Shown: piece after piece, positions 1 through 64,000 of the stretch
How the letters are laid out: each line of letters opens with the position of its first letter
Numbering within the stretch: position 1 is the first letter of the stretch
Origin: Porphyra umbilicalis
Taxonomy: Eukaryota > Rhodophyta > Bangiophyceae > Bangiales > Bangiaceae
DNA length: 64,000 nt
Assembly (NCBI GenBank): GCA_002049455.2
Contig: KV918785.1
Coordinates: 124,001-188,000 of the forward strand
Direction of reading: 5' to 3'
The notes under the pieces: generated by a model
Told to the model about the DNA's origin: nothing
Database searches by the model: none
The model's input: only the letters and a program-made list of their open reading frames with translations
Translations under genes and position numbers: made by a program

Positions 1-746
1 TCGCCACCCGCCCGGTGGAAAGTCGCCTATTTGTCACCCACGCAACCTCGCGACCGCCACCACAGCTCCCCCACTGCGGCTGGCGAGCCGTGTTTATGCC
101 TCCTCCCGCTTGGACGTTCTCACACGAACCACGCGTCGTCTGCGCGTTTTTCCTGTCGTAGAAATAGGTAAACGATTGTGTTCGTGATGTTCCGGGGCTA
201 GTCCCCAGACGTATGACTTATTTGATACACACTCCAAGGTGGCGCCCTGCTCTCAGCCGCGGCTCCGTCATCACCAGTGTCTTTCACCCACTCCGTCGAC
301 GCACGCCCGTATGCTACGCGCGCACTTGTGCGATGCGCCCTGCTTGTCGAAGCATCACTCAGTACACGCACCACCTCTCCCTCACCGCGCCGCCGAAATA
401 ATGGGCGGGGCAGCACCACAAGGTGCCCGCTGCAGTTCTAGCGCACCATCAGCGGTTGGCGCCGCACGCGCCGCCCCCTACTTGAACGGGGTGAGAGGGG
501 CTCCCATCGGCGCGCGCGCACGCGAGCGTCCACCACCGATGCTGTGGCCGAGCCCCACCTCGCCGCGGCCGAGCCCCACCTCGCCCACCGCGGCGGCCGG
601 GATGAAGCCCCAGTCCCAGAGCGCGCCGCGGCAGTACTGCCGACACGTGGTGGGCCACAGCCCAACTGAGGATGCAGTCGTGTGATAGGGCGGTGGTAGC
701 CATGGTGGTGTTGGTGACCGGCGGGATAGGCGTTGTGGTCATCGGA
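1..746. other. No recognisable gene
   Basis: I see no conserved protein, RNA gene or clear repeat here. Short open frames occur on both strands, but they are Arg/Pro/Ala-rich translations of GC-rich DNA and match no family I know. The stretch lies downstream of the minus-strand Myb/SANT-like gene and may be the end of the same mobile element. Confidence 0.4.
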
Positions 747-2690
747 TCAATTACGAACAGTGTTCGCGTCGCCGGACGCAGTGCCACCCCGATGCCCCGT
801 CATCTGCAATTCCCCTTCTTGGATGATCGACGGCCAATGAGCCACTGGCGGCGGCGGATGGACCGGCGCATCCAGAGCCGGAAGACGCAGCTCTGCACCT
901 CCCAGGCTCTCGAGCGGCGCTCGATCACCAGCAGAAGGCCCGACAAGCTCCATCTGCGCGCCATGGCGCCCTCCGTGAACCACAACGTGGCGATGCGGAG
1001 AAGCCACCAAGACCCCGGCAGTTGGGCGCGAGTAGCCCGCCGCTCGTCTCACAGTGGCCGGAGGCAAGCTGGTGGCGACCGACAGCGACAGGCCCCCACC
1101 ACCAGGCACCCCAATCCCATCCACCGACATATCAACACCAGCGGCGGCCGGAGGCAAGCCGACAGGCGCGGCAGAGCCGCGCGTTTCCGCCCCGCCCATC
1201 AACTCCCCACCAGGCGCTGCTACCGACAGCCGTCCACTGGGCGTCGATGGCGGCCGGCTGACAGGTGCGGCCCGTCGATGGGATCTCTGGGTAGGGGGCG
1301 CGGCTATCAGCTCATTGAGTTCATCGCTGCCGCTAGCCCCGCCCCCGCCCGTTGCAGGCCCGACGCGCCCGCCACGTACCGAGTCGTGGCTTGCAGGCAG
1401 CGTGGTCGACCGCCCACACCCACGTGTGCGGGTGGGCGACTCGGCTCGCAGCTCAAGAGGCTCGAAGCCACCTCGTGCCCCCCCCGTGTGTTCGGCGTAC
1501 GCGACGCCGCCGTCAGCTGGTAGCTGACCAGCAGACTGCCCGGCGAGAATCTCGATCGGGGCAGATAGGCCTCTCGTTCCGCCACTTGCTGCCGATACAG
1601 CGGTACCACCGTTGGTAACTCCTCCACGTGAAGGAGTCCCCAAATTTTGCGTCCTCCTCAATAGATCCCGCACCCTCCGCCGCTTTTCGGGTCCTTCCTC
1701 GAGCATAGCAACGAGCCTTGTCTCGAGCGCCACAGCCGCCGCGTCCGTCCGCTGTTGATTCCCCGCGGCCAAAGTTGCCCCCACATCCGCCACAGTGCTC
1801 GTCAGGGCCCTGATGGCGCGAACAGACTGGTTGTCCACGAGCACTGCCGTCTTCTGGCGCTTGACCCCTCGCGGCCGACTACTGCTTGGTCTGAGGGAGG
1901 GAACCGCCGCGGCAATAGTAGGACTCTCTGGGTCCGCGTTATCCGATTCGCGTCGACAGTCTCGACCGGCGCCTTCGCCCGCATCCAATAGGCATTCAGC
2001 TGCTCCTGCCCCATCAGCCGAGGTAGCCCCAGCCACCTCCCTCCGGCTGCCCACGGCCCCAGACGTTGCGCACAAGACGCTGGCGGTCGCCCGCCCGGCA
2101 TTGAGGACGGCGACTGCAGCCGCGGCGGGCGCCGCATCAACTGCTGCTGCACCTGCCGCGCCGGCAACCATGCCACCAGCATGAGCAGCAGTGAGACGCG
2201 CGTCGCGCTCGCGGTGCGGTGACGGGCGATACCCCCGGGACGTCGCCGAGGGACCCCCAATCATGCTCAAAAACTTGGGGCATTGCGACAGCAACATTGC
2301 CGCGTCCGTGCTCTTGAAAACGGGCGTGGGAACGAGGTCGCCCTTCGTGTTCTGGACCTTGTTGGTGTTGCGGTACAGGGTCATCACCTCCGCAAGGCGA
2401 TCACTCTCGACTTGGCCCGAACGCGGAAGGTAGGCGCTACTGGCTGCCTAGTACTTTTGAACGACGCGCTGCAGCGTCGTAAAGCGGTTCAACAAGCTCT
2501 TGGCCGTCCTCGGAATCCGCGTCTCGGCCTGGTTCTTGTAGATGTCGGCCACGGCCTCCCAATACAGGTCTGACGTCATGTCCGTGGTCGACAGCGTCGT
2601 GCTGGCAAACGAGCGAGCCAAGGCCAGGTCTTCACCCGGGCTGAAGCTCAACCCCCGCTTGACCCGCTCGGTGGTGCTACCGGGCGACAT
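747..2690 (-). pseudogene. Myb/SANT-like DNA-binding protein, transposon-associated, one in-frame stop
   Basis: Read on the minus strand from the ATG at 2690. The N-terminus has a trihelix-like Myb/SANT domain: FSPGEDLALARSF, then a Trp helix (YWEAVADIY), then RIPRTAKSLLNRF. It continues after an in-frame TAG (2448-2450) with SGQVESDRLAEVM and VFKSTDAAMLLSQCPKFLSM. This W-x-x-I / R-S-x-x-x-R-W / P-K-W layout is typical of Myb/SANT accessory proteins of plant-type DNA transposons. Downstream is a long Ala/Gly-rich tail containing a helical, charged segment (ALETRLVAMLEEGPEKRRRV) before the stop at 747. The TAG cuts the domain in the same frame, so this is most simply a nonsense-mutated copy. 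An unrecognised short intron is possible. It probably belonged to a mobile element whose other parts I cannot identify. Confidence 0.55.
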
Positions 2691-3048
2691 CGTCTCGTTC
2701 TTGGTTGGGGGGATACACAGAGACGGGGGTTCACGGCCACACGGGGTACACGACCGGTGCAGGGGACCAATCGGGGAGAAGGGGAGGAGGTGAAGGTTTA
2801 ACTTCGGTTGGGGGAGAAACCACGTGCCGGGTGGTGACGGCGACAGACCCAGAGAGCATGACCACGAAAGAAAGGACTGGTGCAACTGTGGACGACGTTG
2901 GCTGGTGGAAGGCGCGACACGACTGACTCCATGCTATCTCGTTTCCAAACCGACTGCAATGACAAGAGGCTGGAAGATGCAACTCCATCGCGAGAGAATT
3001 CCACCGAATCTTCGATGTGTTGGCAGTGTTTGATTGGCTCTCCTTGTT

Positions 3049-3190
3049 TGGCGCATCGCCATCGCCATCCCCAAAAGTCATTTTTTTGGGGATGGGGATG
3101 GCGATATGGGGATGGCGGATGGCATTTTGAGGATCCGGTAGAGATGCCTCATCGCCAAAATGCCATCTGAGATGGCTTTTTGGCGCACCG
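3049..3190. repeat. Nested hairpins / fold-back repeat
   Basis: A left arm at about 3052-3076 (GCATCGCCATCGCCATCCCC then AAAA) pairs with 3087-3106. Next to it, GATGGCATTTTG (3118-3129) pairs with CAAAATGCCATC (3156-3167). The two hairpins share GGCGATGG/GATGGC words and look like the folded end of a small non-autonomous element. No coding potential is seen. Confidence 0.5.
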
Positions 3191-3267
3191 ATAGACGTGC
3201 TCTAAGGCGTCTTATCCGTCGCGCGCCCCTGACGCCCTCGAATTAGGGGCGTCGTGTGCAACCCTAG

Positions 3268-3960
3268 TTCTCTGGCCTTTAGGACAGGGTGCTCTCAAAG
3301 TGTAGTGATGTACACATATACTTAGATCATGGGACTTGCTCTCCGTTTCAGAGGTGGCAGTCTGCATTCGTGTCCTCAGGGATTTGAGGGCGTGTCAGCG
3401 TTGGAAGGGTCGCGATGACGCTAAAAGCGAATAGAGATACGTGGCTCAGAAGGGCTGCCCTGCCACAGGGGTCACAGGGCCTGGACGGCGCCTGCCCCCT
3501 TGCCCCCCCCCACCGCCTCGAGTTGCGCGCGGCAACCGACTTCCGGGGTTCGAAGCGCCCACGATGACCCGCGGATGATAGTGCCTGCGCGCCGGCTTCT
3601 ATGGCGGCGGCGCGTTGGCGGTTGCTGACGCCATCTACCGGTACGGTTAGAGGCGCCCGGTCGCGCTGTGGTCGTTCCCATCCGCCCGCCCGTGCACCGT
3701 GTCAGCCGCGCGCAGGTGTGCTGCGCGGCGGGGTGGCGGCCCCGCCCGTAGGCGTTGCACCACGCCGGCGGGCCGCCACCGCTGCGGCGGCGGCGGCGGC
3801 ACCCCTGTCCCCGCCCCACGCCTCCCTCGCCACGGCAACGTGGCTGTAAGTGCCCCCGTGCGTGCTCGCGGCCATGGAGCCGGCCGGCGTACCCGGTATC
3901 TATGCGTCGCCGAGCGCGCCACCGCCCTGAAGGCCAGGGTATTGCACGTACGTGCCTGGA
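3268..3960 (+). repeat. Dispersed 0.7 kb repeat, copy A
   Basis: This stretch is closely matched by 44478-45188 in the same orientation. Both begin TTC(T/C)CTGGCCTTTAGGAC, run through an AT-richer first third, then a GC-rich part with GCGGCGGCGG runs, and both end in GGGTATTGCAC and CGTGCCTGGA. The two copies differ by scattered substitutions and small indels. I see no convincing target-site duplication, no TG..CA ends and no coding frame conserved between copies. A solo LTR or a non-autonomous element are both possible. Confidence 0.7.
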
Positions 3961-4531
3961 ATTATTTCTATAGCGGAACATTCGGCATTGGGTGCGATGG
4001 TGTGCGTCTCTGGTGGGCCTGAACATGCGTCGCCGGCAGAGGTTTTAATGCGTGAGATCGACCTTTAGTTTGGAACAACACTGTGGGGAAATGAGGCAAG
4101 TATGTACACTGACGCTTCCTTCGAAATGGGTTGTACAAGTGCGATCCGAGCAAAATCTTGTTCCAAACCGCTTGTATTGTTTGGCGAGCCACAGGGCTAC
4201 GTGAGGGGGGTGCCAACAAGCTCTTACGGCCCAAAACGTAACGACTTGTTCCTTGCGTGCACCCACGCTTTGTTGGAGCACTGCCACGCCCAGTTAAGGC
4301 GCGTCTCCTGGCTTGAAAATCTGAAAATGATTTCTGCAATGCCCGATTATTTGGAAGCGCTTTCTGGTCAATCTGCGGCCCCTGGCCGCAAAGCGCAGGC
4401 GACGCACCGAGGCGCCTCCTTCTAAGCCGCCGGCCGCTGATCGCTACGAGCAACACCGACGTTGCCCGAGCTCGCCACACTCGACACCGCCCGGCACCTT
4501 CGTTGTTGTGTAACACCTTTTCCTCCCAGAT

Positions 4532-7500
4532 ATGGCCGCGGAGCAGCCCGGTTGCGACGGCACAGACGAACGGTACGTTCACGGGGGCGACGGGGGTGAC
4601 CACCATTGCTGTTAGAGCGAAAAAAGCAACAAAAAGCATCGCACTTCTGGGGGATCTGAGCATACCGCCATGGTGGGCATGGCGTATCTTTTGCGATATG
4701 GCTCATGTATTTTTCTTGCGGGCTTCCTTCCACTGAGGCACTGTGACTCTTTCTGACGGGAAAAGGGAGCGATAGAAGTGTCTTTCTCTCCTTGCTCGCC
4801 CCACGCAGCTCATTGGATGCATTGATTGGCATGGTAAAGGACATCGTCAACCCCTCCACAGGAAGGCCGTTGGTTTTCGTTTGCCTACCGTGCGCGCAGG
4901 CTTTCCTGTACCCCACGCAAGCCGTTAACAGCTACCAGGGAAGCTTATGTGCTCATCCGGAGGACATGCGACTACTTTCAGTAGCTGTGACGCTGCGCAG
5001 CAGTGCCAATGTTGCACATCGGTACACTCACTCGAGCGGCGTAGTCGTTGGGACGTGCACTGGGTGCCGGGCGCCCCTGGCGGGGCGGGGCCCTTCGGCG
5101 TTTGAGCCCTGCGTGTTGATACGCCACCAGAGTGGCCGCGCATCCCGCGCACGGTGCATCCCAGGCCCGGCCGCACTGCCGTTTTTGTGGGGCCCTGAGG
5201 AGGTGTCAGCGCAGCTGGCGACACCAAGGACCAAGAGGCGAAGAGTATGCGCCGGCTGCCGGTCGTCGGCCGAAAAGCAGTTCCGCATGCAACCCTTAGC
5301 GCCTTCCACAAGTTCTCCCAGCCGTGGGGGCAGCGCTGCTCCCGCGGGCACGGCACCAGACAGATCGGGACTGGAGATTTTGAGCTGTGCTGCTGCGGCC
5401 CAAGTACCCATGAGCGCCCCATCCCCCCCCTTCCCCCGCCCCACCCCTCGCTGCCCAACGCCGGAACTGGTGCCTCCTGGACCCAACCACGGGCCTGTGG
5501 TCAGAACCGTGTGCGCTCTTCCGGGCATTTCGGTGACCCGAAGGACACGCGACACGGACCAGGCGACACGTGTGAGGGCTGGTGGACTTGTGCCGTTGGG
5601 CTCATCCGCGCTCGATGCTGTGGCGGTACCATCGGCGGTCACCGACGCGGTTGGTGCGTCAGGCTCAGTGGTGGGCGGCCACGTCGCTGAGCTTCTACCG
5701 GGGTCCATCCACGAGCATGTCGCCGTTCCATCCCTCACGATTGGGGTGTCACCGGGCGTCTCTGGTTGGTCCACTGAGAAGATGATGGCAGAGCTGCTAG
5801 ACAGGTACGACAGCTTTGACTGTGCCTCCCTGTCGTGGTTTGAGGCGCTGCTGACGGCGCACCTACGAGCGACGCGCCCCATCGAAATCTCATTTGCATT
5901 CAAGAACGGGGTCAACCGACGCTACGTGCTCGCAACTGCAGTGGAAACAGGGCCTGTGCGCTCGCGGCAAATGCAACGCCGTTTAAGGACGGCAGCGACG
6001 GTCATCCAGGGTGTAACGACAGCTGACCTGTCGGCCCACCAAGCCCCCTTGCTGAAACTGCTGGAGGCGGCACGTCTCGGCAGAGGCGTGGCTGTCGTGC
6101 CGGTGAGGGGCTTTCTGCGGCTGTCTCCTCGAGAGCAGGCCCAGTTTACTGTCAGACACCACCTTAGCGCGGCAACTGTGTCTCAGCTCCGCCAGGCGGG
6201 TGGCGGCAACGCCAGTGGGTGGGCCTCGCGGGAGGTCTTACGCAGTGCCATGTCGGCGCTATCCTACGAGCCTGGGCGGCAGTTGTGGTCGGACGACCGG
6301 GGAGCGCACCTGGTGAGCCTACGTGTCGCCCTGGATAGCCTCTTCGAAGACCTGTCTTCCAGCGGTCAGTTCAGGGAGCGCCTCGTGCGGGGCCTTGATG
6401 GCCTACCCGTGCCCCGCACCAAGGCTTTTCGGCCGTGCCCTGAGCTGCCGTATGAGCAGCACTGCGACTCGACGGCTGACGTGCACGTGTGTGTCAGCCT
6501 GGACAAGGGGGGTCGCGGCACGGCCACATCCAAGCTTGTTCTGACAACTCCCAATCAAGTGCGCCCCATGGCCCGGGCGAACTCCATCGTCCTGTAAACG
6601 CTGCCTTGTGTCAATGACAGCAATGAGGAGCTCCACAAGATGATTGGTCCATGGGCAGGGGACCTGCAAGAACTTTTGGACCACGGTCTGTTGGTTGGTG
6701 GTACGTTGCGGGCGGTGCGTCTATTTTTGGGCGTGGACTTGGCCTTCTTTTCGGCGTTTTTGGGCCACAAGGGCGCATCCGCGCGCTACTCCTGCCCGTG
6801 GTGTCCAGTCGTGGCCCGCTCGGGCGAGGCTAACGAGGCATTGGCGCTGGAGTGCGGCTCCATACACGCCGTGGCTGTGGCGCCGACAGAACTACGGACG
6901 CGAAAACAGTTGAAGGATGCTATCCTGGCCTACGAGACGGGTCCCAATGTATCGCTTCCCATCCCACGGACGCCGGCGGAGCACCTGTCCATTGAGTCGT
7001 GCCCCCTTTTTGACATCTACCCGTGCCAGATCGTTACAGTACCACTTCATTTGACGTTGGGCGTTACACAAGTATTGCTGCGCCTGGGCATCGAGGCCAC
7101 GTACGCAGCTCTCGGGCGGGCATCGTCTGTGGTAGCTGCCACGGCTAATGGACGGGCCCTGCTTGACGAGGTGCGCGTCCGACCGGTCGCCTATCGCGGT
7201 GATGGCTTTGAAGGGCGTGATTCCCATCGCATTGCCGAGCGATCACATGTCGTGTGCGACGCTCTCGCACCGTACCTGCCAGCAAATCAACTGGAGGCCC
7301 TGCGCGGTGCGTGGGTGACGTGAGCGGCACTCGCCAAAACCCTCAACCGGGCCCAGGACGTATCCGTGGAGGAGGCGGCCGCCTTTGAAGTGGGTGCGTT
7401 GGGCCTGTGCCCCCCGCTGCAAGCTGCCTTTCCGTGGCGGAGCATGACACCAAAGCTGCACGCCCTGGTGCACCACGCGCCAGCGCTCCTCCGCCGCTTC

Positions 7501-8030
7501 TATTCCCTCGGCTCCTACAGGGAACAGGCCCTTGAGGCGTGGCACGGGTGGTTTGACCACACGCAAGACCAATGTACAGTCGACTCATTCATGGGGACGT
7601 GCCTACAATTGGTGCAGCGCGCGGCGCTGGAGCGCCAGCCCTCCGCTGACGTAGCGCTTGACAACGGACAGCATCGGCGGCCTGCTGCAGCCGGTGCGCC
7701 GAAGGCGACTAAGCCGGTCGACGGACGCCTCCGACAAAACAAAGCAGGACCCCGGAAACGACAGTCGGTCGGGAGAAGGAGATTGCAGAGATGGAGGCGT
7801 GGGCGCGGGGTCGGGCGGTCGCGGCAGGCGTGACGATTGATGCATGCAAGAAGAAGCAACAACCACAGGTGGCGCCGCCTCATACGGCTGCTGAGGGGGA
7901 GGTCATATTCGTGGATGGGGCGGACGGCAGCGGGCTCGCTGCGCAAATGAAAGAAACAAGTGGTGACGGGGAGGTCGAGTACCTCGAAGAAGAGGAATTG
8001 GACCCTGCTGTAGGTTTGATGCTAGGATAA
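4532..8030 (+). pseudogene. RAG1/Transib-like transposase, broken copy
   Basis: Relative of the intact gene at 10160-13138. A short exon 1 (ATG 4532, to 4572) ends at donor GTACGT. Acceptor CCCACGCAG (to 4808) joins it in frame to a long exon. N-terminal CxxC pairs (VCLPC, TCTGC) may bind zinc. The core keeps LDKGG (Asp codon 6501-6503), LFLGVDL (Asp 6736-6738), GASARYSCPWC, PLHLTLG, KLHALVHHAP and EQALEAWHG. The frame is broken by TAA (6595-6597) and TGA (7321-7323), with a probable frameshift near 7770 before a C-terminal tail ending at 8030. The TGA falls exactly where the intact copy has Trp (AWSLW). All catalytic-type acidic residues survive, so inactivation looks fairly recent. Its ends are not defined. 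Confidence 0.75.
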
Positions 8031-9351
8031 GCCACAGGAGAGAGGGGATTGAAAAAAAAAACAGACATGACAATCGGGCAAGAAACCGCAAGATAAATGG
8101 AGCACGCGTCGCCAGAGTGTGGGCGTTGCAGAGTGAAAAGTGACCACACACACAATAAGAGCCAACTGCGGGGACAGAGAAGCATGCAAGTAGAGAACAG
8201 GGGCGTGCCATGGCACGTGCTGCACACACCCCTGCCGTGTTACGCGTGGACATCCTCTGGCGCCCCCGTGACTCGACCCACTCGCCCCCTCTCCACAACA
8301 CGCTCCTCTCCCCCGCTCCGCACCAGGTGCATCCGGTAACGAGTCCGACGCCCCCTCCTCCCACTCCCGCTCCACCCTGCAGCGCCAACCACCGATGGCC
8401 GTCGGAATGCTACAGCCTCACAATCTCCTCCCTCGCCACCCTTGAGCGTTGTCTCTGTTGCACTTCAAACGTCGAGCATCATGCGTTGTTGAGTTGATTG
8501 CTGTTGCCTCGGTTGAACAGTCGTCCTTCATCATGTAAATGGTGGTGCCCCGAGAGAGGAAGACAATGCATTGAACAAGACACAATCCAAAAGAGATGAT
8601 ACAGGTGGCGACAGAGAACACCGAAAGAGTATTGCTGAGTGAAACGTCCCGCCCGGCCGCAGAAAGGATGATAGGTTCATCGACGACTAAGAGAACGTCT
8701 GGTCACAGAAATAATGATGAGCGAAGCGGTAACAGGCTGAAACAGCAGCCAAAAGCCTCACTAACACACGTTGTCTCTAGCTCGTAGAGAGCTTACCGTA
8801 CCTGACCAGGCCCCGCTGACCTGCAACAGACCGTGAAATGATCGGTGCTCACCACCAAAACGGGTAGGGAGCCGCCGCCCCAAGCCGGCGTGACGTCCCA
8901 GGAGGGGAGGAGGCCACAAGAAATAGTGAGCCAGAAGGAATGGTGCACGGTCGCGGTTGTTTCGCGCAGTCGAAGGGGGGCGGCGAGAGCAACGCAACAA
9001 TTCGGAGAACAAGCGGGAAGGTGCGGAGCAAGGAGGTGGTCGTCGATCCGGCCGTGGTGGGTGGGGGTGAGGACGTCGATCCGGCAGGGGTGGGGGGTGC
9101 GGACGTCGATCGTTCGTGTCCACGCAAGGTCGTCGAATAGAGACCTCGGAGGAAGTGATTTTCGCACTTCCGAACAGTGGATGACAAAAATAGGCCCACA
9201 AGAGGCTCTGAGGACAGGCGGAAATGAGCTGCAAGGGTCTCCAGCGAGTCGGGACAGCTTTGCCGATTCTCGGTTGTCATCCACTTGTTCAGCCAATAGA
9301 ATGGCTCCTTTTCTAGCCATGACCAATGGATAACTCAAACGTACTTGAAAA
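8031..9351. other. Non-coding flank of the transposase pseudogene
   Basis: I find no conserved protein or RNA gene. The first part has an A run (8051-8061) and CA-rich sequence, and GA-rich and TC-rich stretches follow. Short open frames on both strands have no family features. This should contain the 3' end of the transposon, but I could not identify a terminal inverted repeat by eye. Confidence 0.4.
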
Positions 9352-9810
9352 CCCAGAAGACTGTCGGGGCATATTACAGTAACTGGGCGTGCTGCGGGGG
9401 TCCGACGGCGGGGGCCAACCACCGCCCGCCTGGGGCCGACCCGCCACGTGTCGTCCGCCTTCGCGTCGGCCGTCGTACTCTACTGTATTGTACCTCAACA
9501 AGTCCACCGCCCGCACCAGTGCGGCGGCGCCACGTCCCGCCCCGCCGCCGCGCCGCCCAATCGCGGCAGCGGGGGCCACCCGCCGCCGTGCCCCGTGGCG
9601 TGCGCCCCACGCCACGTGCACGGACGCCACCCGGGCCGCGCCAGGCGCGCCCGCGCCCGCGCGTGCAGACGTTGGTCGTGTCGGCGCGCGCCCCACCGCC
9701 CCCCCCCCCACCGCCGCGCCGCGGCGGCACAACCCGCGGGTACCCCGTCCCTCCCCCCCCCCCCACCCCTCCCGGGCACGCCTAGTTTGTCGTGCTCTTC
9801 TGGGTCTGAG
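9352..9810. mobile_element. Short element with inverted ends around a GC-rich core
   Basis: The left end reads ACCCAGAAGACTGTC...CTGGGCGTG (9352-9392). The right end reads CACGCCTAGTTTG then CGTGCTCTTCTGGGT (9778-9809). The two ends are imperfect inverted repeats enclosing a very GC-rich, C-run-rich interior. A further copy of this end (ACCCAGAAGAGCACGAGCAC...CTAGGCGTG) lies at 15177-15216, again where sequence turns GC-rich. It is probably a non-autonomous TIR element. No coding sequence is seen. Confidence 0.45.
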
Positions 9811-9878
9811 CTTTACACGAGACGTTCGAAAATAGTTCCTTCAACGTGCTAAAATCTCAGTGGTCGAGAGAGCGTGAT

Positions 9879-9952
9879 CCCTCTCACAGAGGCCGTAGGG
9901 GCAGAATTGGCGACGCGTCGCCAATTATGCCTCTACGGCCTCTGTGAGAGGG
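9879..9952. repeat. 74-bp near-perfect palindrome
   Basis: CCCTCTCACAGAGGCCGTAG and the following bases up to GGCGAC are mirrored by GTCGCC...CTACGGCCTCTGTGAGAGGG, with about two mismatches per 36-bp arm around a GACGCGTC centre. It lies about 200 bp upstream of the ATG of the intact transposase. It could be a cruciform, part of a transposon end or a regulatory site; the sequence does not say which. Confidence 0.8.
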
Positions 9953-10159
9953 GTCGCCGGAACAGGGGACGCGACCCAAACCGGGCTTTCCGGCCGATTT
10001 GAGAGGGGTCTGCAACAGAGGATGAGCCGGGGACGGCGTGTGACTTGATCGGCCGGATCAAGTCTTGCCCGCGCGCTGCTGCGCGTTGCGCCTGCAGGTG
10101 ATTCAGAAGCCACTTAGTACTCCCTGTGCCGTTGCCGTCTTCCTGTGGTGGTTCCCAAA

Positions 10160-13138
10160 ATGGCGGACGACGATGAAGACCGGACGTAAGTTCTGTTGTT
10201 GTGTAACGTTTGCTCGTGTTGACAGGACAAGCACACCAGCGGAGGGTCAACGGGGCTGACGGGGTTCGATAAATTCGTCCTGGGCTGGACGGGCGCAAGA
10301 CGGACGCGTTGGGCACGCAAAAGGAACTTACGCTCACCTTTTCCTCCTGTCCACGGCTTCAATCTATTGCATGTCAGCGTGCCACCTGTCCTTTTCGCTG
10401 CATCTTGAAACTACACTGTGAACAGGGCAACCGCAGCAGACATTGGCGTTGCGTTCAAAGGCACAGTGTGGGCCTATCAATGCGTCGACTGCATGCGGCT
10501 CCTCCTCAAACCCACAAAAGGGATGCAAGCGTGGCGGGAGTGGGCTCAGTCTCTCCCTCCTGGCTCACCTCATGCCGTCGTTGCCAGCCTTCCAGTCATA
10601 TTGTGCAAACAAGGGGCCCAGGTGCTTGGCATGGACGCGTCTGGCACTCCCCGCGGCCGTTGCGGCAAGTGCTATGCCAGGCGCACACGAGCGGCACGTC
10701 GCGCGGCGCCCGCTACACCTGCTACTCCCACCCCCCACCCCCCCGCCTCTGCCGGCGTGCAGTCTCGCGTTTGGGGACCCTCTACGTGTCTGGCTTCGAG
10801 CACGATGGCTACGAGCGCGCCGGTGGTCAGCCTGATGCCTTCAGGGGGCTGCACAGATACTTCTGCATCCGTTGGGAACGCTCGGGTCACGGACGAGCCA
10901 GATGACGCGTGTCATCTACAGGCACGGCAAGAGCGAGGCCGTGCTGCGGCGCCCATGCCTGGCGAGGCCGCAGACGCGCAGCTGTGTCCCCCGGCCGACC
11001 CCCACGAAGGTGCGCCAGCTGCGACGGGTGGCGCGGAGCCTTTACCCGCTCCGACGCAGGCGGCCGAGCCTGCGGCAATTCCAAGCTGCAAGGATTTCCT
11101 TGACTGTCTTGTGGATGGTAATTACGGCGGGGAGGAGGACAAGTCGGTGCTGGAGGCAATTGCCAACGCAATTTTGCTGCGTGGCAAGCGCCCCCAGATC
11201 CGGCTCAAGCACAAGAATGGACGCGTGGTCGTGTACGCGCGGCAGATGTCGCCGCGGAAGGCTCTGGTCAAGAGCAGTCAAGCTAACAAGCGCCGCGCTG
11301 CCGCGCGTAAGCTGCAGGAAGACACGCGCGGCGGGATGGTGGGGACGAGGCGCGACAGCCCGCGACCCGCCCGTGAGCCCGTGCGGCTCACTGTGGCCGA
11401 GCAGGTGGGCCTGGCAGCGGCCCTGCGACTGAGTCATATCGGGTTCAACCGGTGGCGCTTGGCTCTGGGGGGGCGCCGCAGTGGCTTAGCCAGTTTGTCT
11501 GTGCTCCGGGCCGCGCGGCGGCAGCTCTCTGATTTACCGGGGAAGCAGGTCATCGTCACGGGCTCGGGCGCCCATCTGGCATCCCTCACTGCGGCCATCC
11601 AGGAGAGGGTCTCGGCTCTGTGTGACGCGGACGCCTTCGTCGAGAGACCTCTGGCTGACAGCCAACGGGAGCCCAGTGGCTCCGCCGGAGCCCCGGCGGT
11701 CGCGGTTCTTCCCGGGTCTCCCTCTCCGTCTGAACTCGACGTGCAGATCACCCTCGGCCTCGACAAAGGAGGCGACCCGGGGACGGTGAAAATTGTGGCA
11801 ACAATTATTAACCAAGCCCACCCCAACAGTCCATCCAACACGATACTGGTGGCCGTTTGCCCCTGCCAGGACGACAAGTACGAGGAGCTTGCGGCAATGC
11901 TCGAGACGCACCTCCCGCAGGTCGACGCTCTGCTTCGGGATGGGGTGTTGGTGCGCGGTGTGCACCGCCCAGTGCGGCTGCTGCTCGGCAGCGACTACGC
12001 AGCGCAGTGCAACGTCCTGGGCCACAAGGGTGCGTCTGCGACGCAGCCCTGTCTGGGATGCAAGAGCACGCGGTTTCCGAGTGTCGCGCAGGCCGTACTC
12101 GACGATGCCTATGGCACCCTCCAAGACGTTGACACCCGCAGGCACCTGCGAGAGGCAACGCACTTTGCCGATCGGATGGTTGCTGAAGGCGCTGCGGCGG
12201 TGGTGGGCGAGCCCGGCACAGCCGAGCACCACTGCTCGGTGGAGCGAAGCCCCCTACTTGCCATCAACCCGCGGCAAATTGTACCAATTCCACTGCATTG
12301 CACGCTAGGAATTAACCATCGGTATTTGCGGCTTGCTGTTGAGATGGTGATGGTCTTTCGGGGCTCAGCTGACGGCGCTGCTGCTGGGCGACAGGCGGGC
12401 GCCAGCTTTGCCCTCGAGCTTGTTGGCCTGCTGCACGAGAAGGTGCGCGTGCGGCCTACGCCGTACCATGGCGGGCTCTTCATTGGCCGCGACTGTCACA
12501 CTATTGGGGACAGCAGTGCGCTCGTGTGTAACGCGCTCAAGGGAAAGGTCTCACAGAGCCACCTTGATGCCTACGAACAGGCGTGGTCGCTGTGGAATCG
12601 GGTGCGCAAAACCCTTAACCGTGCGTCGATCATCCCCCGCGCTGAGGCCGCGCTCTTTAGGGCGGACACCGCTGCAATGGTGCGCTTGCTGAAGGGAAGC
12701 TTTCCTTGGGTCTCCATCTCACCGAAGTTGCACATCCTGATGTGCCATGCTCCGGCTTTTCTGGAGTCCTTTGGCAGTATCGGGCTGTATGGGGAGCAGG
12801 GCTTAGAGGCGTGGCACGGCCGCTACGGCCAGAGTGCTGTCAAGTACCCCGGTGCCACGGAGCTGGAGCGTGCGGCGGCATTTATGAGGGCTATGGCACT
12901 CGCACGAGAGGCAGGGGCTGATGTGCTTGCGCGCTACGCGCCGCGACGAAAGCCTGCTGTACCGGGGGCCCGCATGGCACGTAAGGTCGGTGACAAGCGG
13001 CGGCGGGAGAACAAGCCGCAGCTCCCAATTTGTGGGGCAGAGAGCCGAAAAGCCGCGAAGAAGCGCAAGATGTGGGCGGCGGGGATTACCAAGGAGGCGG
13101 CTACAACAGTTGGCGCGCACATGCAGCGCGCCATCTGA
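10160..13138 (+). CDS. RAG1/Transib-like DDE transposase, intact (912 aa)
   Basis: Exon 1 (10160-10185, MADDDEDR plus two bases) starts at AAAATGG and ends at donor GTAAGT. A 240-bp intron ends at GTGAACAG (10425), and exon 2 (10426-13138) continues in frame. The N-terminus has CxxC pairs (YQCVDC, RCGKC), then a disordered region, then a basic/helical region (about 230-430). The core landmarks are D455 (LDKGGD), D532 (LLLGSDY), C551/C554 (CLGC), H633 (LHCTLG), H778 and H783 (LHILMCHAP), GSIG and E803 (GEQGLEAWHG). Order and spacing match the RAG1 core as I know it: D600, D708, the CxxC 19 residues after D708, the LHC motif, the H-x4-H zinc pair, GSIG, and E962. The tail is Lys/Arg-rich, as for a nuclear DNA-binding protein. 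Expected role is DNA cleavage and transposition. Membership of the wider superfamily is strongly suggested; the exact family is not established. Confidence 0.8.
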
Positions 13139-13196
13139 CGGTTTGGGCAGATAAAACACCACCGGTAGGCCACAAGTAGATTTGAATACGTCTGCT

Positions 13197-14884
13197 GCTC
13201 TGAGAGTCGCTCACAAAGAGAAGTGGCAGTGACATGAAAACGACGGACTATCTTTTTTCTGCGACATTTTCATGTTCATTTGTGCGCACGGCAGCGTTCC
13301 TCTCGCCGAGACCTATCGAATGAGCTATAGAACACCGCCATAGCATAAGCACAGCCAGAGATAGTCGCATTTCCCACTCCGTGACCACTTGCACCCGGTT
13401 GCATTTTGAGTGTCGTGCGGCATGGGCCACGCGGGCCACAGTTGCAGAAGTTCCCCCTATATGTACATGGGTGCTGAGGGGACACTGAGTCATAATCTGC
13501 CGTCAGGAAGTGGTTTTGAGCACGTCCGCGGCTCTGAGAGTCGCTCACAAAGAGAAGTGGCAGTGACATGAAAACGACGGACTATCTTTTTTCTGCGACA
13601 TTTTCATGTTCATTTGTGCGCACGGCAGCGTTCCTCTCGCCGAGACCTATCGAATGAGCTATAGAACACCGCCATAGCATAAGCACAGCCAGAGATAGTC
13701 GCATTTCCCACTCCGTGACCACTTGCACCCGGTTGCATTTTGAGTGTCGTGCGGCATGGGCCACGCGGGCCACAGTTGCAGAAGTTCCCCCTATATGTAC
13801 ATGGGTGCTGAGGGGACACTGAGTCATAATCTGCCGTCAGGAAGTGGTTTTGAGCACGTCCGCGGCTCTGAGAGTCGCTCACAAAGAGAAGTGGCAGTGA
13901 CATGAAAACGACGGACTATCTTTTTTCTGCGACATTTTCATGTTCATTTGTGCGCACGGCAGCGTTCCTCTCGCCGAGACCTATCGAATGAGCTATAGAA
14001 CACCGCCATAGCATAAGCACAGCCAGAGATAGTCGCATTTCCCACTCCGTGACCACTTGCACCCGGTTGCATTTTGAGTGTCGTGCGGCATGGGCCACGC
14101 GGGCCACAGTTGCAGAAGTTCCCCCTATATGTACATGGGTGCTGAGGGGACACTGAGTCATAATCTGCCGTCAGGAAGTGGTTTTGAGCACGTCCGCGGC
14201 TCTGAGAGTCGCTCACAAAGAGAAGTGGCAGTGACATGAAAACGACGGACTATCTTTTTTCTGCGACATTTTCATGTTCATTTGTGCGCACGGCAGCGTT
14301 CCTCTCGCCGAGACCTATCGAATGAGCTATAGAACACCGCCATAGCATAAGCACAGCCAGAGATAGTCGCATTTCCCACTCCGTGACCACTTGCACCCGG
14401 TTGCATTTTGAGTGTCGTGCGGCATGGGCCACGCGGGCCACAGTTGCAGAAGTTCCCCCTATATGTACATGGGTGCTGAGGGGACACTGAGTCATAATCT
14501 GCCGTCAGGAAGTGGTTTTGAGCACGTCCGCGGCTCTGAGAGTCGCTCACAAAGAGAAGTGGCAGTGACATGAAAACGACGGACTATCTTTTTTCTGCGA
14601 CATTTTCATGTTCATTTGTGCGCACGGCAGCGTTCCTCTCGCCGAGACCTATCGAATGAGCTATAGAACACCGCCATAGCATAAGCACAGCCAGAGATAG
14701 TCGCATTTCCCACTCCGTGACCACTTGCACCCGGTTGCATTTTGAGTGTCGTGCGGCATGGGCCACGCGGGCCACAGTTGCAGAAGTTCCCCCTATATGT
14801 ACATGGGTGCTGAGGGGACACTGAGTCATAATCTGCCGTCAGAAAGTGGTTTTGAGCACGTCCGCGGCTCTGAGAGTCGCTCAC
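13197..14884. repeat. Five tandem 334-bp repeats
   Basis: The word GCTCTGAGAGTCGCTCAC recurs at 13197, 13531, 13865, 14199, 14533 and 14867, an exact 334-bp period. Five full units are followed by an 18-bp partial unit before divergence at CACCGG. The units look essentially identical by eye; the last unit has one visible change (CAGAAAGTGG for CAGGAAGTGG). Each unit holds a small inverted repeat (CATGAAAA...TTTTCATG). Repeated 81- and 97-residue open frames on the minus strand are by-products of the tandem repetition and show no protein family. The array begins 58 bp after the transposase stop codon. Confidence 0.95.
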
Positions 14885-15634
14885 ACCGGACAGTGGCGAT
14901 GGTATTGGTACTGTCGTACGATCCGTTGCGCAGTGTTGCGGGACGTCCGGAAGAGGCTCGGCCTCGCTTCCTTTTCGTCGGATCAACCCGAAACAATCGT
15001 TGCCCGACTGGTCCCAATGCGTCAGTGAGAGCGGGTCGGCTTGGCCACGTTGTATTCCGCCATGGAAATCTGGCGCTTGATTCGAAGGACGGCCCGATCA
15101 GCTGACAAAATATCAGGTGACCAATGAGCTATCGTATTTGGGACGAGGAGCCAACCAGGCGCATCAGTGCCCTTGAAAACCCAGAAGAGCACGAGCACTC
15201 AGTGCTAACTAGGCGTGTCCCCCCCCGCCACCGTCCCCCCCGTCCGTGTGGCGTGCCGCCCGCGGGCTGCCCCCCCCCCGCCCCGCCGCCGCCCGTCCCG
15301 CCGCCGCCCCGTGACGCGCCGTTGCCGCGCCGCCGGGGGCGGTCGGGCGGCCGGCCGGGCGGCCGGCGCGGGGCCGTGGCCGCCGCTCCGCCGCCGCCAG
15401 TGTCCCCGTGCGGCAGCTTCCCCACCGGCCGGTGCGCTTGCCGGTCGCCCCCGACTCTTTCCTGTTTTTTTTTTTTTTCACGCGCCGTGCCGCCGACGTC
15501 GCGGCGTGCCGGCGCCGGCGGCGGTGGGCGGGTGTCACTGCGACCAGTCGGACCGCCGCCGCGGTCACCGCCGCCGCGCCGGCGGCACCGTCCCCCCCAC
15601 CCCCCGTCGACGCGTCTGCCGACGCCGGGCGACT

Positions 15635-15678
<44 letters not shown>

Positions 15679-16186
15679 GGCCGTTGCCCGTCGACAGCCG
15701 CCGACGGTGCCGTGCACCCCCCCCCCCGGCGGCGGTGCCATGCCCCTCCCCGGCGCCGGCACGGGCACCGCCCCGTGTGCGGCGGCGGCCGAGTCGCCGC
15801 AGTCACCGCCGTCCGCCGCTGCGGCGGCGGCGGCGGGGAGCCCCGCGCGCTGGCGGCGGCGGCCGCCGCCCTTGTCGCCGCCGCCGGGAGCGCGTGGCGA
15901 CGCGGGGGGGGGGGGGGGCGGGGGGGGGCACCGCCACCGCGCCGGCGGCGGTGGTGTGGGGGGGGGGGTCCCCCGCGCCGACGCCCACGCGCAGCCACCG
16001 GGTGGTGGTGGGGGGGACGGGGGCGGCGGCGGCAGCCGCGGTGGTGGTGATGGTAGTAGTGGTGGTGGTGGTGATGATGGTGGTGGCGGTAGTGGTGGTG
16101 GGTGCGGTGGCGACGGCGGCGGTGGTGGCGGCGCCGTGGACGGCCTGCCCCCGCCGGGCGGTGGGCACGCCGCGCCCCCGACCGCC
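14885..16186. other. Transition into GC-rich DNA; leader of the BUB2-like gene
   Basis: 14885-15176 is unique moderate-GC sequence. 15177-15216 repeats the end of the 9352-9810 element. From 15220 the sequence is extremely GC-rich, with poly-C, a T run (15467-15478), (GCC)n near 15640-15677 and GGT/GGC repeats around 16000-16130. Long open frames on both strands are all Pro/Arg/Ala/Gly low-complexity and I reject them as genes. It probably holds the promoter and 5' UTR of the gene starting at 16187. Confidence 0.5.
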
Positions 16187-17342
16187 ATGGGCAATGGCAA
16201 TGGCGGCAGCGGCAGCGGCAGCGGCAGTGGCAGCGGCGACGAGGCGGCGGCCGAGGCGGGTTCCCCCCCCCCCCCCCCCCGCCCCCCCAGAAGCGCGGGT
16301 GCCGTCCCCCCCCCCCCCCCCCCCCTCCCCCACTCCCTCACCGACCGCTACCGGGCGGCGCTCACGGCGGTGCCGCCGACCCCCCTCCCCACCCTCCGCC
16401 GCATGGTGGCGGTGGAGGGCCTCCCCCCCGACGCGTCGCACCCCCCCCCCCGGGGGCGCCGAGCCTCCGCGGCCTCGTGTGGAAGGCCCTCCTCCGCGTC
16501 GGCCCGCTGCCGCCCGGCCTCTACCCCGACCTCGTCCGCCGCGGCCCGTCGGCCGACGACCGCAAGATCCGCGAAGACGCGCGGCGGACCTTTCCCAAGA
16601 GCCCCGACTTTACCGCCCGCGTGCCCGCCGCGGCGCTCATCCGCCTCCTCAACGCGTACGTGCACGCGACGGGCAACGTGCGGGGTGGGTACCTGCAGTG
16701 CCTCTCCATCCTCGCCGCCCCCTTTTTGTACCTCCTCCCCGAGCCCGACGCGTACGCGTGCTTCCGCGTGTGGGTCGGCGCCGCCATCCCGCGCTACGTC
16801 GCCCACTATGCGGGCGCGGCGGACGGGTGTGGGCTGCTGGATGAGGTGCTCGGCGCCGCCGCGCCGGCGGTGGCGGCGCTCCTGTCCGCGCGGGGGCTCC
16901 GCGCCGCCGTCTACGCGTTTCCCCTCATTTCGTCGCTCGGCGCGTGCGTGCCGCCAATGGCCGAGACGGTGCGGTTGTGGGATTTGCTCATGGCGTACGG
17001 GCCGCACCTCAACGTATTGTTTGTGGCGGCGCGGGTGGTGGTGGAGGGGGAGCGCCTCCTTACCGCGGCGGGAAGGGGGGGGGGGGCGGGGGGGGGGGGG
17101 GCGCAGGCCCCGCGCCGGGCGCTGCCCGCGGCGGCGGCAGCGGCAGCGGTGGTGGCGGCGGCGGCTGGGGGGGTGGCCCCCCGCACAGCGGCGGCGCGGC
17201 GCTGCTCGACACGCGGCGGCTGGAAGCCGGCCTCGGCGTGGGCGTGGAGGAGGTGGTCGACGTCGGCCTCCGCCTCGGCCGCGCCCTCGGCGAAGACGCG
17301 TGGGCGCGCCTGCGGCGGCACCCGCGGTTGCCGATTGCGGGG
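16187..17342 (+). CDS. BUB2-like TBC-domain GTPase-activating protein
   Basis: Starts at an ideal GCCATGG context. After a Gly/Ser-rich N-terminus comes YRAALTAV...LRRMVAVEGLPP, then SLRGLVWKALL, which are N-terminal landmarks of BUB2. The TBC catalytic fingers are both present: Arg finger IREDARR (IxxDxxR) and Gln finger GYLQC (YxQ). The rest follows BUB2 closely: APFLYLLPEPDAYACF, YVAHYAGAADG, VYAFPLISSLGACVPPM, LWDLLMAYGPHLNVLFVAA. Bub2 acts with Bfa1 as a GAP for the Tem1 GTPase controlling mitotic exit and septation. The frame changes at the C run 16441-16451 and again at G runs 17075-17101, after which RRLEAGLGVGVEEVVDVGL and LRRHPRLPI resemble the family C-terminus. I cannot fix the true stop; a Gly/Ala-rich tail may extend to about 17880. 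Confidence 0.72.
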
Positions 17343-18567
17343 GGGGGTCGCGGGGGGGGGGGCTCGCGGGCACGGGGGGGGGGTGGGGCTCCCGCGCCCC
17401 ATGCCGTCCCCGTTGCCGGTGGGGGGGGGGGGGGGGCGGCCGCCACGGGGCTGCCGCCGCCGCCGCCACCACCCGTGGGGTCGCTGACGCCGTCGGCCGT
17501 GTCGGCCGACGCTGCGGTGGCTTCCACAACGGCAGCTGCCGCCGTGGCCGCCACGGGCGTGCGGTGGGGGGCCGTGGCGGTTGCCGCAGACGAGGCGCCG
17601 CCGTCGCCGCCAGCCACGCCCGCGCCATCGGCGACGGCCATGGCGGCGTCCGCCGCCACCGCTGTGGGTGGCGCGGGCGACGGGGGGGGGTGGCGCCACC
17701 ATAGGGGCGGCCGCGCCGCGCGTGGGCGGCGGCGGCGGGCTGGTGAGGGGGGGGGGCGCCGCCCGTGTGGACGGCGACGCCAAACGGGAGAGGGGTGCCG
17801 GCGGCGTGCCGGCGGCCTGCTGGCGGCGCGGCCGGCAAAAGGGGCGATCCGCGGCGCGCGACTTCACCGTGCCGTCTAGGGAGACCCTTTTTTTTTTTCT
17901 TGGTTGTGGGCGCACCCCGCGTCGAGCGGATTCGACAGCGGCGCCGCTGCGGCCACCGCCCGCGGCGCAAGCGCGACTGGCGCCGGCGGGCGGGCGGGCC
18001 CGCCCGCCCGCCGCGCGTGGCCGACAGCGCCACCGCCCCCCCCCCGCCCCCCCACGGTTGTGCGCAACCCAAACGCGCGCTGCGCCCCGTCCCTCTGTCA
18101 CCGCTGCCGCGGCTGCCCCTACCCCCGCCGCCGCCGTCGTTGCTACCGCCCGCGCCTTGTTCTCTTGCCTCGACGCCGCCATGGGCAGCAGCCCACGCCG
18201 CGAGCCCGCCGTGCGTGCCCGGTGGTGACACGCCTCGTTCGCCACCCGCACGCCGACCCGCGGTCGTGCCACGCCCTCCTGGGGCGACGCTGCGGGGGAG
18301 GCGTGGCGGGTGCTCACCCGCCACGCCCCCGCGCCGCGCCGCCGCCGCGCCGTCCGAGCAACACACCGTGTGGCCAATGGCGCGCCGGGCGCAGGCGGCG
18401 CGCCGGCTGCGCTGGCCACCGCGCCGCCACCACGTCCCCCCGCCGCACCATGGTCGCCCCCTTTTCCGGGTTAACCGCCGACGGTGCGCGCCGTCACCCC
18501 CCCCCCCCCCCCCCTCTCCCCCGCCACAGCCACTTGCCCCCCCTAGCCACTGACTGCCCGACGCCCA
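17343..18567. other. GC-rich stretch, possible BUB2 tail and intergenic DNA
   Basis: An Ala/Gly/Pro-rich frame continues from the BUB2-like gene to 17879 and could be its disordered C-terminus, but G runs at 17339, 17353 and 17430 make every frame uncertain. From 17880 there are T runs (17886-17897), C runs and GC-rich sequence without a recognisable gene. A 672-residue open frame on the minus strand (16348-18366) is Arg/Pro-rich and antisense to BUB2, so I do not accept it. Confidence 0.4.
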
Positions 18568-19152
18568 TCACCCCCCCCGGCTGCCCTCGCACAGCGCCTC
18601 GTCAATGGCGCCCGCGTAGGCGGTCGCAAACGCCAGCGGCGCCGCCACATACGCCTCGTAGGCGGTGGAGAGGAAGGCCGCAAACTCCCCCCACGCCTCC
18701 AGCGGGTCGGGCAGCTCCTCGGGGGGGGGGCGGCAAAGGGGGGGGGGTCCCCGCCGACGCGGGGGGGGCATAGGCGCGCGGCCAATCCATGGCGTGCCCG
18801 CCGCCGCCGCTGCCGCCGCCGAGGGAGGTGGCACCGCCGCGGATCGGGGGGGAGGGTCGGGTGGAGGAGGCTGACGCGAGCCGTACGCGTGCGGCGCTGG
18901 GGGAGGGCGGCGGGGCGTCGTTGTGGCCGGCGGGGGTGGCGGTGCGCTGCCGGCGCCGGCGGCGTGTGGCGGCGGCGGGATGATGGACGGCAGCGTGGGC
19001 GTGGACGTTTCCAACGGCGCGGCTGTTCCTGGCTGCACCACCAGTCGTGCTCCCGCCGCGTGCGTCGGCCGTGCCGCCGTCGTTCGTCGGGCGCCACCCC
19101 GTCGCCGTCGCTGTTGCCGTCGCCGCCGTGCCGCCCGCCGCCGCCGCCGCAC
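18568..19152 (-). CDS. Hypothetical protein (uncertain)
   Basis: The most gene-like minus-strand frame here ends in PLEAWGEFAAFLSTAYEAYVAAP followed by LAFATAYAGAIDEALCEGS, an Ala-rich helical segment with Glu/Asp and aromatic residues rather than monotonous Pro/Arg. Upstream the frame reads LVVQPGTAAPLETSTPTLPSI and Pro-rich sequence. I do not recognise a family. The start is not clear because no good ATG lies in this frame, and the runs at 18721-18727 and 18740-18748 may hide a frameshift. It could be a real small protein or chance. Confidence 0.3.
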   Translation of the reverse strand: MRRRRRAARRRRQQRRRRGGARRTTAARPTHAAGARLVVQPGTAAPLETSTPTLPSIIPPPPHAAGAGSAPPPPPATTTPRRPPPAPHAYGSRQPPPPDPPPRSAAVPPPSAAAAAAAGTPWIGRAPMPPPRRRGPPPLCRPPPEELPDPLEAWGEFAAFLSTAYEAYVAAPLAFATAYAGAIDEALCEGSRGG

Positions 19153-20591
19153 TGCCGCCGCTCCGCGTCATGCCCCTGGGATGGAGGGGGCAGCTGCGCC
19201 TACCGCCGGCCTCGCGCCGCCTCTTCTAGACGGGGAGATGGGCCCCCGCCGCCGCGGCGGCGGCAACGGTCGGCGAGTGGCGGCGACGGCGAGCGGGCGG
19301 GCGGTCGGGCGGGCGGGCGGGCTGGCGGGCGGGCGATGGCGGGTTGATCGACATGGGCACTGCCCGCGCGCGTCGGTCCGCCATGCCGTGCCGGCGTCTG
19401 GTCGGCCAGCGTTTCCCGCGCGCCGGTGCCCCCGCGCCGCGCCGGCCATGGCGGAATGCATCGCGCGTCGGGTGGGGGGGACGGGGACAAGGTGAGGCGC
19501 CGCGCCTGCCCTTGGGGGACAAGGTGAAGTGCCGCCGCGCGCAGCGAGGCCGTGACTGGGGACGGCGGCTTGCACTGCGCGGCTGGGATCGGATCTTGGG
19601 CGCGCTCGGGGGGCTGCCTGCCAGACCGCCGACGAGAGCGACGCGCCGACCAGCGCGGCACGCCCGAGATCCCACTGCCGACGGCGTGACGGGGTGCTGG
19701 CTCTGCGTTTGGGAGCGTTGGGGTGTGGGCGAGACGACTCGGGTGGAGTGGAGGCGCACTCCGCCAGGCTCGCCATGCAAGCGCTGCAGGGCGCTGCTGT
19801 TGAGGCCTCGGGTCTCTGGCTCTTGCAGTTGCTGCTGGCAGTGCATCTGTGGGGTGGGGGGTGGCGCGAATTGGGGATGATCCGGCGCTGCATTCTGTCA
19901 CCGATCGCTCAACACGTGGCATTCCCGCCAATCCCTCCATTGGGCCCGCAAGGCATTACTGGTGCCCGTGCACTGCGCACAGGTCATTCGTCCGAAAGTC
20001 CATTCACTTTCCTTGCTGGCCTGGCGCGACGCGCTGACTTGGCGCCTCGCGCCCCGGCGGTCGGTCGGGTCCGGTCGGTGCTGTCCCAGTCCGCCCTCCG
20101 CGGCCTTGCGCGCCGCGAGGCTGGCCACGTGCCACGTACGCGTACAGCGGTGTCTGGCGGAGGCTCCCGCGAGGCGGCGCTCCCGGTGGACGCGGGGGAG
20201 GGGGGGGGAGGCTGGCCCACCCCCCGCACTGTGCGAGCGCGCACCGCGCGACTGACGGAGCGAGACAGCCGGCCCGTCTCGCGGCGCTGCGTGCGCCACC
20301 GCCGTTGTCGCCGACCGCGGCCGCTGCCGCGGCGCGTGGCGGCTCCCCGCACTGTGCCCGCCCCACCGGGCGCATGCGCCCGTGACGTACCGGTAACGAC
20401 GACGCAATCGCTTCGCACCGTTGTGTGCTGACGGTTGGGTCCCGCCTCTCCCGGCCGACCGTTTTTTTTTCTCCCCTGGGTCACCCCATTTTCTATCTGC
20501 GCGCCTCTGCTCCTCCCCCACATACCGGCCACTTCCCTTTCCCCCGCCCCTGCGTGCCCCCCCCGCCCTGGCGGCGCGGGGGGCGGGGGCC
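19153..20591. other. Intergenic region upstream of the coiled-coil gene
   Basis: No recognised gene. A GGGC-repeat cluster (about 19300-19335) is a small local repeat. Open frames on both strands are Arg/Pro/Ala-rich without family features. The last 170 bp are pyrimidine-rich (T run 20461-20469, many CCCC) and probably form the 5' leader of the gene starting at 20592. Confidence 0.4.
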
Positions 20592-22738
20592 ATGGACCGC
20601 CATCGCGCGTACGAGTCGAGCACCGACGGGGAGAGCGGCGACGGGAGCGCCGCCGAGGACGGCGCGGCGCCGCCGCGGCCGCTGCCGGCCAAGCCGCCCC
20701 CCGCCGACGGCGTCGGCGGCTCGGCGTCGACGACCGGCACCGCCGTGTCGGCGGCGGCGCGGCGGCGGCCGCGCAAGCCCATCCGCCGCTCCCCGTCCCC
20801 CTCGTCCGAGTCGGGCCCGCCCTCGCCCGTCGTGGCCGCCGACGCGCCGACGCCGTCTGGGTCCTCGTCGGGCTCGCTGAGTGGCAGCGGCAGCGGCAGC
20901 GGCAGCGGCAGTGGCAGCGGCGGGCGGCAGCGGCGGCATCACGACGAGGACGACGGGTCGGACGGACGCGGCCGCGGCCGCCTCGGCGCGGCGGGGGACC
21001 GCGGCGCCGCTGCCGACGCGCCGTGGGCGCCCTCCCGCGGGCGGCGGCGGCGGGAGTTTGGGACGGAGGTGCTCGAGGTGGACTCGTCTGCCGCGTCGTC
21101 CATTGGCGCCGGCCGCCGCCGCGGGGGTGGTGTGGGCGGCGGCTCTCGCCGCCGGTCCCCCTCCCCCGATCTGGTCGACTACTTATCGACAGAGGAGGAC
21201 GAGGCGGGCAGCGACGGCGGGGCGGACATGCGCGGCACGCCCGACTCGGGCGAGCGCCATCGGCGACGGCGGCGGCGGGGCAGCGGCCGCTCGGGCGGCG
21301 GCAGTAGCGGGGAAGACGCTTACGCCGCCGACGATGGTGGGAGGAGGGGTGGCGGCGGGCACGGCTGGGCGGGCCGCCCGACCAGCTCCACGTCGAGGAG
21401 AGCGGGTGGCCGCAGTGGGGGCGGCGGCGGCGGCCGCAGCGGCGGCCGCGACCGGGAGCGGGACCGCGATCGGGAGCGGGTGCGCGGCGACCGCGGCGGC
21501 GGCGGGGGCTCCCTCGACCGGCGGTTTAGCAGTGCCGCGCGGCCACCCACGTCGGTGTCGTCGTCCACGTCGGCGCTGCCGCGCACGCCGGTCGGGGGGG
21601 ATCTCGGCGGTGGCGGCCCGCCGTTTGGCCACGAACGCGGCTCGAGTGACGTGCCGGCGTATGGCAGCGGCGGTGGGCCGCCACTGTCAACGGTCCTCCC
21701 GGCGGCGGCGGCGGCGGTGGCGGCGTCGGCGGCGGCGGCGGCGCCGCCGGGTGGCGGCGGCGGTGGCGGCACCGGCGCCGCTGATGGGGCGGGTTGGTTT
21801 GGCGGCAGCGGCAAGCCCCCACCGCCAGCGACGGTCAACGCGCGCCCGCCGCCGCCCGCGGCTGTGACGCCCGCCGAACGCCGCGCGACGCTGCCGGCGG
21901 CCAAGCCGTCGCTCTTCCGCGGTGCCCGCACCTTTCTCGGTAGAGTACGCAAGAGCGTCGGCGGCTCGTCCACGCGCGAGCCGTCGGTGGACGGCTCCCC
22001 GGGGGGGCGGCCTGACGCGCTCGTGGCGTCGGTCCCGTCGCCGCCGGGGTCTGCCGCGGGGGGCAACCCCCCCGGTGCGGGGGGATCGGCGGCCGCCGCG
22101 GCAGGCGACCCCGCGACGGCCGCTACCAACGCGGCGGCGGCCGAATCGCCCTCCCTCGCCGCCGACGTGGCGCTCACAATTGACAACCGGCAGGCGCGGT
22201 TGATGGCGCTCCTCGACGCGGAGGTGGCCGCCCTGACCGCCGCCCGCTCGGGTGCCATCCCCTACTCGGTGCTCGCGCCGCTGACCGCCCGCACGCTCGA
22301 CGCGATTGTCGATGATGGGATGCCCCTCCTCGCCGAGTACGCGGCGCTCGACGACCGGGCGGCGCGCCTCGCGGCGCGCCTCGCGTCGGCCGCCGCCGAC
22401 GGCGACGCGGCGGTGGGGGAGCGGGAGCAGATGCTGATTGGCGCCAAGGTCGGCCTCGCCGAGGCGCGCGCAGAGGTGGATATGCTCCGCATGCGCGTCG
22501 CGACGGTGCGGCGGCAGCTCGCCGAGGCGGGGTTGTCTGCGTCGGCGGCCAAGAGGGGGAGGGGCGCGCCCAATGGCGCCGTGCCGCCGTCGGAGGGGGG
22601 GGGGGGGCAGACGACGCTGAAGCCCCCCCGGCGCCGGCGGCGGGCAAGACCGGATCCGACCCGCCGCTGCGCCGCCGCCTGTCGTCGCTGGCGATCGACG
22701 GGGAGGGCAACTCGAGCAGCAGTGAGGGGGGGGGATGA
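20592..22738 (+). CDS. Disordered Ser/Arg/Gly-rich protein with C-terminal coiled coil
   Basis: Starts at GGCCATGG. About 500 residues of low-complexity sequence follow: SR-like basic stretches (RRSPSPSSESGPPSP), a (SG)n run, acidic patches (LSTEEDEAGSDGG) and an RD/RE run (RDRERDRDRERVRGDRGG). The C-terminal part is ordered-looking and helical: ALTIDNRQARLMALLDAEVA, DDRAARLAARLASAAADGD, and LAEARAEVDMLRMRVATVRR with heptad-like spacing. At the G run 22595-22607 the frame must shift by one to give a plausible C-terminus, LRRRLSSLAIDGEGNSSSSE, and the stop TGA at 22736-22738. Without the shift the frame gives unlikely Arg-rich sequence. I do not recognise the family. The composition suggests a nuclear or scaffold protein, which is inference only. 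Confidence 0.6.
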
Positions 22739-23336
22739 GGGGCAGGGTGTGCGTGCGCGTCGGTGATAGCAGTGGCGTAGGGGGGTGTACCATGGGGCCG
22801 AGGTGGGCGGATGCACGGCGGCAGCAGCGAGGCGCCAGGGTGGGGTTTGCGTTGACCAGCGGGGTGCGCGACGGCAGGGCCTCCTGTTTTTCCAACGACA
22901 TTGGACGTCGTTAGGCGTTGCCTCTTCTTCTCCGTGGTATTGCTCTATGAATGCTTGTACGGCTTACGCGTGGGGCCTTCGATAGCAAACGCTGCGCTTC
23001 ACGTGCTCGTCCGTCTCGTCGGCATGTCGCTGTCGGTCTGTCTCACAGTATATATTTCCACAAGAGGTATCCTGCCAATAAATGTTCAGTTATGATCCAT
23101 CTAGCGTGCATCGTCTTCAAAATTCACGCGGATGTCGAAGCGTCATTTTGCACGTCGTCCAGCTGATGACGGACAGTGGTGCCTGTCTGGGTCGTCGCTG
23201 CCGCCCTCACACGGACGTCGCCACCGCTGGCGTCACGGCTTCACGCGGCTTCCTCTTCCCCCCCCCTTCCCTCCCTCCCCCCCCCCCCCCGTCCCGACAG
23301 ACATTGCGTGACGCCCGTCGTGTGGCACCCCCCTCC
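22739..23336. other. Intergenic
   Basis: Moderate-GC spacer between two plus-strand genes, with AATAAA at 23076-23081 that could serve as a polyadenylation signal for the upstream gene. It ends in a C-rich tract (23263-23290) before the next start. No gene seen. Confidence 0.5.
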
Positions 23337-23753
23337 ATGGTGACCGCCCTCGCCCGCGCCCTCGCCACCGGCCTGCGGCGCGCCGCTGCCCGCGTCCCGC
23401 CCCCCGCGTCCCGCCGCGCCGCCGCCGCCACCAGTGGCGGCCACGGCGGCGGCCGCGGCGTGTCCGCCTCGGTGGCGCCTGGGACCGCGGCGTCGCCACC
23501 GCCGTCCCTCCCCCCCCTCAGTCCCCCGCTCATGCCCGAGCCGTACGAGTGTTGTGGCAACGGCTGCGACGCGTGTGTGTGGGTCATCTACTTTGACGCA
23601 CAAAAGGCGTACGTGGCGGAGACCAAGCGGCGGCGGTCGGTGGTGGCGGCGGCGGTGGCGGCAGACGCGGCGGCGACGGCGGCGGAGGCGTCAGAGGCGG
23701 CGGAGGGAGTGCCAGTGGCGGGGATGGCTGCCGCCGTGACGGGGCCGTCGTGA
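23337..23753 (+). CDS. OXLD1-like small mitochondrial protein (oxidoreductase-like domain)
   Basis: 138 residues from ATG 23337. The key motif is [20 protein letters not shown] (about residues 65-84): the P-x-x-CC-x-x-GC-x-x-CVW-x-x-Y signature of the oxidoreductase-like domain (animal OXLD1 and fungal relatives). Its four Cys are all present, and Tyr/Phe follow as usual. The N-terminus ([20 protein letters not shown]) is Arg/Ala-rich without acidic residues, as in a mitochondrial presequence. The C-terminal 50 residues are Ala-rich. The enzymatic role of this domain is not established to my knowledge. It is convergent with the cyclophilin gene downstream. Confidence 0.75.
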
Positions 23754-24622
23754 GGCGCTGGCGGCGGCGCGGCGCCGGGGGGATAGGCGGGGGGGAGGGT
23801 GCTGGCGACGTGGCGGCGGGCACGGCCGCCGTGACGCCCGGCGGGGCGGCGCGCGTCCGTGCCGCCCCTGCCGCGGACGTGGCGGCTCGGCGGGCGTCTA
23901 CCACGGGCGGTGGCCGTGTGTCACCGTGGTGAGGGGGGGGTACGGGCGGTCGGGCGAGGGGCTGGCAAAGGGCGGCCGCGCCGTGGCGGTTGCCTGCCCG
24001 CCGGCCCCGCCCCTGGTTAGCCTCCCGCGCCGGCCGCCGCGCGCCGTGGGGGGGGGGCGCCCCCGACGGCAGCGCCGCCGCCGTTGCCGCCGCGCGCGCT
24101 GCCGCCGGTCTGGTGGCGGCGGCGCGTCGGCGGCGGCGCCGCGGGGGGTCCCGGGCCGGCGGCGCGTTTGGGCCGACGCGCGCGACCGGCTGCTGCCGGT
24201 GGGGAGGGGGGCGCCGCCCACGACGGCGTGGCCGCGGGCCGGTGAGGCCTTTGGTGGCCGCTGTCGAGGGCCACCCGTCATCTTCCTTGCTGTTTTTTTG
24301 GGGGGGGGGAGGGGGGGTTGTGGAGTTCACTTTTTTTGGGGGGTAGTCGCCTGGCGGCGAAGCGCGTGGGAGCCGGGTTGGCGCTCGTGCGCCGGTGGAG
24401 GTAGGGTGGGCGTCGGGACGCGCCCGAGGGAGCACAGACGGTCTGACGACGCACGCCCCACGGCGGCACGGCGCTGGCGCCCGCGGTGCAAACCAAACGG
24501 ACCATTTTTGAACGCAGACGCGCCCCACGCGGCGCGCCCGACACGCCCCCATACCTGCCATGCCGGTGGTCGGGGCGAGCGCCGGCGGCGCCCACCCCCG
24601 CCACCGCCGCAGGCGGCTCCCC

Positions 24623-25785
24623 CTACGCGTCCAACACCCCACACGCAGAGATGACGAGCGGGGCCGACGGGCGGCTGCCGCCGACCGTATCCACCCGCTC
24701 GATGGCGTCGAGGACGTTGGCGCCGTCGAGCACCCGCCCAAACACCACGTGCTTGCCGTCGAGCCACGGGGTCTACGCGGTGGCGCAAGCGCCCGCCACC
24801 GCACGGGCAGCGCGCAGGGGGGCAGCGGGAACCAGGGGATGCGGGCGACCGCGACGGGAAATGCGACACCGCGAGACGACCAGCAAGCCGAGGAACAGAG
24901 CGCAAGGAGAAGTAAGAACTCGGGGCGGCAGCGTCGTGTCCGGCATCGCTGGTCTCTGCATTCCACGCCCCAAGCCCACGGGGTCGCCCCACCCACGGGC
25001 CCAGCGTTCGACGGTAACGAAATGGACCCGCCGTACCGCCACGCCCGCGTGCCACCCACCCATGCGTCCCACCAGTACCACGGCACTCCCCCTCGGTCGC
25101 GACTGCACCACCACCGCCCCCAACGCACCGCCTTGAAGGTGATGAAGAATTGCGCGCCGTTGGTGTTGGGCCCGCTGTTGGCCATCGACAGCACCCCCCG
25201 GCTGTCGTGCGTCGTCACAAACGGTTCGTCGTCAAACTTCCCCCCTGGGTAGATGGAGCGGCCGCCCCGCCCATCACCGCGCTCATAGTCCCCCCCCTGC
25301 GCCATAAAGCCCGCAATGACGCGGTGGAAGGCGACCCCCGCAAAGCCGGCGGTGCCCGTGCCGGGCTCCCCGCCGACGGGGGGGGGCCCCCCCGTGCCCG
25401 TCGCCAGCGCCACAAAGTTGGCCACCGTCCGCGGCGCGCGCGCATCAAAGAGCCCGAGCGTCAGCCGCCCGACCGTCGCGTTGTCGTGCGCCACGTCCAG
25501 GAAGACGCGCGTCGACGGCGCGGCGGCAGCCGCGCCGAGGACGGTGGTGGTGGGTGGCAACGCGTCGGCCGCGACGTCAAAAACCGGCTCCGCGTCGCGG
25601 TCGGCGTCGACGGCGGCGGCGTCGCCGCCGCTGCGCCCGCCGCCGCGGAAAAAGATGACGCCGACGGTCAGGGAGATGGCAGCGGCGGTGAGGACCGCCA
25701 GCAGCACGCCGTAGCGGCGGGCGGGGGGGCGCAGGGGGGAGCTCGACGTGGCCAGCGGAATCAGGCGGGGGCCCCCGCGCGACAT
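24623..25785 (-). CDS. Membrane-anchored cyclophilin-type peptidyl-prolyl isomerase
   Basis: Two exons on the minus strand: 25785-25129 and 24772-24623, with a 356-bp intron (GTGCG..GTAG) joining ITFKA to TPWLDGKH. 268 residues. A short basic N-terminus precedes one transmembrane helix ([20 protein letters not shown], 25-44), then a linker and a complete cyclophilin domain. Active-site motifs are present: [14 protein letters not shown] (catalytic Arg, Phe, Met, Gln), [10 protein letters not shown], and the Trp and His of [11 protein letters not shown]. It likely isomerises X-Pro bonds on the lumenal side of an endomembrane, as a type II protein. The organelle is not determined. An ATG at 25785 fits AGAATGTCG and places the TM at the expected site. 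Longer frames that read through the intron are artefacts. Confidence 0.88.
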
Positions 25786-26799
25786 TCTGGGCGGAAGAGA
25801 AGAATGTGGGGCGGGGGGGACGAACAAGAACAAAGGGGCCGACACGCTGAATGGGGAACGGAAGCCAGGCGAGAGCCGGCGCGGGATGGGTGGGTGTGGG
25901 GGGCGGTAGCGGTGACAGTCGAGTCAGTGGATGCTCCATTGGCGCGGCATCGTAGACCCGTGCAGACGATGCTGCTGACGTGTTCCAGATTTTGAAGTGG
26001 CCCGCTCGAGCGGCAGACCTTTCCGGATTGCCCTGTGCTTGTCCCATCTCGCACGAACAAGTTGCGCCAAACACGGCGCTCCCATTCCACAGGCAAGTCC
26101 AGCACTCCCGCCAGAACGGGCCACCGCAGCCGAGGGCCGGACGCCCAAGGTTGCCCGAAGCAGCACGGCGCAACGCTGGCAGGGTCGGCCTGGCGCCTAC
26201 ACCCCGCACTCGCCGGCGCCCCCGTCCTTCGCGGCGTGCCCCGCACCACGGCTGGGTGTTGCTGGCCTCGGCCGCCCTCTGTGCCATTCACCGCATCGCC
26301 CACCACGGCCATCACACGGCCTGCTTGGCGGTCCACGCCTCGCACATTGTTCTAGGGGATACGGCGTGCGCACTTACGGCTGTGGTTTCACGTCCCGGTG
26401 GCGGTCGGTTCCGGCATGCCCTCGACGGTTCTCGGTCGTCCGCTCTAGGTGCCCTCGGCTGTGCTCTGCTGCCTTGTCTTGGTGTTCTCTTGACTCGACT
26501 TTGGCTGAGCCACATCGACGTCGTTGCCCACCGGCACCGGCTCTTTGTCGATTGACGACGACGCGCGACGACGGACGCCCACTGGGTGCTTCGTCAGCCT
26601 CACTGCACCCGTCGCGCCGCGCGGTTCTCCCGGTGCCTTCCCTCCATCTTGCATCCGAGGCGGCTGGCCAATCCCTCGGCGCATTTCCTCCCTCCCCCCA
26701 GTTGCAGCGACGGCGGGTAACGGTGGGCGCAAGCGCCGGCGCGCCAGCAGCCGCTCGGACGGCAGTGTTGACGGCGACGCCGGGGAGCCTGCGGGCACG
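25786..26799. promoter_or_regulatory. Divergent promoter region of cyclophilin and CUL1
   Basis: The two genes start back to back about 1 kb apart, so both promoters must lie here. A pyrimidine tract followed by CAG at 26690-26700 could be a 3' splice site of an upstream CUL1 leader exon. The in-frame sequence after it (GRKRRRASSRSDGSVDG) could be an N-terminal extension of CUL1. No TATA-like element is obvious. Confidence 0.4.
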
Positions 26800-29532
26800 A
26801 TGGCCGCCCCTGGCGGCGCCGTCATGGGCGGCGCGCCCGTTGCCCTGGACGAGGGCTGGAACCTGATCATGGAGAATGGCTTCAAGCCACTGGTCGCGAC
26901 GCTCGACGGCGACGCGTCCCGCGCCGGGACGAGTGCCAAGACGTGGATCGACGTCCACACCACCGTCTACCACATGTGTACCCAGAAGACGCCGGGCACG
27001 TACTCGCGCGAGCTGTACGAACGCGTCGGCCAGGCGCTCGACGACTACCTCGAGTCGACGGCGCTGCCGGCGCTCCGCGAGCTGTACGCCGAGTTTATGC
27101 TCCAGGAGCTCGTGCGTCGGTGGGAGAACCACAAGACGATGGTCAAGTGGATTCAGCGCATCTTCAAGTACCTCGACCGCTTTTACGTGCGGCGCCTGGA
27201 GATTGCCAACCTGGAAACGGTCGGCTACACCGTCTTCCTCAACCGCGTGTTTGGGTCGGTGAAGCATGACGTGCGGTCGGCGGTACTCGACATTGTCAAG
27301 CGCGAGCGCAACGGTAAGCTTGTGAGCGTCCCCTTGTTTACTTCTGGGTTGGTTTGTGTGCTGGTGCGACCGCGTTGTGGGCCTATGTCTCGAGCTCGTG
27401 GCCGCCGCGACGGCAGTGTTGCTTACAACATGTATCGTGCGTGAGCTAACCTGTGTTGCATTTGGTGTGAGTTGGTCTCCTCCTCTGTGCTGCGGGTCTT
27501 GCTGCCGATTGGGCACGCTCTTTCCACGCCATCAGGCGACGTCGTTGACCAGTCCCTGGTGAAGAAGGTGGTGGACCTGTTCGTTGAGATGGGTCTCAGC
27601 AACACCGAGGTATACTCGGAAGAGCTGGAGCGGCCTCTGCTCGATGCGACGGCCGAATTTTACCAGCGCCAGAGCGCGCAGTGGGTCGAGGACGACTCCT
27701 TCCCTGCATTCATGCTCAAGGCGGAGGCCTGCCTGGCTGCGGAGCAGGCCCGTGCCGCCGCCTACTTGGTGCCTCGGACTAAGGAGCGGCTGCTCCGCAC
27801 TGTAGAGCACGAGGTGCTCGTTGTCCACCAGCAGGTCATGCTGGACAAGGACTCGTCGGGGCTGGTTACCCTCCTCGTCAACGATGCGCGGGAAGACTTG
27901 TCGCGCCTCTTCCGCCTGTACGCGCGCGTCACCGACGCGCTGCAGCCGATTGCGACGACCCTGAAGCGCCACGTGCACGCCGAAGGGATGGAGCTGGTAC
28001 GGGAGCAGAAGGCGCGCGTGGAGGCGGCAGCCAAGACATCGTCGGCGGCTGCCTCGGCGGTCGCCGACAAGCCCGACTTCATCCAGGCCCTGCTGGCGCT
28101 GCACGACCGCTATACGGACCTTGTGTCATCGTGCTTTGGGGATCACGCAACGTTTGCGCGGGCGCTCAAGGAGGCGTTTGAGGTCTTTGTCAACCAGCAG
28201 GTCGGCAAGTCCTCCACCGCCGAGCTGTTTGCCGGCTACTGCGACGAGCTGTTGCGCGTCAAGGGCGCGGGCGCCCGCATGTCCGAGTCGGATGTGGAGG
28301 AGCAGCTGGACAAGCTGGTCCAGCTGTTTGCATACCTGTCGGACAAGGATGTCTTTCAAGAATTCTCGCGCAAGCAACTGGCCAAGCGCCTGCTCATGGA
28401 CCGGTCACACTCTGACGATGCGGAGAGCTTCCTCATCACCAAGCTAAAGCAGCGATGCGGCGCCCACTTCACGTCCAAGCTGGAGGGCATGATCACCGAC
28501 ATGACGCTCTCTGCAGACATCCAGTCGGCCTTCCAGGAGTGGTTTGCCAACCGCGCCACCAACACCAACATGGAGGACGTGCCGAGCCCGGCAGCGGCTG
28601 GGGGTGATGGCGCTGCGGCCGGCGCGCCCAAGGCAGCAGGCGCCGCCCCTGCTGGAGGCGCGGCTGCTGCACCTGAAGCGGCGGTGATGCCGCCGGTACA
28701 GTTGTCGTCCTCTGGGGTCCGGGCCAACGGCCATGACTTTGCCGTCCGCGTACTCACCACCGGGCACTGGCCAACTTACGCACAGGATGAGATCACCCTA
28801 CCCCCAGTGCTCTCCCGGTCGGAAAAGCTGTTCCGCGAGTACTACAACACGCGGACGTCGCAGCGGGTGCTCCGCTTTGTGCACGCACTCGGCAAGGTGT
28901 GGCTCTCGACGACCTTCTTTGCGGGCGGCCGCTGGGGTGGCAAGGTGGAGCTGGCGTGCTCGACCCACCAGGCCTGTGTCATGATGCTGTTCAATGATGC
29001 CGAGTCCCTTACGTACGGCAAGATCTGTGAGATGCTGGGCTTGGACCCCACGGCCGACGTCTCCAAGGGCACCATGCTCTCGCTGAGTACCATCTCGGCG
29101 TCGGGTGGCAAATCACGCGTGCAGCAGTCGGTGCTGCTGCGGGTGCCGGGCCCGGCGACGGGTGCACCGGGCAGCACCAGCAGCAGCTTTGTGGGCGTGA
29201 ATGACGTTTTTTCGGTCAATGTGAAGTTCACGTCGATGCGCCCTAAGCTCAAGCTCAAGCCCCTGCATGCCAAGATCACGGATGCGGAGAAGGAGGCGGC
29301 GCAGTCGACGGTTCACGAGGACCGTCGGCACGCAGTGGAGGCCGCCATCGTGCGCGTCATGAAGCAGCACAAGCGCATGCCTCACAACCAGCTAGTCGTG
29401 CAGGTGTCCGAGCTGCTCATGCCCGTGTTCAAGCCAGACCCGACGCTCATCCGCAACCGCATCGACGAGCTCATATCGCGCGAGTACATCAAGAAGGACA
29501 CAAGTGCCAACGTGTACGAGTACCTAGCATGA
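26800..29532 (+). CDS. CUL1: Cullin-1 (SCF ubiquitin ligase scaffold)
   Basis: Exons 26800-27313 and 27536-29532 around a 222-bp intron (GTAAGC..ATCAG), 836 residues. The N-terminal cullin repeats carry CUL1-type motifs: TTVYHMCTQKTPGTYSRELY, LPALRELYAEFMLQELVRRW, HKTMVKWIQRIFKYLDRFYV. The central part includes KDVFQEFSRKQLAKRLLMD, the conserved cullin-homology start. The C-terminal winged helix has the neddylation site VRVMK (Lys codon 29362-29364) and ends in YEYLA. Cullin-1 bridges SKP1/F-box substrate receptors and the RBX1 RING finger. An Ala/Pro-rich insertion (about residues 440-475) interrupts the region before the cullin-homology core. The start at 26800 is conservative; an upstream exon could add basic residues. 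Confidence 0.93.
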
Positions 29533-29884
29533 CGGGGCGCCTGCCGGTGCCAGTGGCTGTGCAACGCTCTTTTTTTTCTTCTCGGTCTTGGTTTTGGGCG
29601 AGAGTGGGCGGTGCAGCGCGCTGCCGCGCCTGTATTGGTCGTTCTCGAGCACTGCTTTCCTGTGTGCATCAATCATTGCTTGTTCTTCGGTGTGCCACAC
29701 TTTTGTTTTTCTCCCTTATCGCTCTGCTGTTTTTTGCATGACTGTTGGAGGCACGGGCGTTCCACACGCTCTCGTTTACTTCGCGGCAAGGCCGCATCCA
29801 GAAGAAGGAAAAATTGTCCACGTTCGACACGGAAGCAACACCCGCAGCGCGCAGATCAGTCGAGCGACTTGCCCGCGCTCAGGA

Positions 29885-30758
29885 TTACGCGGCGCCACCC
29901 CCTTCCCCCCCACTCGCGCCATCGTCCTCATCCAGCCGCAGCGCGGTCTTTTGGCGGAACCGCCGGACGACGCGCGGTTGGAAGAGCGCCCCTGACGCCC
30001 CTGCCGCCGCGCCGCTGTTCGCACTGGCGCCGGCGGCGGTGACGGTGGCAGAGCCCCCCCTGCTCCCCCCCCCCCCCCTCCTCCTCCGCCGCGGCGGCCG
30101 CCGCTTCGACGCGCCGCCGCTTCTTCCGCGCCATCCCCTCGAGCGCCGCCGCCGTGTCGGCCTTGGCCAAATAAAACGCCTTTTCCCGCCGCCCCGCCGC
30201 CACCTCGGCGCGCACGCGGTTGGTGCGCTCCCGCCGCGCGTCGCCGTCAGCGTCGGTGAGGTCCGCCCACCGGAAGCCCCGCAGGTACCGCAGCGTCCAC
30301 AGGTCGTCGTGGAAGGGGCTCCGCTTTTTGGCGCCCATCGGCGCGCCGTTGAGGAGGTCGGCCGTGCGGCGGGCGGCGCGGGCGCGGGAGAACTCGACCC
30401 ACCCGTCGGTGAAGCGGGAACGCCGGCTGCCCCCGCCACGGGTGCGGGCGGAGCGCGCGGCCGAGCCTTCGGGGCGGAGGTAGATGCGCTCCACGGTGCC
30501 AAAGGGGGTGAGCAGCTCCCGCAGGGCGGCGGGTTTGAGGCCCGGAGGGACACGGGAGAGGTAGACAACGCCCCGGCGGGCCGTGTCTTCCGCGTACTCA
30601 GAGGGGAGAGCGCGGGAGGGCCGCTTGGCGGCGGGGGTGGGGGGGGACGCAGGGGTGTCCGCCACCGCCGGAGGGGAAGAAGCTGCCGCAGCGGTAGAAG
30701 GGAGAGGGGAAGCACCCGGTGATGCAGGCGGAGAGGAAGAGGGAGAGCGGGACGCCAT
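29885..30758 (-). CDS. ESF2: ESF2/ABT1 pre-rRNA processing factor
   Basis: Starts at AACATGG (ATG 30758). After a Ser/Pro/Ala-rich N-terminus comes the divergent RRM diagnostic for ESF2/ABT1: RRGVVYLSRVPPGLKPAALR, LLTPFGTVERIYLRPE, then RRSRFTDGWVEFSRARAARR, LLNGAPMGAKKRSPFHDDLW and TLRYLRGFRWADLTD, followed by a charged helix (REKAFYLAKAD). ESF2 is a nucleolar factor of the small-subunit processome acting on the 5' ETS and 18S precursor. At the C run 30064-30078 the frame has to shift to reach a plausible C-terminus (LFQPRVVRRFRQKTALRLDE) and the stop at 29885. Unshifted, the frame gives His/Arg-rich nonsense ending at 29928. It is convergent with CUL1, about 350 bp away. Confidence 0.85.
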
Positions 30759-30940
30759 GTTTATGGCGCCGGGAGCGGCGGGCACACCAAAGGTGGGATG
30801 TGCACTGCTTGTTGACGGCGTCCGGAAGAGACGCTGTCTTGCATGGGACATCGCGACACGGCGGTCGTATGACTTCGAAGGAGGAAACATGTGACACGTG
30901 GAGTCCACATCAACCCTTTTCACACTGAATTTCGTATATT

Positions 30941-31065
30941 GTGCTTCTCACAAAAACTGGACCTCGGTGCATCAGCTTCCGTTGCAAAATCACTGTTTCA
31001 TTGGCTCAGGGGGCGGTTAATGATGCTGAAGCGGATGTTGCGGATCCAGTTTTTGTGAGAAGCAC
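30941..31065. mobile_element. Small fold-back/MITE-like element
   Basis: GTGCTTCTCACAAAAACTGG plus A (30941-30961) is perfectly mirrored by TCCAGTTTTTGTGAGAAGCAC (31045-31065), giving 21-bp perfect inverted repeats around about 83 bp. No coding capacity. It lies between the ESF2 and SHQ1 genes. Confidence 0.7.
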
Positions 31066-31926
31066 CATAGTCTGAGCCCGTGGGCACCTCGGTAAAGCCA
31101 CTGGGGGCGGGGAAGCGCCCCGAAAGTCTCGCATCCGCGCCTGTACGCATGCTCCGTCGTTGCTGTTGGTGCCGGCGCCGACCGCAACTACTGGAGCGCC
31201 CTCAACGCCAAAGCCGACGCGCGCGGCATGTGCAAAGACACCGCGAGAGCGGCGGCCGCCGTCACGCCGCTGTGCATGACCGCCGTCGGGAAGCGCGTGC
31301 CCGCACGCGGCGGGCAGAAAAGCAGACACTCCTGACGCCGCCGACACGTCTGGCCCCCCCTCCGCCTCGAGAGGTGGCGGCCCCCGACCGCGTTGGGCGA
31401 GGCGGCCACCGCGTCGGCGCGACGCCGCGTGTGCGCCGCCACGCTAACGCAGCCGCCCTGGGCCTGGCCACGTGGGGGGGCGACGACGACGGCGCCTCCG
31501 CCGCCGGCGGTCGTCGGCAGCCCGTCGACGGCCGCGTGCACGACAGGAAACAAGGGGGGCCGCGGCGGTGGCGCTGAGGCGGGGCGGTGCGGCACGCCAC
31601 CACTGGCGGGAGGGGCGGTGCGGGACGGCGCGGGCAAGGGGGAATATAACAAAGAGTACCACTAACGGTTTATTCCTATACAATGGGGCGGGACGCCAGC
31701 GCCATGCCGTACACATGACGGCCCAGCCACGACGGGCGCGGACGCCCGGCATCGGTCGACGTAGGTTGACTCAAACGCCGAGCCGCACACGCCGGCGCAT
31801 GAGCACGCAACAGCGACCGCACAAGGGTTAAAAACGCACACAAAACAAGCAAGCCCGGCGGTGGCAACAGATGGTGCCTCCCCCCGGGCGCGATGCACCC
31901 CGCCCCCCCCCCGCCGCCACCCCCCC
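31066..31926. other. Intergenic region with a possible stray exon
   Basis: No family is recognised. One plus-strand frame at about 31150-31336 reads VAVGAGADRNYWSALNAKAD then ARGMCKDTARAAAAVTPLCM and stops. It looks more protein-like than its surroundings but has no clear start, so it may be an exon of an unannotated gene or chance. The rest is GC-rich with short, non-specific frames on both strands. Confidence 0.3.
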
Positions 31927-33395
31927 TCACGCATTGTGCCGCATCACGCCCTCCACCGCGACGCGCGCGCGGGCCTCGAGCTCCGCGGTGTCCTCGGAGC
32001 TCGCGCTTCCCGACACGGTGCTCGTGTACGAGGACGACCAGCTGCGGTCGTCGGACCACTGGGAGCCGCTCCTGGCCGCGTCGCCGCCGGCGCCGGCGGC
32101 CGCCGAGCCCCCCGCCCCCGCCCCCGACTCGGCCCCGCTGCCGCCCGCCGACGCTGCCGCCGCCTCGGCCGCCGCCACGGCGGTGGCCGTCGACAGGACG
32201 ACCGAGGCGGTCACGCCCGCCGCCGCGGGGGGCGTCAGCGCGTCAGTCCCCCCCCCCTCCCCCCCCCCCCCACCGACTCGACCTCCAAATCCGACAGCGC
32301 GACGCGCCGCGCGAGCTCCTCCACGTGCGCCAAATCCCACCCGACCGACCGCAGGTCCCACGTGTGGGCGGCGACGGCCAAGCAGAGGGCGTCGAGGTCA
32401 GACGCGGGCATCCCCCCCTCGTCCATCGCCCACGACAGGTACGGGGTGACGTACATTTCCGCCACGTCCTCACACCCATCCCCGTCCCGCAGCGCCGTGT
32501 GCACGTCAAGGAGGATGCGCACGAGGCGCTCGCGGACGTGAAGGGGCTCCCCGCGAAACACCGCCGCCACGTCCGCGCCGACCGCCCGCGCCATCCGCAC
32601 CGACCGGACGGGGGGGTAGGCGAGGGAGCGCCGCGCGCACGCGTCGAGCGCGTCGCCGACCGTGTCAAAGTCGTCGTCGAGGAACGCAAAGACGGGGGAG
32701 AGGGCGGTCAAATTCCACGACGCCTCCATGCTGGCACCCCCGCCGCTGACGCGGCGGTCGTACGCCCACGCCCACACGGAGGCGGCGATGCCTGCCAGCA
32801 CCCGGTTGCGGTACTTGGACGGCACCCCGCGGGTGCGGGGGAAGCGACTGAGGAGCATCCGCTCCCCCGCCGTCAGCGACGCCTCGGTGGCAAAGGGCGG
32901 CCCGACCGCCAGCGCGTCCTCATACTCGGCGGGCAGCATATAGTCGGCGGCGTAGTGCTCTGGATCCCACTGCCCGTCTTCGGCAGCGAGGCGGACGGCG
33001 CGGCGGTCGCCTTCGGCGACCGAGTCGGGGTAGGGGAGCGTGATGCCAGAGTACGAGGCGGGCGGGCGGTCGGGGGGAAAGCGATCGTTGTACTGGCGGC
33101 AAAAGCCGTAGCGGGGGCGCGGCGACAGCGAGGGCGGGGGGCCGACGCGAGCAGCGGCGCCGGCGCCGACCATGATGTCCCACAGGGACGACGAGGAGGC
33201 GCTGCTGCTCACCGACGTGGACGACGCGGTGGAGCCCGACGAAAAGGAGGAGAGCGAGGTGCCCCCGGCGGCGTTCGCACTGGCCGCGGCGGCCGCGGCG
33301 AGGGCGGCGCCGAGCGCGCCAGCGGCAACGGCGCCCGCCACCACATCCCCGCCCGCGTCCTCACTCACCGCCACGGAGATGGGCGGCTCGGTCAT
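31927..33395 (-). CDS. SHQ1: SHQ1 H/ACA snoRNP assembly factor (SHQ1-specific domain)
   Basis: The SHQ1 domain is clear on the minus strand: RYGFCRQYNDRFP, then a proline/dipeptide region with AEGDRRAVRLAAEDGQWDPE and HYAADYML, then LPAEYEDAL, VLAGIAASVWAWAYDRRVSG, EASWNLTALSPVFAFLDDDF, ACARRSLAYPPVRS and LLDVHTALRDG. SHQ1 chaperones dyskerin (Cbf5/NAP57) before H/ACA RNP assembly. The usual N-terminal CS/p23 domain is not visible; upstream sequence is Ala/Ser/Pro-rich. The start at 33395 is a guess, as open sequence continues to 34328. At C runs 32248-32271 the frame probably shifts, replacing a stop at 32235 with an acidic Ser-rich tail (SQWSDDRSWSSSYTSTVSGS) that ends at 31927. Confidence 0.8.
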
Positions 33396-33563
33396 TTCCG
33401 AGGCCGTCGGTGCGATGGTGAGGGACACCAATTGCACAAACTCCTTGGCGTCGGGCGGCGCCACAGGCGCGGCCGCCGGCGGCGCCGCAGGCGGCGGCGG
33501 CGGCGGCGGCGATGGCGGCGGCGGCGGCGGCGGCGCGCCGGGCGGGGCGGCGGGTGCCTCTGC

Positions 33564-33608
<45 letters not shown>

Positions 33609-35565
33609 GCCGGGTGGGGCGGCGGCTGCCCCTGCGTCCGGTGGCGCCGGCGGCTTGGCGCCCGCGGGGGCACCCGCCGCCGCTGGCGCCGGCTCTGGCA
33701 ACGGCGCCGGCGGTGGCGCCGGCGGCTTGACGGGCGCGGGAGCGGCGGCCGCCGCCGGCCGCGACGGCGGCGCCTGCGGCTTGACGGGCGCGGGGGCGGC
33801 GCCCCCCCCCCCCCCCCCCCCCCGGCACGTGGTGCAACGCCGACAGCGGCGCGAGCCCCGTCGCCGTTGCGTAGCCGTGACCGGCCGCCGACGGGTGCAG
33901 GCGACAGCCGACCGACGGCGCCGCTGCCCCACACACGCACCCCGGGTGAGCGGCGCGCCCGCGACACGCGGGCGCCGCCCCCGCCGCGCAGTGGACGACA
34001 ATGACCGAGCGCGGGCGTGGCGCGCACGCGTGCGGCGGCGGTGCCGCCACCCGGCGGGGCGCGCCGCCGCCGCCGCAGCAGCCCCGGGCGCAGGGGGCGG
34101 CGCGGGGGTGGGCGGCGGGCGGCGCGGCGCGGCAGCCGCCGGGGGGGCGGTTGACGACGCAGACGACGCGGCGGGGGGGGGGGCACCGCCACAGGCGGCG
34201 GCGGGCGGCATGGTGCGCAGCGTCGGGGGGGGGTAAGAGCAAGATGGGGGGGGGGGGGGGGGTGCGGGGGGGGGAGAGTGGGGGGGGTGCGGGCCTTGGC
34301 GTCGAGCGACGGGGGGGGACGCGCGCACGCCGCCGCGGGGGTGCCGCCGCCGCGGCAGGGGCGGGGGCGCCGCCGGCGGGGGCGGACGGCAGAGGCTGAG
34401 GAGGGAGCGCGGGGGCGGGGCGGCTGTGCACCCGACGACGACGGGGGGACGGTGCGCACGGCGGGGGGGTGGGGGCGCGCCCGTGACCGCGACAGGGCGC
34501 TCTTGACTGGTGACGCGGCGGGAGGCGTGGCGGGGGGCCGCGCGGGGGACGGCATCCGAGGGGGGGGGGCGCGAGACGGACGGCAGCAGCGGGGGGGGGG
34601 CCGCGAGACGGACGGCAGCAGTGGGGCCGCCCGATCACCCGATGGACGGCAGCAGCGGGGGAGCCCGTGAGAGGGGGGCGGTGCGGCCTGGACGGGGGCC
34701 GGCCAGTGCGGTGATCCGCGCGTGCCGGCATGCGTTGGCATGCCAAGCGTCGTGCGGTGTGCGCCTCGTGGAGCGTTTCGGGCCCGTGCTGAGGTTGCCA
34801 ATCCCACACTTTTCCCCTCCCACAGATTCGCACACCCTTTTCGGCTACTGTACGTTGCGTATTTGTCAAGACGGGTTTGGAATTCTGATTGCCGCGCGCA
34901 GATTGTGTAAGCACCAAGGATGCACGGCAAAGAATTTGGCCACCCCACCCCGTGACGTGCCCGCCACGGGCCGACCGAGGGCTTTGGGTGCGGCGCGTCT
35001 GCGACCGCCCCATTGACTGGTTGCGGCGCCCGACCGCGCCCCCACGGGCCAGACGCGGGGGCGAGCCCAGTGGCGACCGACCCCCGTGACGGGGACTGGG
35101 GCGGGTGGTCTGCGTGGGGGGGGGGGGTGGAGGTGACGACACACGCCCTCGGGCTCGCGCGTTCCCCGTGACGCCGTCAGTCCCCGCCGCGAGTGCCGGC
35201 GCCGCCCCGCACCACGCCGCGCCGCGCCGCCACCGCCGTACCGCAACTGTGGATGCCCTGTCGCGTGTGCCGCCCGACCCGGGAGCCGCCCCCCGACGCG
35301 GCGGGTGGTGCCGCGCACGCGCGTGCGGCGCGGTCGGGCCACGCGGCAGCGCCACTGCTCCCTCCCGTATGCCCAGGGGGCGCGTCCCCCCCCCCCTACA
35401 CCTGCCGGTGGCGGCGGCGCTCCCCCTCCCTTTCGCTGCTCTAGGTATTGTTTCCTATTCCCTTTCCCTTTTTTTTTCTTCATCCTCTGCTCTCCCTTGA
35501 CCGACGGGTGGCCCATGCGGCCGCCCGCCCACCGCACGGTGGCGCGCACGGCTGGCCGTTGAACG
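33396..35565. other. GC-rich divergent intergenic region, possible SHQ1 N-terminal extension
   Basis: The first 900 bp hold long (GGC)n runs (33495-33605) that on the minus strand encode poly-Pro/Ala and could be an N-terminal extension of SHQ1. C/G runs (33808-33824, 34246-34261) make any frame uncertain. 34270-34680 has direct GGACGGCAGCAG repeats. 34700-35565 is the shared upstream region of SHQ1 (-) and the SPRING1-like gene (+), with a pyrimidine-rich stretch (35445-35500) before the latter. No further gene recognised. Confidence 0.4.
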
Positions 35566-36881
35566 ATGCGGCCGCTGGCGGCTGCGGGCGTCACCATCCC
35601 CTGCCGCCGACCCGTGGTGTCGGCCGTCTTTCTCTCCCTCGGCGTCGCCCTCTTGTTGATGGGCGCCCACGACTTGGCCGTCCGCGACGGCGCCGCCCAC
35701 CCGTCGCTGTGGCAGCTGCTCAGCCGCCTGTCGGCGGCGCCCGTGGCCGCCGCCCTGGCGGGTACCACCAGCCTCGGAGAGGGAGACGGTGCGGGCAGCG
35801 GCGGCGGCGGCAGCGGCGGCGCCGCCGCCGCGCCCCCGCCCCTGGCCGCCCCGCCACCCGGCGCGGCGTGGCGCGACCCGTCGGCGGCGCCGCTGCAGAC
35901 GGTCACGTCGGACCACGGGGCGGGTGGCGGCGGCGGCGGCGGCGGTGGCGAGTCGCCCACGGGCCGCCGCCGGGACGATGGGCGCGCCGACGCGGGCGCG
36001 CAGTCGCGCAACCTCTACTCGGTCGTCGACATGAGCACCTCCCACGCGCCCGAGGCGGGGGGGAGTGGCGCCGACGGCGCGGGCGGCACGGCGGCCGCGG
36101 CGGCGGGCGGGGCGGCCGGCGCTGCTGCGGCGAGCCGACCGGCCGGCGACGGCGGCGCGCCGCCGAGGCCGTGCAAAAACACGGTGGCGGGCCCAGAGTA
36201 CGTCACCGACGACCGCGGCTACACGTGCGCGGTGGAGGGCGTCCGCGCCGACGCTGGCCGGCGGGGCTGCTGCGCGCTCCTTCCCACGGCGGCGGCCGCC
36301 GCCGCCGCCGCCGCCACCCCCGCCGCGGCCACCCCCCCCCCCGCTACGCGTGCGCCACGTGCGACGCGGCGTCGCGCTGCTGTGAGCGCTTTGACCAGTG
36401 CGTCTCGTGTTGCATGGACCCCGCGTTGGAGGGCCTGCGCGTGCGCCTCCAAGCCGCCAAAGCCTTTGTCGCGTACCGCCGCGGCGCGGCGGGCGACCGC
36501 TTTGGCACCCCCTTTGACGTGTGCGCCGCGGCGTGCCGCTCCAGCTCCCGCTCGGTCGTGCACGAAAACGCGTACCGCTCCCGCGCGCACCACTGTTACG
36601 GCGGCGAGCCGCCGGCCGTTGAGGCGGGGCTGCACGCGGGGCTGTTTGACTTTGCGCGGCCGGTGGAGGCGGTGCCGCGGGGGGGGGGGGGGGGGGGGCA
36701 GGCCACTGGAGAGCCGTACGGGGGGCGGGGGGGGGGGACAGGTGACCCCACGGTGGCGGGGGGGCGGCCGGTGGGCCGGAGCTGTGGGGTGCGGGTGTCA
36801 CGTGTGCATAGAAGAGAAAGTACACCTGTCCCAGAATCGGTGGCCGCGGCTAGCTGCATGCGGCAGCAGTTTGGCCCATAA
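35566..36881 (+). CDS. SPRING1: SPRING1/C12orf49-like membrane protein
   Basis: From ATG 35566: a short basic N-terminus and one transmembrane helix (VVSAVFLSLGVALLLMGAHD, about 17-36), a long Gly/Ala-rich linker, then a Cys-rich domain. It begins RPCKNTVAGPEYVTDDRGYT (with the next Cys after Tyr-Thr) and RRGCC. After the C run 36332-36342, where the frame shifts, it continues YACATCDAASRCCERFDQCV, SCCMDPAL, FDVCAAACRSSSRSVVHENA and HHCYGGEPP. This Cys pattern and the SSRSVVHENAYR motif are those of animal SPRING (C12orf49), a Golgi protein that licenses site-1 protease and so SREBP activation. Whether that role holds in an alga is unknown. G runs near 36680-36740 leave the true stop uncertain; the frame as read stops at 36881. 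Confidence 0.75.
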
Positions 36882-37283
36882 GCTCGAGACGGTGGTTCTT
36901 GGCTTCCAGACACAGAGCGGGCGCTATCCTAAGAACGCGGGTGCCACTACTCCACGACGATGCACTCGTGCTGACGAGCACCATGTCGACCCCGGAGGCA
37001 TCTTTGGTAACTTGACGATTGGTGCGGCCACTCGGACGTACGGGTCTTCGTCACTCGTTTCACACGCGGGTATCGCTCAGGACCTGTATCGCTCAAGACC
37101 GAAACGGCTGTACAAATGTCCCCGCCTCAGAGACAAGGGACACATGCGACGAAAGACACATACGAAACACGATGAAGGAACCGCAAGATAAAAAGCAAAG
37201 CGCCACATGCACATTTTCCACCAACCGCTTATACCCCACACGTGGGGCCGTGCTGCGGCGCCCCCCCGCGGACAAGCAACGCC
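36882..37283. other. Intergenic, convergent 3' flanks
   Basis: Moderate-GC sequence between the converging SPRING1-like and SWI3 genes. No gene, repeat or RNA recognised; it presumably holds both 3' UTRs. Confidence 0.5.
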
Positions 37284-40200
37284 CTATTGCGGCGGCGGCG
37301 GCCAGCCCGGCGCCGACGGCATGCCACCGCCGTTCACACCCGCCCCCCCCAGCGGCGGCGGCGCCCCCCCGGGCGGGGCGCCCATGGCCAACTCGGGCGG
37401 CGCCATGGGCGCCATGGCACCGTCCCCCCCCCGCCGCCGCCGCCGCCGCCGCCAAACGGAAAGAGCCCGTCGGGCGCGGGCGGGAAGAGGTCGCCACCCG
37501 CCCCCTGCCACGAAAGCGGCGGGCCAGACGCCGGTGCAACGCCGCCAGGACCGCCCATAGGCAGCGGTGGCGCGCCGCCGCCGGGCCCGCCCATAGGCAG
37601 CGGCGGCGCGCCGCCGCCCGGCTGTGCGCCCATGCCGCCGCCGCCGCCGCCGCCGCCGCCCCCTCCGCCGCCGCCGCCGACGCCGCCACCGCCGCCACCG
37701 CCGACACCCACCCCCACAAAGTCCATCCCCGACGACCCGACCGCCGACAAGATGGCGTCGGCGTCGGCCAACGTGGCCGCCGGCGCGCCCGCGTCGATCC
37801 GCCCCGGCAAGGCGTCCATGGCACTGCCGCCGCCGCCGCCGCCGCCATGGCCGCCCATGGGCACCCCCCCCCCCCCCCCGGCAGGTGCGCGCCGCCGGCC
37901 GGCCCGTCGGCGGGACCGCCCAACCCCAAAAACATTGACTCGTCGACGCCCGCCGCCGTCGGCAGCGGCGCCACGGGCACCTCGTCGAGCAGGTGCAGCG
38001 TGTCGTCGGTGCCGGGTGGGCCGCCCTGCGGCGCCCACGGCGGACCGTCGGCACGCGGCGGCGGCGGCGGCATGGGCGGCGGTGGGTGCCGTGCCGGGCC
38101 GCTGAGCGCCTCGTCTAGAAAGGCAATCGAATCCGCGTCCGCCGCCACGTTTGCGGTCACGGGGTCTTGGCGGACCGCCGAGGCCGGCGCGGGGCCCGCT
38201 GGCAGCGGCCGCGGCGGCGCCGCAGTTTGGGCAAAGAGCATCGCCATGGAGTCAGCGTCGGCGCCGTCGCCGCCGCCGCCGCCCCCGCCCCCACCCCCGC
38301 CTCCGCCCCACCCCCGCCGCCGCCACCGCCGACCCCGCCGCCGCCGACCACACCAACCCCGCCGCCGCCCCCGCCGCCGCCGCCGTCGTCCCCACGGGTG
38401 GCAAGGGACCGGGCCAGCATCATAGCCGAGTTGTCTGGGGGGTACGGCGTCGGCATCGTCGGCGCCACGGGCGGGGGGCCCACCGCCCCCACCGGCGGCG
38501 GCGGCGGCGGCGCGGCGGTGGCCCACGACGGGTCGCCCCCAGCGCCGAGGACCTGCTGCACCATCGCTTGCTGGCGCATCGCCATCTGGTGCAGCTGCAG
38601 CTGCAGCGCCTGCTGCTGCAGCTGCACGGGCAGCAACGGTTGGCCGAGCGGGCCGCCGCCGCTCAGCAGCGGCGCCTGCCCCAACGGCGGGGGCGCCGGC
38701 CCGACCCCGCCGCAGCCGGCCGCGTCGACCATCATGGCCCCCCCGCGGGCGCACCCATCAGGGGCGGGGGCACCCCCGGCGGCGGCAGCGGCGGCGGCGC
38801 AACGGCCATCCCCCCGCCCCCGCCGCGACCGTCGGCGCCGCCGGCGCGGCCGGCACGTCTGGCGGCGGCGGCGGCGGCGGCCGTGGCGGCGGCGGGTTGA
38901 CCGCAAAGAACGTGTCGGGCACCGCGTGCTCCTTGGTCGGGGGGCCCACGTACAGGTTGCCGCCGGCCTCGGCCAGCGTCCGCCGCGCCAGCCGCACCGC
39001 CGGCGGCGGGCGCACGTCGCTCGTTGCCGCGCGCGCGCGCAGCGTCGCCGTAAAGGCGGGCTGGATGGCCGCCGGCACGCACGCCAAGTCCGACCCGTCA
39101 TTCGGCTCGCCCGACACGCGGGCCGTCGCGTGCGCGACGGCGGTCATGAATTCGGTCGCGTGCGACCGCCGCGCCTTCTCCTGCATCAGCGCCGACAGCG
39201 CATTGTACCAGGTGATGTGGGCGACTTTGGTTTCGAGCAACGCCAACTGCGCGGCGAGGGCCTCCTCGTGGAGGGCGGCCAGGGACGCCGTTTCGGCGTC
39301 GGCGAGCTCCCGCGCCCGCACCGCCGCCACGGCCAGGACGACGCCGGCAATGGCGTCGACCGACGGCACGTCGGCGGTGCCGTCTTTGAGCGCCCGCACG
39401 CCGCGGCGGCGAGCGGCAATGTGCGTCGCGCGCTTCATCGGCGTGATGCCGTCGTCGGCCAGGCCGTCTTCGACGCCGTCCATGGTGTCGGGTCCGGGCT
39501 GCTGCTGCGGCTGCGTCTGCTGCTCAGCGGGGGCGTCCCCATTGCCCAGGGGGGGCGCTTGCGACGCGGGCGCGGCTGGCCCCCCGTCGGCCGCCCCGGT
39601 GGACGGCAACGGCGCTGCCGCCCCGTCGTCCTCCACCCCGCCCGGCCGCGGCGCCGCCTCGGCACGTGGTGTCGTGCCCTCGTCGTCGGGCTTGTCCAAG
39701 CCCAGCGCCGCGCGGGCGGCCCACAGCGCGGCCTCGGCCGCGGCAAGCCCGTCCTCTGCCGACAGGATACTCACGGGTGGGGGCACCCGCTTGGCCACCG
39801 CCCCCTCCCCGTCCGAGGCGGGCGGCGAGGCCGGCCCGCCGCCGCGCGCGCGCGTGGCCGCCGCCGCCGACGCCGTGGACGCTGCCGCCGCCGTCGCCGC
39901 CGCCGCCGCGTCGCCGCCGCCGTCACCCGACGGCCCCATCCACGGGAGTTTGGGCGGCGCCGCCGCGCTGACGAGCGACAGCGACGATTGTGCGGCGGCA
40001 AACGCGGCCATGGCCGACGGGGAGCGGAGGGCGCCCGCGAGGAAGGCCGCCCGCACCATCACCGCGTCCTCTCGGGAGGGGAGGCCCTTGGAGGAGAGGA
40101 AGGGCAGCGGCCGACCCGACTGCTGTGGCCGCCCGCACACGCCGAGCGCAGCAACCGCCGTGTCGAGCACCGACTTGGCCAGCAGCGGGTGGCTTGCGGG

Positions 40201-41523
40201 CGGGTCGGTCAAGCCCGGCGGCGGCGCCAGCTTGGGCGGACCCGTCCCCGGCCCCGGCCACCACCGGGAGGTGCCCTCGTCGCCCAGAAAGGCGTCTTCA
40301 ATCGGGATGCGGAGAAAGTGGGAGACGCACGCGTCCTTGGTTTTCGAGCCGACGTGCTCCGCCACCAACTCCCACCGGTCCCCGTACAGCTCGAGCGCCT
40401 CGAGCAGCAGCAGCGTCTCCGAGTCGGTCCACGCGGCCGACGAGCCGCCCGAGCGGGAGCTCGCCGCCGCCACCCCACCCGTCATTTGGATGAAATCCCG
40501 CGCCTGCATACTCCGCGGATACCGCCGCGCGGCGTGGCACCGCGCGCACAAATCCATATCCGCCCGCGTCGCGCAGTGGAAGCGCGTGCGCGAGCAGTCT
40601 GCGCCGCACTCGTCGCAGTGGTACTCAATGGCGGGGGCCTCCCCGGGGGCGCCCACGTCCCCCAACTCACCACCGCGGGCGCCGCCTCCGCCGCCGCCGC
40701 CGCCGCCGCCGCCGTCTGCAGCGCTGTGGTTGTCCGCCGGCAGCAGCCGCCCGTCGTCGCGAAAGAGGGGCGGACCCGCGCTGCCGCCGGCAAGGCCGAC
40801 TTCGAGGCCGACGAGCTCATCCTCCTCCTCATCGCTCGTCAGGGCGGCCTGCCCGCCACCGTCCACACCGTCAGCGGCCAACGGCGGCGGGGGCCCGCTG
40901 CGCCGCCGCTTGGCAGCGGGCCCCCCGCCGGCCGCCTCCTCCATGTGCACCCGACTCGCAATCACCCGCCGCCGCAGCGAGTCGGTCACGGGCGACGGCG
41001 TCGGCGGCGCCGACGGTTGCGGCCGCGCCTCCGCGTCCACCCCATAGTTGATCAACCCCCAGTGTTCGAGAAACATGTGCACGCGGAGCAGCGCGCACGC
41101 GTCCCCCCGCAGGTGCCGCCGCAGCGACGTGGCCGTCACGTACTTGGTCGGCGAGCGGCGCCACGCGCCGATCATCGCGTCGCGGATCTGGATGTAGTTG
41201 GCCGGCGTTTTTGACGCAAAGCGGCCGAGGAAAAACTCGGGGAGCGCCCGCTTCTCCACCGCGTGCACCTTGCCAGGCGCGTACCAGGAGGCCAGCTGGG
41301 GGCACGGGAAGGCGGCGGTGGCAGACGCCGCAGAGGAGACGAGCTTTTCGCCTTGGCCCGACCCGTCGGCGACGCTGTCGGTGGCAAACAGCTCCCGCAC
41401 CTTGGCCGCGAGGCCCCCGTCGGGCGGCGCCGGCGGCGGCGACGCGTCGGGCGCCGCGTCGGCGGGGGCGGGGGGGTCCACCGCAGGGGGGGCGGGTGCC
41501 ATGAGGGCATCAACACCCTCCAT
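37284..41523 (-). CDS. SWI3: SWI3/SMARCC chromatin-remodelling subunit
   Basis: From GCCATGG (ATG 41523). SWIRM domain about residues 72-163 (FPCPQLASWYAPGKVHAVEK ... FLEHWGLINYGVD), ZZ-type zinc finger 300-345 (YHCDECGADC, FHCATR, DLCARCH), SANT domain 363-411 (AAWTDSETLLLLEALELYGD), and a leucine-zipper-like coil near 780 (LAALHEEALAAQLALLETKV). This is the SWI3 layout of a SWI/SNF core scaffold. The frame stays open to 38758, but protein-like sequence continues beyond it: a Gln-rich helix (QLQQQALQLQLHQMAMRQQA) and several acidic/aromatic motifs (DADSMAMLFAQ, DADSIAFLDEAL, DDTLHLLDEV, DESMFLGLGG, DADAILSAVG). These need frame changes near 38.82, 38.74, 38.28, 37.87 and 37.43 kb, all in G/C runs, with a stop at 37284. 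The core is certain; the tail is inferred. Confidence 0.88.
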
Positions 41524-42104
41524 GGCAGCGGGGGAAGGTAACAGCAGGGGTGCACAGGAGCAAGGCGTGCGAGGCGCACACGGCGAAATGGACGCCACAT
41601 GCAACGGCGGTGCGACGCGCAATGCCAGCAGCGCGAGGGTGAAAGACGCTGGAAGTAAAGGAAGCGTAACCGCCGTCTCTAGCTGCACCACAGTGACAAG
41701 AAGCAGCAGCGGCACGAGCGTCGCCGGCAGAAGAAGCGGCCAGAGCAACAATGGGGGGCGGCGGGTGCGCGTGACGGAAGCCACGCAGCAACGGCGCCAA
41801 GGGTCAACCGCACCCCGCCCCGCCACAGTGCGACGCTGGCGGCGCGCGCTTTTTGGAATATACTCCAAGCCGTTTCCTCAATTCCAATACTCAAGTTCTC
41901 TGTATTTAGTCTGTTGACCATGTCTGTGATGCCGATCTGATCCCCGTAGTGATGGATGGAGAGTGATTGATCCATCCCTGACTGGTGACCAGGTTCGCAC
42001 ACCGCTGGTGGTCTTTGCCATTGCGGAGCCCCCTCGTTGCGCGACCTCCCCTCGGGACCGCACCCCACACTGCTCCAACGTGGCGCCGGTGGCCACTGCG
42101 GACC
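41524..42104. promoter_or_regulatory. Divergent promoter region of SWI3 and aldo/keto reductase
   Basis: The two start codons face away from each other 581 bp apart, so this must carry both promoters. An AT-richer patch with direct CTCAATTC-type words lies at 41860-41960. No defined motif can be assigned. Confidence 0.5.
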
Positions 42105-43665
42105 ATGATCTCGAGCCCGGCCTTTGCGCGCTCGGCGGCGGCGCGCCTCTTCCACACCGCCGCCACCTTTGGCATCCCCCCTGGTTGCGGACTGCCGCGG
42201 ACCACGTGCTGGACCGGCGCCCGCGCTGCCGTGACGCGGTCGTCGCCCCGGTCCGGCAGCGGCACTCACCGACGTGCGTCGCTCTCCACCACCACCCGGC
42301 CGACCATGGGGTTGGCCAAAGTGAAGCTCGGCTCGTCCGACCTGGAGGTCACGCAAGTTTGCCTCGGCACCATGACCTTTGGCGTTCAAAACAACGAGGC
42401 CGAGGCGTTTGAGCAGCTCGACTATGCGGTGCTGGAACGGGGCGTGAACTTTATCGACACTGCTGAGCGTACGTTGGCCTCTTTCCTCTGTTTGTTTGTC
42501 TTTTTTCTGCGCGTCAGAGCGGTTTGTGGATTGGTTTGGCCGGGGATGTTGGTGTCTCGGCGTCGACGGGGTGGGTGTCTGACCCTTGCCGGATGTGATC
42601 CCCCGCGTGCCCCACCTCAACGCCTCTTTCCTCGCCTTGACCCGGCTGGTTCTTGCCCCCACTTCGGTGCCCCCCCCTTCTCCCCCGCCCATAGTGTATC
42701 CCGTGCCGGGCTCGGACCCTGCCTGGGTGCCCGGCGCCACCGAAACCATTGTCGGTCGCTGGTTGGCAAAGGCCACGGCGGCAGACCCCGGCCTCCGCGC
42801 CCGCCTCGTGATTGCGACCAAGATTACGGGCTACATCCCGTCCAGCACCATCCCCGGATACCGGGTGGAGCCGCCGCTCAAGGAGCCCCGCGCCACCCGC
42901 CTCGACGCCCAATCCGTGCGCGCGGCGGCCGAGGCGAGCCTCCGCCGCCTCGGCCTCGACACCATTGACCTGTACCAGCTGCATTGGCCGGACCGCTACG
43001 TGGCGCTGTTTGGCACCGCCGCGTACGATCCGACCAAGGAGCGCCCCGGCTCGGTGCCGATCGCCGAGACGCTTGGGGAGCTCAAGAAGCTCATGGACGA
43101 GGGCAAAATCCGCCACTGGGGGCTCTCCAACGAAACCTCGTACGGGGTGTGCCAGGCGGTGGCCGCCGCCGACGCGCTCGGCATGCGGCGGCCGGCGACC
43201 ATCCAAAACTCGTTTTGCCTCATCGACCGGCGCTTCCAGTCGGAGCTCGCCGAAACGTGCGCGCCGTCCCACTACAACGTCAGCCTCCTGCCGTGGTCGC
43301 CCCTCGCCGGGGGGTCCCTCACCGGCAAGTACCTGCCCGACGCGGGGGCGACGGCAGAGGAGGCGGCGGCCTTTCGCTTCAAGCGCTTCCCCAAATTCCA
43401 ACCCCGCTACGTGTGCGACGACAGCCTGGCGGCGGTGGCGGCGTACGCAAAGATTGCCAAGTCGGCGGGCATGTCGGTGACGACGCTGTCGCTCGCGTGG
43501 TGCCGCTCCCGCTGGTACGTGGCGTCGACGATTATTGGGGCGACGACGCTGGCGCACGTCAAGGAGAACATTGATGCGTTTGACGAGGCGCTCACACTGA
43601 GCGACGACGTGCTCGCGCAGATTGATGAGGTGCACCTCAAGTACCGTGACCCTGCTTGTGCATAG
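42105..43665 (+). CDS. Tas-type aldo/keto reductase with N-terminal targeting peptide
   Basis: Exons 42105-42468 and 42695-43665, a 226-bp intron (GTACGT..CATAG) splitting the codon in DTAELYPVP; 444 residues. Residues about 1-66 are Arg/Ser/Ala/Thr-rich without acidic residues, like a plastid or mitochondrial transit peptide. The TIM-barrel follows: LGSSDLEVTQVCLGTMTFG, the catalytic tetrad Asp and Tyr (FIDTAELY), Lys (VIATKI) and His (YQLHWPD), NADPH-site features (SLLPWSPLAGGSLTGKYL), and TIIGATTLAHVKENIDAF. The closest family I recognise is bacterial Tas-like AKRs, from the ELYPVP, ATETIVGRWL and IQNSFCLIDRRF motifs. Expected reaction is NADPH-dependent carbonyl reduction; the substrate is unknown. 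Confidence 0.9.
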
Positions 43666-44105
43666 TGGCTTGTCGCGTAGTTTGTTCTTGCGTGCTTTTT
43701 GTTGCTGTGTCCGGGGGGCCGGAACGAAATGAGCACTCATTTTTTGGTGCTGCATGGCGTACCTTGCCCTCACGTCTGTGCCGTGGAAGCGAACGGTGCT
43801 GGAACCAGCTCCCGACCGTCTCTGTAGGTTTTCTTTCTGTCGTGCACTGGGTGCAAACCACGCGGATCTTGGGAGCACGTGAGGCCTGTTCTTTGTTGCA
43901 GGTTCGTGTGATGTGACGAGCGCCGCGGGACATCCGATTGGCTAACCTCTGTGACAGGTGACAGTGTTATCACCGTGACGAACGTACAGTACGCGGACGA
44001 GCCGCGTATCCATACAGTATAAATACGTTCGTCACAATGATCACAAGCAAGCCCACTGCTGCGACAATGAGGACATAAAGAAGTACGTGCTGTAGATGGA
44101 AATTT
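43666..44105. other. 3' flank of the reductase gene with a small hairpin
   Basis: No gene seen. A hairpin is formed by GTGACGAACGTAC (43975-43987) and TACGTTCGTCAC (44024-44035). This is where the host gene block ends and repeats begin. Confidence 0.5.
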
Positions 44106-44349
44106 GATATGGCGCGTCGCCAAAGAATGATCGGATCCGAGCAAGTTCCACAGCAAGTTGCAGCATGCTGTGACCGTGCTGTGACTGTGCTTTGAAATAA
44201 AATTGCATGCTGCTGGCTCCTGGATGGCTCTGTGGGAGGCAAGGACGATCACAGCAATTTTAAATTCTGTGCTGTGAGCTACTGTGAACTGCTGTGACTT
44301 GCTGTGAGCGTTTCTCAGATCCGATCATTCTTTGGCGACGCGCCATATC
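44106..44349. mobile_element. 244-bp MITE with 32-bp perfect terminal inverted repeats
   Basis: GATATGGCGCGTCGCCAAAG continuing to GATCGGATC (44106-44137) is exactly mirrored at 44318-44349. The interior has many GCTGTGA/TCACAGC words and no coding capacity. The TA just inside each end may represent the target duplication. Perfect ends suggest recent activity driven by a transposase elsewhere. Confidence 0.85.
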
Positions 44350-44477
44350 GAAGTGGGAGCGTCGCCCAAAGTGCGGACTGCATCGTCGGAAACCCGGTGC
44401 CCCCGGACAAAACCCAAACGGCACAGGACCAGAAGTGTGATTAAAATCATCAGCCCCATGATGTAAAATGATTATAA

Positions 44478-45188
44478 TTCCCTGGCCTTTAGGACAGGGT
44501 GCTCTCAAAGTGTAGTGATGCACACATATACTTAGATCAAGGGACTTGTTCTCCGTTTCAGAGGTGGCAGTCTGCATTCGTGTCCTCAGGGATCTGAGGG
44601 CGTGTCAGTGTTGGAAGGGTCGCGATGACGCTAAAAGCGAATGGAGTTACGTGGCTGAGAAGGACTGTCCTGCCACAGGGCTCACTGGGCCCGGACGGCG
44701 CCTGCCCCCGTGCCCCCTCTACCGCCCCGAGTTGCGCGCGGTGACCACGCGCAGCGACTTCCGGGGCTTGACGCGCCCACGATCACCCGCGGACGATCGT
44801 GCCTGCGCGCCGTCTTCCGTTGCGGCGGCGTGTCGGCGGTTGCTGACGCCATCTGGCGGCACGGTTGCAGGCGCCTCATCACGCGGCGATCAGTCCCACC
44901 CGCCCGCCCGTGCGCGCCGTGTCGGCCGCCCTGCCCGCCGTGCGCAGATGCGCTGCGCAGCGGAGTGACGGCCTCGCCCGTGGGCGCCGCGCGACGCCGG
45001 CGGGCCGCCGCCGCTGCGGTGGCGGAGGCGGCACCCCTTTCCCCGACGCCCCCCCCACCACGGCAACGTGGCTATACGTGCCCCCGTGCGCGTTCGCGGC
45101 CATAGAGCCGGCCGGTGTGCCCGGTGTCAATGCGTCGCCGAGCGCGCCACCGCCCTGAAGGTCAGGGTATTGCACGCACGTGCCTGGA
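44478..45188 (+). repeat. Dispersed 0.7 kb repeat, copy B
   Basis: Second copy of the repeat at 3268-3960, same orientation, with matching start (TTCCCTGGCCTTTAGGAC) and end (CACGTGCCTGGA). Small insertions, such as GTGACCACGCGCAGC near 44740, make it slightly longer. No shared long reading frame. Confidence 0.7.
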
Positions 45189-45635
45189 TATCATTAAAAC
45201 CACCATCGTCTGCAAAGTGGGGCTTATGCTGATTTGCTGTACTGGCGCCGGTACCCGCAATTTTCAAATTGCCTCCGATCACGTCCAGTACAGGCCAAAA
45301 TGGCATGTACTGGGCCATATTCGACCCCCCTCCACACTGCCAAACTTCCAATATAGTATAGAAACGATATTCGCGTTTTAGACCGCGGCGCACCACTACA
45401 CTCTCGCAGTTTAGACAATAACTGCGTCCCAGACATGAAACGTAGACCTCTGTGACAGCCAGATTGCGGTTGTTTCTGAACGACGAGCGTGTCCGGTCAA
45501 CGGAGCGTTACGTAGTGCACGGAGAAGCACTCGCCCGGCCGCATTCCGGCCGTGTACGTGACGCTGCCTGGATCGATTACGTTGCAGGGCAAATGGTGGT
45601 GTATGTTGCGCTCCCTGGGGCTTCCAGGTGCTCCC
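45189..45635. other. Unique spacer
   Basis: No gene recognised. A short inverted pair (CCAGTACAGGCC / GGCATGTACTGG, 45284-45313) is present. It leads into the minisatellite. Confidence 0.4.
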
Positions 45636-47025
45636 TTCACCCCCCCCCCACCGGCTCCCTGGGACGCTTCGCGGGGCTGCCCCCCGCCCCCTCCCCCCCC
45701 CCACCACCCTTCCCCCCCCCCCCCACTCCACTTGCACCCCACTGGCCCGCCGCTCGCCCGCCGCCGACACAGCACCACTTGCCCGCCGTCTGACCCAGCG
45801 CCACTTGCCCGCCGCCAGCCCACCACTTGCCCACCGTCACTTGCCCGCCGCCAACGAACCGCCCGCCCGCCACTTGCCCGCCACTTGCCCGCCGCCAACG
45901 AACCGCCCGCCCGCCACCCGCCCGCCACTTGCCCGCCACTTGCCCGCCGCCAACGAGCCGCCCGCCCGCTAGTTGCACGCCACACGCCCGCTGCCAAGCA
46001 CCCACCCGCCCCCCACCCCACTTGCCCGCAACACGCCCGCCGCAAACATACCACCCGCCCGCCACTCGCCCCCCACTTGCCCGCCGCCAACGAGCCGCCC
46101 GCCCGCCACTTGCCCGCCACTTGCCCGCCACCAACGAGCCGCCCGCCCGCCACTCTCCCGCCACACGCCGGCCATCAACCAGCTGCCCGCCCACCAATTG
46201 CCCGCCACACGCCTGCCGCCAACAAGCTGCCCACTCGCCACTCTCCCTGCACTTGCCCGCCACCAACGTGCTACTCGGCCGCCACTCGCCCGCCACGCGC
46301 CCGCCACACGCCAACCACCAACCAGGTGCCCGCCCACCAATTGCCCGCCACACGCCCGCCGCCAACAAGCTGCCAACTAGCCACTCGCCCCGCACTTGCC
46401 GGCCACCAACAAGCTGCCCGCCGCCAACAAGCCGCCCGCCCGATAGTTCCACGCCACACCTCCGCTGCCAAGCACCCACTCGCCCCCCACTTGCCCGCCA
46501 CACGCCCGCCGCCAACAAGCTGCCCACTCGCCACTCGCCCCGCACTAGCCCGCCACCACCAAGCTGCCCGCCGCCAACATGCTGCCCACTCGTCACAAGC
46601 CCCGCACTTGCCCGCCACCAACAAGCTGCCCGCCGCCAACAAGCCGCCCGCCCGCTAGTTGCACGCCACACGCCCGCTGCCAAGCACCCACTCGCCCCCA
46701 ACGTGCCCGCCACACGCCCGCCGCCAACATACCGCCCGCGCGCCATTCGCCCCACACTTGCCCGCCGCCAAGCACCCACCCGCCCCCCACTTGGCCGCTA
46801 TCAGCCGGCCGCCAACCCAGCGCCTTTCCGCCACCGGGCCACCGCCTGCCCGCCGCCGACCCGCCGCCACATTCCTACCGTCGACCCACGACCTGCCCGT
46901 CACCTACCCGCCGACCAACGACCACCCACCTGCCGCATGTCCACCACCTGCGCACCACTTGCCCGCCCTTTGCCCACCACCTACCCACCGCCTACTCGCC
47001 ACTCGCCCACCACCTGTCCGCCGCC
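45636..47025. repeat. Degenerate minisatellite (CCCGCC-ACTTG / CCGCCAAC units)
   Basis: About 1.4 kb is built from variants of CCCGCCACTTG, CCCGCCGCCAACGA and GCCGCCCGCCCG in higher-order blocks, with units such as CGCCGCCAACAAGCTGCC repeated near 46215, 46360, 46510 and 46620. Because the units lack stop codons in several frames, long open frames appear on both strands: Pro/Thr/His-rich on +, Gly/Trp/Ala-rich on -. None has a domain and opposite strands are equally open, so I treat them as by-products of the repeat. Confidence 0.85.
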
Positions 47026-47192
47026 TGGCTGACCCCCCTGTGTGCAGAAGAGCGGACGATGGACAACCTCAGCACAAAAGAAACGAACAGCAGAAGCCCA
47101 GTACATTCACCACAGTAAGCACAGCATACAAAGCCCAGAGTAAAGGCAAGACATAACGACAGTAAAGCGCACAAGCAAGCAAGCAAGCATAC

Positions 47193-50100
47193 TCAGAAGC
47201 ACTCACGACTAGCGGCTCTCAGGAGAAGCACCATCACTGACAACGAAATCCTGTCCGAGCTATTCTTGGACGACCTCCCCGCGCTCTCCTCGTCGGAGTC
47301 GACGTGTCTGGTAATCCACTTTGACCGCCGCTTGCGCCGCACAACTGGCCTCTCCTCCGAGGCCGTCAGCGACAGCGGATGCCGCATTCGGTTGACCCCG
47401 AATAGGTCATCGATGGCTGCGTCCGTGCCGCTCGGCACGTCGACGCCATCACCCCCGTCGCCCTCCACATTCGTTCCCACATCGGCACCACCACCGGTAC
47501 CGGCACCGCCATCACCCCCGGCACCACCATCCCCCCCACCCCCGTCGTCCGCCCCATTCACACCTCCAGCACCACCGCCGCCGTTACCTGCGCCGCCGCC
47601 CCCCACATCTCGACCCCGATCGCCGCCGCCGCCATCAGGACCACGGCCTCCAGGAAGGTCGGCGTCGTCGTCGTCGTCAATGACAGCGACATCGTCCTTG
47701 CGCTGCGCGACCCAGTCGCGCGCGAGCTTCTTGAGCTGCGCGACCTCTGCCGGCGTGACGACCTCGACACTCTCCCCCGCCTTGTCAACGCCGATCTCCA
47801 ATTAGATGGAGGCGTTGGGTACACCCGGGTCGTCTGTGATGGTGGCACGTTTTCTGTCTCCCTTGTTGGTCGAGATGAGCGTGCCCCAGCCGTCTGTGCT
47901 GTTGTCGACGTGCGCGTGCAGATACTTGAGCTCTTTGGCCCAGACCACCCTTCCCATCTTCACGACGCCACCGTGCAGACCCGAGGCGCCCGGCCTCTTG
48001 CTGCCGACCGGGAGAAAGTCCTTGACGCATATTTGCTCGAGAGAGAGGCGGACCTGTGTTAGGGAACGCCAGTACAGTGACATGACACAGCTCAGAGCAT
48101 AAAAAAACAAGTACGTGCCACGGGGTGATAGCATGAGCGGGCAGCACACCGTCAGTACATTCGCCCAACACACCCACCAGTGCCCAACACACACACCAGT
48201 CACACAATGCGTCCAGCACCTCATCGTACTAGTTGTCACACGCGTCCACTTGTACCAACTCAATCCGTACCTTGCTCAAGACAAAGGCCAAGGTGGCGAA
48301 GTCCACCTTGACGACGGCATTGCAGTTCTTCCCGCCCGGGAAGATACACTCTTCCAAGTTGCCGCCACAGTACAGAATGGTTGCCAACGTCGCGAGCGCC
48401 GTCCCCCGCCGGCCAGCGACAGACTCCAAGAAGCCATGCCCGCCGAGAACGCCAGCCGCTGCCGTCTTTGACTGCCCGTCAAATGAGGCGCCCTCTGCCC
48501 AAGTCCGCTGGATGACCTTGTTCAGGCTGCAGTGAATGATATTCCGTGTCTTTCCTAACCACAGACGCATCGCCACCGGGGCGGGCTCCTTGGCCGTCCT
48601 TGACGCCGACCCCGTCTTGCCCCGACCGCTCGCGCTGGGGGCCGCCGGTCGGTACACCGTCTTCAGCATGTCCTTCGCAGCTGCAACACCGACCCCATGA
48701 ACGTCCATCACCACCTCCCGCAGCACGGCGTCGCGCGTGTCGGCAGAATGAAAGCCGTCATCAGCCGACTTCGGTTGTACGAGCGCACGCAGTACACCCT
48801 TAGTAAGTACACGCCGAAGACCAAGAATGCGCGGCTGCCCAGATGACACAACGGGGGGCGCCTTTTTGCGTCTGACGAACGCCGACCGACGTAGGGTGAA
48901 GTGACGCTTCCCGTCACCGACGATACCCCCGCCAACGGCCTCGCTCACACCGTCGCCGTCGCTGTGCACGCCTGCAGCCCCGCCAGCGCCAGCAGCACGA
49001 CTGATGCCAACGTCACCACTGGCGGTAACGCCCACATCCGCGCCGACCATGCCCCCGCCCTCGTAGTCACCACCAGCGCAGTCGTTGTCGCCACTCCCGC
49101 CGCCGCGGTCCTTGCCAGCGCCACAGTCACCGCCCGCGTCGGCGGAACCACAAGAACCAACGAGACCACCCGCGGGGCCCCCCGCGTCCACGGCGCAGGC
49201 CCCTTGGCGCTGTCGTCTCGCAGGGGGGGGCGCGTCATGCACCAGGCCCACCTCGCCAACGGGCACCTGCGAGTTAACGGCCATGGAAGACCCCGCCATC
49301 GCCGCGATATAGGAGTTGTGCGCGGAGATGTACGCACACAGCGTCGCGTCCCCGCCAGTAGGGCTCCAAGCCGGAGGGGCGACAGGAACCGCGGTGCCGC
49401 CGAGCGTCCACTCGAGCGCGGCCACGACGGCGCTCGACTCTTCTGCCAACGCTTGCGCCCTCGTGCGCTTTCGTGGCTGGGCTGATTGTGACTTGGAGGG
49501 AGGAGCGGGGTTGCTGTCAATGAGCAACCGCCGGTGGCCGTGCTTGCTGCCTTTCCAGCAGCTGAAGTCCAGCCTCGCTTGCCTGCATGACAAAACCACA
49601 AGAGGGAGGGAAGCACAAGCGTCCAGGACACGCCCAGTCAGTACTTGCATGTGATATACCAACAACCACCTCGTCTAATACAGCAGCAGCAGTACAAAAA
49701 TAGCACGAAAGAAGGAGAGTAAAAGAAAGAGTAGAGTAAGCAGCACAAACGTACAGTTGGTGAGAGGCGTTGGCGATGGCGTTGGCGTTACGAGTTGTTG
49801 TTCGCTTCTCACTTGCACTCCTAATAACAGAGCCAGCCGCCGGCGTCCCCATGCGACCTGAATCACGCGTGCTGGTGACATTAGAGCAAGGAGACGACGT
49901 CGCCGGACCGACTGGGATGGCCTCATCCGCTGCCAAGGGCGCATCCACATCCATCGCGTCACCCGCGTCATTTGCGTCGTTTGAGTCGTGCGCGTCGCCG
50001 ATGTCGATGACGGCACCAGCGCTTGGATTGGCGGCGGCGGCCGCTCCGGCACCCGTACTGGCCACCGACGCCGGCCTGTCGACCGCGCCTGCCGCACTTG

Positions 50101-51369
50101 CGGCGGCCACCGTGTTGGCGGCGACGCACACAGTCTCGGCGGTGATCATCGTCTTGGCGGAGGCGCCCGTACTGACGGCGGTCACCGTGTTGATGGCGGC
50201 GACCGTACTGGCAGCGGCGTCCGTAATGGCAGCGGCGTCCGTCCTGGCAGCGGCGTCCGTACTGGAAGCGCCCACCGCGTTGGTAACGGGGCGACCGTAC
50301 TGACGGCGACCAACGTCTTGGCGGCGGGGGCAACCGTACTGGCAGCGGAGAGCGTGTTGGCTGTGGCGGCCTCGTGGGGGGCGGGGCCGTCCGAAGTGGC
50401 GGTAGAAGAGCCCGTGCTGGCGGCAGCGACCGTGTTGACAGCGGGGGTGCCCTTGTTGGCGGCGGCGACCGTACTGGCGGGGGCAGCCGTACTCGTGGGG
50501 GCGACCGTACTCGCGGGGGCGACCTTGGGGGCAGCCGGGGCGACCGTACTGGCGGGAGCGACCGTACTCGCGGGGGTGACCGTACTGGCGGGGGCGACCG
50601 TACTCGCGGGGGCGACCTTGAGGGCAGCGGGGGCAACCGTACTTGCGGGGGCGACCGTCTTGGCAGCGGGGGAGCCCGTGCTGATGGATGCCACCGTGTT
50701 GGCAGCGGGCGCGACCGCGGGGACGGTGCGGGCGACGGCGCTATCAGCGGTCAGCCTGGTGATGGTGGCGTCCGTGTTGGCAGCGGGGGACACCGTACTG
50801 TCGGCGGCGACCGCGGGGGCCGCGGGGTCTACCAGGAGGGCTGCCACGTGCGTGTTGGTGGCGCCAATATAGGAAGCGGCGGCGCCCGTGTTGGTGCTCG
50901 CCCTCGCGGTGGCGATCATGTTGACGGCCGCAACCAGCCTCGCGGCGGCTGCCGCGATCGTGTCGAGCGACACGGCGGGATCCCGAACCCCGTCCGTCAG
51001 CGGCACTGGCATGATGTCCGGCACGGGAAGCGGCGTCCTCATGGTAGGAAACGGCGGCAACAAAGGCGGGGTGGGTAAAAGAACGAGGTCGTTGACGAGA
51101 ACGGAGGCTGACGCGGCGGTGGATGCTGGGGCGAGCCTGCCAGCAGGGTCGACATGGCCCGCGTCAACACGGCCGACACGACCGACGTGGCCGCCGTGGA
51201 GACCTTCACTGTCACCGGAGCCGGCAACGTAGCCGGTGGCTGCCGGACCACTGACAGGGGGCCTTGCTGCCGGGCCGGCGGTCACACCGTCAATGTGTCC
51301 CGCATTCGCGGCGGCCAGTGCGTGGCTAGCGGCCTCAAGAAGGCGGCTCACGTCGTCCAACAGGGTCAT
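47193..51369 (-). pseudogene. Large unknown protein, probable transposon accessory gene
   Basis: Minus strand from ATG 51369 (MTLLDDVSRLLEAASHALAA). An Ala/Thr/Val repeat region (APASTV units, about 50730-50330) follows, with a frame change near 50300. Exons are joined across GTACGT..GCAG (intron 49583-49754) and GTACGG..ACAG (intron 48054-48270), both in frame. The later part is less repetitive: LDFSCWKGSKHGHRRLLIDS, CSLNKVIQRTWAEGASFDGQ, LATILYCGGNLEECIFPGGK, LSLEQICVKDFLPVGSKRPG. An in-frame TAA (47802-47804) follows PNASI, yet open sequence with an acidic run (VAVIDDDDDADLP) and KRRSKWITRHVDSDEE continues to 47193. I do not recognise the family. It faces away from the Plavaka-like transposase and shares its GTACTG-rich DNA, so both may belong to one element. 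Confidence 0.5.
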
Positions 51370-52305
51370 ACCTCCTGGCGGCGGGGAGCGTGAAGGGGGA
51401 TTGGGTGGATGGGCTGGAGGGGGAAGGGGGTGTCGGCGGAAGTGGTGAGGCCAGGAAGGGGTGGAGAGAGAGGGAACAGCCGCGAAAGATGCGGGAGAAC
51501 GGGAACAGCCCACGAGTCATCAGTCCACGGGCCATGACGGTGACGCCGGTCCCTTGCTCTCAAGAGCGCAACGTTGAGTCGAGTCGTCGTTGGCGGCCCG
51601 CTGCGGGCCCGCTCCGTCGAGGGCATGCAGCAGCCTGCAACAGCCCACGGGGAGGGGGTCGTCGGGGTGACGGCTGTGACGGTGTTGGTTCGAGGGCCCG
51701 CGTGGGTACACCTCCCGGGTACGGACGAGCTCATTGACTGTCATCGCTGTACTAATCAGCAATAGAGTCTGTGTCAGCACGACATGCTTTGGCAAATGCT
51801 GCTCGATCGTGTGTTGGCAGACGAGTGCTGGATAAATGTGCTATGGACGACTGCCTGTGAATACCCTGGATTGGGTCAGCAAATGACGGCTCCCCGGACG
51901 TGCTCGACAGCACTGAGCCTGAGTAGGAGTACAGCCGGGTGCGGTACACATTGTTCTCAGCACGGTGCTGATTGCATTTATATAACTAGAGACAGGGGCT
52001 ACCTCATTTTTTAATGGTACTACTTCGTGTATTGGTTGTACTGTGCTGGACCAATGAACTGGACAGATCAATACTGTCGTGAGTACACACCTGTCGTGAG
52101 AACACACCTGTCGTGAGTACACACCTGTCGTGAGTATACGCCTGTCGCGAGTACACACCTGCAGTGCGTACACACCGGTCGCGAGTACACACCTGTCGCG
52201 AGCACGCACCGTCGGACGCGCCGCTAGACGCACTGCACCGTTCCACCGTCCGTTGGCTTTGGACTCTGTCCTGACCTTTGATGTGAGGACCAATCGAGAG
52301 CGACT
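51370..52305. promoter_or_regulatory. Shared upstream region of the two divergent element genes
   Basis: 936 bp separate the two genes, so both promoters should lie here. The only clear structure is the 17-bp tandem array at 52076-52211, annotated separately. The first in-frame codon of the plus gene (52306) is not ATG, so an upstream exon may lie here. Confidence 0.45.
52076..52211 (+). repeat. Eight tandem 17-bp repeats
   Basis: Consensus GTCGTGAGTACACACCT, eight units of exactly 17 bp with point differences (e.g. GTCGTGAGAACACACCT, GTCGCGAGTACACACCT, GCAGTGCGTACACACCG). The repeats sit just upstream of the transposase gene. Tandem binding sites of this kind are typical of CACTA/CMC subterminal regions; binding here is inference. 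Confidence 0.85.
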
Positions 52306-55300
52306 GTGGCTGTGATTCCCTGTCAGGTAGCGAGTTGCGGCCGCATGCTGCGCTCTTCTGTTGGCGAGTCGCGGCACTTCAACGCGTCGCACTGCCTCGA
52401 CGTCCCCCCCGTCAATCCTACGGCTGTACCTGTCAATACAAGATGTATCGAGACCGACGACGACAGGCCTTTACTACCTGGCCAGGACGACGACGATCCC
52501 ATGCTGGGCGATCAAGACGCCGCCACATCTCACTGAACTGGCCCTGCTGGCGGACATGTCGGGTCAGTTGGGACAGTTGAAGCACTCCCATCGGATGTCT
52601 TTCTCGAGCTTGCCAGGACGCTCACGTGTGAGCACCGTTGTGGTCGTGCCCGTCGAGGACAACCATCTACCCAGGCAAGGCGTGCACGCCAAGCTGACGG
52701 TCGGCATGGAGGTCAGCGGCTGCGACGGCATCAGCGCTCGTGGAACTGTACTGTTGGAGAAAGCTGTACTTCACAGGAGGAAGGATGTACTCTGGACTCG
52801 TCTGGCGAGCGTTCTCGTACACCAGCGTCGGGCGCCACGGGTGATGACACTTCGCCGCGAGGTGGTGGGCGATTGTCCGCGTCTGATAGTGGCTCGGACA
52901 AAGAAGAAGGTGACCCTGGCCGTCGCTTGTGTGACGACGTTTTTTCGCGCTTCGAGCGCTTTGCTGATGCAGACCAGTCTACGTTGGCTTCTCCTATGCT
53001 GGGGGGTTTTCGCGCCGAGCAGTGGCAGCGAAATGGTCTCCAACACGTCTTCGTCCATGCCTGTACTGTTGGCAGCGGGGGGGTGATGACGCAGCGCGAG
53101 CTCAAGACCATTTACATCTACACGCTGAAGGTCGAAGCGGCCACGGATGCTGCCACGACAAGACCTTTCGCGGATGCTTTCAAGACGGTCTGGAGCTTCA
53201 TTGCCGCCGTGCGCCGCTACAAGAGGACCCTCATTGTGCCGCTCAATTGGAGGAAGGTCGTCATGAAGATTGACGTGCGCCAGGACACTGTCTTCTTCAG
53301 AGACGCACTACAAGCCGCTCAAGACGAGGTGATGCGTGCCCAACAAGAGGACGTGTACTGGGGGGCATCTTCGTCTACTGAACATGATGCTGGGTCAATG
53401 GACGCCAGTACAGACGCCAGTATGACCGCACCGGACACCGTACTGTGCAACGCATGGGACGGAGAAATGTACAAGCGGCAACAGGAGCACGTTGACGGTA
53501 CCGTACATCCAGGGACGCGTGTGCTGGGGTTCTACATGTACTCCGACTCGACTGTACTGCTCAGCAGCGGCGCTGTGTCGGCCTACCCTTTGCGGATGCG
53601 GGGCGTCAACATCAACGCAGATGATGTGCGGTGGGTCAGCCTGGCGTACATCCCGCAGGCGGAGGCCAAGTTTCTCGAGACTATGAAGGGCCAGGAAGTA
53701 CGTGCCGAGTTGCTGCAGCGCATCCTACATGTTGCATTCTGGACAAGTCTGCTGGCAAGTCATGACGGGACGTGGCTCAATCTTCCAGGTGGTGGCTGCG
53801 TGCGCTTCTCTCCCCGTGCTCTTCTGTACGTACGTGACCAACCCGAGGAGCGCGCAGTCATGTGTCTGAAGGGGCTCGGCTGCCTCTTTCCTTGCACGGC
53901 ATGTACTGTTGGGCGGGACAGCTCCTGTACGGAGGCGGGCACGAATGCTCCCCCAAGGGAAGTGCACGAGACCGTGCGGGCGCAACTGCGCAATGTGCTG
54001 ATGGGTGACTTCCGCGGTGCTGGCGCGATGCGTACTGAGGCGGAGATGGCGCACAGTTTGAACAGCATGGTTCCTGCTCTGGCTGCATGGGCGGGGCTTG
54101 GAAGCGGCCCGCCTATGCTGTATCATTTGCCAGGGCTTGATCGCCTCCACGTATGTTTATCATGCTGCATGAGCGTCTTGTCGGTATCTTCCTGTTTGTG
54201 GATGCTCCGTACTACGACTGCGTCCTGTGGAGGCCAGGCCGCTTGTGTTGATACCAAACGTCAGCTCACTAACGACACGTTGCATGTGTATACCATTTCG
54301 TGTTGGTACTGTGCTGTGGTCTGCGTGTGATCAGGTCATGGACGGTGGTATCAACCGCATGGTCGAAAACGCGGTACCCGAGTACCTCCGGAAGATTGCT
54401 ATGCCGGGTGGCCAAGTACGGCTCGGCACAGTCACCAATTCCGAGCGCGCCATAAACATGCGGTTCAAGCATGCCTCACGCTGTGCACGAGTGCCACACA
54501 TACACCCCGGGTACGCCAGAGTATAGAGAACGAAGGTGTTTTGTATTGGGTGACGAGTAGTGGACGATCGGTGACAGCGACGCGCGGTTGAGTAGCTCAT
54601 GGACCTATACTGACACGGAGATTGACACTTGTACCCATTCCTTTTTAAGCTAGCGTTGTGAACTATCTCTTTCGTGTAATGCTGCTCCCCGAGTTTTGTC
54701 CTGGTGGACAGAGACTGACTTGCGGACCGACTCTCTCCACCAATCAGATGCGCCCCTGGGACTGACTTGGTGCTCCTGATTGCTTACATGTGCCCATACA
54801 GCCTGGAAATCAACATCAGCTCCTCTTTTTTTCTGCCTTTTTGACGAGGAGACAGTAGAAAATCTCAAGATCTCGCGTAGGTAGCGTGCTCCGTCCCAAG
54901 AAAAGCGGATCAAGCGGTAACAAACAATACGTTCTGCTGGATGCAAGGTCCTGGTACTGAATGCGGGCTTTCTATTGACTTCGTTGCCTTCTCACCGTCC
55001 TTTTAATCCAATAGAGTGCTGTCATTCAGATTCAGTCTCTGTCTCTGTCCCCCAGGACAAAATTCGGGGATCAGCAATACTGGCTTCGATTCTATCTCCC
55101 TCGTGCGTAGGTATTTTGTACCCAAGGCTACGAAGCAGGCAAAGATGAAGGGTAGCGAGCACCGACGAGCTCTGCCGTTCTTGCCCTTCCCCGTCGTCGC
55201 CACCATTGGCTCCGCGCAGAACGAGACGGACCACCGGCTTCTGACGAGGGCCGTGTGTGAGCTGGTGGCAGTGACGAACGAGATCTTTGCTGAGAGGTGT

Positions 55301-56140
55301 ACTGGCGGTGGGATCACTCGAGCACAAGCGGAAGCAGTTGCTGAATGGGCACAGAAATGGGTCATCGAGTACGACCAGCCGTTGCTCGGTCCGTCGCATA
55401 CTACGAAGTTGCACCGCCTTGCCGTGCATCTTCTTGACGAGAGCCCTCTGCGGGGCAATTTGTTCGAAGGGAACACGGGCTACAATGAGACGTTGCACAA
55501 GGCAGTGAAAGCGGCGCACAAGGCCACCAACAAGAGGCGTGCCCAGCTCGTTGAGCAGCTGCTGTTGAACCAGCAGGTGGCTGCCTTGTTGATGGAAGAA
55601 GAGGAGCGCCCAATCGCAGCGGGCTCAGCTGCAACGCCAGTACACGCCGGACGCCGCAGCAGACCTCTTCGATTCTCCCACCGCTGTACTGCGGCGCAGC
55701 TTGCGCGCAAGCGCAAATTACCTGGGCGCTGTACTGTGTTGGAGGTGGAGGACAGTGCTTCCTTGTTCTATTGCGACTCTGTATACTAAGGGAAGTCATA
55801 CGCCCCTAGGTGTGGCCGGGTGGCCAACACCACTCGTGTGGCAGCGAGCTTTCATGGCGCTCCTTGGTATGACTGGCTGCAGTACCGCGGGCCCGGTGGC
55901 AACAAATTCTACGGTCAAGCTTCGCTAGTTGTACAGTCACGAACTGGGAGACGGAAGCGGCTGGTGGTTCCGCGGGCAGAGGAAGCGGCACCTCGTCAGG
56001 ATTGTGTACTGACGGACTACGGGTGTCAGCGACTGCGATGGGCGGTACCGTCTGGTGGGAATGCGACTCGTCTGGACGTCGTGAAGGTCAGCGACATTGT
56101 GGGCTGGGTTGCAGTGGAGCATAACCGGGAGGACCTTTGA
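52306..56140 (+). pseudogene. Plavaka/CMC-like transposase with two in-frame stops
   Basis: An N-terminal C2H2-like finger (CQVASCGRMLRSSVGESRHF...H) is followed by TGA (52534-52536), then the same frame stays open to 54150. The core reads GFYMYSDSTVLLSSGAVSAY, RWVSLAYIPQAEAKFLET, PEERAVMCLKGLGC. Introns 54151-54334 (GTATGT..TCAG) and 54511-55110 (GTACGC..GTAG) restore DRLHVMDGG and HPGYFVPK. The C-terminus has TKLHRLAVHLLDE, GNTGYNETLHKAVKAAHKAT and, after TAA (55787-55789), a tail (DCVLTDYGCQRLRWAV) ending at 56140. Candidate catalytic residues are the Asp of YSDST, the Asp of HVMDGG and the Glu of YNETLHK. I place it with the Plavaka/CMC (CACTA-related) group because of the YSDxT...SAYPL...YIP layout; other KDZ-like groups are possible. 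An N-terminal exon may be missing. Confidence 0.65.
54684..55067. mobile_element. Nested inverted-repeat insertion inside a transposase intron
   Basis: TCCCCGAGTTTTGTCCTGGTG...GACAGAGACTGAC (54684-54717) is mirrored, imperfectly, by TCAGTCTCTGTCTCTGTCCCC...ATTCGGGG (55031-55066). The whole lies inside the predicted 600-bp intron 54511-55110, which explains that intron's size compared with its 184-bp neighbour. No coding frame of note; probably a small non-autonomous transposon. Confidence 0.6.
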
Positions 56141-58140
56141 GAGCGGCATGGCTTGCTTGTCATGCGTAAGGAGGTACCGTCCACCGCTGCAGAGTTGCGC
56201 GCCGCCCGCTTTTTTGTGAACGCATTAGCGGTCAGCGATGCGGGAGAGGAGACCGATGACGTATGATGGAGGGAGGGGGGGGGGAGGAGGGCCGGGGGGG
56301 TGGGCTGGGGTGTTGGTGGGGCGGGAGGGGTAGGCGAGCAAGGCAGTTGTGCCTCTCGGAGCTTTAATCAATGCGTGTCGCGAAGGTCTCGGTTGAGGGA
56401 CGTGTCAGAAGCAATGAAGCGTTTGGGAACCGGCCGGTCGCAGTAAAGAAAGTGATGTGTGACCCTCAGAGCTGCTGCTTCTACGTGCTGAATGCTGGTA
56501 GCTTCTGGTAGTCCAGGGACGCCCCACACAGATTGATGTGTGACAAACCGTCCTGACTGGCCCTGGCACTCTGAGAAACGACGAAGACACACCCGATTTC
56601 CTTGTGTGCGCCTCACTTGTAGCCTGCTTCAGCAGGGGCTACAAGCCCACGAATCTGGCACGATTTACCTGGTACACCCCACGGGGCCAGCACGTGGGAC
56701 TTGTAGCCCACGTTCTGGACCCCCCCGCCCCTCAGATGACGTGCATTCGGCCCCCCCCCCACGGCCGACGCTCCGAATTGATGCCAGTAAGGCAATCGGG
56801 CCTGTAGTACATGAAATTTAGCCTAGTACGCGTGTTAGTGCACGTCTAGTATGCGCCCCACTTTCCCGACGATGGTTATAATCAAATAATAATCACCTGC
56901 CACGTCTGCACAGGACGAACCCGAACGGCACGAAGTCGTTCGGCTTCTGCTCGAGTGTTCTTTCGTCCGGCGAACGAGCGCCGGTACTAATTGTATTGAT
57001 CATAGGTAGCCCCCCAAAAACAGGTGGGCTAGTTGCGAAGCTTCTTTTTTTCAACTTGCTGATGGATCAGTTCTGGACCGAAGTGCGTTCAGAACCTTTG
57101 CCACGGGGTGGTACAGTACGAGCGCGGGTGCGATGGCCGAGTCCGCAGAAGAGACGTCGCACGCCAGATGATCGTGCCCATCATCCCCTTCGGACGCAAA
57201 TCGCATCGTGGCGATTCGATGGACATCGCCCTATCGCGAAACCGGCCTCGCGGATAGCGTCGGAAGTCAAAGCGCGATGGCGCATCGGCCGCCGCGATGC
57301 GACACAATTAATCGTATTACTCTGTTCCGAGAGTGGTGGGTCGTCTAAACCACCTCAAGATGTGGCTTCGAGGGACGCGATTGCTTGTCTGCTTACGCCA
57401 AATAGGATTCAGTGCTCACACACTACGCCAAGTCAACGGAAGCCGCGGGGCGGGTCGTGAGGCGAGGTGGGCGGAGGACGGTAGCAGGCCGAGAATCAAC
57501 GGAGCTGAGCAAAGCATGCCGCGGTTCTTGGCTACGTTCTCATCACGCCCTAGTGCCGAAAGCTCTACGATGATGGCCGAGGCGTTCCTGCACCAATGTT
57601 ACAGCCCATAGCGTGGGAGCGCCAAGATGCATTCTCGGAAGCAGCACAGGAATCTGAGTGCGCTGTCTTGGGGGCGTCTGCCAAGCAAATTGAATGTGGC
57701 TGTCGTATGAAGCTTCGTTTTCTCCGACGTGCGCAAAAAGTATAGACCTGGCGCACCGGTGAACAGGATCTGACGCTGCACCCGCACCGTGGGCCTTGCA
57801 GAGCGGCGGGTCCCCCACCCGCTCTGTCGGCGGCGTGCGCCCCCGCCTCTGTTACACTCCCTGCCCCGCGATGTCCGTGGTAAATGCACGAATGCTCCAT
57901 TCGTGCATAGAGAGACGGTGATGCCACCACCGCCACCACGCCGTTTGGCGGGCTCGTCGAGGGGGGACAGCCACGTGTCCGCACGCAACTGGAGGCAGGG
58001 AGACGTTTGTGTTCCAGCCAACATCCAATACTTCTACAGATTCAGTCCACCCTTTGTGCCAATTAACGTTTGCCATCCGGGGATAAAACGCCACGTGTTC
58101 CGACAACCGCATAGAAGCTTTGCAATTGATGACTGAGACT
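56141..58140. other. Unique sequence without recognised genes
   Basis: Contains a G-rich run (56265-56335) after the transposase, then moderate-GC DNA with only short frames. No conserved domain, tRNA or clear repeat is seen. The plus strand at 56690-56770 has C runs. The transposon boundary should be near 56.2 kb but was not identified. Confidence 0.4.
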
Positions 58141-58149
58141 GCGAGGCTA

Positions 58150-58372
58150 TGGACACCGGTCCTCTTGCCTCATCACCTTCCCACCTTCCCCCTCATCCCC
58201 ATGCCCCTCGTCCCCTTCCCCCTCACCACCTTGCCTCTCCGCGCCTTACCCCTCCTCGCCTTGCCTCTCCACGCCTTGCCCCTGCCCGCCTTGCTCCTCC
58301 CCACCTTGCCCCTCCCCGCCTTGCCTCTCCCTCCCCACTTTTCAACTCCCCGCACTTGCCCCCCCCCTGTCC
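58150..58372. repeat. Pyrimidine-rich tandem repeat
   Basis: About 220 bp of degenerate units like CACCTTGCCCCTCCCCGC and CGCCTTGCCTCTCC, almost purely C/T on the plus strand. Open frames on both strands (Leu/Pro-rich and Arg/Gly/Lys-rich) come from the repeat. Confidence 0.8.
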
Positions 58373-59679
58373 TTTCTCGCTCACGTCCAGACCTCGTCCG
58401 TTGCGACCTCCTGCCCCTCGCTGACTGCTGCACCCCTCCCCACTGACGCCGCTGTCCTCCTTTGCGTTCAACGTCGTCAACATCCACAGCCATCCAGCAC
58501 AGCTGGGGAGAAGCACAGCTATGGAAAAAGTCACGTAAGGGAATTGGGGGGGCGAGGTCTGGCGCTGGCAGTCAGCGTGGCCGGGTATGCGCGACAAGAG
58601 GGGTCGACGGCGCGCGTTGGTCGGCTGGCCTTGGCCGAAGCGATGTCCGGACCAGCAGAGTGTACGGTTGAAAAGCTCCCGGGGCGCTACCGAGAGGCGT
58701 TGTTAAGGCGCTGTTAGGGCGCTGTTAGGGCGCTGTTAACGCCTCGCGCCCTTCGACGCCGAGGCGCGCGTAGGGCGCGCATAGAGCATGGATAATACTA
58801 ATATTTTAAGTTCATGATTGCCTGGTGCCCAGCACGTAGCTCCGAGTGATGGAGGTGGGAGTGGAACGCGTTGTGAAGGGGCCACAGCCTCTGCACGGGA
58901 TCCGATGGGGGATGGGGGTGCCCACCGCCACTGTCGCATCTTGCAGCGCAAGGCCGTGGGGCTGGGTGACGACTTTGACGTTGTGTGGTACCTTGCGGCA
59001 GCAGAGCGCCTGTGCGGTGAAGGGTCATGTTCTAGGCGCAGTGGTGGATGGGCTTGATTGCGAAAGAAGCAAAGACCGAAGGGGACTCGGCAGGAGCGAC
59101 CAGGGCCTATCAAGCGACCACGAATTGGCCAAGAAACCGCGTAGCTGCTGTTTTGAAAGGCATGCAACCTCATCCACGGCCGACCACGGCCGCAGGCAAG
59201 CGTAGATCTTCGATGGCTGACCAACAAGCGACGTTTTCGCAGTAGGTTTTCAGCGTAATGCAGTGCCAAGCGACCTATTCCATCAGCTGAATCGAGCGTG
59301 TTTTAGAGCGTATTTTTTTTGAACAGCACGTACTTAGTAGCGGGGCTGTGTACCCTTTCCCACCGGAAGGAGCTCCCCCCCCTTCACCTATTTATGGCAC
59401 AGACCACCGATCCCGCCGTTGACACGGGTTCCTGCACCAAAAGAAGAAGCAAAGCGCGCTACGCGCTAGTTTTTGCTATTGCTGTGCCGGGCCGTAACGT
59501 CGACGCTACCCCAGCGACAGCCTGGACACTGCCGCATGACAACCCGCAGCAGAGCACAGGCTGCCGAACCACTGCCCCCACACATTGGTGCCACCTCGTC
59601 ACATGATACAACCAGCTGCAATCCAAGGGTCCCCCGAAAAAAAAAATGCACACCACGGAGAGACGCATGAGCTCACTAG
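58373..59679. other. Spacer with a GGCGCTGTTAG direct repeat
   Basis: 58697-58740 has three close copies of GGCGCTGTTAGG, ending GCTGTTAACGCC. A similar word occurs at 63617-63640. 58830-59245 has modest open frames on the plus strand (DDFDVVWYLAAAERLCGEG) that I cannot place. No confirmed gene. Confidence 0.35.
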
Positions 59680-62600
59680 CTAAGCAAACGAGCCACCATC
59701 ATAGTTCTCATCCAACGACAGGCTATCCAGGTCCCCCTCCACCTGGCACCGCCCAGCAAGAGGCATCTCTGCCGTCAGCTGGCGCACCTCCTCCTCGGTC
59801 ATGGCAGGTACGTTGACGAGCGCCGTTTGCAACAGGCCCACATTGCTGCGGATGAGGCAGTGCATCTCCATGTGTTAAGTGAGCATCATTGATTGGTTGT
59901 CCATGATGATGTTGCCGGCAGTGGAGCAGTCCCTCTCCGACTCGGCGGTCGTTCGGACCGCGCCCAAACCCGAGAACTTCACAAGCGAGAAGTTGGGGAA
60001 ATTGCCCTTGTTCTCCATCCAAAACGCCAGGGCGGCGCACTTAGGGCTGATATCCGTCAGCAGCAGGAAGGCGTCGAGCTCGACCTTCGCCATCGCTGCC
60101 CTCGACGGCTGCCCGCCGTCGTCCGCTTGGCTCTGCGTCGGATCCTCCTCATCGCCCATGTCCATGAGGCATGATCGCGCACGTCGCTTCGCCACCGCAG
60201 CGGTCGACTCATGTGTGGGCGTCGCGGTCGCGGTGGTCGATGAGGTTGTCGGTGTCAGCCGCTCGCACGCGTTATTCAGCAGGGCGACGCCCCACGACGT
60301 GGCGTCTTCGGCCCCCGTGATCTGCGCGAGCCACTGCAACGCACGCTTAATGCCGGGCTAAACCATTGAATACGTGATGACGGGCCTGCTCTTCAGCAGG
60401 TTGCGGCGGTCGTCATTGAGATTGGAAAGACAAAACGGCAGCTGCTCGAGAAGCAAAACAATGGCCGTTGCGGCGTCGCTGCACAACGGCTGGCAGTCAC
60501 AATCGTCGTCGATGCTCCTGTCCTTGGCCTTGTGAAGTTAGTTGTCAACGACCGGCAGGGTATCGTTTGCGTGCGTGTCGATGTGCGGGTCGGCCGCGGC
60601 GTCACCAACAGCCAAAGCCGTTTCGGGCAAAAGGGGCACACGAAGCACTTCAGCATGCACGGCCTTCTAAAGCGATCACAAGAACGGGAGTGAGTCACGC
60701 ACAGGCCAAGTGGCGCTCTGCACGGCCGTAGTCACCTGGTAAGAAGGCCGCAACCAACCCAGCGGCTGTCGCATGCGATCCCACTCCGACTGCGTCAGCT
60801 CCCTCTTCTTCGCGCCCCCTCCCACATCGGCACGCTAAAAAACTCAATCAGTCGGAGGTAGCACGTATAGAGCCGCGCCATGGCAGTGTAGGTCGAACTC
60901 CAGCGTGTGGGCACATCTGTAAGCAGCATGCGGCACGTGTTGAAACGCAGTGGGGATAGGGGATGGGGGACCACGGTGATGTGGTTGAGTGGCTTGAGCT
61001 TGTGTGTATGTGTGCGAACGTGCTTTGTTGGTTGTCTCTCCAAAGCGCCGCTCTTCCCATCAAGGGCACTCCTCAAGTAGTCCAAGTCGGACCACTCAAG
61101 CCCACCACGCCGCTCAAGCAGCTCGCCCGCGCACGCGCCCGCCCACACTCTAAATCAAAGCGCTCACCACATCAAAAGCATCAAGGATCAAAGCAAAGCG
61201 CACGCAAATCAAAGCATCAGAAGCGCAAGAACAGAAAATATGAAATCGCAAAAGTTTTACTCAAAATCGCACGGGTACAAATGTCGAATGCACCAGCGGT
61301 CACCAAACCGCGAGGAAGTCGCATGGGTAGGCTAGTGGGAAGTAGGGCTCCCATTCTCATAAGGCGTGACCTTTGGGTCGCGTCTGGGAGTCGGGGGTTT
61401 GATTCTTGTCAATACCTGGTTTCTTGAATTTTGCTTTTCACAGCAGCAGGGCTTACAGCGGTGTTGAGCATGACGTTCCAACAGCACGGTCCGGGTTGCA
61501 ACCTGCCAGGGTGCGGAACGTTGAATTCCGAGTACAGAGCCACACTTCGCTCCGAGTGGTTCGAGTGGCCACCAGGCTTTCGAAGCTTGAACGCCAGCAT
61601 ATTGGCCTGAGAATTCTTGCTACGGCCTTCGAGCGTCGTCACCATGTTGTCCGAGTCTTTCTGCTCGCCGCTCTTCTTGGGGATGGTGGGGGCCCCGAGA
61701 GCGTGCTGCACGGAGTTGTGCGAGAATTTTGCGATGCAGGCCAGCCACGGCGGCGGTAGGCGCAGCATGCCAGCCCGCACATTGGCCCCTGAGTCCGTCG
61801 TTGTTAAAGCAATATCCTGCTGGCACAGGCCAAACAAAATCATCCAGCCAAGGAACCATAGCTGGTTGGTGGGAAAGTCGTGGCGGCCGACGAAAAGCGA
61901 GACGCCCAAGCGGACCAATTCCATCTCCACGGCTCCTTGGTCCGCATAGCGGAGGACAATCGATCAAAACGACGGGTTGCAGTGGTCTTCCGTCCACAGG
62001 TCAGTCATCGCATGGACGAACGGGAGCCCGCCGTACAGGCACTTGAAGCGGGACAGCTTGTCACGCAGCGCGCACAACATGTAGTTGTACCACTCAGCAA
62101 GGTGGTGGACGACAGTGTTGATGGAGGGCGGGGTGTAGGAGACAGACCGGCTGAGGAACGACGGCATGTACTCATTGGTGGCCAGAGAGTGGGGGGAGAG
62201 GGTCATCGTCTGGACCAGCAGTTACTCCAAATGGAAGGATTGCCGGTCTGTTTTAGGCCGTAGGAAGCTGTCGATGCCGCTGCGCTCGGAATTGCGGTAA
62301 GCGCGACTGCCCCAAGTGGTGTTCATCGACCCGTGGAGGGCCTCCCGGGAGAGGGTAAGCTGCATCTTGGTGCGTGTGTCGCGAGCGGCCATCTGACGGA
62401 GGTGCTTCGTGGCATTGGTGATGTAGACACCAGAGAGCAGTAGCAACGTGTGGCTTCCCAGACGGTGGCACAAAAGGCAGAGAACCAGCAGGTCCTTCCA
62501 CCTCCCCGCCGCGTTCTCCAGATGGTAGCGTTGGAAAACCGGCCACGCCGTTGACCTTTTTTGGGCCGCGTCGGTAGCCTGGTCCAAGATGATGTACGAC

Positions 62601-62917
62601 GCGCCCTCGTTCTCAACCGTCCTGGGAATCTTCTTGGATACCCCGGAAAGCTGTAGGATGGCCTCCGAGGTGTCGGCAGGCGACTCGTTGACCGCGCTCA
62701 TGCCACCCACCCGTCTCTTCTGCGGCAGCACGGATGGGCCACTCATGGGTGCAAGGGGAACAGATGCCGATTCAGCGTCCTGAGAGGCAACCACAGAGCC
62801 ATCCATCAGCGTCCGTCGCAAACCGTCCGTGCACAGGGGAGCGCAGGCAAAAGCGAGGTGACCGAGAGTGGGGGAGGTGATTGCACGCTCTGAGCGTTCA
62901 CGGGCGTGGGCGTGCAT
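59680..62917 (-). pseudogene. Decayed hAT transposase
   Basis: Minus-strand fragments in hAT order. A BED-like zinc finger comes first (STAWPVFQRYHLENAAGRWK, CLLCHR, YITNATKHLRQM), then MTDLWTEDHCN (hAT T-x-D-x-W-T), IALTTTDSGANVRAGM (the DN-x-x-N motif), LLTDVPTRWSSTYTAMARLY (D-x-x-TRW-x-S), and the C-terminal dimerisation domain (LDAFLLLTDISPKCAALAFW, FPNFSLVKFSGLGAVRTTAE with SERDCSTAGNI). Several in-frame stops are seen (for example TAA at 59875-59877 before HMEMHCLIRSNVGLL, and one in the 60.5 kb fragment), and the frame changes between fragments. It cannot encode a full enzyme. An insertion of about 250 bp with a tRNA-like part separates the 61409-61930 and 60795-61148 fragments. Confidence 0.75.
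61325..61415 (+). other. tRNA-like sequence (possible SINE head)
   Basis: GGCTAGTGGGAAGTAGGGCT resembles an A box and GGGGGTTTGATTCTTGTC a B box about 65 nt later. CTCATAA between them looks like a Met-type anticodon loop (CAU). The acceptor and anticodon stems do not pair well, so this is not a normal tRNA gene; a decayed tRNA or tRNA-derived SINE head is more likely. It sits in DNA that interrupts the hAT pseudogene. Confidence 0.3.
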
Positions 62918-64000
62918 CCACAGCGCACCGCTCGGTCACCGCGATGCCCTTGCGGCAGCGGCACCCCTTGCCGAGAGGAGTTGCCACCGAGGCCCTGGAC
63001 GCCCCTCCCGCAGTGTTTGAGGACACTATGCGAATGATGAGAAAATTGAGGTGCCTGCCCGAGCCATTCACTTTGCGCCACGGCGTGGGTGGTGTGGAAC
63101 GCGGACTCACTCGCGTCAGAATCGGAAGCACATGCCGGCAGCCGTGCTTTGCGTGCCTCTTGGCTGCCCTACGAGAATGGCTGGATTGCACGGAGCGTGG
63201 CGGACTGGATCAGCCATCGAATTGATGCCCAGAGGGGCCCATGGGCGGGTAGTTCTGTGTTCGATGTAGTACCAGCGTAGTTCTCGTACCACGACAGTAC
63301 CTGGCCAATCTGCGCTGAAAAACGCGGCCGAACCGTACTGTACTTCCTGATCCACCTGATTGCAGGTCAGCGTAGATCAGAACCACCGAAAAAAGTCAAG
63401 CAACCGCGTTATACGCTTGAAAACTACGCGCGACTACGCTTGGAAAAACTACGCTTGATAGCCACTGGTAGCGACCCCAGACTGCCATCATTAAATAGAC
63501 AATTGGATCAAGTGGCGGCTGTGATTACAGAAGAGTCACGGAGTCGTAGGATGCTACCTGTAAAAGTCAGTAACAATGGGTGCTACTTGGGAGATTATTC
63601 GCTAGCCTTCAGAAGGGCGCTGTTAGGGCGCCATTAGGGCATGTTTACGCCCCATGCCCCTCACATAGGGGCGCTACTGCGAACCCTATGCAGAGTGGAT
63701 CGTTGCAAGTGCCATCATCATTCGTACCAGCTTCTCAGTACCGCGTCAGACGAAGGCACAGGCGCGCATTCGTTTCTGATATAGACTTTTGGCCATCACA
63801 CGAACAGTCACCGCACAGGAATCTCGATTAAGGCCCAGTCTACACGGCGAGCGACGTGAACGTGATTTGGCGCCAATATGAACATAAGTCCGCCAAAAAA
63901 CACGTGATGTGGCGCCGTCTTTCTTCACGTCACGCCCGAACACACTGTGCCAGAAGTTTATGGTCAGATCTGGCGGATCGTATCGTGGGTGAATCGCGAA
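62918..64000. other. End region, no gene recognised
   Basis: Only short frames. 63617-63693 carries a short repeat (GGGCGCTGTTAGGGCGC ... TAGGGGCGCTACTGCG, ending AACCCTA) related in layout to 3200-3266 and 58697-58785. The flank may contain the 5' end of the hAT element. Confidence 0.35.

Follow-up and report, generated by a model that had tools for sequence, protein, structure and literature searches.

The Locus and Its Two Elements

Within the window, i.e., the whole stretch of 64,000 nucleotides of Porphyra umbilicalis analysed here, lies a complete transposon copy of 5441 bp (9777-15217, + strand; locus L010), which was delimited by homology: seven near-identical copies begin jointly at CACGCCTAGT, and the six with their other end in the fetched stretch end jointly at ACTAGGCGTG. 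The window copy thus shares its 5′ end with six other copies and its 3′ end with five of these; the sixth relative, L011, ran past its fetched stretch before its 3′ end. The 5′ TIR, CACGCCTAGTTTGTCGTGCTCTTCTGGGT (9777-9805, + strand), forms a short end with a second block at offset 18, and the 3′ TIR, CACGCCTAGTTAGCACTGAGTGCTCGTGCTCTTCTGGGT (15179-15217, read on the - strand), forms a long end with the second block at offset 28. A 4-bp target duplication, TCCC, flanks the copy (9770-9773 on the left, 15218-15221 on the right), and GGG, an exact palindromic (P-nucleotide-like) addition, is found between the duplication and the short end (9774-9776). A first reading of this copy as lacking a target duplication was dropped once TCCC and GGG had been recognised. 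About 100 bp in from the short end, the element contains a near-perfect 80-bp palindrome (9876-9955), which is present in all six fam1 copies scanned and in none of the 11 scanned elements of other families. Tandem repeats of 334 bp, whose copy number differs among element copies, occupy 13174-14885. As to a RAG2-like partner, the window copy holds no ORF of at least 200 aa at 13139-15123, and the next ORFs starting 3′ of the transposase gene extend beyond the element.

The window also holds a second element, decayed and from a distant clade (4285-9391, + strand; spacing 18/30), which lies 385 bp upstream of the intact copy and is flanked by the 4-bp duplication CTGC (4281-4284 and 9392-9395). 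Its reading frame is broken by stops (TAA at 6595-6597, TGA at 7321-7323), and the proteins of the two elements are 31-36% identical in their matched pieces. The first piece of the decayed element has no Pfam match at E ≤ 0.01; a relative on contig C66, 90% identical over this piece, shows spacing 18/28 and a CGCT duplication. Elsewhere in the window, the ORFs at 747-2387, 3968-4663 and 62222-62917 have no Pfam match at E ≤ 0.01. The host had been taken for a red alga from the sequence alone, and the phycobilisome linker family identifies it as one, with 12 matches in nucleus and plastid: four on the plastid-like contig C665, and eight on seven other contigs.

The Transposase Gene

The transposase is encoded by a 26-nt exon 1 (10160-10185), an intron inferred from sequence (GTAAGT...CAG, 10186-10425), and exon 2 (10426-13138), all on the + strand, which together give 912 aa with a predicted RAG1-core fold. 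Exon 2 falls into an ORF that is open from 10418 to 13138 (+) in the window's ORF list. A start at 10160 and an intact reading frame, as proposed in the sequence-only reading, are both backed by this gene structure. A similar exon occurs in several families: a 26-nt exon followed by GTAAG was also seen at L016, L022, L027 and L028, all of other families, and was not found at L023 (seven loci inspected).

In exon-2 numbering (905 aa; the spliced numbering of 912 aa, as used in the sequence-only reading, minus 7), D448, D525, C544/C547, L625-H626, H771/H776, GSIG (785-788) and E792/E796 are all present, with the cysteine pair 19 residues past D525. Conservation can be read directly from a 45-sequence alignment, which includes the window's own protein: D448, D525, C544 and C547 are each kept in 43/45 sequences and H626 in 42/45, and among the 36 rows with letters at the following positions H771 is kept in 32, H776 in 34, E792 in 35 and E796 in 33. 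Because the motif set is conserved across this alignment, it represents conserved anatomy rather than a chance agreement, as had been claimed. By motif, E796 (spliced E803) is favoured as the probable catalytic glutamate over the likewise conserved E792 (spliced 799). The zinc-type motifs CLGC, LH and HILMCH are all conserved. They had been advanced as a mark of RAG1/Transib, a role they do not fill: according to PMC12730594, CACTA/EnSpm, Mirage, Chapaev, Transib, and RAG1 all have C(2)C and H(3-4)H in common.

Genome-Wide Families and Target Duplications

Across the genome (83.8 Mb in 665 contigs), at least 59 stretches match the window transposase at E ≤ 0.001 (50 of 6087 first-look candidates scored), and at least 97 match the second element, partly at the same places. 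The elements form large and diverse families, and these counts are lower bounds. Identical 4-bp flanks were directly observed in 49 of the 54 elements with both ends located, and the same elements gave far fewer flank matches at other lengths (eight at k = 2, four at k = 3, one at k = 5, none at k = 6). This set consists of 45 elements, 41 of them with adjacent duplications, plus nine added later, C114b among them. Outside it are C34, C98 and C227, for each of which at least one end could not be located; C21, whose candidate ends have no block 2; L020 and L022, for which no 3′ end was located; L007, truncated by a contig end; 26 single ends, which served the palindrome count only; and many unfetched genome matches. 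Insertion was even captured in place at C89:133166-146122, where the end of one element harbours a second one flanked by a TAGT duplication and the joint is seen directly. Elements of fam3 are 3492-3493 bp long.

Adjacent duplications are absent from five of the 54 elements. C114b and L051/52 have no adjacent 4-bp duplication; by eye, C114b would fit GCAG if an additional T is allowed on either side.

Palindromic Extensions at Short Ends

The GGG of the window copy has counterparts. Exact palindromic extensions between the duplication and the short end occur in L010 (TCCC+GGG) and L015 (TGAG+CTCAACC); L021 shows ATGT+ACATGCA at its short end, where the duplication fits only with an extra G on the other side. 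Among 134 ends, palindrome arms of at least 7 were found at 3/69 short and 0/65 long ends, and at 5/1474 control positions (C114b entered the arm count only). The excess at short ends over control is modest, with p 0.004, which becomes p 0.035 once the G/C-run end L113 is removed; short versus long ends give p 0.13. Arms of 3 are not uncommon (23/1474 control positions, and the long end C99 with a normal duplication), so nothing about hairpins can be proved from the window copy by itself.

These extensions are suggestive of cleavage that left a hairpin on the flanking DNA, which was then opened away from its centre and joined again; open-and-shut joining in V(D)J recombination has the same expected palindromic outcome. 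They could also be palindromes that pre-existed in the target, chance matches, or assembly artefacts that trace no hairpin at all. The flanks are G/C-rich, long and short arms turn up among the controls, and one of the three long palindromes, at L113, consists of a G/C run whose partner end was not located. However, the palindrome centre coincides exactly with the end of the duplication in L010 and L015, as an addition to an existing insertion requires, and in L021 it does so as well if an extra nucleotide is allowed opposite. An origin without hairpins is a serious possibility, albeit one that we rather doubt.

Two Spacer Lengths at the Ends

The main novelty of the locus, unseen by the sequence-only reading, lies in the spacing grammar of its ends. 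Both ends consist of a shared terminal block and a second block, which lies 18 nt in on the gene-start side and 28 nt in at the other end. The best register shift between the two ends is 10 in 10/12 subfamilies (p ≤ 0.0075, shuffling); it is not significant in subfamily L029/30, and the decayed second element has a best shift of 12, likewise not significant. When spacers from 2 to 30 were allowed, the end pattern gave 200 matches genome-wide versus none for the reversed control, and among the matches listed (100 of the 200) all ends are 29 or 39 bp long, one nested duplicate having been dropped. Patterns for distant clades returned 15, 9 and 3 ends, with spacings of 18 and 28 only, except for the decayed window copy at 30. 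In total, the matches listed comprise 126 ends: 63 at 18, 62 at 28, and one at 30.

The two kinds of end are found together. Among the matches listed, inward-facing neighbours within 20 kb form mixed pairs in 30/30 cases, and inward-facing pairs in two distant-clade sets, determined by reading the lists, are mixed in 7/7 and 4/4, i.e., 41/41 pairs combine an 18-type with a 28-type end. The ends, their spacings and this pairing are direct observations, and they display the arrangement that defines a 12/23-type system, namely two fixed spacer lengths with one of each per element; the patterns detect ends with both blocks intact, a single genome supplied all spacing data, and related copies of a family do not count independently. 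Most likely non-autonomous are the elements in 17 of the 30 mixed pairs, since their span of 1.1-1.8 kb is too short for the 2.7-kb gene; they include 1149-bp elements on contigs C5, C9, C27 and C81 with the same two-spacer ends.

The strictness of the genomic pattern suggests that the enzyme would enforce mixed pairs. Instead, 18/28 might be an inherited accident: the two ends would bind the transposase differently, their spacing would be no pairing rule, and the derivatives would be internal deletions. All ends may stem from one ancestral pair, many of the listed pairs resemble copies of one derivative (e.g., the four at 1149 bp), and short derivatives may merely keep one end of each kind. 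However, the sequences of block 2 and the spacer differ between subfamilies while the lengths stay at 18 and 28, and the lengths hold even though the window's two proteins have diverged to 31-36% identity (matched pieces). Moreover, neutral spacers should vary in length, as they do in one decayed copy (18/30). An inherited accident is thus an unlikely explanation, and enforcement of mixed pairs by the transposase remains the preferred one.

Predicted Fold and Family Assignment

A good structure model, covering residues 220-872, was obtained from a deeper alignment, and RAG1 and HzTransib are its best solved folds among the matches listed. The predicted fold is that of a RAG1 core, as is that of Transib/RAG1 transposases, with a predicted RAG1-type architecture: an RNase H core (D455/D532/E803, spliced numbering), a C2/H2 zinc-binding insertion, and flanking helical domains. 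The proposed RAG1-core type is hence borne out at the level of predicted fold, where the resemblance was tested, rather than by superposed residues. No Chapaev structure was among the matches listed, and the fold therefore cannot choose between Chapaev and Transib. Sequence searches of the PDB by phmmer and hmmsearch gave no match to the transposase. An initial model of the full-length protein was poor (pLDDT 44.7); a PDB search with it again placed RAG1 on top, at TM 0.14, and was not used as evidence.

The Pfam model DUF1280 (PF06918) matches the window transposase at E 4.2e-6 (27 bits versus a cut-off of 25) over 65 residues only, as well as 35/45 alignment members at E ≤ 0.1 and 25 genome places. 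The RAG1 profile (PF12940), by which the RAG1 likeness was to be checked, matches 1/45 members, at E 0.064. According to the literature, DUF1280 corresponds to Chapaev transposases and shares a clade with RAG1 (PMC3985635), and Chapaev hallmarks are a TSD of 3-4 bp, CAC/GTG ends, and the motifs C(2)C, LH and H(4)H (PMC4079192). The algal element resembles Chapaev (DUF1280, CMC/CMCT group) in all four marks tested: 4-bp duplications, 5′-CAC...GTG-3′ ends, C(2)C/LH/H(4)H motifs, and DUF1280. Chapaev is also described with an N-terminal Chapa zinc finger (PMC4411706); in the alignment, CxxC...CxxC can be made out by eye near the N-terminus. Differences are that the Pfam model covers only about 65 residues of the algal protein, and that the Chapaev examples in the accessible parts of PMC3985635, PMC4079192 and PMC4411706 are animal, with two-spacer ends unmentioned there.

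By its insertion marks, as they read in the sequence, the window element is assigned to Chapaev and not to Transib. The label RAG1/Transib-like therefore stands for the predicted fold and fails for the branch; in its broad form it survives, because PMC4411706 places Chapaev, as one clade, within a wider Transib superfamily. A true Transib/RAG1-like element, as first proposed, would make 5-bp duplications and is highly improbable: RAG1 and HzTransib lead the solved structures matched, and the fold cannot separate Chapaev from Transib, but duplications are of 4 bp in 49/54 elements with a single match at k = 5, DUF1280 is found in 35/45 members versus 1/45 (E 0.064) for the RAG1 model, and the Chapaev marks tested are present.

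A Possible 18/28 Rule and Its Implications

The element is very probably a Chapaev-type cut-and-paste transposon with a predicted RAG1-fold transposase, which pairs one 18-type with one 28-type end. Such a DNA transposon would have amplified in the red alga into many subfamilies and short derivatives. Its transposase would recognise bipartite ends, with a terminal block (e.g., CACGCCTAGTTA) and a second block 18 or 28 nt in, and under an 18/28 rule analogous to 12/23 two different ends would be joined in one synaptic complex. The enzyme would probably nick at CAC, form hairpins on the flanking DNA, and insert with a 4-bp stagger. The difference between 18 and 28 amounts to one helical turn, so both blocks could share a face of the DNA, as with 12/23. 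That the enzyme reads the spacing and passes through a hairpin is inferred, as is the structural basis of the rule.

RAG1 and ProtoRAG (BbRAGL) share with the algal system the RAG1-core fold (predicted here), bipartite CAC ends, and mixed pairs, and as in the RSS the two spacer lengths differ by roughly a helical turn. Unlike RAG1/ProtoRAG, the algal window copy has no RAG2-sized ORF and makes 4-bp rather than 5-bp duplications; its offsets of 18/28 differ from the 19/30 of the RSS (7+12, 7+23), and no nonamer likeness is seen by eye. HzTransib, as a representative of Transib, is similar in fold, as a single-gene element, and in the asymmetric spacers of some families. Transib makes 5-bp target duplications, in contrast to the 4 bp in the alga. 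According to PMC8289069, ProtoRAG has spacers of 27/31 and duplications of 5 bp, and most Transib TIRs are symmetric. According to PMC8355894, a few Transib families have 12/23 ends, 12/23 asymmetry beyond V(D)J is known only there, and its recognition in vertebrates is tied to RAG2. Searches of the open-access literature yielded no report of Chapaev ends with two spacers or of members from red algae. Among viral contigs, 96 stretches fit a pattern for relatives and none was confirmed; the end pattern had no matches in viral and none in GTDB contigs.

The chances are about even that a 12/23-like rule and flank-hairpin chemistry, both hallmarks of V(D)J recombination, operate in this red alga through a RAG1-fold transposase that belongs to neither RAG nor Transib and works without RAG2. 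If so, mixed-spacer pairing would either be ancestral to RAG1, Transib, and Chapaev, long before adaptive immunity, or have arisen twice because the RAG1-type fold favours it. How the 12/23 rule arose is not settled, and a large red-algal two-spacer family would allow tests of this question beyond animals, since many natural variants of its ends can be compared. DUF1280/Chapaev-type transposases now extend to red algae.

A separate observation concerns the tandem repeats. Locus L016 carries repeats of 333 bp 3′ of its gene (~6007-7533), with varying copy number, versus 334 bp in the window family, and the two units have no convincing sequence similarity. The repeat period is twice 167 bp, which might reflect a chromatin or size constraint.
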